Below are positions 1 to 41,338 of a stretch of 41,338 nucleotides of DNA, piece by piece; positions within the stretch are counted from its first letter, which is position 1; every line of letters starts with the position of its first letter. A program made the position numbers and the translations under genes. The stretch comes from Omnitrophica WOR_2 bacterium RIFCSPHIGHO2_02_FULL_50_17 (lineage in GTDB: Bacteria; Omnitrophota; Gorgyraeia; Zapsychrales; Zapsychraceae), in the NCBI GenBank assembly GCA_001805645.1, contig MHGQ01000002.1, positions 1-41,338 of the forward strand, read 5' to 3'. A model generated the notes under the pieces. It saw only the letters and a program-made list of their open reading frames with translations, did no database searches and had not been told where the DNA came from.

Positions 1-696
1 GCCGTAGTGGGACTGGGATGTGTTCAACTGGCTTTTGCTCAATCGAATCCGCCGGGACCCCGAGGAGGTCTGGAGGCCGGACAAGGTTTAGAGGGCGTGA
101 ATCCTCCGGGACCGATGGGTGGACCTGGACGCGGCGCTGGAATGGGTTTGGGAAATCCTCCCGGTCCAAGAGGTGGTACTGGTGCAGGTCCTGGATTCAA
201 CCCACCGGGCCCCGTGGGTGGCCCTGGAACAAATATGAATCCCCCTGGCCCTATCGGTGGGCCCGGTGCCGGTCCGGCATTCAAGGAAGGTGGACGGCTG
301 GACCGATTAGAAGATGTACGGGACAGGCGTGAAGATATCCGCGACTGGCGCGAAGATCGGCGCGATTTAGGGGGAGATGTTAAAGATTATCGGGAAGATG
401 TGCGCGATCGCAGAGAGGATGTCCGCGACACCAGGGAAGATTTCAAAGACCGGCGCGAAGACGTTTTGGATCGCAGGGAGGATGTCCGGGACAGAGGGGA
501 AGACATTCGTGACCGTCGTCAAAATTTTCGGGATAATCGTCCTGGATCCGGGGGCGGCAATCCTCCCGGGCCGATGGGTGGTCCCGGACGCGGCGCCGGA
601 ATGGGACAGGGCAATCCGCCCGGACCAAGGGGAGGTCTTGGTATTGGCGGGGGTGGAGGAGGCGGTGGTCCCCGTGGCGGCGGCCCGCGGCGATAA
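1..696 (+). CDS. Secreted low-complexity protein: NPPGPxGG collagen-like repeats flanking a DRREDVRD heptad-repeat block (5' end truncated by window edge)
   Basis: ORF 7..696; the frame stays open to the window edge (A-V-V-G-L-G-C-V-Q-L-A-F-A-Q-S looks like the end of a signal peptide), then NPPGPRGG/NPPGPMGG units and repeated DRRED(V/I)RD. Confidence 0.75.
   Translation, partial: AVVGLGCVQLAFAQSNPPGPRGGLEAGQGLEGVNPPGPMGGPGRGAGMGLGNPPGPRGGTGAGPGFNPPGPVGGPGTNMNPPGPIGGPGAGPAFKEGGRLDRLEDVRDRREDIRDWREDRRDLGGDVKDYREDVRDRREDVRDTREDFKDRREDVLDRREDVRDRGEDIRDRRQNFRDNRPGSGGGNPPGPMGGPGRGAGMGQGNPPGPRGGLGIGGGGGGGGPRGGGPRR
100..177 (+). repeat. In-gene direct repeat copy 1 (encodes NPPGPMGGPGRGAGMGLGNPPGPRGG)
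   Basis: 26-aa unit repeated almost identically at 559..636 (one L/Q difference), with many synonymous DNA differences. Confidence 0.85.
559..636 (+). repeat. In-gene direct repeat copy 2 (encodes NPPGPMGGPGRGAGMGQGNPPGPRGG)
   Basis: See copy 1 at 100..177. Confidence 0.85.
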
Positions 697-713
697 GATA
701 TTATTTGTAAGGT

Positions 714-768
714 AATGATGCCCGTTTCGTTGTTAGGTAGCCGTATAACGATACGGGCATCGTTTTTT
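714..768 (+). terminator. Rho-independent terminator
   Basis: GATGCCCGTttcgtt ... aacgatACGGGCATC: 15-bp stem (717-731/747-761) with one mismatch, followed by a T-run at 763-768. Confidence 0.8.
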
Positions 769-788
769 AATTCTATGGGGAAACATAA

Positions 789-1532
789 ATGAGCATGTTA
801 AATTTGATTGACGGTGGCATTCAAAACTCGAATCTGTTTCTGCACATGCCGCTATTCGATGAAATTTTTTATGAAGGTTATTTAGATGGCAGGGTCAGAA
901 AATACAAGGCTGTCAGGGAAGACCAGCCCTGCCGGATTCTTGTCCTGAACGTCATTCGCAAAGACGAGGACATTATCTGGGAGGCGCTGGAAGACCTTTT
1001 CAAACGCTGTGTCGTGCAGGCCTCCGGCCGCGTGCGTGGTGGTTATATTTTTGATTTACTAACGGTGGATATTCACAAGGAAGTCAAGACATTCAGCCCC
1101 GCGGAATTATCCCAAACCATCGTCAAGCACGCGCAGACGCTGGCCCCGGGCGCGACGCGCCTGGTCAAATATTCTTCCGTTTATGGGTTGTTACAAAAAT
1201 TGACGCACGAGGACTGGGGCAAGATGACCCTCAAGACTTCGGTGGAAGTGTTCAAGGACAAAGCGTGCTTTTTGGATTTGCTCGTCAAACAGCTCATCAA
1301 GAATTTCGAGTTTGCCCACGACCCCGGGATATTGCTGCTTAACGACCTCAGCCAGAACCCGCTGTTTGACCCGCAGGATGCGATGCAGCAGGAACGCCTC
1401 CAGAAAGTGATTGCACAGCAGATTCCCAGCACAGTTGAGTTCCCGCCGGAGATTTACGTGCAGGATAGAAACGGCGTCCGGGAACTGCTCTCGGGATCAA
1501 CTATTGTCTCTGAAGGGGATTACCTTAAATAG
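789..1532 (+). CDS. Hypothetical protein (247 aa), no family recognised
   Basis: Long ORF with normal amino-acid composition between a terminator and the sigma factor gene. Confidence 0.75.
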   Translation: MSMLNLIDGGIQNSNLFLHMPLFDEIFYEGYLDGRVRKYKAVREDQPCRILVLNVIRKDEDIIWEALEDLFKRCVVQASGRVRGGYIFDLLTVDIHKEVKTFSPAELSQTIVKHAQTLAPGATRLVKYSSVYGLLQKLTHEDWGKMTLKTSVEVFKDKACFLDLLVKQLIKNFEFAHDPGILLLNDLSQNPLFDPQDAMQQERLQKVIAQQIPSTVEFPPEIYVQDRNGVRELLSGSTIVSEGDYLK

Positions 1533-1568
1533 ATCCAGCGTCTCCTGGGTGTTATCATAGGGATATTT

Positions 1569-1596
1569 TGTAACTTTTAAGGTTCTTTTGCGTTTA
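1569..1596 (+). promoter_or_regulatory. Candidate ECF-type promoter (TGTAAC-N16-CGTTTA), possibly autoregulatory
   Basis: TGTAAC at 1569-1574, 16-nt spacer, CGTTTA at 1591-1596, 25 nt upstream of the ECF sigma ATG (1622). Confidence 0.5.
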
Positions 1597-1621
1597 AACG
1601 AGTGAAAGGCCAGTAAGACCT

Positions 1622-2203
1622 ATGGAACGAACCGATGAAGAAGTCCTGAAGGACTACTTATCCGGCAATGACGAAAAGGCGGCGCAAATGATCTTCTTTC
1701 GCTACAAAACGCGTATCTTGAACTTCTGCCTGCGGATGCTGGGTAACCGCGCCGATGCCGAGGACGTTACCGCGGATGTCTTTCTGGCCGTGTTTGACCG
1801 CAAATACGCGTATGCGGCAGGGGCAAAATTTTCGACTTGGGCTTACACGGTCGCGCGCAACCGCTGTATCAGCCAGATTCGAAAAAGGAAGAACCTGGTT
1901 TCCGTCTGGTTTTCGTCCCAGGGATCGGAGGGGCACGAAGAATGGGAACAGGAAGATCCCCAGGATATTGCCGGCCGGCAATTGGAGAAAAAAGAAGAGG
2001 CCGCTTTGGTGCGGCAGGCCGTAAGACAGCTTCCGTATGAACAAAGGGAGGCGGTCGTCTTAAGGGAGTATCATCAACTGAGTTATGAGGAAATCAGCCA
2101 AATTCTAAACTGTTCGCTGGAGAAGGTGAAGGTGCTCATTTTCCGCGGCAGGGAACGTTTGAGAGCGGAATTATCGTCCCTCATTAAGGAGGAAGAACGA
2201 TGA
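1622..2203 (+). CDS. RNA polymerase sigma-70 factor, ECF subfamily
   Basis: Region 2 (ILNFCLRMLGNRADAEDVTADVFLAVF...FSTWAYTVARNRCISQIRKRK) and region 4 (LPYEQREAVVLREYHQLSYEEISQILNCSLEKVKVLIFRGRERLR). Confidence 0.95.
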   Translation: MERTDEEVLKDYLSGNDEKAAQMIFFRYKTRILNFCLRMLGNRADAEDVTADVFLAVFDRKYAYAAGAKFSTWAYTVARNRCISQIRKRKNLVSVWFSSQGSEGHEEWEQEDPQDIAGRQLEKKEEAALVRQAVRQLPYEQREAVVLREYHQLSYEEISQILNCSLEKVKVLIFRGRERLRAELSSLIKEEER

Positions 2204-4344
2204 TAGACCATATAAAAATTAGGGAGCTCATTTCGGCGGATTATGACGGCCAGGCCGCGGCCGAAGAGAAACAGGTTATTGAAGAGCATCTTGAAGGATG
2301 CGCGCAGTGCCGCAAATACGCCGAAGGTTTTCCCAAGCTTTCCGCCGCCCTGCATGCATGGCCTAATGAGGACCTTTCGCCGGACTTAGAGCAAAGAATC
2401 CAGGGCCGCCTCCAGCGGATGAAGTCAAAGGAGGGACCGGAGATGAAAACGAAACCCAGATTGGTTGCTGTCGGCGGCGGGGGATTGATCGTCGCCTTCT
2501 TAGTCCTTGTTGTGTCCATGCAGGTGTATGTGCAAAGAGGTATCCAGGGCAGGATAAGGGATGCCGCGGATAATATCGGGGCGCCATCGACTGCTCAGCC
2601 GTTGGTTAAGAGCAGTCAACTCGCTCCTCAGAAACTGCCAATGTCACAGGATAAGCGCATCCAGTATGAGCCTTATTATTTGAGTAGCAACTATAAAGCG
2701 GAAATGGACGCTGGATCACAGATCTTCGGTGCGCCTCGCAAGCTTAGGAGCGCGGCAGATGATATCGGAGATCAATTTTCGCCTGGAAATACCCCTCTTG
2801 CGGTTTACGGCGCGCTGAGCGAAAGCGTGATGTCTCCGCAAACCATGCCGGCACAGCGTCCCGATTTGTGGGATGAAAGCGGTCGGTACAATCCGCAGTT
2901 TAATACGGAGCAGTATAACCGCATCTACGAAAACGAGTTTCTGGAAGTCGCGCAGAATCCGCTTTCCACGTTTTCGATTGATGTGGACACCGCTTCTTAC
3001 AGCAACGTGCGCCGTTTCCTTAATAACAACCAGATGCCGCCGGCGGATGCTGTGCGCATCGAGGAGATGATCAACTACTTTACCTATGATTATCCCAAGC
3101 CGACCGGAGAGCATCCGTTTTCCATCACCACCAAGGCCGCGGTCTGCCCGTGGGAGCCGAGACATGAACTGGTGCTGGTCGGATTGCAGGGAAAGACTTT
3201 TGAAGCGCAGAATATCCCACCGAGCAACTTGGTGTTTCTGATGGACGTCTCCGGCTCAATGGATCAGCCAGACAAACTTCCGTTACTGAAATCTTCCTTC
3301 CGACTTTTGGTGAACCAACTGCGCGATGAAGAGCGCGTGGCCATCGTGGTTTACGCGGGCAACGCGGGGCTGGTTTTGGAATCGACTCCCGGCTCTGACA
3401 AGCAAAGGATTTTAGAGGCGATTGACCGCTTACAGGCCGGCGGTTCCACAGCCGGCGGCGCCGGAATTCAGCTCGCGTATAAGATTGCCAAAGAAAACTT
3501 CATTAAGAGCGGGAATAACCGTGTGGTCCTGGCGACCGACGGCGATTTCAATGTCGGCGTCAGCAGTGACGGTGAACTGACCCGTATTATTGAGGAAAAG
3601 CGCAAGGACGGCATTTTCCTGACGGTCTTGGGCTTCGGCACGGGCAATTACAAAGATTCCAAGATGGAACAGCTTGCAGATAAGGGCAACGGAAATTACT
3701 ACTATATCGACACACTCAATGAAGGCAAAAAGGTTTTGGTGAGCGAACTCGGATCGACTTTGTTTACGATTGCCAAGGACGTGAAGATCCAGATTGAATT
3801 TAATCCTTCGCAAGTCAAGGCGTATCGTCTGGTCGGTTATGAAAACCGCATCCTGGCCAAGGAAGACTTCAATGACGACACCAAGGACGCGGGCGAGTTA
3901 GGTGCCGGCCACACGGTCACCGCCATGTACGAAATTGTTCCTGTGGATTCCGCGGAGACGTTTTCTTCCGTAGATAAGCTGGCTTATCAGAAGACGGAGG
4001 TTGTCCCCAGCAGTGACTTGATGACGGTCAAGTTGCGTTATAAGGATCCGGACGGGGAAACGAGCAAACTCATCCAGCAAACGGTTAAAGCCGAAGATGT
4101 CTCTGCCGAACCCGCGGGAGATTTTCAATTCGCTTCCGTTGTCGCCGAGTTCGGGCTCATTCTGCGCGATTCCAAATTCAAGGGGAACGCCTCCTACGAG
4201 CATGTCGCGAAAGGGGCGGCGGTATCGAAAGGCAAAGACACTTACGGTTACCGCGAAGAATTCATCGACCTCGTCGGCAAGGCCCAGGCGCTGGATATGC
4301 GCGTTGACTCCGGCACGACGGGGATCATCTTTAAGGGCGAATAA
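2200..4344 (+). CDS. Anti-sigma zinc-finger domain fused to a YfbK-like von Willebrand factor A protein
   Basis: N-terminal HLEGCAQC (HxxxCxxC anti-sigma zinc finger), one TM (LVAVGGGGLIVAFLVLVVSMQV), then VWA with MIDAS-like DVSGSMDQPDKLPLLKSSFRLLV; ATGA overlap with the sigma gene stop; SD aaggagg upstream. Confidence 0.92.
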   Translation: MIDHIKIRELISADYDGQAAAEEKQVIEEHLEGCAQCRKYAEGFPKLSAALHAWPNEDLSPDLEQRIQGRLQRMKSKEGPEMKTKPRLVAVGGGGLIVAFLVLVVSMQVYVQRGIQGRIRDAADNIGAPSTAQPLVKSSQLAPQKLPMSQDKRIQYEPYYLSSNYKAEMDAGSQIFGAPRKLRSAADDIGDQFSPGNTPLAVYGALSESVMSPQTMPAQRPDLWDESGRYNPQFNTEQYNRIYENEFLEVAQNPLSTFSIDVDTASYSNVRRFLNNNQMPPADAVRIEEMINYFTYDYPKPTGEHPFSITTKAAVCPWEPRHELVLVGLQGKTFEAQNIPPSNLVFLMDVSGSMDQPDKLPLLKSSFRLLVNQLRDEERVAIVVYAGNAGLVLESTPGSDKQRILEAIDRLQAGGSTAGGAGIQLAYKIAKENFIKSGNNRVVLATDGDFNVGVSSDGELTRIIEEKRKDGIFLTVLGFGTGNYKDSKMEQLADKGNGNYYYIDTLNEGKKVLVSELGSTLFTIAKDVKIQIEFNPSQVKAYRLVGYENRILAKEDFNDDTKDAGELGAGHTVTAMYEIVPVDSAETFSSVDKLAYQKTEVVPSSDLMTVKLRYKDPDGETSKLIQQTVKAEDVSAEPAGDFQFASVVAEFGLILRDSKFKGNASYEHVAKGAAVSKGKDTYGYREEFIDLVGKAQALDMRVDSGTTGIIFKGE

Positions 4345-4374
4345 GCACAGCATTCTTGACAGTCGACGTTTACA

Positions 4375-4412
4375 AAAAAGGGGCAATCCAAACAAATGGA
4401 TTACCCCTTTTT
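4375..4412. terminator. Bidirectional terminator between convergent genes
   Basis: AAAAAGGGGCAATCCA-aacaaa-TGGATTACCCCTTTTT: 16-bp stem with one mismatch, A-run on the left and T-run on the right. Confidence 0.85.
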
Positions 4413-4432
4413 ACATTTGCACAACAATAAGT

Positions 4433-4642
4433 TTAATCGGCAAAGAACTTTGATGCCTTAATATTCAAAGCCTTGGCTATCTTCTCAAGGTTCTGGATCC
4501 CAATATTCTTTTCGCCGCGTTCAATTTGTCCAACATACGCTCTGTGTAAATCCGCCTCGAAGGCCAAGGCCTCTTGGGTCAATCTTTTCTTCTCTCGATA
4601 GTAGCGAATCTTTTTTCCTACACGCTTATTGATGTCGGCCAT
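4433..4642 (-). CDS. XRE-family helix-turn-helix transcriptional regulator
   Basis: MADINKRVGKKIRYYREKKRLTQEALAFEADLHRAYVGQIERGEKNIGIQNLEKIAKALNIKASKFFAD; internal start preferred over the longer ORF. Confidence 0.9.
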   Translation of the reverse strand: MADINKRVGKKIRYYREKKRLTQEALAFEADLHRAYVGQIERGEKNIGIQNLEKIAKALNIKASKFFAD

Positions 4643-4696
4643 ATTTCTAGATTTTATGGCCTTGCTACCGATCAGTCGACTACCTATAAGTAGCAT

Positions 4697-4725
4697 TTGT
4701 AAAGTCGGGATTCGCGTGCTATGCT
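4697..4725 (+). promoter_or_regulatory. Candidate sigma70-like promoter for the PEP-CTERM gene (TTGTAA-N17-TATGCT)
   Basis: Hexamers at 4697-4702 and 4720-4725; SD-like AAAAGGGAGG before the ATG at 4762. Confidence 0.45.
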
Positions 4726-4761
4726 TGGGCATTGTTCAAAATTAAAAGGGAGGATATCAAA

Positions 4762-5496
4762 ATGAGAAAAATACTTATCGCATTTGGTTTTTTGGTAGCG
4801 CTAAATTTTTTGATGATGCCCAAAGCAGATGCATCCTTAATCGGCTATTGGAATTTTAACGAAGGTTTAGGGGATGTGGCGAATGATAGTTCCGGCTTTG
4901 GGAATCATGCCACCGGCTTAGAATCAGGCTGGGTGCCGGGCAAATATGGGTACGGCACAAACAGCAGTACCATCATAGTACAGCCGGATTCATCACTATT
5001 ACCTTCCTCAAGTCTAACTATTTCGGCATGGGCAAAGATCGATGAGTTCAACGGGTTGCAGCGAAGGATTGCTGAGATGGAATATCGTTATGGATTGCTG
5101 TTCAATCCTCCGAATGTTGACTTTGAGACGCCCTTTCTTTTTAATATCAATTCGGACAATTTCGGTCTGGAATTTCAGAACCCGGAGATAGGGGAGTGGT
5201 TTCACGCGGCGGTTTCGTGGGATGGGAGCATTGTGCAGTTTTATTATAACGGCGTTCCGGCCACGCCGGTCGTTGTGAATGCGACAATAGATCAGGTTGG
5301 CGGTGTGCCGTTGTATCTGGGAGCGCAGGGGTATACTTTGGATGAGGCCCGCATTTATAACACTGCTCTTTCACGTGGGGATGTTATTAGGGATATGAAT
5401 TTTGACAGCACCGCCGTCCCCGAACCGTCAACGATGCTTCTGTTGGGCGCGGGGTTATTGGGCGGGGTCCGGTTGCGGAAAAAATCGAGTATCTAG
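4762..5496 (+). CDS. LamG/concanavalin-like domain PEP-CTERM sorted protein
   Basis: Signal peptide MRKILIAFGFLVALNFLMMPKADA; LamG-like core (LIGYWNFNEGLGDVANDSSGFGNHATG...); C-terminal VPEPSTMLLLGAGLLGGVRLRKK. Confidence 0.93.
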   Translation: MRKILIAFGFLVALNFLMMPKADASLIGYWNFNEGLGDVANDSSGFGNHATGLESGWVPGKYGYGTNSSTIIVQPDSSLLPSSSLTISAWAKIDEFNGLQRRIAEMEYRYGLLFNPPNVDFETPFLFNINSDNFGLEFQNPEIGEWFHAAVSWDGSIVQFYYNGVPATPVVVNATIDQVGGVPLYLGAQGYTLDEARIYNTALSRGDVIRDMNFDSTAVPEPSTMLLLGAGLLGGVRLRKKSSI

Positions 5497-5533
5497 CATC
5501 GAGAATCTCGACACTAGATACTCGATACTCGCA
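5483..5533. repeat. Intergenic palindromic element
   Basis: CGAGTATCTAG...CTAGATACTCG, 11-bp perfect arms, with a nested CATCGAGAATCTCGACA. Confidence 0.75.
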
Positions 5534-5541
5534 GGCTAGTT

Positions 5542-5823
5542 TTAACCCACAATCTTATCGAACTCTTCCACCGTCACGGCCGGGGAGGTGGTGAAGCCTA
5601 TTCCCGTCGTCTTCGCGAGCTCAACGGAGGCCTTCATGGCCTTGGCCGTATCCGGCAGTTCCACAATGAATATGAGATCCTGGCAGCCCAAGAGGGCATG
5701 CATGGATTGAACCCTGCCGCCGAGTTTCTTGACAACCTCGCCGACCTTTTGTGTGCGCTGGGCGCTGATGCCTTTCACGGCCTCGGCGCTTTGATACTTT
5801 CCAAACATGAAGAACGTTTGCAT
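5542..5823 (-). CDS. GYD domain-containing protein
   Basis: MQTFFMFGKYQSAEAVKGISAQRTQKVGEVVKKLGGRVQSMHALLGCQDLIFIVELPDTAKAMKASVELAKTTGIGFTTSPAVTVEEFDKIVG; ORF start trimmed to the conserved Met. Confidence 0.85.
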   Translation of the reverse strand: MQTFFMFGKYQSAEAVKGISAQRTQKVGEVVKKLGGRVQSMHALLGCQDLIFIVELPDTAKAMKASVELAKTTGIGFTTSPAVTVEEFDKIVG

Positions 5824-5938
5824 ATCCTGCTCCTTTCCTGTAAGGTTGATGGGTCTAGTTATTCCTTCGCTGGATGTTGAAGGGTGGCGCAACTGGAATC
5901 GGTTGCCGTAATCCGTGTAACGTTTCTCATTACGCAAC

Positions 5939-5960
5939 CCTGCCTGCCGGCAGGCAGGCG
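5939..5960. repeat. Short GC-rich palindrome TGCCTGCCGGCAGGCA
   Basis: Perfect 16-bp palindrome at 5941-5956 between GYD and PHP genes. Confidence 0.7.
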
Positions 5961-5969
5961 TTCGACGGA

Positions 5970-6773
5970 TTATAACGAGATTTTACGGTAAATCTTCCGT
6001 CCCTTAAACATCACGTACTCTTTATATCCCGCCTCTTGGGCCAGTTTCATGGCCTTGCCGTAATCCCAGCCGACTTCTTCGGGCTTGTGCGCATCCGATC
6101 CGAATGTCAGGGGGACACCCTCCTGGCAGTATATCTTGAGGTTCGGAAGGGATGGATAGATTTCTCCGACAGGTTTCCGTAATCCGGAGGTGTTGATTTC
6201 AATAACGACGCCGGTATCTTTAAAAACCTTCGCGGTTTGGCGCAAGTCATCGGTCAAGTCCCCGGTGGGCCGGTGGCCGAATTTTTTGACCAAATCTACA
6301 TGGGCCATGATATCAAACAGGCCTGACCTGGCGGCTTGACGTAAGAAGTTGTGATAATCCCGATAAACGCTACTCACGTCCTGTTCTTTCCATTTTTCGC
6401 GCTCTTCAGGATTATCGAATCCCCACTCCTTGATGAAATGCACCGAGCCGATCACGTAATCGTAAGGATAGGCGCTCAGAATGGCTTTTGTCTTCTTTTC
6501 ATAGCCGGGGATGAAATCGGCTTCGATGCCAAGGCGGATGGTGAGCCGGCCTTTAAACTGTTCGCGCGCTTCTTCAATCATCCGGTGGTAGGCAGGGAGT
6601 TCTTCCCTCTTCATGGTAATGCCGGGGAGCTCTTTGACCACAAAAGGAGCGTGGTCGGAGAATCCGATTTCCTCCAGACCTATTTTAATGGCCTGGGCCG
6701 CATATTCCTCGGGCAGCCCTTCGGCATGGCCGCACAAGGGCGTGTGCATGTGGTAATCGGCAATGGGAATCAT
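5970..6773 (-). CDS. hisK: PHP-family histidinol-phosphatase
   Basis: MIPIADYHMHTPLCGHAEG... DYVIGSVHFIKEWGFDNPE ... VIEINTSGLRKPVGEIYPS ... LTFGSDAHKPEEVG: HisJ/HisK PHP motifs. Confidence 0.88.
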   Translation of the reverse strand: MIPIADYHMHTPLCGHAEGLPEEYAAQAIKIGLEEIGFSDHAPFVVKELPGITMKREELPAYHRMIEEAREQFKGRLTIRLGIEADFIPGYEKKTKAILSAYPYDYVIGSVHFIKEWGFDNPEEREKWKEQDVSSVYRDYHNFLRQAARSGLFDIMAHVDLVKKFGHRPTGDLTDDLRQTAKVFKDTGVVIEINTSGLRKPVGEIYPSLPNLKIYCQEGVPLTFGSDAHKPEEVGWDYGKAMKLAQEAGYKEYVMFKGRKIYRKISL

Positions 6774-6783
6774 ATTTTTTCTT

Positions 6784-8607
6784 CTAGGGGCGGACAAAGA
6801 AACCTTCGATTTCAGATTTTTTTAGACGCGCCGTCTCATTATGGGGATTCAATTTGAGAACCGTGTTCAAATCTTCTAAGGCATGGGTATAGTCCTTTAA
6901 TAAAAAATATCCCATGGCCCGGTTCAGATGCGCGGACTCAGAGTCAGGGGCGATGTCCAGCGCCTTGAGATAATCGTCCATCGCCAGGCTTATCTGGCCC
7001 AGAAGCAGATAGATATTCCCGCGGTTATTGTAGGCCATGCTATTGTGCGGCTCCAATTGGATGGCGCGTGTCAGATCCTTGATGGCCAAATCGTATTGCT
7101 TTCTTAAAAAATAAATATTTCCGCGTTCGATATAACTGATGGCTTCGCGGGGGTTCAGTTCGATGGCTTTGGAATAATCACTCAAGGCCAAATCATGAGA
7201 TTCTCTGTGGGCGTAAATTTGGCCCCGTTTGAAATAGCTGTCAGCATAATGGGGGGCCAATATCACGGCCGTTTGGGCGTCCATCAAGGCCAGATTATCT
7301 TTGTGCATCTCTTCGAAATAATGGGCCCTATTGTAATAGGCCAGAGCTGACTTGGGGAATTTCTGAATGACATTCGTCCAGAGGGTGAAGCTGTTCTGCC
7401 AGATATGACAATGGTTCCAACTGAAAAAAGAGAGATAAAGGATGTAGATAGGCAAAAGGACTTTCAATAATCGGCCGATCCGAACGTGCGGGGTCATTTT
7501 TGATTCCGAGGCGATCAACCGTTGACAGATTTGGGCTAGGATAAGAAATATGCCGATGGAGGAAAGATAGGCAAAGCGGTCATAAATGATGGAATCATTG
7601 ATCTTGGCAAGATGAAGGACGGGCAGGATTAAAATGAAAAAGAAAAGGGAGGCAAATACCGCCTGGCGGTTTTTGCGGCGTCCTTTCCACAGGATGATCA
7701 TAATGACCGCAACGAGAAGGGGCGACAAGTATACGGCGGGTGAAAACCAGCCGTTGACTTGGACAGGCAGAGGATAGAAAGAGGAAACGACATCGGGCAA
7801 AATGAGTTTGCGGATATAGAGGAGCACGGCGTAGGCCGATAGAAAGAATCTGTCGCTTACAGGAAATAGTCCTGTTACGGGAAAGGCGTCGGTTTTTTCT
7901 ACCACAGTCCATGTGATGGCGCCGAAAAGGAGGGCCAATGCGAGAAAAGGGGTTTTTCCCAGGGATGTCCTTTTCTGCCACTTGCGTTGAAAAAAATAAT
8001 CCAGGAGGATCAACAGAAAGGGCAGTGTAACCGCTGTGGCCTTCGCAAAAAGAGAGAGGAGAAAACATGTCAGGGAAACAAGGTAGGTGCAAAGGCGGCA
8101 CCTGCCTTGTTGGGAATAAAGGATGTACGCAATGAGGGACAGGAGGTAAAAAAAGGTAAAGAGGACGTCTTTGCGGCCGGTCGCCCAGCAGACGGCTTCC
8201 ACATGCAGCGGATGAATGGCAAAGAGGGCCGTGGGGAGCAAGATCATCATCTTCTCGCAGAAGAGGAGCCGCAGGAAGATAAAAACAAGCAGGATATTCG
8301 CCAGATGCAACAGAAGATTGTTGAGATGATAAATGCGCGATGTCCAGCCAAAGAATTTGTATTCAAGGGCGAAGGAAAGGAGGGTTAAGGGATGATATTT
8401 GCCTGTGAGGTGACTGGTAAACATCCTCTTGATGTGGTCAGGGGACAATTCCTGAACAAGGTTGTTTTCCCACAAATATTCCGGGTCATCCCAGTTGGTA
8501 AAGGCGTTGTTCAAGCTTGGGGAAAAGACGAGGCCTGCCAGAAGAAGAATGCCAAGAATTGAAGCGAGAAAGAGAGTCTCCCGGCGTTGGAAATGAGGGA
8601 CGGTCAT
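6784..8607 (-). CDS. Polytopic membrane protein with C-terminal TPR repeats (O-mannosyl/GT-C-like architecture)
   Basis: About 10 hydrophobic segments, then at least four tandem TPRs ([76 protein letters not shown]...). Confidence 0.88.
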
Positions 8608-8660
8608 GGGGAGAATTATACCATGTCCGGACAGGGAGAGAAATGTTTTGTGCTGTAAGT

Positions 8661-8689
8661 TTGACAGGGTAAGGTCTCTATGTTATCAT
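8661..8689 (+). promoter_or_regulatory. Sigma70-like promoter TTGACA-N17-TATCAT for folE
   Basis: -35 at 8661-8666, -10 at 8684-8689; start ATG at 8699. Confidence 0.75.
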
Positions 8690-8698
8690 GCCGCTGTC

Positions 8699-9238
8699 AT
8701 GGAAGGATATTACAGGAAACTGATTCAATCCATCGGCGAGGATACGCAGCGGCCGGGCCTTAAAGCCACCCCCAAACGGGCCGCCAAGGCCTTTCTGTAT
8801 TTAACCGGAGGCTATCAGGAAGATGTCCGCAAGGTTATCAATCATGCCCTTTTTCCATCGGATAACGATGAGATGATTATTGTCAAGGACATTGAACTGT
8901 ATTCTTTGTGCGAGCATCACCTCCTTCCTTTTTTCGGCAAATGTCATGTCGGCTATCTTCCTGACGGAAAAATTATTGGGCTGTCTAAGATAGCCCGGGT
9001 CGTGGATATCTTTGCCCGGCGACTTCAAGTCCAGGAAAATCTTACCAAGCAGATCGCTGAGACCCTCATGGAGCATGCCGGTGCCAAGGGGGTGGGGGTG
9101 GTGATTGAGGCCAGACACCTCTGCATGATGATGCGCGGCGTGGAGAAACAAAATTCGATTATGAAGACCTCCTGCATGCTTGGCGCCTTCAGGAAGGACA
9201 TCTCCACAAGGTCCGAATTCTTAAGTTTAATCCGATAA
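8699..9238 (+). CDS. folE: GTP cyclohydrolase I
   Basis: [32 protein letters not shown]... [60 protein letters not shown]...; start trimmed from the ORF at 8606. Confidence 0.97.
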
Positions 9239-9256
9239 AAATTAGCGTATTTTTCT

Positions 9257-10003
9257 ATGGGCATATCGTTTAAGGATAAAGTTGTTCTTGTCACGGGCTC
9301 TACCCGGGGTATCGGCAAGGGAATCGCCCGTGCCTTTGCCCAGGAGGGGGCGATCGCGGTTATTATGGGCCGCGATGCCTCTTTGGCCGAAAGGGTAAGA
9401 GACGAATTTATCCAAGCGGGTTGGAAGGCCGAAGGGTATGGCTGCGATGTGACAAATCCGCAAAATGTGGGGGAAATCCTTGACAAAATTCTTGACAAAT
9501 ATAAGTCCGTTGATATATTAGTTAACAACGCGGGCATTGCCAAAGACAATTTATTGGTGCGGATGAGCGAAAGCGACTGGGATGAAGTTATCCGTGTCAA
9601 TTTAAAAGGGATGTTCAACTGCACCAAAGTTTTCGTTAAGGGGATGCTAAAGCGTAGAAGCGGCAGGATTATCAACATTTCCTCGATCATTGGCATCACA
9701 GGCAATATCGGGCAGTCTAATTATGCGGCCAGTAAGGCCGGCATGATCGGTTTTACCAAATCCATGGCCCATGAAGTGGCCTCGCGCGGGATTACCGTCA
9801 ATGCCGTTGCCCCCGGCTATATCCAGACCGACATGACTGCTCAATTAAAGGAAGAGGCCCGCGATGAAATACTCAAGGCCATCCCTTTAAGACGGTTTGG
9901 GACCGCAGATGATGTTGCCGGTGTTTGCTTATTCCTCGCCTCGGCGCAGGCCGGTTATATTACCGGAGAGACCATTGTCGTTGATGGCGGAATGACGATC
10001 TAA
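9257..10003 (+). CDS. fabG: 3-oxoacyl-[acyl-carrier-protein] reductase
   Basis: SDR fold: [55 protein letters not shown]. Confidence 0.95.
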
Positions 10004-10034
10004 TTACTCGTTGGACAAAAAAGGAGGCGAATCC

Positions 10035-10280
10035 ATGGCAGTTGAAGAAAAAGTCAAGTCAATCATCGCAGAGCAGCTGGGCGTGAAATTGGAAGAAGTG
10101 ACTGAAGACGCGTCTTTTATCGATGATCTGGGCGCGGATTCTTTGGATACGGTTGAATTGATTATGGCGTTGGAGGAGGAATTTAATATTGAGATCCCCG
10201 ATGAAGATGCGGAGAAGATGACCACCGTCGGCGATGCTATCAGATATATAGACGAAAAAACAGCCAACAAACAAACGTAA
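10035..10280 (+). CDS. acpP: Acyl carrier protein
   Basis: [71 protein letters not shown]. Confidence 0.97.
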
Positions 10281-10308
10281 ATCTTGTGAGGGTATTTTAG
10301 CTTGATGC

Positions 10309-10334
10309 ACACCTCGGCAATAAAGCCGAGGTGT
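10309..10334 (+). terminator. Intercistronic hairpin (attenuator/partial terminator) between acpP and fabF
   Basis: ACACCTCGGC-aataaa-GCCGAGGTGT, 10-bp perfect stem; only a weak U-tract follows. Confidence 0.65.
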
Positions 10335-10349
10335 TGTATTTACTGCGCC

Positions 10350-11594
10350 ATGTCGAAAAAACGTGTTGTTGTCACAGGCCTCGGGGTTCTCTCGCCGGTC
10401 GGTTCCGGGGTTGAAAAGTTCTGGAAGTCCCTCCTTGAAGGAAAAAGCGGTATACGTCCCATCACGCATTTTGATGCTTCCCAGCTGGATTGCCGCATCT
10501 GCGGCGATGTCATGGATTATGATCCTTTGCAACATTTCAATACAAAAGAAGCGCGCCATTTGGCCCGTTTTGTCCAGTTTGCCGTTGTGGCCAGCCATGA
10601 AGCCATCGCGAATGCCAAATTGGATTTGGGCAGCGTTGATCTTGATAGGACGGGAGTTTTAATCGGCTCCGGCATCGGCAGCATTGAGACCATCGAACAG
10701 GAGCACCAGAAGTTTCTGGAGAAAGGCCCCCAGAAGATAACCCCCCATTTTATCCCCAAGATCATCATTAACGAGGCCGCAGGTCAGGTCTCTATTCATA
10801 CCGGGGCGCAGGGGCCGGTGACGTGTGTGGCCACCGCCTGTTCGACAGCGACCAATGCCATCGGAGATGCCTTCCGCTTTATCCAGTACGGTGATGCGGA
10901 TGTCATGATTGCCGGCGGCACCGAGAGCGCCACCACCATTCTTGGAGTCGGGGGATTTTGTGCCTTAAAGGCGTTAACGAAGCGTAATGATGAGCCGCAG
11001 AGGGCCTCGCGGCCGTTTGATTTGCACCGTGACGGATTCGTGATGGCTGAGGGGGCTGGTATCGTTATTCTTGAATCCTTGGAACATGCTAAGAAAAGAG
11101 GGGCCACCATTTTGGTCGAGATGGTTGGTTACGGCCGGACATGTGATGCCTACCATATTACGGCGCCCGAACCCATGGGGACAGGCGCGGCCAAGGCCAT
11201 GGCGCTGGCTATCCGGGATGCGGGGTTAAAGCCTAAGGATATCTCTTACATCAATGCCCATGGGACATCAACGGAGCTCAACGACAAGGTCGAGACGTTG
11301 GCCATTAAGAATGTTTTCAAAGAATACGCTCGAAAGGTCCCGGTCAGCTCTACAAAATCCATGACAGGACATTTATTAGGCGCGGCCGGCGGTGTTGAAT
11401 TTGCCGCGAGCGTCCTGGCTATTCGGGATAGCATGATTCCGCCCACCATCAATTACGAAACACCTGATCCGGACTGCGATCTGGATTATGTCCCCAATAC
11501 CGCACGGAAGGCCAAGGTTGATGTGGTCATGTCCAATTCCCTCGGGTTCGGCGGTCACAACGCCAGCGTGGTCGTTAAAGAATTTCAAGAATAA
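10350..11594 (+). CDS. fabF: 3-oxoacyl-[acyl-carrier-protein] synthase II
   Basis: [20 protein letters not shown]...; active-site [31 protein letters not shown]; start trimmed from ORF 10302. Confidence 0.96.
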
Positions 11595-11627
11595 AAATTT
11601 CATCACAGTTTCAGCCCCGATAAGCTA

Positions 11628-11656
11628 TTGGGAAAAAGGTCAAGCTGTGGTATAAT
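11628..11656 (+). promoter_or_regulatory. Candidate promoter TTGGGA-N17-TATAAT for leuB
   Basis: -10 TATAAT at 11651-11656; ATG at 11665. Confidence 0.55.
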
Positions 11657-11664
11657 TTACACCT

Positions 11665-12765
11665 ATGAAAATTTATAAAATCGCAGTCATTCCGGGAGAC
11701 GGCATCGGTCCCGAGGTCGTGCGCGAGGGCTTAAAAGTCTTGGCGGCGGCGGCCCGGAAGCATAACTTTAAGATCGCCTCAGCTTCCTTTGATTTCGGCG
11801 GCGCGCGTTATCTCAAAACCGGCGAGTTGCTGCCGGCGTCGGCTATCGATGATTTGAAAAAGTTTGATGCCATTTTCTTGGGCGGCATCGGCCATCCGGA
11901 TGTCAAACCCGGTATCCTGGAGAGGGGAATCTTATTAAAGCTGCGTTTTGATTTGGACCTCTATATTAATCTGCGCCCCGTTAAGCTATACGAGAATGTC
12001 CCTACCCCTCTCAGGGACAAGAAACCGGAGGATATCGATTATGTAGTTATCCGGGAGAATACCGGCGATCTTTATACCGGGGCGGGGGAATTCCGTCATA
12101 AGGGGACGCCGGATGAGGTGGCGGTCCAGTCCATGATCTATTCGCGCCGGCAGGTCGAGCGGTGTGTGCGTTATGCCTTTGAATTGATCCGCCAGCGTCA
12201 CGGCGGCAATCCCTGGCGCGGACTAAGCGAAGAGGAGCGAAAAAAAGGGTATAGGGGCAAGCTCACCCTCTGCGGCAAGACGAATGTCTTGACGTATGTC
12301 TATGACCTCTGGGAGCGGGTTTTTTATGAGGTGGCCAAGGAATATCCGCAGGTGTTTGCCGATTACTGCCATGTGGATGCGATCTGTATTTATATGGTCG
12401 AGAGCCCGCAGCGCTTTGACGGTATTGTTACCGGCAATATGTTCGGCGATATCATCACAGATTTAGCCGCCGTCACGCAGGGCGGCATGGGGGTTGCCCC
12501 CAGCGGCAATATCCATCCCGGCAAGGTAAGCATGTTTGAGCCTGTGCACGGGACAGCCCCGTCGTTTGCAGGGAAAAATGTCGTCAATCCTGTAGCAACG
12601 ATTTTGACGGCCCAGATGATGCTCAACCATTTGGGCGAGGAGGAGGCCGCGGCAAACATCGAGTCAGCGGTGAAGGCCTCCGTTAAAAAGATGAAATCGA
12701 TGCTGGTCGGGCAGATGGGGCACTCCACCAGCGAGGTGGGGGATTTGGTCGTTCAAAACCTCTAG
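11665..12765 (+). CDS. leuB: 3-isopropylmalate dehydrogenase
   Basis: IPGDGIGPEVV, VIRENTGDLYTGAGEF, NMFGDIITDLAAVTQGGMGVAPSGNI, PVHGTAPSFAGKNVVNP. Confidence 0.88.
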   Translation: MKIYKIAVIPGDGIGPEVVREGLKVLAAAARKHNFKIASASFDFGGARYLKTGELLPASAIDDLKKFDAIFLGGIGHPDVKPGILERGILLKLRFDLDLYINLRPVKLYENVPTPLRDKKPEDIDYVVIRENTGDLYTGAGEFRHKGTPDEVAVQSMIYSRRQVERCVRYAFELIRQRHGGNPWRGLSEEERKKGYRGKLTLCGKTNVLTYVYDLWERVFYEVAKEYPQVFADYCHVDAICIYMVESPQRFDGIVTGNMFGDIITDLAAVTQGGMGVAPSGNIHPGKVSMFEPVHGTAPSFAGKNVVNPVATILTAQMMLNHLGEEEAAANIESAVKASVKKMKSMLVGQMGHSTSEVGDLVVQNL

Positions 12766-12786
12766 TGTCATGAAGGAATTGAAGAT

Positions 12787-13782
12787 ATGAGAAAATATAA
12801 CGTTGCCATCGTCGGCATAAGAGGGGCCGTCGGGCAGGAGATGCTTAAAATCCTCCAACAGCGCCGTTTCCCCTATGGCCGGCTTAAGCTCTTTTCTACC
12901 TCCAGTGAGGAGAATTTTGTTGATGAACAGGGGAATCTCATAGAGGCAATCAGAAAAGATTCCTTTAAAGACATGGAGATCGGGCTTTTTTCGCCGGGGG
13001 CCTCTGTCAGCAAAATCTGGGCGCCGGTTGCGGCCAGGGACGGGTGTGTCGTCATCGACAATACCAGTCAATTCCGCATGGATCCGGATGTACCGCTGGT
13101 GGTCCCTGAGGTGAATCCTGAGGAGATCAAAAACCACAAAGGGATTATCGCCAATCCTAACTGCTCGACGATTCAGATGGTGGTGGCCTTAAAGCCGTTG
13201 CATGATTATGGGAAGATTAAGCGGATTGTGGTCTCCACGTATCAGTCCGTCTCGGGAGCGGGGTCTGATGCCATGCGCGAGCTTCAGGAGCAGGCGGCTG
13301 ATCCGAAGGTTTTGCCGAAGGTCTTCCCTTATCCGATTGCTTTTAATTTGATCCCGCAGATTGACGTGCCGATGGATAATCTCTACACCAAAGAAGAGAT
13401 GAAGATGGTCCATGAGACCAAGAAGATTATGAAGGATGATTCTATTCAGGTGACGGCCACCTGCGTGCGCGTGCCTGTTTTAAGGTCGCATAGTGAATCG
13501 GTCAATATCGAAACGGAAAAGAAGATTACGCGAAAAAAGGCCGTTGAACTTTTAAGCAGGGCGCCCGGTGTGACCGTTATGGATGACCTGCCGCACAATA
13601 AATATCCTCTGCCTTTGGATGCCGCAGGCAAGGACGACATCTTTGTGGGCCGTATCCGCGAGGACGAGACCATTGACAATGGGCTTAATCTCTGGATCGT
13701 CTCGGATAATCTCCGCAAAGGCGCGGCCCTCAATGCCATCCAGATTGCGGAAGAATTGGTTCGGCAGAAGCTTATAAAATAA
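12787..13782 (+). CDS. asd: Aspartate-semialdehyde dehydrogenase
   Basis: VAIVGIRGAVGQEML, IIANPNCSTIQMVVALKPLHD, VRVPVLRSHSESV. Confidence 0.95.
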   Translation: MRKYNVAIVGIRGAVGQEMLKILQQRRFPYGRLKLFSTSSEENFVDEQGNLIEAIRKDSFKDMEIGLFSPGASVSKIWAPVAARDGCVVIDNTSQFRMDPDVPLVVPEVNPEEIKNHKGIIANPNCSTIQMVVALKPLHDYGKIKRIVVSTYQSVSGAGSDAMRELQEQAADPKVLPKVFPYPIAFNLIPQIDVPMDNLYTKEEMKMVHETKKIMKDDSIQVTATCVRVPVLRSHSESVNIETEKKITRKKAVELLSRAPGVTVMDDLPHNKYPLPLDAAGKDDIFVGRIREDETIDNGLNLWIVSDNLRKGAALNAIQIAEELVRQKLIK

Positions 13783-13783
13783 T

Positions 13784-13842
13784 CGTCATTCGTCGTTCGC
13801 ATATCGTACTTCGACATACGAAGTGCGAATGACGAAGTACGG
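13784..13842. repeat. Intergenic palindromic element (CGTCATTCG...CGAATGACG and CGTACTTCG...CGAAGTACG)
   Basis: 9-bp perfect arms 13784-13792/13826-13834; nested CTTCG-acata-CGAAG. Confidence 0.7.
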
Positions 13843-13852
13843 ATTAGTGCTT

Positions 13853-14602
13853 ATGTCGCGTAATATCAAACTCACCCTCGAATATGACGGCACACGCTTT
13901 GAAGGATGGCAGGTTCAAAAGAAGAACCAGAGGACCGTTCAGGGAGAGATTGAGAAGGCGTTAAAGAAGATTTTTAAAGAAGAGATTCGCTTGATCGGCT
14001 CCGGCCGCACCGACAGCGGCGTGCATGCCTTGGGGCAGGCTGCCAGTCTTAAGACACGCTCCCGGATACCGGCGGCGCAGATAAAACGCGCCTTGAATGC
14101 GAATCTCCCCGCCGATATCGCCGTTGTGGATGCCGAGGAGGTCGGTCCGCGGTTTCACGCCCAATACAGCGTCCGATCCAAGACGTATCGCTATACGATC
14201 CTTAACCGCGCGGTTCGCTCAACCCAGGGGCGTCATTTTTGTTTATTATTTCCTTATAAGTTGAATCTCCGTTTGATGCGCGAGGAGGCCCAAGCGCTCA
14301 TCGGCCGCCACGATTTTAAATCTTTCCAGGCCGCCAATCCGGCACACGATGAGAAGGCAACGACAGTGCGCATCGTCAAGCATGTGGAGATTATAAAAAG
14401 AGGGGATTTTATTTTTATCGACATCGAAGCTGACGGTTTTTTATATAAGATGGTCAGGAATATCGTGGGCACGCTTTTGGAAATCGGAAGCGGCCGGCTG
14501 CCTCAGGGCAGTATCAAAGTGATTTTGAAGAAAAGAAACCGCCTCTTTGCGGGGGACACGGCCAAACCTCATGGGTTAACGCTTTTGGGGGTGAAGTACT
14601 GA
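13853..14602 (+). CDS. truA: tRNA pseudouridine(38-40) synthase
   Basis: MSRNIKLTLEYDGTRFEGWQVQ...GSGRTDSGVHALGQAASL...FLYKMVRNIVGTLLEIGSGR; start trimmed. Confidence 0.96.
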   Translation: MSRNIKLTLEYDGTRFEGWQVQKKNQRTVQGEIEKALKKIFKEEIRLIGSGRTDSGVHALGQAASLKTRSRIPAAQIKRALNANLPADIAVVDAEEVGPRFHAQYSVRSKTYRYTILNRAVRSTQGRHFCLLFPYKLNLRLMREEAQALIGRHDFKSFQAANPAHDEKATTVRIVKHVEIIKRGDFIFIDIEADGFLYKMVRNIVGTLLEIGSGRLPQGSIKVILKKRNRLFAGDTAKPHGLTLLGVKY

Positions 14603-14608
14603 AAAAGG

Positions 14609-14624
14609 GGGGACAACTGTCCCC
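14609..14624 (+). terminator. Short hairpin GGGGAC-aact-GTCCCC followed by TTT, likely terminator of truA
   Basis: Flanked by AAAAA upstream and TTT downstream. Confidence 0.5.
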
Positions 14625-14740
14625 TTTAATCAATAAGAGAAACTTATCATACGGATAAGAAAAAAAACATTTACCTATAAAAATTTTATTTATAAAATGA
14701 CGCCATTTCCTTTAGATCGATGCGAGAATGAATCCCCCGG

Positions 14741-16612
14741 ATGCAAACGCCTCTGAAAGTTCAGATCCCTGATGAAAATACCTGGAAAGAGCAGATCAAA
14801 TGCCAGTATGCCTGCCCGGTGCATACAGATGCCCGAGGGTATGTCCGTGCGCTCGCCGAAGGGGATTTTGAGAAAGCCTATCTTATTGCCCGCGCGCCCA
14901 ATCCGTTGGCCTCGATCTGCGGGAGGATCTGCGGGGCGCCCTGTGAGGCGGCCTGCCGGCGGGGAGCCATTGACCAGAGTATCTCTATCCGCGCCCTGAA
15001 GCGTTCAGCCGTCGAAGAAAGCTCCGCCTCCACATTAAAGTCCCTCGAAGTCATTGAAAAAATTCAAGAGTCATTGACGAGGAGGGATTGCGTGGATGCC
15101 GATGACGGGGGCGGGCTTTGGGATGCCATCAGCGAGGGGACATTGCGCAAGGCCGAAGGGAAAAGCGTTGGGATTATCGGCTCGGGGCCGGCAGGGCTTT
15201 CCGCCGCTCATGACCTTGCTTTGATGGGATTTTTAGTGACAATTTACGAGATGGAACCCGTCCCGGCCGGGATGCTCTACTTAGGTGTCCCGGCATACCG
15301 CCTGCCGCGCAAACTCATTGAGGCCGAGGTAGAGGTCATCAAGGCCTTAGGGGTCAATATCCGGATCAACTGCACCGTCGGGAAAAATATCGGTTTTGAT
15401 GAGATACGGCACAGTCATGATGCGGTTGTGATTGCCGTTGGATGCAAGCGTTCACGCACCCTCCCTATTCCCGGGGGTGAGGCCGAAAGCGTTTTGGGAG
15501 GCGTTGAGTTTTTGCGCGATGTCACTCTTAATCTCCCGCACACAATCGGCAATAAGGTTGTGGTGATCGGCGGCGGTAACGTGGCCTACGATGTGGCTAG
15601 GACGGCCTTGCGGCGCCAGCAGATGGATGTGGCGGTCACGGCCTTTCATGAACGAAAAGGGATGAAGGTCACGTTGTGCTGTATTGAGAAACGGGACGAG
15701 ATGCTGGCTGATGAGATCGAGATTCTGGAAGGCGAAGAGGAGGGGATTGCCCGCCAGAACGGCTACGGCCCCCAGGAGATCCTCACGGAGGGCGGCAAAG
15801 TCAAAGGCGTTCTTTTCTATAAAGTCATCTCCATTTTTGATGAGCAGAAACGGTTTAATCCCAAGTATGATCCTTCGGATAAGGTCGTCCTAGAAGCCGA
15901 TACGGTCATTTTCTCCGTCGGCCAAAGGGCGGATATCTCTTTTATTGACCCATCCAGGGACGGTATTCAGCTTAACGAGCGGGGGGCAATTATCTCTGAT
16001 CCCCAGACGCTGGAAACAACCGCCGCTGGTGTCTTTGTCGCCGGAGATTTGGCCTACGGTCCGCGGCTCATGATTGATGCGATCGCCAGCGGCAAAAAAG
16101 CAGCCCGCTCTATTTACGGAAAGATCATGGGAAAAAGGATGGAATTTAAGACCGCGCCGATGCATGCGTCATTAGAGAATTACGCGCGGGAGAAAGGTTA
16201 TGAGAGGCTTCGCCGCCAGGCGTTAAGCGCTGTGGATGTCCGCGACCGCCTGCGGGCGGCGGACGTTATCATTGAGAAGGGCTTCACGCGCGGCCAGGCC
16301 AGGCTTGAGGCTTCGCGCTGTCTGGATTGCGGCGTCAATACCATATTCGACAGCAGCCGCTGTATTCTGTGCGGCGGCTGTGCCGATGTCTGTCCTGAAT
16401 TGTGTTTGAAGCTTGTGAGCGCCTCGGATTTAGAGGGGGGCAAGGATTTTGACGACTTGGTGGATTTCATGAAAAAGGAAAAAGAAGCGGATGAGTTGAG
16501 CGCCATTATTAAGGATGAGGAGAAATGTATCCGCTGCGCCCTTTGCGCCCAACGCTGCCCCACAGGCGCAATTACGATGGAGCGGTTTACTTTTAAGGAG
16601 TGTCTGCAATGA
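14741..16612 (+). CDS. NfnB/GltD-like NAD(P)H:FAD oxidoreductase with N- and C-terminal [4Fe-4S] clusters
   Basis: GltD-type N-terminus (CQYACPVHTDARGYVRALAEGDFEKAY...ICGRICGAPCEAACRRG), VGIIGSGPAGLSAAHDLALMG, VVVIGGGNVAYDVARTALR, plus C-terminal CILCGGCADVCPELC and CIRCALCAQRCPTGA. Confidence 0.92.
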   Translation: MQTPLKVQIPDENTWKEQIKCQYACPVHTDARGYVRALAEGDFEKAYLIARAPNPLASICGRICGAPCEAACRRGAIDQSISIRALKRSAVEESSASTLKSLEVIEKIQESLTRRDCVDADDGGGLWDAISEGTLRKAEGKSVGIIGSGPAGLSAAHDLALMGFLVTIYEMEPVPAGMLYLGVPAYRLPRKLIEAEVEVIKALGVNIRINCTVGKNIGFDEIRHSHDAVVIAVGCKRSRTLPIPGGEAESVLGGVEFLRDVTLNLPHTIGNKVVVIGGGNVAYDVARTALRRQQMDVAVTAFHERKGMKVTLCCIEKRDEMLADEIEILEGEEEGIARQNGYGPQEILTEGGKVKGVLFYKVISIFDEQKRFNPKYDPSDKVVLEADTVIFSVGQRADISFIDPSRDGIQLNERGAIISDPQTLETTAAGVFVAGDLAYGPRLMIDAIASGKKAARSIYGKIMGKRMEFKTAPMHASLENYAREKGYERLRRQALSAVDVRDRLRAADVIIEKGFTRGQARLEASRCLDCGVNTIFDSSRCILCGGCADVCPELCLKLVSASDLEGGKDFDDLVDFMKKEKEADELSAIIKDEEKCIRCALCAQRCPTGAITMERFTFKECLQ

Positions 16613-17106
16613 CTACACCTCAAGAAGGATGCGCATGTCCTTTGACAAATCAGGCGTACAAGAAAATCAGCCGACGAGATTTTTTGGGGTTAGCGGCCAT
16701 GTGGAGCTGTGTGGCGGCCTGGATCCTCGCGGCCTTGGGCTTGGGAAAATTTCCCAAGCCGGCATTGTTGCCGGATGTCTCGAGGGTTTTTAAGATCGGA
16801 AGGCCTGAGGATTTTCCCGTCGGTACCGTGAAAATCATCGAAGATAAGAAAGTGATGGTTCAAAGGGACGAAGGGGGTTTCAGCGCGATTTCTCTTATAT
16901 GCACGCACCTGGGATGCATTGTTTCCAAAACGGAGAAAGGTTTCGCTTGTCCCTGTCACGGATCGAAATTTGATGAGAAGGGCAATGTTGTCGGCGGCCC
17001 GGCGCCGAAGGCGTTGAACTGGCTGGAGATCAGCCAGCTTCCCAATGGGAAACTGGCTGTCAATGCCGGCAAGAGTGTTCCTGTGGGAACCAAGTTGGCG
17101 GCATAG
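16609..17106 (+). CDS. Rieske [2Fe-2S] protein, module A (Tat-type signal)
   Basis: SRRDFLGLAAMW twin-Arg signal; CTHLGC...CPCHGSKFDEKGNVVGGPAPKAL; ATGA overlap with the upstream flavoprotein. Confidence 0.95.
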   Translation: MTTPQEGCACPLTNQAYKKISRRDFLGLAAMWSCVAAWILAALGLGKFPKPALLPDVSRVFKIGRPEDFPVGTVKIIEDKKVMVQRDEGGFSAISLICTHLGCIVSKTEKGFACPCHGSKFDEKGNVVGGPAPKALNWLEISQLPNGKLAVNAGKSVPVGTKLAA

Positions 17107-17133
17107 GCATACTAAATAAAGGAGGGAAGAGGG

Positions 17134-18681
17134 ATGCGTTGGAAAGCCATAAGGAATTTCTCCCAGAACCTGTTCGAGTTCCCCCGGACATTTAAAAGGT
17201 CTTTGATTCGCCATGACAAGCCTGTCTCGGACCGCGCCCGCAGCCAGATCATGTTCAACAATTTCTTCCTGCATATCTTAAGCACGCGCATTCACCGCTA
17301 TTCCTTGAAATCTACCTATACATTCGGGCTGGGGGTGATGGCCGCTTCTTCCTTCATTATTCTCTTGGTGACGGGGATTCTTCTTATGATTTATTATAAG
17401 CCGTCGGTGGATTTGGCGTACGACTCGATTAAGGATATTCACTATGTGGTGCCGGGAGGGCGGTTCATCCGCAACATCCATCGATGGGCTACCAATATTA
17501 TGATTGTGAGCGTCTTTCTGCACATGGCGCGCGTCTTTTATACGGCGGCGTATAAAAGATGGCGTGCCTTTAATTGGGTTTTGGGAATCATCCTTTTGGT
17601 GTTGACCTTATTGCTGAGTTTTACGGGGTATTTGCTGCCGTGGGATCAGCTGGCCTACTGGGCGGTGACGATTGCAACCAACATTGCGGCTTCCGCTAAC
17701 GAGTTCACGGATGCCTTGAATATCACAGCGTATTTTAATCCCGGACGGTTCATGAAGATTTTGCTGCTGGGATCCGAGGAAATCGGACAGGATGCCCTGC
17801 TACGGTTTTATTGGCTGCATTGCATTATCCTCCCCCTTGCCCTCGTGATGGTTTTGGGCGCGCATATCTGGCGCGTGCGCAAAGACGGCGGGCTGGCCCG
17901 TCCGGATCACATCAGCGACGAGGATTTAAAAGGGACACCGAAAGATCCGCTTTCCGACAAGGTCTTTACCCATGCCCCGCAGAAGACGTATAACCTGATG
18001 TGCCTGGTAAAGGGAAAGACGCCTATTGTCGGACGCGGACCCGAACAGACGGTCTCCAGCTGGCCGCACATGATGATTAGGATTGTGGCTGTCTTTATGC
18101 TCACCTTGGCCCTGACGTGCCTCTATGCGTATATGATTGACGCTCCTCTTAAGGAAATGGCCAATCCGTCTGTGCCGGAAAATCCGGCCAAGGCGCCGTG
18201 GTATTTTTTAGGCCTGCAGGAGCTGGTTTCCTATTCAGCATTCATGGGAGGAATGGGAATCCCCGGGTTGGCGCTCCTGGGTCTTGTATTGATTCCTTAT
18301 CTGGACAGGGAAGAGCAGGAGATCGGCCGCTGGTTTGACAATAAACAGGGCAGTCGAGTGACAAAAAATTCTTTTATTTATGCGGTTACGGTTGTGGTTG
18401 GGATGCTGGTCTTCACGGTCAGTTTGGGGTGGCTGAGGAATTGGTTCCCCCAAATCCCGCAGTTATTCATTATTTTTTTTAACCCGGGGACGGTCCTCGT
18501 CGTCTTTTTTGTGGCCTGGTCGTTTTATTGTATGGTGAGATACAACTCCACCAGGATGGCGGCCATCGCCTTATTTACGTGTTTTCTGGTGGCCTTTGTG
18601 ATTTTAACGTATTTCGGGACGTATCACCGCGGGCCCAATTGGGACTTTTATTGGTTGAAGAGCCAATGGCCGGTTCACTAA
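17134..18681 (+). CDS. One-piece cytochrome b (b6 + subunit IV fused), module A
   Basis: [83 protein letters not shown]. Confidence 0.94.
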
Positions 18682-18689
18682 ATGAGCTC

Positions 18690-18721
18690 CAAACTTATGG
18701 AACGAAGTGAACATAAGTTTG
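18690..18721. repeat. Intergenic palindrome CAAACTTATG-N12-CATAAGTTTG
   Basis: 10-bp perfect inverted repeat. Confidence 0.75.
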
Positions 18722-18780
18722 TTGAGCGAATTTATCCCGAGGCGCATCATGGCCGAGGGATTACCTTTTAAAAAATTATC

Positions 18781-21354
18781 ATGAAGAAAACCATACTGAT
18801 ATCCAGCCTTGTTGTCATTATTGTTCTTCTCGCCGAGGCCTACCGTGAAAATCTGAACATGGACTGGCAGCATTATCAGCGGCTTTACAAGGATAAGCTG
18901 CTTCAATTGGCAAGAACTCCTCAAGAGAAGGCGCTGGCCAAGCAGTATGAAATCAAGATGCGCCAGATTGTCCTTCCGGCATTGAACCGCGTGGACCGCT
19001 GTGTCATTTGCCACGCGGCGATGGAAGATTCCCGTATGAGGGATATGCCGAATCCTTTGAAGACTCATCCCGGCGATTATCTGGAAACGCACGAAGTTGA
19101 ACAGACCGGCTGCACCATCTGCCACGACGGCCAAGGCAGGGCCATCACGTTCCGTGAGGCTTTGGCTCACGGCGAGAATAAGTATTGGGAGAAACCGCTT
19201 CTTGTTAAACCTTTCCTCGAGGCCAATTGTTACCGCTGCCACCGTGCCTCTTTAAAGGAAACGCCTCATTATAATGCAGGAAATGCTCTCTTTGAGACAA
19301 AAGGGTGTCTAGGCTGTCATAAGATTAACGGCAAAGGAGGGGTTAAGGGGCCGGATCTCTCTTATTTAGGCGATGCCAATTTTCATCTGAAAATACCGAC
19401 GGCTGAAAATCGCAAGCCCCTTTTGGAAAAATTTAATGATAACGTGAATCTCGCCTATATTTATGAGGCTGTGAAATTTCCTCATGAGCAGCCCAAAGAT
19501 TCCAAGATGCTGGATTATCATTTGACCGACGAGGAGGCTGTTAATCTGACGGTTTTCCTCAAAGGGCTGACGACCGATATCGTGCCCAAGAGCCTTGTTT
19601 CTAAAAAGGCGCCTCAAGTCCCCTTGGACATCCTGGGACGCGGGGCCATCCTGTATGCCCAATATTGTTCGGCATGCCACGGCCTTGACGGCAGAGGGAC
19701 GCACCTCTCGGAACTCACGAAGATCGGCCCGGCGGTCGGCAATGAAGAGTTTCTTGCCATCGCTGATGAAAAATTGCTGGGGCATGTCGTCAGTTTCTCC
19801 CGGGGCGGCGAGATGCCGGCCTTTGCCACCACCGGCGGACTTACCCCCGAAGAGATTCAAGACATCGTGCAGTATATTTTCTCTTTTAGGCGGACCCCGC
19901 CTCCTTTTGAAGAAGTGATGGCTGTGGAGGGGAACGCCCGTTACGGAGAGAATTTCTTTAGAGGCAACTGCGCCAATTGTCACGGGGTGGACGGCAAATA
20001 CAGCACAGACTTGATTGGCCCTACTTTGAATAATTCGACCCTTCTGGGGCTGGCCACAAAAAAGTTTTGGTATAACACGATTGTCCGCGGCCGTGCCGGG
20101 ACCGCCATGCCGGCCTGGCATTTTCTAAATAAAGAACAGATCGCGGATCTGATCGCCTTTCTTGAGGATTTGAAACCAAAGACGCTGGATAAAGAACAAA
20201 CCATGGTGAAGGTGTGGACCGAGGCCTCTAAGGAAAACGGAAAGAAGCTCTTTGACGGGCAATGCGCTATTTGTCATGGCATTGATGGCACGGGGGGCAT
20301 GGGGCCGAATCTTCAAAATGCGGAATTCCAAAAACAGGCGGATGCGGAATTTATATTCCATGTTATGTCCCAAGGCCGTCCGGGGACAGCCATGCCGAGC
20401 TGGAATCTGCTTACACCGCAGGATGCGGCAGATATTATCGCCTATGTGAAGTCCTGGCAGGCCGGGGAATCCGCTCCCTTATCCGATGAGCGTATTATCG
20501 GCTCCGAAAAGCAAGGCGAAAAGATTTTTGCCAGCTCCTGCGCCCAGTGTCACGGCGTCTCGCCGAGGGCGATGGTAGGACCGGCGGTCTTGTCCGAAGG
20601 GTTCTTAAAACAGGCGAGTGATTCCTTTATCAAAAATATGATTATGTATGGGCGAAGCCATACGCAGATGCGGCCGGCCTTTAAAGGAGAAGGCGGAATT
20701 ATCGAGTTAAACGAAGAGGAAGTTAATTCCGTTGTGGCTTACATCCGGTCATTAGAGGAAAATCCTGTTGTCTTGGAGGGAAAATCCTCTGTTCAGGGCG
20801 ATTCCCAGGTCGGTAAAGCCCTTTTTGCCAGAAACTGCGCCCAGTGTCACGGTGAGTTCGGCGAGGGCGGCAACGGTCCGGCCATCGGCAAAAAGGGTTT
20901 CTTAGAGACGGTCTCGGACGGTTTTATTTTCGCGATGATGCGTATGGGACGGGGGGACTCCGAAATGAAAGCCTTCCCGCCGCATGGCAGCGGATTTGCC
21001 AGCTTAAGCGATAAAGACGCGGCTGATATCATCAGTTTTTTAAGATCAGATCTCAACAAGGCCGAGCAGTACGCCAAGAAAGTGCAGGGCGTTCCCGGCC
21101 GCGGGAAAGAGCTTTTTGACCGTGACTGTGCCCAGTGCCACGGTCCGGACGGCCGCGGCGGCATCGCGCCGGATTTGAATAATAAATTTTTTATGGAGGC
21201 TGTCTCGGACAGTTACCTGCAGGCGACCATGGCCATCGGCCGCCATAATACACAGATGCGCTCCATGATGAAAGGCGGCAGCGGTGTCGTCGAGCTTTCC
21301 TCGCAGGACGTGAATGATATTATCAGTTATTTAAGATTTCTCGTCGAAAGGTAA
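18781..21354 (+). CDS. Decaheme c-type cytochrome: membrane-anchored tetraheme head plus six tandem monoheme cytochrome c domains
   Basis: Ten CxxCH counted: CVICH, CTICH, CYRCH, CLGCH, CSACH, CANCH, CAICH, CAQCH x3; N-terminal hydrophobic anchor. Confidence 0.93.
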   Translation: MKKTILISSLVVIIVLLAEAYRENLNMDWQHYQRLYKDKLLQLARTPQEKALAKQYEIKMRQIVLPALNRVDRCVICHAAMEDSRMRDMPNPLKTHPGDYLETHEVEQTGCTICHDGQGRAITFREALAHGENKYWEKPLLVKPFLEANCYRCHRASLKETPHYNAGNALFETKGCLGCHKINGKGGVKGPDLSYLGDANFHLKIPTAENRKPLLEKFNDNVNLAYIYEAVKFPHEQPKDSKMLDYHLTDEEAVNLTVFLKGLTTDIVPKSLVSKKAPQVPLDILGRGAILYAQYCSACHGLDGRGTHLSELTKIGPAVGNEEFLAIADEKLLGHVVSFSRGGEMPAFATTGGLTPEEIQDIVQYIFSFRRTPPPFEEVMAVEGNARYGENFFRGNCANCHGVDGKYSTDLIGPTLNNSTLLGLATKKFWYNTIVRGRAGTAMPAWHFLNKEQIADLIAFLEDLKPKTLDKEQTMVKVWTEASKENGKKLFDGQCAICHGIDGTGGMGPNLQNAEFQKQADAEFIFHVMSQGRPGTAMPSWNLLTPQDAADIIAYVKSWQAGESAPLSDERIIGSEKQGEKIFASSCAQCHGVSPRAMVGPAVLSEGFLKQASDSFIKNMIMYGRSHTQMRPAFKGEGGIIELNEEEVNSVVAYIRSLEENPVVLEGKSSVQGDSQVGKALFARNCAQCHGEFGEGGNGPAIGKKGFLETVSDGFIFAMMRMGRGDSEMKAFPPHGSGFASLSDKDAADIISFLRSDLNKAEQYAKKVQGVPGRGKELFDRDCAQCHGPDGRGGIAPDLNNKFFMEAVSDSYLQATMAIGRHNTQMRSMMKGGSGVVELSSQDVNDIISYLRFLVER

Positions 21355-21360
21355 TGACTC

Positions 21361-21486
21361 AGTTCCCCTCCCTCGGATGGGAGGGGATTCCGCCGGAGGC
21401 GGATCCGCCTTTGGCGGAAGGGGAGGGTGAGAAAAATTATTATCTTCACCCCCACCGAACCTCCTCCATCGACGGGGGAGGAAGAT
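21361..21486. repeat. Composite palindromic repeat element, long intergenic copy
   Basis: Hairpin A CCCCTCCC-tcggat-GGGAGGGG (21365-21386); inner palindrome AGGCGGATCCGCCT; TTCACCCCCACC; hairpin B CCTCCTCC-atcgac-GGGGGAGG (21460-21481). Related to 25795-25863. Confidence 0.8.
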
Positions 21487-21511
21487 CTGAGTAGTTACAT
21501 CGAAAGAGATA

Positions 21512-24199
21512 TTGAAAGGAAGGGGAGATAAAATGAAAAGGCAAAAATGGTCTATGTCGCGGCGTAATTTCCTTAAAGGCACCGTTGCCGGCGCGGCCGC
21601 CGTGGGGATGTCGGATATGCTTTTCGCGCCTGAAAAAATTTTGGCCGAGGAGCTGGGGCTTGTTTCTTCCGTCAAGGAATACGCGGCCCAGTGTCCTTAC
21701 TGCGGGGTCGGCTGCGGCTCGATTATTAAAGTCGATCAGGCCACGGGCCGGGTGATGGGCTGTGTCCCGGACAAACAGCACCCCACCAATAAAGGCGTGC
21801 AGTGCATCAAGGGTTTAAACGCCGACGAGCCGATTTATATTGACCGTCTGACGAAAGTCTTGATCCGCAAGGACATGAGCGATCCCATGACGGGACATGT
21901 CTCCAAGTCTAAGGGGAGTTTTAAAGACAGCGATTTCAGGGAAGCGACTTATGAGGAGGCCGAGGGAATCATTGCCCATAAGCTGGCGGAGATTTATAAG
22001 CAGTTCGGCGGCAACACCATCGGCCTTTACGGTTCGGGGCAGTTGACCGTTGAGACCCAGTGGATTGAGAACAAATTCATGAAGGGGATTCTGACTTCCA
22101 ACTCCATCGAGGCCAATGCCCGCACCTGCATGACCTCAGCAGTCACGGCGTACATAGCGACCTTGGGCTCGGATACGCCGCCTTTGTCCTACGAGGATAT
22201 TGAATTAAGCGATATGATTCTTTTCTGGGGGCATAACCCGCGGGAAGCGCATACGATTATGTTCTGGCGTTGCGCGGATCACAAAAAGGCCAATGATATC
22301 CCGACGGTCATCGCTGACCCGCGGCGCACCGGAAGTGTTCAGGCGCTGGAGGCGATTAACCCGCGCAACAGCTATCATTTTCAGACCCTCAACGGCGATA
22401 TTTCCATCCTCAACGCCATCGGCCATGTCCTGGTGACCGACCATGAAGACGTGATTGATTACGCCTTCCTTAAAGAAAATGTTACGGGCTGGGAAGAGTA
22501 TATTAAGATGGTCAAGGAAGAATATAAGCCGGAGGACGTGGTTGACCGGACTATGGTTGACCCCCAGCTTATCCGCAAGGTCGCCTCCGAATGGGCCGAA
22601 GCCACGCGTAAGGGGAGACAGCGTGGTGTGGGCGGTGTCATTTCTTTTTGGGGAATCGGATACAATCAACATATCCACGGCCAGCACAATGTCATCAGCA
22701 TCATCAACCTCCATGCCTTGACCGGCAATATCGCAAGGCCGGGCTGCGGCCCGTTTTCCATGACAGGACAGCCCAACGCCATGGGGGAGCGCCTGATGGG
22801 CGGCTTGACGGGACGGCTTCCTTTTAACGTCGGGCTGGACAATAAACCGCACCGCGACTGGATTGCCCAGCACTGGAAGGTCCCTGTCGAGCGCATGGAT
22901 ACCGTGGCCACGGCCCAGAATCCGGGGATGATGGTCGGTATGTTTGAGCGCGCCCTTAAAGGGGACGTCAAGGCCATGCTGTATATATACACGACGCATA
23001 TCCATCAGCCGGATTTAAACAATCTGATCCGGCCGGCCATGACCAAGATGTTCGTCGTGGTGCAGGATATCTACCGCCATGCCCCCAACGTCCTTTACGG
23101 CGATGTGATTCTGCCGGCGCTGACGTGGGGAGAATGGCAGGGCGGCACCTACATCAGCTCCGAGAGGCGGTTTAATGTCGTGGACGGCGTCGGTAAAGGC
23201 GCCCCCGGTCTTGAGGAGTGTCTCCCGGATTTGGATTACGCCATTGATAAGGCCAAGAAGATCGCCGGCCTCATCGGATTGGACGGCGAGAAAATCTTTC
23301 CTTACAAGAAAAAGAAGTATCATCCCGACGGGCCGATGCTCTATGATACGGAAGAGATCTTTGAGGAGATTGTCAGGGCGTCTAAGGGAACGGACTGCGA
23401 CATGACAGGGATGCTGGAGGTCAAAGAGCGCGACGGCATAGGGCTCTATGATCAGATCCGCCAATTGAAGGGGATTCAGTGGCCGGCGCCCAATTATGAG
23501 ATTGCCAAGGCTGGAGGGACCAAAAGGCGGTATATGGGCCAGGAAAGCTGGGAAGGGAAACCTTACGGCAATTTCCGGCACACGGACGGCAAACTGCATA
23601 TCAAGTCGTGCCGCCAGGATTATTCCAAACGCCAGGAGGTCATGGCCGAGCTGGTCAAGATGGGCACGGTTGAGGGGTATTACACGCTTGATCACCAGGA
23701 CGTCCTTGTCAAGGCGCGGGATATGGCCCTCACGCCCGACATGCCGGATCTCGAACTGCTGGGCAGACACTGGAAAGAAATCCCGTTGGATAAATATCCT
23801 TTCTGGCTGGGGTTGGGAATCGTGTATGAGCACTTTCATAGCGCAAAGACGATTCGCGGGGCAACGACGCGGCGCCTTGTGCCGGAGCAGTACGTGGAGA
23901 TGCACCCCGGTGACGCCGCGGAAAACGGCCTGCGCGACGGCGATAAAATCCGCGTGATTACCCGCCGGGGTTCTTATGAGGGGCGGGTCAGCGTCGGCGG
24001 TTACCGCAGCAAGGTCAGGCCTGCGCGCAATGAGGTGCCTAAGGGGTATATTTTTTCGCCGTGGAATCTCTCTGTCGCGGATTCGGCGGATCCGGCGGAA
24101 AATAAATGGCTGGTGAATACTACTTCCCACAGGGCCTATGACCCGGTTTCGGGGCAGGTGGATTATAAAAAACTGGCGGCCCGTATCGAGAAAATATAG
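21512..24199 (+). CDS. NapA/NasC-like molybdopterin oxidoreductase catalytic subunit (Tat-exported)
   Basis: MSRRNFLKGTVAGAAA Tat signal; [4Fe-4S] CPYCGVGCG...CIKG; Cys ligand in SNSIEANARTCMTSAV; TGQPNAMGERLMGGLTGRLP. The likely start may be the Met at SMSRRNFLK. Confidence 0.92.
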   Translation: MKGRGDKMKRQKWSMSRRNFLKGTVAGAAAVGMSDMLFAPEKILAEELGLVSSVKEYAAQCPYCGVGCGSIIKVDQATGRVMGCVPDKQHPTNKGVQCIKGLNADEPIYIDRLTKVLIRKDMSDPMTGHVSKSKGSFKDSDFREATYEEAEGIIAHKLAEIYKQFGGNTIGLYGSGQLTVETQWIENKFMKGILTSNSIEANARTCMTSAVTAYIATLGSDTPPLSYEDIELSDMILFWGHNPREAHTIMFWRCADHKKANDIPTVIADPRRTGSVQALEAINPRNSYHFQTLNGDISILNAIGHVLVTDHEDVIDYAFLKENVTGWEEYIKMVKEEYKPEDVVDRTMVDPQLIRKVASEWAEATRKGRQRGVGGVISFWGIGYNQHIHGQHNVISIINLHALTGNIARPGCGPFSMTGQPNAMGERLMGGLTGRLPFNVGLDNKPHRDWIAQHWKVPVERMDTVATAQNPGMMVGMFERALKGDVKAMLYIYTTHIHQPDLNNLIRPAMTKMFVVVQDIYRHAPNVLYGDVILPALTWGEWQGGTYISSERRFNVVDGVGKGAPGLEECLPDLDYAIDKAKKIAGLIGLDGEKIFPYKKKKYHPDGPMLYDTEEIFEEIVRASKGTDCDMTGMLEVKERDGIGLYDQIRQLKGIQWPAPNYEIAKAGGTKRRYMGQESWEGKPYGNFRHTDGKLHIKSCRQDYSKRQEVMAELVKMGTVEGYYTLDHQDVLVKARDMALTPDMPDLELLGRHWKEIPLDKYPFWLGLGIVYEHFHSAKTIRGATTRRLVPEQYVEMHPGDAAENGLRDGDKIRVITRRGSYEGRVSVGGYRSKVRPARNEVPKGYIFSPWNLSVADSADPAENKWLVNTTSHRAYDPVSGQVDYKKLAARIEKI

Positions 24200-24266
24200 A
24201 AGACCGAAGACCACAGACTATAGACCATAGACAAAGGTCTCCTGTCTATGGTCTTTTGTCTTTGGC
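24200..24266. repeat. Intergenic palindrome GACCATAGAC-N11-GTCTATGGTC within GAAGACC/GACTATAGACC word repeats
   Basis: 10-bp perfect arms 24223-24232/24244-24253. Confidence 0.75.
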
Positions 24267-24275
24267 AGGGGAGTT

Positions 24276-24866
24276 ATGAAACGAAGAAATTTTCTAAGAC
24301 GTTTTTTCATGGCGTTGGGGGCGATTTATCTTTGGGAAGGTAAAGCGCGGGCGGGTCTTTTATCCGGCGTCCGCCATAAGGATTATTTGCGGCCGCCCGG
24401 GGCATTGCCTGAAGAAAAATTTTTGGCGACCTGCATCAATTGCCACCGCTGCGGTCAGGCCTGTCCGAACGACTGCATCAAGTATGTCAATGACCCCTTC
24501 AATCTCGTCGCGCACGATACGCCGTACATCGTGCCGCGCGAAAAGGCCTGTATCCTGTGCATGAAATGCACGCAAGTATGTCCGTCGGGGGCGCTGCAGC
24601 CTGTGGCTGACGAGGAGGGGGAGACGATATTAAAACATGTGAAGATGGGGACCGCCGTCGTTGATACAAACATTTGCAATTCTTATAACGGCTATACCTG
24701 CGGGGTCTGTGTTAGGGCATGCCCTTTTTCCGGCGTTGCCTTAAAGGCCGAGACATGGGAGCGGCCTGTTGTTATGGAAGACAAGTGTGTGGGCTGCGGT
24801 TTGTGCGAACAGAGCTGTATCCATTATCCGCAGGCGATTCGGGTCGTGCCGATCCGCAAGGCGTAG
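24276..24866 (+). CDS. NapG/MauM-like ferredoxin with four [4Fe-4S] motifs
   Basis: CINCHRCGQACPNDC, CILCMKCTQVCPSGA, CGVCVRACPF, CVGCGLCEQSC; N-terminal MKRRNFLRRFF. Confidence 0.9.
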   Translation: MKRRNFLRRFFMALGAIYLWEGKARAGLLSGVRHKDYLRPPGALPEEKFLATCINCHRCGQACPNDCIKYVNDPFNLVAHDTPYIVPREKACILCMKCTQVCPSGALQPVADEEGETILKHVKMGTAVVDTNICNSYNGYTCGVCVRACPFSGVALKAETWERPVVMEDKCVGCGLCEQSCIHYPQAIRVVPIRKA

Positions 24867-24879
24867 AGAAAAAGTGAAG

Positions 24880-27800
24880 ATGATTACAAAATTCCGACGA
24901 ATAGTTCAAATGACGATCCTGGCGGGGATTATCCTGACGGTCTATTTTCATTATTACGAAAATCAGAAGGTCAAATACGGGGGAGAGGCCGTTATACGGG
25001 ATTCCGTCGTCTTACGCGCTATTGACAAGGCCGTTGGCCGCATTGAAAACCGCACTCAACTCATAACATTCTTCAAGGGCGATGTGTGGACAGCCCAGAT
25101 CGGGCAATGGAAATTGACGGACCCTTTGGCCTTTTTCGGCAATCTGATCCGGACGAAGGAGATTTACTGGCCGTTATTTTTTTCTGCCCTGATCCCAATA
25201 GCGGCAACGGTGATCCTGGGAAAGATTTTCTGTGGATGGATTTGTCCCATGGGGCTTCTATTCGAGTGGAACAGCCGATTGCGCCGGTTCTTAAAGAAAG
25301 CGGGCCTTCCGCTTTTTGACTTTAAACTGCCGGCCTCAGTTAAATTTTTCGTCTTGGGAGGAGGGCTTTTGACGGGTCTGATCTTTGGCGCGCATTATTT
25401 TCTTATCATTTATCCGCCCAAACTTATCTCCGGCGAGATTTATTTAAGTATTACGCGTTCGACGTTGAGTTATGGCGCTATTTTTCTTTTTACTCTTCTT
25501 GCCGTGGAGCTGGTTTTAGCGCCCCGCTTGTGGTGCCGAAGCCTTTGTCCCGGGGGCGCCCTTTACACGCTTTTAAGCCGGTTCAGGTTTCTGCGCATCC
25601 AAAACGACCGGAGGCGCTGCACCGACTGCGGCATTTGCGACCGCGCTTGTCCTTACGAGATTCAACCGTCTAAGGGGAATTTATCGTCCGAGTGCGATCA
25701 CTGCGGTGTCTGCATTGATAAGTGCCCTGTGAATACACTTTTTTTCAGTGTCATCAATGACCGTGAGATATACCAGCGGGTGGTGCAACAGCGGATTCCT
25801 CCCCCATCGAAAAGGGGGAGGGAAGGTGGGGGTGAGAATCCCCTCCCTCGATGGGAGGGGAAGTTCTGGAAACAAATGGTTATCTTTCTAGGCGTTTTTT
25901 TAATAACGACCAGCGCCCACGCCCATCATATCCGCGGACTTCCCCATTACGGCTATTCGAAAAATTATCCCCAAGTTCCCACCTATGAAGAGTCTCGCGT
26001 GGTGGATGACTGGGGAATCTCGTTCTCTTATATTAAAATTTTTGAAACAAAAAACTGTGATCTGGCCATTTATCTGAAGAACACGAAAACAGGCAAGCCT
26101 TTTGACGGGGTGATGAGTTTTAAGGTTTTTGGCGAACATGAAGACCCGCACGATGTCCATGCCTATGACGCCCACCGGCATACCAATACCTACCGGGTGG
26201 GGTGGGTTTATGAAAAAGACGGGATTTATACGCTGCGCATTACATTCAACGACGGCGGTAAAACCTATATGGAAGATTTCCGGATGCAGATGGGCAATGT
26301 TGGGTTTAATAAGCTTTGGCTGATTCTGCCGGCATCTGTTGTCTTGATGCTGGTTTTTTTAAATGTCATCAAACGTCTTAGGGGAAAATCTGTGAAGACA
26401 GCGGCGGTTGTTTTAGCCTTGATTTATACGTTTGCGGCCCCGGCGCTTGTCTTTGCCGCCGAGAAAGGCTTCTGCCCGATTTGCGGGATGAAGATGCCCT
26501 GCCCGATGAAATGTATCGCCGCGGTCACCGGCTCCGGCGGTGAGAAGATGATGCTCATGTCCGGTATGCCGGCCAGGCTTTTTTTTACCGGCATCGCGCT
26601 TGTGCTGATTGTTTCTTTTATCGCCGTTGAGATCCTAATCCGGGGCTCAAAACAGCCCGGCGACTATGCCAAGTTTAATTTGCTTGAGATGCGATGGCTC
26701 AATGCGCTTGTAAAGAAACCCTATTTCAAATTTCTTTTTCAGTTTCCCGTATTTCTCGTTTTTTGTTTCATTATTTATGCCGGCCTTTTCGGGCACGGCA
26801 TTATCAATATTGCGCCGATCTTGACCTGGACCATCTGGTGGGCGGGATTAGTCTTTTTGATTTTATTTTTCGGCAAGGCGTGGTGTTTTGTCTGTCCATG
26901 GGATTTTATGGCTACGTTATTTCAGCATCTGAAACCCTTCGGCGTCAGCAATGCCCCTTTCACATTGGGCTTGAAGTGGCCGCCGTGGCTTAAGAATATT
27001 TATCTGGCCATCGGGCTTTTTATCCTGCTGACGTGGTTTGAGCTTGGGTTTAAGGTGACGGCCTCGCCGCGTTCCACGGCCTTTTTGGGTATCTTGATGG
27101 TCTGCCTTTCGATTGTGCCGGCGCTTATCTTTGAGAAGCGTTCTTTTTGCAAATACGGGTGTCTCGTGGGGCGCATCTCCGGGCTTTACGCGATGTTTGC
27201 ACCTATTGAGGTGCGAAGTAAAGACTTATCCGTATGCACCGCATGCCGCACTAAAGATTGTTTTGCGGGAAATGACCGCGGCAATCCTTGCCCGACGTCC
27301 CTTGTTATCCCTCAAATTCGCGAAAATACTTATTGTATTTTGTGCACGGAATGCGTGCGAAGCTGCCCCCATGATAACGTGGCGGTTAATATACGCCCCT
27401 TTGCCGCAGACCTCAGGCGGTTTAAAACGGCGCGTCCCGATGAGGCCTGGCTGGCTGTGATTCTTCTGGCGTTAACGTCTTTTCACGGCCTGACGATGAC
27501 GCCTCTGTGGGATTCAGCGGCTCAGACCTCTGTTCTCGGGCTTCTGCAGTCAACATTGAGCGTGGGCCGGCTGAGCGCCTTTACGATCGGGATGATCCTT
27601 GTCAACGGCCTGCTGGCGTTGCTTTATTACGGCATTTCGATTATTACCCAGAGGTTTGCCGGCGACGCGGATGTCCCGACGAAGAAAATTTTTTTATATT
27701 ACGCTTATTCGATTCTGCCCATTGCGCTTTTTTATCATCTGGCGCATAATGGGATGCATTTTTTTATGGAAGGGCAGATGGTTGTGCCGTTACTTTCGGA

Positions 27801-28077
27801 TCCTTTAGGGAGAGGGGCGAATTTCTTCGGGACGGCCGCCTGGCAGATGGGTCCGATTCTTTCGAGCCAGAGCATCTGGCATCTTCAGGTGGGCCTTGTC
27901 CTCACGGGCCATATCTTCGGAATTATCATCGCGCATCATGTCTCGCGCAGGCTTTTTGCCGATGACAGAAAAGCCCTGCGGTCGCTGCTTCCGATGCTGG
28001 CGGGGATGATCTTTTTCTCCTGTGTCTCTTTATGGATTATGCACCTGGATATGAATATGCGAAGCAGTCTAATGTAG
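24880..28077 (+). CDS. Giant fusion polyferredoxin: NapH-like module + repeat-encoded linker + secreted His-rich/FixH-like module + CPICGM Cys motif + second NapH-like module
   Basis: Single 1065-codon frame from ATG 24880 (trimmed from ORF 24769): CGWICPMGLLFEW..CTDCGICDRACPYE..CDHCGVCIDKCPV; RIPPPSKRGREGGGENPLPRWEGK; MVIFLGVFLITTSAHAHHIRGLPHYGYSK; CPICGMKMPCPMKC; CFVCPWDF..CTACRTKDCF..CILCTECVRSCPHD. Confidence 0.88.
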   Translation: MITKFRRIVQMTILAGIILTVYFHYYENQKVKYGGEAVIRDSVVLRAIDKAVGRIENRTQLITFFKGDVWTAQIGQWKLTDPLAFFGNLIRTKEIYWPLFFSALIPIAATVILGKIFCGWICPMGLLFEWNSRLRRFLKKAGLPLFDFKLPASVKFFVLGGGLLTGLIFGAHYFLIIYPPKLISGEIYLSITRSTLSYGAIFLFTLLAVELVLAPRLWCRSLCPGGALYTLLSRFRFLRIQNDRRRCTDCGICDRACPYEIQPSKGNLSSECDHCGVCIDKCPVNTLFFSVINDREIYQRVVQQRIPPPSKRGREGGGENPLPRWEGKFWKQMVIFLGVFLITTSAHAHHIRGLPHYGYSKNYPQVPTYEESRVVDDWGISFSYIKIFETKNCDLAIYLKNTKTGKPFDGVMSFKVFGEHEDPHDVHAYDAHRHTNTYRVGWVYEKDGIYTLRITFNDGGKTYMEDFRMQMGNVGFNKLWLILPASVVLMLVFLNVIKRLRGKSVKTAAVVLALIYTFAAPALVFAAEKGFCPICGMKMPCPMKCIAAVTGSGGEKMMLMSGMPARLFFTGIALVLIVSFIAVEILIRGSKQPGDYAKFNLLEMRWLNALVKKPYFKFLFQFPVFLVFCFIIYAGLFGHGIINIAPILTWTIWWAGLVFLILFFGKAWCFVCPWDFMATLFQHLKPFGVSNAPFTLGLKWPPWLKNIYLAIGLFILLTWFELGFKVTASPRSTAFLGILMVCLSIVPALIFEKRSFCKYGCLVGRISGLYAMFAPIEVRSKDLSVCTACRTKDCFAGNDRGNPCPTSLVIPQIRENTYCILCTECVRSCPHDNVAVNIRPFAADLRRFKTARPDEAWLAVILLALTSFHGLTMTPLWDSAAQTSVLGLLQSTLSVGRLSAFTIGMILVNGLLALLYYGISIITQRFAGDADVPTKKIFLYYAYSILPIALFYHLAHNGMHFFMEGQMVVPLLSDPLGRGANFFGTAAWQMGPILSSQSIWHLQVGLVLTGHIFGIIIAHHVSRRLFADDRKALRSLLPMLAGMIFFSCVSLWIMHLDMNMRSSLM
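25795..25863. repeat. Composite palindromic repeat element, short copy embedded in frame in a CDS
   Basis: Hairpin CCTCCCCC-atcgaaaa-GGGGGAGG (25798-25821) + GGTGGGGGTGAGAAT + hairpin CCCCTCCC-tcgat-GGGAGGGG (25840-25860); reverse complement matches both ends of 21361-21486. Confidence 0.85.
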
Positions 28078-28147
28078 GGATTAGAGGGATAAAGGATTAG
28101 AGGATTAAAGGGTTAGAGGCGATCTGCTGGACGATTGGAGAAGATAG

Positions 28148-28750
28148 ATGGACGGGGAATTATCGCGAAGGAAATTTTTTCGAGAGGGTTTTAGAAAATT
28201 GGCTGATGGTCTTAAGGCGACGGCCTCGGCGCTGTACAGCGACGTTGAGAGCTTTACGGAAAGTGCTTTTACCATTCGGCCGTCCTTAATTCGCCCGCCG
28301 GGAGCTCTGCCGGAGAAAGAATTCTTAGAGAAGTGCACGCGCTGCAACGAGTGCGTCCGTGTCTGTCCCCAGCAGGCGGTAATGAAGTTTGTCGGCGAGG
28401 GTTCCGTGAATCATCTGACGCCGATTTTAAACTTGCGTAAATCCCCTTGTGTGCTTTGTGAAGGGTTTCCTTGTGTTGAGGTCTGTCAGCCAGCCGCGTT
28501 AGTTCAACCGATTTCTAGGCGCCATGTCCAGATGGGTACCGCCGTCATCAACATCAAGCTTTGCCATGCCTGGCAAGGGGCGGATTGTGATTATTGTTTT
28601 AAGGAATGCCCGTTTCCCGGCGAGGCTATCACCCTGGATGATTCCCGCCGCCCGCATGTCGTTGAAGCATCTTGCACAGGCTGCGGGCTGTGCGAGCATA
28701 TCTGCCCCAGCCGCCAGCCGGCGATTATAGTAAGAAAGATAGCCTACTGA
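28148..28750 (+). CDS. Second NapG/MauM-like multi-cluster ferredoxin
   Basis: RPPGALPEKEFLEKCTRCNECVRVCPQQA; CVLCEGFPCVEVCQP; CDYCFKECPFPG; CTGCGLCEHICP. Confidence 0.9.
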   Translation: MDGELSRRKFFREGFRKLADGLKATASALYSDVESFTESAFTIRPSLIRPPGALPEKEFLEKCTRCNECVRVCPQQAVMKFVGEGSVNHLTPILNLRKSPCVLCEGFPCVEVCQPAALVQPISRRHVQMGTAVINIKLCHAWQGADCDYCFKECPFPGEAITLDDSRRPHVVEASCTGCGLCEHICPSRQPAIIVRKIAY

Positions 28751-28883
28751 ATCATAATGACATTAGGATGGTATATTTACATTTAGATTCTATGATTATA
28801 TAAGTTATGGCTATGCCAGCTTCATGGCCCGAGAGCGGAGATTCTTTGTCTTCCCTTGGACCGCCTTGAATTGCCTTTTGACG

Positions 28884-28911
28884 TTGTAATAGGCGCAGAG
28901 TCAGGTATAAT
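28884..28911 (+). promoter_or_regulatory. Candidate promoter TTGTAA-N16-TATAAT upstream of moaD-like gene
   Basis: Hexamers at 28884-28889 and 28906-28911. Confidence 0.4.
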
Positions 28912-28936
28912 AACCCTCAAATCAGGTAGGCTAGGC

Positions 28937-29200
28937 ATGGGAGCAATGGTGGTAAAAGAAAAGTTAGTCCATATCCAATATTTCGCCATCCTGCGGGAGG
29001 CCCGAGGTAAGACTGAAGAGGATATTCAGACAACGGCCGCGACCGCGCAAGAGCTTTATAAAGAATTGAAAAACAAATTCGGTTTTCAGATATTTCAGGA
29101 TTCGCTGCGTGTTTGCGTCAATGACGAATTCTGCGATTGGCAGACGGGGTTAAAAGAAGGGGACAGGATTGTCTTTATCCCGCCGGTGGCCGGAGGGTAG
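28937..29200 (+). CDS. moaD: MoaD/ThiS-family sulfur carrier protein (molybdopterin synthase small subunit-like)
   Basis: YFAILREARGKTEEDIQT...LRVCVNDEFCDWQTGLKEGDRIVFIPPVAGG with terminal Gly-Gly; start 28937 or 28946. Confidence 0.88.
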   Translation: MGAMVVKEKLVHIQYFAILREARGKTEEDIQTTAATAQELYKELKNKFGFQIFQDSLRVCVNDEFCDWQTGLKEGDRIVFIPPVAGG

Positions 29201-29225
29201 TTCCACTGAAAAAAAGGGGGTCAGA

Positions 29226-30554
29226 ATGAAACGGATTATGATTTTAATCGGCGTGTGTGTTTTTTTAGGGGCGGGCCAAGCCCAGGCCGGGAAAATCCTC
29301 AATGAACATCTGCCGGATTGGCTTAAAGTGGATCTGGAATTCCGCCACCGGTTTGAATACAGACAGAATTTTGATTTTAATGATACGGCCGATGACGAAG
29401 ACGGTTTCAATCTCTATCGGTCGCGGTTAAACGTCAGTCTCATCCCTGAAGAAGATTTCAAGATATTCACCCAGTTTCAGGACGCGCGGATTTCCCACGA
29501 CAGATTCGCCAGTAAGACCCCTTATGAAAATTATATGGACCTGCGCCAGTTTTACATCGAGGCCGATGATCTATTGAGCGAAGAGGACATCCATTTAAGC
29601 AGCCTAGGCGTGAGGGGCGGCCGTCAGGAGCTTGCCTATGGCGCCCAGCGCTTGATTGGCGGATTTAATTGGTCCAATGTCGCCCAGACCTTTGACGCGG
29701 GGAAGATTATGGCTGAGTTTGAACCTTATCATCTTAATATCGATCTCTTCGCAGGGACTTTGACGCCCAATAAATCGCCGCGGGAGGCGGATGATCTTTA
29801 TGACGGCTCCTCCAAAGACCGTATCGGCGGTTATTATGCGACTTACAAAGGATTCGCCAGCGCCACCCTCGAGAATTACCTCATCAACCGCAAGACAAAC
29901 AAGAATATCTCCTTCGGCCCCAGCGGCAGCAGGGAGCTGGATGATTACACCTTCGGTGGCCGTCTGACAGGCAAGATTGCCGGCACCGGCTTTGATTATG
30001 AACTGGAGGCGGCCAAACAATGGGGGGATTTTGACGATCTGAACGTGAACGCCCTTATGGCGGTGGGGATCATCGGCTATACTTTCGATTATGCCTGGCA
30101 GCCGCGGGCAGCTTTTGAATTTGATTATGCCTCCGGCGACAATGAGGCCTCGGACGACGACAAGGAAACGTTCGACAACCTGTATCCGACGAATCACCTG
30201 TACTATGGGTATATGGATCTAGCAAGTCTGCAAAACCTTAACAATTATCATTTTCAGGCCAGTGTCAAGCCTGTGAAGAAGTTGAGTCTCCAGGCGGATG
30301 CGCATTTGATTTATCTGGACACGGCGAAAGATTCCCTCTACAACGCCGGCCGCGGCGTCACGAGAACCGCGTCGGGCACCGGCGTTGACACCCACGTCGG
30401 CAATGAGTTGGATTTGACGGCTAAATATAAGGTATGCGACTACGCCGATGTTTTGCTGGGCTATTCCCACTTTTTCGCCGGCAAGTATCTGGAGGAAAGC
30501 GGCGCCGATGATGACGGCGACTTTGCCTATGTCCAGACAACATTGAGTTTTTAG
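29226..30554 (+). CDS. Alginate-export-family outer membrane porin
   Basis: Signal peptide MKRIMILIGVCVFLGAGQAQA; alternating beta-strand pattern (VDLEFRHRFEYRQNF, YRSRLNVSLIPEEDFKIFTQFQDAR, GRQELAYGAQRLIGGFNWSNVAQTFDAGK) ending in aromatic-terminal TTLSF. Confidence 0.85.
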   Translation: MKRIMILIGVCVFLGAGQAQAGKILNEHLPDWLKVDLEFRHRFEYRQNFDFNDTADDEDGFNLYRSRLNVSLIPEEDFKIFTQFQDARISHDRFASKTPYENYMDLRQFYIEADDLLSEEDIHLSSLGVRGGRQELAYGAQRLIGGFNWSNVAQTFDAGKIMAEFEPYHLNIDLFAGTLTPNKSPREADDLYDGSSKDRIGGYYATYKGFASATLENYLINRKTNKNISFGPSGSRELDDYTFGGRLTGKIAGTGFDYELEAAKQWGDFDDLNVNALMAVGIIGYTFDYAWQPRAAFEFDYASGDNEASDDDKETFDNLYPTNHLYYGYMDLASLQNLNNYHFQASVKPVKKLSLQADAHLIYLDTAKDSLYNAGRGVTRTASGTGVDTHVGNELDLTAKYKVCDYADVLLGYSHFFAGKYLEESGADDDGDFAYVQTTLSF

Positions 30555-30579
30555 AAAGCTGAGGTTTTGGGCAAAATTA

Positions 30580-30608
30580 TTGATGCGAGGCTGTGATTTT
30601 GTTATACT
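30580..30608 (+). promoter_or_regulatory. Promoter TTGATG-N17-TATACT for hemA
   Basis: -35 at 30580-30585, -10 at 30603-30608, SD AAGGAG at 30625-30630. Confidence 0.65.
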
Positions 30609-30639
30609 AAAACCCAATGCCTCAAAGGAGAGAAAAACC

Positions 30640-31782
30640 GTGAGAATTATCGTTGCGGGGATCAATCACCAAAATACCCCGTTGGAGATTCGGGAGCAAT
30701 TGAATTTAAGCACGACCCAGCAGGAGCTCCTCTTAAGCGAGCTGAAGAGCTGGCCGTCGGTGGCGGAGGCCTTTGTGCTTTCTACCTGCAACCGGGTGGA
30801 GGTCTACGCCCATGTGATTGACTCATGCGAGGGCGTCCCGCCGTCGCTTTTTCAGAGTAGGACCGGCCGAGGAATTGATGAGACGGATACCGTTTCATCT
30901 CTTATCCGCCTCATTTTCAGGATCAAAAAGATTCGCTCCCCCGACGTCTTAATTCCGTATTTTTATGCTTACAGGGACAAGGAGGCCGTCGGCCACCTGT
31001 TAAGGGTTGTGGCGGGGCTTGATTCCATGATTTTGGGCGAAGAGCAGATCTTGGGCCAGGTCAAAGAGGCCTTTGCGCGCTCCCACGAACAGGGGATGCT
31101 GGCACGGCATTTCCATGTTTTAGGCAATATCGCTGTCCGCACCGGTAAAAAAGTCCGGCAGGAAACGCCTATCGGCATCGGCGGTTCTTCCGTCAGCTGG
31201 GCAGCCATTACAAAGGCCGAACAGGAATGGGGACACCTAAGGGATAAGTCCATTTTGGTTATCGGCGCCGGGAAGATGAGTGATGTGGCCGTCGGCCATA
31301 TCTCGAGTCGAGGATGTGGGAATCTGTATTTAATGAACCGCACGCCTGCCAATGCTGAGAATCTTGCCCGGAAATACGGCGGCGTTGCCGTTTCGTTCTG
31401 TGATATGAAGGAGGTCTTAAGTCAGGTGGATATCTGCATTTGCTCCGTCGGGGCGCCGCATTATATTCTAGAGAAAGACGTTGTCCAGAAGGTGCTGCCC
31501 GGGCGGGGGGAGAGACCCTTGACGCTGATTGATATCTCGGTACCGCGCAACATCGACCCCTCGGCGGCGCAGCTTCCGGGTGTGCGTTTGTATCAACTGG
31601 ACGACTTAAAAGAGGTGGTCGATTCCAACATGGAGGAAAGGCGAAAGGCCATTCCCCTTGCTGAGGAAATCATCCGCCGTAAACTGTCTGAGTTTTTCGA
31701 GAAAGTCCATAAGGATACCTCCAGGAATCCCGACGACTGTCCCAATGATTTTCGTCTAACCACAGATGTTTCTTGGGAATGA
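30640..31782 (+). CDS. hemA: Glutamyl-tRNA reductase (GTG start)
   Basis: VRIIVAGINHQNTPLEIREQLNLS..VLSTCNRVEVYA..GLDSMILGEEQILGQVKEAF..RTGKKVRQETPIGIGGSSVSWAA; GTG at 30640 with SD preferred over ORF start 30580. Confidence 0.95.
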   Translation: MRIIVAGINHQNTPLEIREQLNLSTTQQELLLSELKSWPSVAEAFVLSTCNRVEVYAHVIDSCEGVPPSLFQSRTGRGIDETDTVSSLIRLIFRIKKIRSPDVLIPYFYAYRDKEAVGHLLRVVAGLDSMILGEEQILGQVKEAFARSHEQGMLARHFHVLGNIAVRTGKKVRQETPIGIGGSSVSWAAITKAEQEWGHLRDKSILVIGAGKMSDVAVGHISSRGCGNLYLMNRTPANAENLARKYGGVAVSFCDMKEVLSQVDICICSVGAPHYILEKDVVQKVLPGRGERPLTLIDISVPRNIDPSAAQLPGVRLYQLDDLKEVVDSNMEERRKAIPLAEEIIRRKLSEFFEKVHKDTSRNPDDCPNDFRLTTDVSWE

Positions 31783-31800
31783 TGAGATCGGCAATGCCGT

Positions 31801-33132
31801 ATGAACTTCGATATTTTTCAGCGATATCCCTATGGGACATTATCCCTTTTTTCCTTTTTCGTTAATGTCCCCTTGGGCTACATTCGAGAGAACCATCCCT
31901 CCTTTTCCTTCAGGTGGCTTTTTTGGATTCATGCCTCCATTCCTCTGATTATTTATCTGCGCATCACGCTGGGAACGTCCGTCGTCTTTATGCCTGTGAG
32001 CATCCTCTTGGCTGTTGCCGGGCAGGTTGTCGGAAGCTATTGGCGAAGGGGGCAGATGTCACAGGAGGAGAAGGAACAGCTCAAGCAGATCCCCCCCCTC
32101 GATGCGAAGGGGCAAAAAGGCTGGGATGCCTCTTCAGTTGCGGTCGTTTTGCTGAACATGGGGGGGCCGAAAACCGAAGGGGATGTCCCCGCTTTCCAGA
32201 AAAGATTGTTTTCCGACCCTCTTTTGATACGGTTTCCTTTGTCCTTTTTCTTTCAGCGTTTTTTTGCCTGGCTTCTTGCGACTCTGCGCGGTTCCAGAAC
32301 GCAGAGGAGGTATCGGCTTATCGGCGGAGGAAGCCCTATCTTTCAATCAACACAGAATCAGGCCGCGGCACTCAAAGAAGCGCTGAAACAAAGGGGGCGG
32401 GATATGGATGTCATTTTTTCCTTTAATTACAGTCCGCCGCTTCCGCAGGAGACCATTCAAAAGGTTCAAGGGGTCGGCAAGGGCGTGATTCTTCCCTTAA
32501 GCCTTTATCCGCATTATTCCAAGGCCACCACCGGATCGAGTATCTATTATCTCAAGAAAGCGGCCCGCCGCATCTATCCTGAGGTCCGATTTATCGAGGC
32601 CAGGGGCTATCATTTGCATGACGGCTATATCCAGGCCTTTGTTGACCGTATTCGTGAACAGATGGGAGAGGGGGAGGGTTTAGATGAATTTTATCTAGTT
32701 TTTTCCGCTCACAGCCTGCCGCTTTATTTTTTGGCCGCAGGGGACCCGTATCCTTTTCAGATCGCCCAGACGGTTGCGAAGATCGTCGCCATGCTTGAGA
32801 GAAACCGTGATTGGGTTATCTCGTATCAAAGCGCGGTGGGGCCGTTGCAATGGCTGAAACCATCCACCGAAGATATGATTGAAGCCCTTATCCGGCGAGG
32901 TTTTAAGAAATTACTGGTTGTGCCGGTTTCCTTTGTCACGGATCATATCGAGACGCTGTGCGAGATCGATATTGAATACCGGCAGTTCGCCGAAAAGTTA
33001 GGGGTGGAGGATTTTCGGATGTCGAAGGCCCTCGAGTGCCATCCCGGTTTTATCCAGGCGCTGGCCGACAGCGTTGAAGAGGCCTTGGGTCCAAGAGAGA
33101 ATAAACACGATTATCCTCGTTTGAACGTTTAG
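31801..33132 (+). CDS. hemH: Ferrochelatase with N-terminal membrane extension
   Basis: VAVVLLNMGGPKTEGDVPAFQKRLFSDPLLI, SFNYSPPLPQETIQ, FSAHSLPLYF, SYQSAVGPLQWLKPSTED, VPVSFVTDHIETLCEIDIEY; preceded by about 100 aa with hydrophobic segments. Confidence 0.92.
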   Translation: MNFDIFQRYPYGTLSLFSFFVNVPLGYIRENHPSFSFRWLFWIHASIPLIIYLRITLGTSVVFMPVSILLAVAGQVVGSYWRRGQMSQEEKEQLKQIPPLDAKGQKGWDASSVAVVLLNMGGPKTEGDVPAFQKRLFSDPLLIRFPLSFFFQRFFAWLLATLRGSRTQRRYRLIGGGSPIFQSTQNQAAALKEALKQRGRDMDVIFSFNYSPPLPQETIQKVQGVGKGVILPLSLYPHYSKATTGSSIYYLKKAARRIYPEVRFIEARGYHLHDGYIQAFVDRIREQMGEGEGLDEFYLVFSAHSLPLYFLAAGDPYPFQIAQTVAKIVAMLERNRDWVISYQSAVGPLQWLKPSTEDMIEALIRRGFKKLLVVPVSFVTDHIETLCEIDIEYRQFAEKLGVEDFRMSKALECHPGFIQALADSVEEALGPRENKHDYPRLNV

Positions 33133-33139
33133 GAGGGTT

Positions 33140-34264
33140 ATGTTTTTAGTCACCATTTACAGCATTCTGCTTTTGGCAGGGATGTTTGTCTCGCAGTTAT
33201 TTGACCTGGCGCCGGTGCAGGACATTTTGATCAGGACGACGACGGTCTGCCTTGCCTACATCATGATTGAGGTCGGCTTGGAATTCGCGATTAATAAGAA
33301 TAGCATCAAGAGCTACGCCTTTGATTATTTTGTGGCGGCCACGGCCGCGGGTTTCCCGTGGGTTTTCTGCTCCATCTATTTTATGCTTTTCTTAAATCTG
33401 GACTGGAAGGACGCCCTCCTCATCGGCCGGTTTGCGGCTCCCACCTCAGCCGGAATCCTTTTTACAATGCTTGCCGCGGCGGGGTTAGGCACCACGTGGC
33501 TTTTCCGCAAGGCGCGCGTCCTGGCGGTCTTTGACGATTTGGATACGATCCTTTTTATGATTCCGCTGAAGGTCATGTTTGTGGGTCTGCGTTATGAGCT
33601 GATTGTGGTCGTTCCCCTCATCCTTGCCCTGCTGGCGGTCGGTTATAAATGGCTTCATTTCCTGCGTCTGCCCATCGGAAAGCCGTGGCTTCTGATGTAC
33701 GGTTCGGCGGTTGTCTATGCCGCAGAGCTCCTGGAACACACGACAAAAGTCCATCTGGAGGTCCTGTTGCCCGCCTTTGTGCTGGGGTGTATCCTTTTTA
33801 ATCCTCACGATCCTCAGCATCCCGGAGAATATGCCCATGAACACCGGTATTTGGAACCCACGCCGCCCTGGGCCGTTGTCCTGGATCGGGTTATAAAGGG
33901 ATTGTTCATGTTTTTCGTCGGCTGTTCTCTGCCTAAGATTGCCGTGCAGAACATATCCCTCGGCGTCATCTTTCTTCATGTCATGGCGGTGACGGTAGTG
34001 TCGAATCTGGGGAAATGTTTCCCGATGTTCTGTTATCGCCGGAGCGCGGATTTACGGCATCGGCTTGCCCTGAGTATTGCGATGTTTCCGCGCGGAGAGG
34101 TGGGGGCGGGGGTTCTTCTGGTGGCGATGGGATACGGGCTTGACGGGTTTGCAACGACGATATCGGTCTTGAGCCTAGCCATGAATCTCCTTTTGACAGG
34201 CGTCTTTATTACGATCGTGATCCAACTCATCCGTCCCCCGCGCAAATCACAAAAAAAGTGCTAA
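33140..34264 (+). CDS. Cation:proton antiporter (CPA2-like) membrane protein
   Basis: Polytopic; TSAGILFTMLAAAGLG and PRGEVGAGVLLVAMGYGLDG resemble conserved Na+/H+ exchanger signatures. Confidence 0.75.
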   Translation: MFLVTIYSILLLAGMFVSQLFDLAPVQDILIRTTTVCLAYIMIEVGLEFAINKNSIKSYAFDYFVAATAAGFPWVFCSIYFMLFLNLDWKDALLIGRFAAPTSAGILFTMLAAAGLGTTWLFRKARVLAVFDDLDTILFMIPLKVMFVGLRYELIVVVPLILALLAVGYKWLHFLRLPIGKPWLLMYGSAVVYAAELLEHTTKVHLEVLLPAFVLGCILFNPHDPQHPGEYAHEHRYLEPTPPWAVVLDRVIKGLFMFFVGCSLPKIAVQNISLGVIFLHVMAVTVVSNLGKCFPMFCYRRSADLRHRLALSIAMFPRGEVGAGVLLVAMGYGLDGFATTISVLSLAMNLLLTGVFITIVIQLIRPPRKSQKKC

Positions 34265-34309
34265 AAACTTGATTCAGTTGAAAAGAGATAGTAATATAAT
34301 CCCCATTCC

Positions 34310-35161
34310 ATGAGCGACACACCTGTTAAAGAAAAATTTTTCGGCGATATCCTCATCCATTCTTTTTTTGTCATCCCGTTTTTGATTGCCATGGGTTGTA
34401 TCCTGCTTTTTTCCGTGGTTCATCTCCTGACGCGGGAGCCGCAGAGCGTCTATGATTTCCTGGAAGACGTCAAGACAGGGGGCCTCACCAAGCGCTGGCA
34501 GTCGGCCTTTGAGCTGTCCAAGATATTGGCCAATCCGGATTTGATTCCCGAAGAAGAAAGGTTTTTTGCCGAGCTGGTGAACGCCTTTGAACATGCCAAG
34601 CACGATGACAACCGCGTCCGTCAGTATCTGGCCCTGGCCATGGGACGGACAGGACATGCCGAATTTGTCGCGCCCTTGGTAGAAAGTTTAAGGGAAGAAA
34701 AAGAGGAGAATCTGGCGGCCTTGATTTATGCCTTGGGGATGCTAAGGCATACCGAGGCTGCCCCCGCGCTTTATCCCTATCTGGAGCATCCGCAGGCGCG
34801 GGTACGCTCGATGGCCGTTGTGGCGCTGGGCTCTATGGCGGATCCGAATGCCGCGGCCGCGTTACACCGGGCGCTTAATGATTCGGAGCCGAATGTGCAG
34901 TGGGGGGCCGCGGTGTCCCTGGCGAAGATGGGGGATGCGGCCGGCAAGGCGGTTTTATTGAATATGCTTAACCGCCATTATCTGTCTCAATTCCCGGCGG
35001 TGGACGCCGAGGAACAGAACGCGCTTCTCTTAACGGCTATTGAGGCGGTCGATTTTTTGAAGGATGCTTCTTTGGATGAACGTTTAGGACAATTGGCCAT
35101 GACCGACCCGGATATGAAGGTTCGGTCAGCCGCTCAACAAATTTTATATAAGATGAATTGA
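34310..35161 (+). CDS. Membrane-anchored HEAT-repeat protein
   Basis: N-terminal TM (FFVIPFLIAMGCILLFSVVHLL) then HEAT units (VRQYLALAMGRTGHAEFVAPLVESL; ARVRSMAVVALGSMADPNAAAALHRAL; PNVQWGAAVSLAKMGD). Confidence 0.88.
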   Translation: MSDTPVKEKFFGDILIHSFFVIPFLIAMGCILLFSVVHLLTREPQSVYDFLEDVKTGGLTKRWQSAFELSKILANPDLIPEEERFFAELVNAFEHAKHDDNRVRQYLALAMGRTGHAEFVAPLVESLREEKEENLAALIYALGMLRHTEAAPALYPYLEHPQARVRSMAVVALGSMADPNAAAALHRALNDSEPNVQWGAAVSLAKMGDAAGKAVLLNMLNRHYLSQFPAVDAEEQNALLLTAIEAVDFLKDASLDERLGQLAMTDPDMKVRSAAQQILYKMN

Positions 35162-35164
35162 GAT

Positions 35165-35767
35165 ATGGGCGAGAATGGTCAGCCGCAGAATACGGCACAG
35201 ACGGATCCGGTTGTCAGCAAGCCTGTCACGCGCGCGGGGATGGAAATAGCATCGCCGCCTGAGGGTTCAGCAGACACGGCAGCGGTGGACCGGCGGTCAT
35301 TTATAAAATGGCTGGCGGTTGGCTGGTCGGCCTTTGCGGCGGTTGCTGCCGGTTACGGGGCGCTCGTTATGAGATTTTTTTTCCCCAATGTCTTGTTCGA
35401 GCCTAAACAGTCATTCCGCGCCGGATTTCCTGAGGAATATGAGATGGATAAGGTCTCGGAGCGTTTTAAAGGTAAACACGGCGTGTGGATCATCCGCGAT
35501 TCTGAAAAGATTTACGCCTTATCTACGGTGTGCACGCATTTAGGATGCACTCCCAATTGGCTGGAGAACGACAATAAGTTTAAATGCCCGTGCCACGGGA
35601 GCGGATTTTATAAGACGGGCATCAATTTCGAGGGGCCGGCGCCGCGGCCGTTGGAGCGGTTTAAGGTTTCTTTAGACGACGGCGGCCAGATCGTGGTTGA
35701 CAAGTCCAAGAAATTTCAGCAGGAAAAAGGAGAATGGAGCGATCCGGAGTCATACTTAGTCGTTTAG
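35165..35767 (+). CDS. Rieske [2Fe-2S] protein, module B
   Basis: VDRRSFIKWLAVGWSAFAAVAAGYG; CTHLGCTPNWLENDNKFKCPCHGSGFYKTGINFEGPAPRPL. Confidence 0.95.
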   Translation: MGENGQPQNTAQTDPVVSKPVTRAGMEIASPPEGSADTAAVDRRSFIKWLAVGWSAFAAVAAGYGALVMRFFFPNVLFEPKQSFRAGFPEEYEMDKVSERFKGKHGVWIIRDSEKIYALSTVCTHLGCTPNWLENDNKFKCPCHGSGFYKTGINFEGPAPRPLERFKVSLDDGGQIVVDKSKKFQQEKGEWSDPESYLVV

Positions 35768-35782
35768 TAAATTCGAAAAACG

Positions 35783-35929
35783 AAATCCTATGAACCGCTA
35801 AAAGGTTACAATGCCGAATGAAAAATGACAAATGTCAAATTAATGACGAATGTCCAATTCCCAATCGCAAGGGAACTCATTTGTCATTGGTCATTGGTAG
35901 GGCATTTGGGAAATTCGGATTTAGGATTT
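35783..35929. repeat. About 147-bp nested imperfect palindrome between Rieske B and cytochrome b6 B
   Basis: Nested arms AAATCCTA/TAGGATTT (35783-35790/35922-35929), CCGAAT/ATTCGG (35814-35819/35913-35918), ATGACAAATG/CATTTGTCAT (35825-35834/35878-35887). Confidence 0.75.
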
Positions 35930-35951
35930 ATGAGCATTGGAGGTCGGGGAA

Positions 35952-36749
35952 GTGGCTGATCAAACGGATGAGACAAAGGGAATCTTAAAGAGAATTTCCG
36001 AGACTCCGGTCTGGGAGTCGGTCTTTCGCACCGGCATCCCGCGCAACCGCCGCCAGCGGATGATGGTCATTCTAAATAATGTGTTTCTCCATCTTCATCC
36101 CGTCCGCCTGCCCAAACACGGCATCAAGCTCAAATACACCTGGTGCATGGGCGGGCTTTCCTTTTTTATATTCCTCGCATTGACGGTCACGGGTATCCTT
36201 TTAATGTTTTATTATCGTCCGACGGTAGAATATGCCTACGGCGATATTATTGACCTTAAAGAGCAGGTGCCGTTGGGTATCATGCGCGAGATTCACCGCT
36301 GGGGCGCCCATTTGATGGTCATTGCCGTCTGGCTGCACATGTTCAGGGTCTTTATGACCGGAGCGTACAAATCGCCCCGTGAATTCAACTGGATGGTGGG
36401 CGTGGTTCTTCTTGTCTTGACGATGCTGTTGAGTTTCACAGGGTATCTCCTGCCATGGGATCAATTGGCCATCTGGGCGATCACAGTTGGTTCCAACATG
36501 GCCGGGGCAACGCCCTTGGTGGGGACTTCGGGGCCGGGGTCCTCTTTGCTGGCCATCGGGGACGTGAATTTTGTTACGCCCTCGAGCGATGCCCGTTTTG
36601 CGCTTATCGGGGGGCGGTTTATCGGTGAGGCGGCCCTGCTGCGTTTTTATGTCCTGCACTGTATCGGGCTTCCTTTCGTCATTATGATTTTTATGATTGT
36701 GCATTTCTGGCGCGTGCGTAAAGACGGCGGGATTTCCAGCCCCCTTTAA
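35952..36749 (+). CDS. petB-like: Cytochrome b6-type N-terminal cytochrome b subunit, module B (GTG start likely)
   Basis: [105 protein letters not shown] 8 nt before GTG 35952. Confidence 0.93.
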
Positions 36750-36761
36750 TTAGAAAAAACT

Positions 36762-37877
36762 ATGGAATCTATTAAACATTTTATCAATATCATCTCGGCG
36801 CCTTATGTGATGTTTCCATTGATTCTGGCCGTCTTCTTTTTTATTTTTCCGCCGACCGATCGACTGCTGGCTATCCACAAAAAACTGCGGCTCTATAAAT
36901 TATGGACGAACGGGGGGGGGATTGCGCTGTTCAGCTCTTTGATTATTATTTTTGCTTTTGGATTGACCGATTCCAACTTCCGCCGGATTGTTACCAAGCC
37001 GGATAATGTCCCTATCGCCGGTTTGATATTTCTTGTGGTGTTTTTCCTGTGGTGGAGCATGAAACAGGCGTGGGAAAACGATGAACGCATGGCCCAAGGC
37101 CAGGGCCCTCGAGAGGCCGAGGATGCCAAGGAAAAGGTCCTTGTCTGGCCGGATCTTGTTTACATCGAACTCATTGCCCTTATTTTATGCACGGTTCTTT
37201 TGATTGTCTGGTCCATTTTTTTAAAGGCGCCTCTTGAGGAGCCGGCCAACCCGACGGTCTCGCCAAATCCTTCCAAGGCGCCGTGGTACTTTTTGGGCCT
37301 GCAGGAGATGCTCGTTTATTTTGACCCTTGGATTGCAGGGGTGCTGTTTCCAACGGTGATTATTATAGGGATGATGGCGATTCCCTTTTTGGACACGAAC
37401 GAGAAGGGCTGCGGGTACTATTCTTTTCGGGAACGCAAGATGGCCGTTTCGATATTTATGTTTTTCTGGCTTGTCCTGTGGGTCTTCCTGATTCTCGTCG
37501 GGACATTTTTAAGAGGCCCGAACTGGAATTTCTTCGGCCCCTTCGAGCCGTGGGATATATCCAAATTGGAGGCCCTCACCAACGTGAATTTGTCCGAGAT
37601 CATTTATATGATCTGGCTCAAGCAAAGACTGCCTCAGAATATTTTTCTGCGCGAGATATGGGGATTTTTATTGATTTTCTTTTATTTCGGCGCCGCGCCC
37701 CTTCTCTTGGCAAAGACGTTCTTGAAGAATCTGTATGCGCGTTTGGGCAGCTTACGGTACAGCCTCTTTACGTTTCTTCTGTTGATGGCCGTGAGTCTCC
37801 CCATCAAGATGATTTTGCGCTGGGTGTTTAACATCAAGTATATCGTCGCCATTCCGGAGTTTTTCTTTAATATCTAA
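36762..37877 (+). CDS. Cytochrome b C-terminal (subunit IV-like) protein, extended, module B
   Basis: [54 protein letters not shown]...FLRGPNWNFFGPF. Confidence 0.9.
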   Translation: MESIKHFINIISAPYVMFPLILAVFFFIFPPTDRLLAIHKKLRLYKLWTNGGGIALFSSLIIIFAFGLTDSNFRRIVTKPDNVPIAGLIFLVVFFLWWSMKQAWENDERMAQGQGPREAEDAKEKVLVWPDLVYIELIALILCTVLLIVWSIFLKAPLEEPANPTVSPNPSKAPWYFLGLQEMLVYFDPWIAGVLFPTVIIIGMMAIPFLDTNEKGCGYYSFRERKMAVSIFMFFWLVLWVFLILVGTFLRGPNWNFFGPFEPWDISKLEALTNVNLSEIIYMIWLKQRLPQNIFLREIWGFLLIFFYFGAAPLLLAKTFLKNLYARLGSLRYSLFTFLLLMAVSLPIKMILRWVFNIKYIVAIPEFFFNI

Positions 37878-37878
37878 T

Positions 37879-37910
37879 GTATTGTCAGAAAAATTTGTCT
37901 GACGCAATAC
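37879..37910. repeat. Intergenic inverted repeat GTATTG-TCAGA...TCTGA-cg-CAATAC
   Basis: 6+5 bp arms with a 2-nt bulge between subunit IV and the cytochrome c gene. Confidence 0.6.
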
Positions 37911-37924
37911 TAAAGGGTTTTTGA

Positions 37925-40876
37925 GTGAATCCGCAGGAACGACACTATAATATCAACAAACTCAATGTGATTTTTGCCGCCTCAAGCGTTCTTCTCTTGG
38001 CAGCGCTTGTCTGGCTTTTTGTGGACGATTATTCCCGAGGATGGAAGGATTACCAGAAGGAATTCCGCGCTTTAGAAATTCAAAAGACTCGCCTTAAACA
38101 CAGCCAGACCTTGAGCAAATTGCAGGCCCAGGAAGAATATCAGTCTTTGGGGAAGGTGTTGGAGGCCGCCAGGAAGGATTTTGCAGCCAACTGCAATTCT
38201 AAGGAGTTAGGGAAAGAGACGGCCCAGCAGGGAGCGGAGAATGACCTGCTGAATCAGGATTATAAATTTACAAAGGCCGGATACGATGCGGCCAGATACC
38301 GTTACGAGTCTGCCGCGGCACACCATCCTGAAGATGCCGGCCGCGCCAAGGAGGAGTTCGACCGTTTGGACAAGAAGATTCAGGAGTTGAGGCTCGCGGT
38401 TGAAAGATCCAATCAGGCTATGAAGGACAGGGAAGAGAGATCCAAGGCCTGCGGGGCAAAGCTGAAAGAGCTGGAGCGGAAGGAGCGCGTCCTCGCCAAG
38501 GATTCGAGGATTTTGGAGACGAAACTTGCCAAGATCGATCCCCATCAGATGAATCTCGCCAACCGCATGGCGGATGTGGTGCGGGATTCTCCCATCATTG
38601 ACTTTGCCAATCCCAACTATAAAATCGAACAGATTGTCCTGGCGGATATGAGAGAGGATTTGAATTTTATCGATGTCCCCCGCGTGGAGCGCTGCGTGAC
38701 GTGCCATTTAGGTATTACAAATCCGGATTATAAAGATTCGCCTCAGCCCTTTACGACCCATCCGGATTTAGAGTTGTTCCTGGGAAATGAATCGCCGCAT
38801 CCTTTGGAGGAGTTTGGCTGCACGGTCTGTCACGGCGGCCGCGGCCGCGGGACGGATTTCACGTCCGCGGCCCATACGCCTTCTTCAGAGAAACAGGGCG
38901 AGGGATGGAAGGAAAAATACAACTGGCATGAACTCACCCATTGGGACAGGCCGATGTCTTCTCGGCCGTATATTCAGTCGGGTTGTTTCAAATGCCACTC
39001 GGGGCAGATGGTCATTCCAGGGGCAGAGAAACTGAATTTGGGGATTAACTTGATAGAGAAGGCGGGCTGTTATAACTGCCATTTTATCGAGCAATATAAG
39101 AATTGGCCTAAGCCGGGGCCGGATTTGACGAAACTGGCCTCGAAGATTTCGAAAGAATGGGCTTATCGGTGGATAGACAATCCCCATGCCTTTCGTCCAG
39201 ATACGTGGATGCCGGCTTTTTTTAATCAATCCAATACCAGCGATCCGCAATCTGTGAGGCGCAATCAGCAGGAAATACACGCCATCGTTCATTACCTCTT
39301 TAACCAGGGCGGAGAGTTTGCCCTCGAGAGGATGCCTTCCGCCGGAGATCCCAAGCGAGGCGAGGAGATTGCGGCCTCTGTGGGGTGCCTGGGATGCCAT
39401 CAAGTGACGCCTCCTGAAGAAGACCAGCCCACCACGCGCACTTTGCTCCGGCGGCTGCACGGGCCGAACTTAAGCGGCATAGGAAATAAGACAAGCTCGG
39501 AGTGGATTTATTCTTGGTTAAAGGATCCGCCGCAGTATCACCCGGAGACGCGTATGCCGAATTTACGTCTCTCGGACGGGGAAGCGGCGGATGTGGCTGC
39601 CTATTTATCTGGTCTTAAAAATTCCGTTTATGAGAATGTCTCTGTCCCTGCCCTTGATGAAAAAGTTATAGATGAGGTTGTGCTGACTTTCCTGTCCAAG
39701 TCCGGGACGCTGCAACAGGCTCAAGCCAAGCTCCTTTCGATGAGTCTCGATGAGAAGCTGGACTTCAGCGGTCTGCGCCTCATCCGTCATTACGGCTGCT
39801 TTTCGTGCCATAACATTAAGGGTTTCGAGAAGGACAAGCCTATCGGGACGGAATTGACATTTGAGGGGAGCAAAACCCCGCACCAATTGGATTTTGGTTT
39901 TATCCCTATTGACCATAGTGCGCCGGCCTGGTTTGCCCAGAAATTAAGGGATCCGCGCATTTTTGATAAGGGACGGGTTAAACCTCATGATGAAAAACTG
40001 CGCATGCCTAATTTCAAGTTTACGGATGAAGAAGTGGAGGCGATTGTCACGGTTGTGCTGGGGCTCGTGAAGGACGGCCCGCCCTCTAAAATCGTGCCTC
40101 GCACGATGAGGAATCTCTTTCTCGAGGAGGGACAGAAAATGGTGCGTCTCTACAACTGCCAGGGATGCCACATCCTGGAGGCCGAAGGCGGGGCCATCCA
40201 GCCGACAGTGAAGGAGTGGTTGATCCGCTATGAGAACCGATCCGCGAATGAGGCCGAGGCGGTTGTTCCCAGCTTCAGCCCGCCGAATCTTGTCGGTGAG
40301 GGAAAAAAGGTTCAGCCGAAGTGGCTGTTTGACTTTGTACACGAACCTGTCACCATTCGTCCGTGGCTGAAGGTGCGGATGCCTCGCTACAAGTTCACGA
40401 CGACGCAGTTGAATACGCTCGTTAAATACTTCAGCGCTCAGGACAATCAAGAATTCCCGTTTGCGGAGAAAACGGACACGGCCCTTTCCCGAGAAGAAAG
40501 GCAGGCGGCGGAAAAGCTGTTTTCCAAGGATTATTTTGACTGCGCCAAGTGCCATATCATCGGCGACAAACTGCCCGAAGGCTCGCCGGAGAACTGGGCG
40601 CCTAATTTCGCCTTGGCTAAAGAGCGTCTTAAGCCTCAATGGGTTATGGACTGGATTAAGAATCCGCAGGAACTTCTGCCGGGAACGAAAATGCCGGCCT
40701 ATTTCGACCCCACAAGCCTTGACACTTCAGGGCCGGATGATATCTTAAACGGCGACGAACACGAGCAGATCCGGGTGCTGAGGAATTATCTGATGACCCT
40801 TACCGATTCTTACGGCACGCCGGTGGCTGATGCGCCTGCCAGTCTCCCGCAGACGCCTGCCTCGGCCTCTTTTTAA
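37925..40876 (+). CDS. Octaheme c-type cytochrome with N-terminal TM and long coiled-coil, module B (GTG start)
   Basis: Eight CxxCH counted: CVTCH, CTVCH, CFKCH, CYNCH, CLGCH, CFSCH, CQGCH, CAKCH; charged coiled-coil at about aa 40-210. Confidence 0.93.
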   Translation: MNPQERHYNINKLNVIFAASSVLLLAALVWLFVDDYSRGWKDYQKEFRALEIQKTRLKHSQTLSKLQAQEEYQSLGKVLEAARKDFAANCNSKELGKETAQQGAENDLLNQDYKFTKAGYDAARYRYESAAAHHPEDAGRAKEEFDRLDKKIQELRLAVERSNQAMKDREERSKACGAKLKELERKERVLAKDSRILETKLAKIDPHQMNLANRMADVVRDSPIIDFANPNYKIEQIVLADMREDLNFIDVPRVERCVTCHLGITNPDYKDSPQPFTTHPDLELFLGNESPHPLEEFGCTVCHGGRGRGTDFTSAAHTPSSEKQGEGWKEKYNWHELTHWDRPMSSRPYIQSGCFKCHSGQMVIPGAEKLNLGINLIEKAGCYNCHFIEQYKNWPKPGPDLTKLASKISKEWAYRWIDNPHAFRPDTWMPAFFNQSNTSDPQSVRRNQQEIHAIVHYLFNQGGEFALERMPSAGDPKRGEEIAASVGCLGCHQVTPPEEDQPTTRTLLRRLHGPNLSGIGNKTSSEWIYSWLKDPPQYHPETRMPNLRLSDGEAADVAAYLSGLKNSVYENVSVPALDEKVIDEVVLTFLSKSGTLQQAQAKLLSMSLDEKLDFSGLRLIRHYGCFSCHNIKGFEKDKPIGTELTFEGSKTPHQLDFGFIPIDHSAPAWFAQKLRDPRIFDKGRVKPHDEKLRMPNFKFTDEEVEAIVTVVLGLVKDGPPSKIVPRTMRNLFLEEGQKMVRLYNCQGCHILEAEGGAIQPTVKEWLIRYENRSANEAEAVVPSFSPPNLVGEGKKVQPKWLFDFVHEPVTIRPWLKVRMPRYKFTTTQLNTLVKYFSAQDNQEFPFAEKTDTALSREERQAAEKLFSKDYFDCAKCHIIGDKLPEGSPENWAPNFALAKERLKPQWVMDWIKNPQELLPGTKMPAYFDPTSLDTSGPDDILNGDEHEQIRVLRNYLMTLTDSYGTPVADAPASLPQTPASASF

Positions 40877-40877
40877 G

Positions 40878-41297
40878 ATGACTGCCAGTATTCTCGTCTT
40901 TACAGCCTTACTCTTCAGCACTCTCTATCCTTTGCGCTTCTGGTTTCGTTTTAAGACGCCGTTTAAAAACGATTCCTTTAAATTTCATCTTGCCCTGCCC
41001 AATGTCGTCGGAGGCATAACCCTTGTTTGTCTTTTGTTTATGGAGATTCCTTTTTCGTTGAAGATGCTGGCTGTTTTTTGGAAGGCGGTTTTCTTAGTCG
41101 TTTCACAGTATTGCTGGAAGAAAGGATCTCCGAACCCGTTTCTTTTAACGATTCCCTCATTCATCGGGCTTTATCTCTGCGTGCGGCTGCAGGCGTTTTT
41201 TATTGGTCATGATCTGCGGCTCTCTTTTGCCGGCGTATTAGGGGGCTTTATCTTTTGTCTTGCCTTATTCATCATATCCCAAAGACGCCACGGCTAA
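40878..41297 (+). CDS. Small polytopic membrane protein, unknown function
   Basis: MTASILVFTALLFSTLYPLRFWFRFKTPF...; several hydrophobic segments; start trimmed from ORF 40830. Confidence 0.7.
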   Translation: MTASILVFTALLFSTLYPLRFWFRFKTPFKNDSFKFHLALPNVVGGITLVCLLFMEIPFSLKMLAVFWKAVFLVVSQYCWKKGSPNPFLLTIPSFIGLYLCVRLQAFFIGHDLRLSFAGVLGGFIFCLALFIISQRRHG

Positions 41298-41338
41298 CTG
41301 AAGGGGAATTAAGTTAAAAACTGTAGAAAAGACCTCCT

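Follow-up and report, generated by a model that had tools for sequence, protein, structure and literature searches.

A palindromic element in frame within an Omnitrophota redox gene as a probable gene-less copy of a hairpin-bounded DUF559 mobile unit

The DNA analyzed here, in the following called the window, is a stretch of 41,338 nucleotides that constitutes the whole contig C2 of the source genome, and a 69-bp palindromic element lies in frame within one of its genes, at positions 25795–25863. We regard this element as a copy, without a gene and shortened internally, of a mobile unit that is bounded by hairpins and that, in its gene-bearing form, encodes a DUF559 nuclease (PF04480; Vsr-like, PD-(D/E)XK), a reading to which we assign a probability of about 60%. 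At each end of such a unit, a GC-rich hairpin is adjoined on its inner side by a G-rich arm, with the two ends in inverted orientation to each other. Palindromic mobile sequences that lie in frame in genes are already known, namely RPE, ERIC and RU (PMC10969869, PMC2759123), and what is new here is the hairpin pair that brackets a DUF559 gene in relatives.

The letters at about 25795–25863 read ATT CCTCCCCC-ATCGAAAA-GGGGGAGG-GAAGGTGGGGGTGAGAAT-CCCCTCCC-TCGAT-GGGAGGGG AAG. The first hairpin, CCTCCCCC-ATCGAAAA-GGGGGAGG, covers 25798–25821, the second, CCCCTCCC-TCGAT-GGGAGGGG, covers 25840–25860, and the inner arm GAAGGTGGGGGTGAGAAT between them (25822–25839) is the reverse complement of TCACCCCCACC, which is conserved in the core. 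The core orientation of this copy is minus, its layout is hairpin 2, the TCACCCCCACC arm and hairpin 1, and the R1 sequence model matches at 25802–25861 with an E value of 4.2e-6. Relative to a full core, some 20 nt of the center are missing while both hairpins and one inner arm have been kept, and neither a terminal inverted repeat (TIR) nor a target duplication was recognized at the ends of this copy. Both GC-rich hairpins are predicted on either strand, an equally good fold being reached by 3 (plus strand) and 1 (minus strand) of 200 dinucleotide shuffles, and the two-hairpin palindromic element that the sequence-only reading had described is therefore borne out by the letters as well as by fold prediction. 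The same reading had the frame open across the element, and this holds with 352 codons upstream and 737 downstream; the insert translates to RIPPPSKRGREGGGENPLPRWEGK (also written IPPPSKRGREGGGENPLPRWEGK), and the peptide of the linker that it encodes includes IPPPSKRGREGGGENPLPR. At gathering thresholds, Rfam gave no match anywhere in the window. Short near-palindromes at 5484–5526, 13783–13835 and 24211–24265, located in the gaps between listed ORFs or at ORF edges and unrelated to the hairpin-core family, are possibly further small palindromic repeat families, and at 288–524 the window contains a 21-bp direct repeat in eight in-register copies that encodes 7-residue units in which R, E and D are abundant.

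The element belongs to a dispersed family. When 81 bp of and around it were compared with the source genome (1.92 Mb, 77 contigs, about 93% complete), 60 BLAST matches were obtained, and about 40 distinct places were recognized when the core was used as a sequence model, so that the element cannot be a chance occurrence; the copies elsewhere in the genome that had been expected from the sequence do exist, and the objection that there might be none is contradicted. Two matches found by BLAST only, at C73:8114 and C16:6127, lie inside genes and were set aside as chance. The consensus of 13 aligned full cores is TTCCCCTCCC-loop-GGGAGGGG-TNAGGGGAGGGTGA-N10-15-TCACCCCCACC-TNN-CCTCCCCC-loop-GGGGGAGG, and since hairpin 1 is complementary to hairpin 2, the core also folds as one long palindrome.

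The link to DUF559 comes from relatives, in which half-cores directly adjoin an ORF of this family. PF04480 was searched in 55 relatives and then in 334 genomes of the phylum, and the flanks of 37 DUF559 loci from family and phylum were scored, excluding G046 and the G007 match on contig C102 as weak PF04480 matches. Paired inverted hairpin flanks with a score of at least 27 were found at 32 of the 37 loci (median 39), and none of 306 control positions within the same loci reached this value, the maximum being 26. The pattern had been suggested by the first loci, and the phylum set serves as an independent check: there, 21 of 25 loci scored above all 200 shuffles, including one, L238, whose scoring sequence is not an obvious hairpin and which was excluded from the covariation test. 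In that test, the hairpin ends covaried with the DUF559 protein (Mantel r = 0.77, reached in 0 of 5000 permutations), and still did so (r = 0.70) when pairs with both members in the window's family were left out; the class of hairpins with a GAAAAA loop occurs in genomes with the matching DUF559 subfamily and scarcely in the others tested. This covariation could reflect the shared descent of one unit. The gene-less cores of the source genome can be matched with both ends of the DUF559 units of relatives at up to 33–36 of 36–40 nt per end, and the core alignment and end comparison demonstrate that the window elements share with the unit the pairing of two inverted hairpins from which G-rich arms point inward. 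At two loci of G021, one copy with and one without a DUF559 gene have the same left outer arm of about 68 nt (TGTCAAAAGTTTTATGAAAAC...) and a similar right end (TTTTGACAG). Several genomes carry two to four DUF559 units each, and bracketed DUF559 genes are also present on some plasmids of Deinococcus, Sphingomonas, Sphingobium, Synechocystis and Pseudanabaena. As to the protein, it matches the PDB entry 3hrl, an ‘endonuclease-like protein’, and YcjD-type and DUF559 proteins have been described as PD-(D/E)XK and Vsr-like (PMC1189080, PMC12907096).

The association is common and not universal, as the DUF559 loci in plasmid records of E. coli, Photobacterium, Shinella, Azospirillum and Methylobacterium have no such hairpin flanks; within this phylum, the flanks are absent from G046, the C102 match of G007, and G302. 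Furthermore, the PF04480 search detected no DUF559 gene in the source genome at its completeness of about 93%, so any mobilizing nuclease is now absent from it or unsampled, and the copies there may be relics. With no DUF559 gene between their hairpins or elsewhere in that genome, the window copies are to be classed as gene-less relatives and not as full members of the DUF559 units. In the literature searched, outside subscription papers and most preprints, we found neither an account of hairpin-bounded DUF559 units nor a paper that treats DUF559 together with ‘inverted repeat’.

The mechanism that we favor for these units is as follows. The DUF559 nuclease may nick or cut at or near the hairpins, or at a target, and host repair would then copy the hairpin-bounded unit into the break. 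Gene-less copies would be moved in trans, and in the source genome many copies were additionally carried by a transposition that involves TIRs and 8-bp duplications. The gene-less form could have arisen from the gene-bearing one by gene loss, or a palindrome could have gained the gene; we infer the former, as loss is the simpler reading.

The contribution of such a transposition is evident from the surroundings of the cores, many of which are enclosed by outer TIRs of at least four unrelated kinds: type A, TTGAGTTTGGCA..TGCCAAACTCAA; type B, GTAATTACTCAG..CTGAGTAGTTAC; type C, TACATTGTCAGA..TCTGACAATGTA; and type D, AATGTTTAGCGG..CCGCTAAACATT. The same core is seen within these unrelated types, for example in copies L003, L017, L016 and L098. 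In type-B copies, 59 of 72 bases of the 8-bp flanking direct duplications match (0 of 10000 permutations), with seven of nine copies matching at 7–8 of the 8 positions; type-A copies have a weaker duplication signal of varying register, and type-D copies gave none in this 8-base flank test. Due to their outer terminal repeats, and in type B also the 8-bp target duplications, most intact copies are transposon-like, and DDE-type transposition on the outer TIRs has clearly spread at least the type-B copies in the source genome. Every paired type-A TIR that was found encloses a core; no type-A TIR pair with both ends but without a core was detected, nor a complete IS with these TIRs. The direct repeat GACTTTTGACCGTTGCCTT that apparently flanks one type-D copy, L094 (contig C57, about 5155), measures about 19 bp, against 8 bp in type B. 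The type-D copies L098 and L094 of the source genome are nearly identical to L108 from G031, which belongs to another genus, and this suggests recent horizontal movement or bin contamination.

The second copy in the window is a complete type-B element on the plus strand that spans 164 bp (21343–21506) including its target duplication. The 8-bp duplications GTCGAAAG/ATCGAAAG are at 21343–21350 and 21499–21506, the 12-bp TIRs at 21351–21362 and 21487–21498, and the core at 21365–21481 consists of hairpin 1 (21365–21386), a nested palindrome, a GGGGAGGGTGA arm, a TCACCCCCACC arm (21446–21456) and hairpin 2 (21461–21481). The nested second palindrome, TTCCGCC..GGCGGAA (TTCCGCCGGAGGCGGATCCGCCTTTGGCGGAA), at about 21388–21419, is shared with two copies on contig C71 (L089, L090), and its presence in three copies indicates that one palindrome entered another and that the composite then multiplied. 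The sequence-only reading had placed a related intergenic copy at 21361–21486; the relation holds, its extent had to be revised to the true insertion with TIRs and duplication, and the copy is not strictly intergenic, as the TAA stop (21352–21354) of the upstream multihaem cytochrome c gene (18781–21354, plus strand) lies within its left TIR. In the virtual empty site, the cytochrome ORF is seven codons longer (DIERKGR) and stops at 21531. The ancestral cytochrome c thus probably had a C-terminus longer by seven residues, the present stop being supplied by the inserted element. Both outcomes occur within a single operon-like cluster of the window: the copy at 25795–25863 was accommodated in frame in the linker of a fused gene, and that at 21343–21506 supplies the upstream cytochrome gene with a new stop.

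The type-B TIRs and duplications, together with the weaker signal in type A, are at the same time a ground for the main rival to the DUF559 reading, according to which the core would be that of a MITE, moved by DDE transposases that act in trans on the outer TIRs; the hairpins and DUF559 would be passengers, and the in-gene copy would have lost its TIRs by deletion or drift. It is also favored by the lack of DUF559 in the source genome and by the DUF559 units of G021, G031 and G003, which lie behind a common outer arm starting TGTCAAAA. However, the presence of the same core, within a single genome, in four or more unrelated kinds of TIR is not explained by one transposase, and the in-gene copies as well as the units in methylase genes have hairpin ends without TIRs. 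The phylum-wide covariation of the hairpins with the DUF559 protein, and the paired hairpins at the ends of most DUF559 loci, likewise argue against mere passengers. We consider this alternative unlikely, albeit of real weight.

A far smaller chance is given to REP or REPIN sequences moved by a tyrosine (Y1) transposase (RAYT). The paired inverted hairpins do resemble REP doublets, and two Y1_Tnp genes exceed the cut-off in this genome, but no matching hairpins were found in the 4.3-kb stretches around either of them, the aligned copies have no GTAG or CGTC tag (as defined in PMC3733652) beside the hairpins, and the outer TIRs and 8-bp duplications of many copies do not fit such a system.

Gene-less copies within genes are also found in relatives. 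In other genomes of the order, the genes that hold a core or half-core in frame include one for an O-antigen ligase-like protein (L152, Wzy_C), one for a family-9 glycosyltransferase (L118), whose 60% identical orthologue (L278) has a shorter and unrelated loop at this position, and an ORF of 1,033 residues in which an amylase domain is recognized (L169). A further one lies, likewise in frame, at the C-terminal end of a radical-SAM gene of a relative (L149). The window insert and these in-gene copies are read in a frame of the I-P-x-P type, the exception being L169 with P-H-P-H, and the stop-free frame of the element is I-P-x-P ... P-L-P-x-x-E-G. Gene-bearing units can be inserted in frame as well: in G025, a DUF559 unit interrupts HsdM directly after DPACGTAGFLISAF, in G340 one lies in frame in another HsdM, in Pseudanabaena pPg_02 one lies in an MmeI-like methylase just 5' of DPACGSGHFLV, and in G064 two are found in one type III methylase. 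The host genes of these units (L182, L233, L260, L261) are all DNA methylase genes, in what is a small sample, and comprise type I HsdM twice, a type III and an MmeI-like enzyme, two of the insertions being beside catalytic motif I. Most of the in-frame units are flanked by the hairpin-derived peptides PLPVGEGPGGEG and PSPPGRGDGGEG.

That the same frame is used in the window gene and in three or four genes from relatives, and that units lie in frame in methylases, might suggest a protein-coding palindromic element of the Rickettsia kind, specialized for in-frame insertion and kept for its peptide. Such a gene-targeting habit, to which the sequence-only reading had drawn a parallel, is at odds with the source genome, where just one of about 40 copies, the one at 25795–25863, lies in a long ORF that is open on both sides. 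Moreover, the other two sense frames of a typical end contain stops, so the constant frame is expected without any selection on the peptide, and this explanation appears marginally less probable still than the preceding one.

The host gene is located on the plus strand at 24880–28077 (listed as 24769–28077; homology begins at MITKFRR near 24880), and its ORF of 1,102 codons encodes a NapH/MauN-like membrane 4Fe-4S protein (PF12801, Fer4) joined to a domain whose beginning resembles a signal-peptide helix (..AHAHHIRGLPHYGY) and to another 4Fe-4S membrane module. Homologues in MAGs of Eisenbacteria, Gemmatimonadetes and Latescibacterota are encoded by two separate genes, mostly in close overlap, and comparison with them identifies the signal-peptide-like MVIFLGVFLITTSAHA at 25876–25925 (plus strand) as the start region of an erstwhile second gene. 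On this comparison, two ancestral genes have been joined to give the host gene, and the element is located in the linker at their junction. The only orthologue found in the same family, that of G016, is about 56–69% identical, depending on the segment; it has the first two parts fused as in the window and contains no palindrome, its linker being unrelated, non-palindromic and about 15 residues shorter. The fusion is therefore independent of the element, and the open frame cannot be put down solely to an independent small ORF or to a gene start located there. The element is best read, from these alignments, as an insertion into a variable linker: the in-frame insertion proposed earlier is indeed absent from the nearest orthologue, and the expected lack of a 23-residue linker was seen in part, since the net difference to G016 is about 15 residues, which, together with the lack of a close relative for comparison, leaves the insertion boundaries uncertain. 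The redox gene tolerated the insert because it had landed in a variable stretch that joins two fused modules and because one frame of the element is free of stops. That the palindrome is a local one or a conserved linker, or else an assembly artefact, can practically be dismissed in view of the approximately 40 related copies and the unrelated, shorter and non-palindromic linker of G016.

Returning to the DUF559 reading, a more general proposal can be made tentatively, and we would put it slightly below even odds: hairpin-bounded DUF559 units may be a distinct class of minimal mobile element, in which a small Vsr-like nuclease gene lies between two inverted hairpins, and which is found across phyla. 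Their gene-less derivatives would be many of the bacterial palindromic repeats that code for ‘PLPxGEG’, and in-frame insertion, notably into DNA methylase genes, would be one of their habits. Short GC-rich palindromic repeats without a known mobilizer are common in bacteria, and a nuclease that covaries with the hairpins is a testable candidate for the mover. The results also suggest that DUF559, a widespread domain of unknown function that is annotated in passing as ‘endonuclease’, frequently represents the coding portion of a mobile unit, and the unusual in-frame insertions seen in methylase genes and in others can be accounted for in this way.

Several known systems share features with this family. 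As in MITEs, the copies are short, non-coding and dispersed, and the copy at 21343–21506 has TIRs and an 8-bp target duplication; unlike in MITEs, the conserved part is a hairpin-pair core found with several TIR types, a TIR is lacking in the in-gene copy, and the coding form carries a nuclease and not a transposase. For ERIC, RU and similar sequences, which were compared by description, we know of no association with DUF559. ERIC, RU and other small mobile sequences are likewise short, occur between and within genes, and carry open frames (PMC2759123, PMC2229807). REPs and REPINs with their RAYT also consist of a pair of inverted GC-rich hairpins that spans about 80 bp and lies mostly between genes, whereas here there is no GTAG or CGTC tag and no RAYT with matching ends, and TIRs and 8-bp duplications are present; the closest listed equivalents, the CGTC REPs, carry a tag that is not seen here (PMC3733652). 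Rickettsia palindromic elements (RPEs), again compared by description, have in common with the window insert that a palindrome lies in frame in a gene and adds a short peptide; nearly half of the RPEs sit in ORFs, according to a review (PMC10969869), whereas the copies of the present family are mostly intergenic and tied to DUF559 units. Finally, Vsr-like/EDxHD homing endonuclease genes, which are free-standing or reside in introns or inteins, are similar in that a small Vsr-like PD-(D/E)XK nuclease is inserted, in some cases in frame and close to the catalytic motifs of conserved genes. The DUF559 units, for which no intron or intein was seen, differ from these in being bounded by hairpins, in occurring as multiple intergenic copies, and in having gene-less derivatives.
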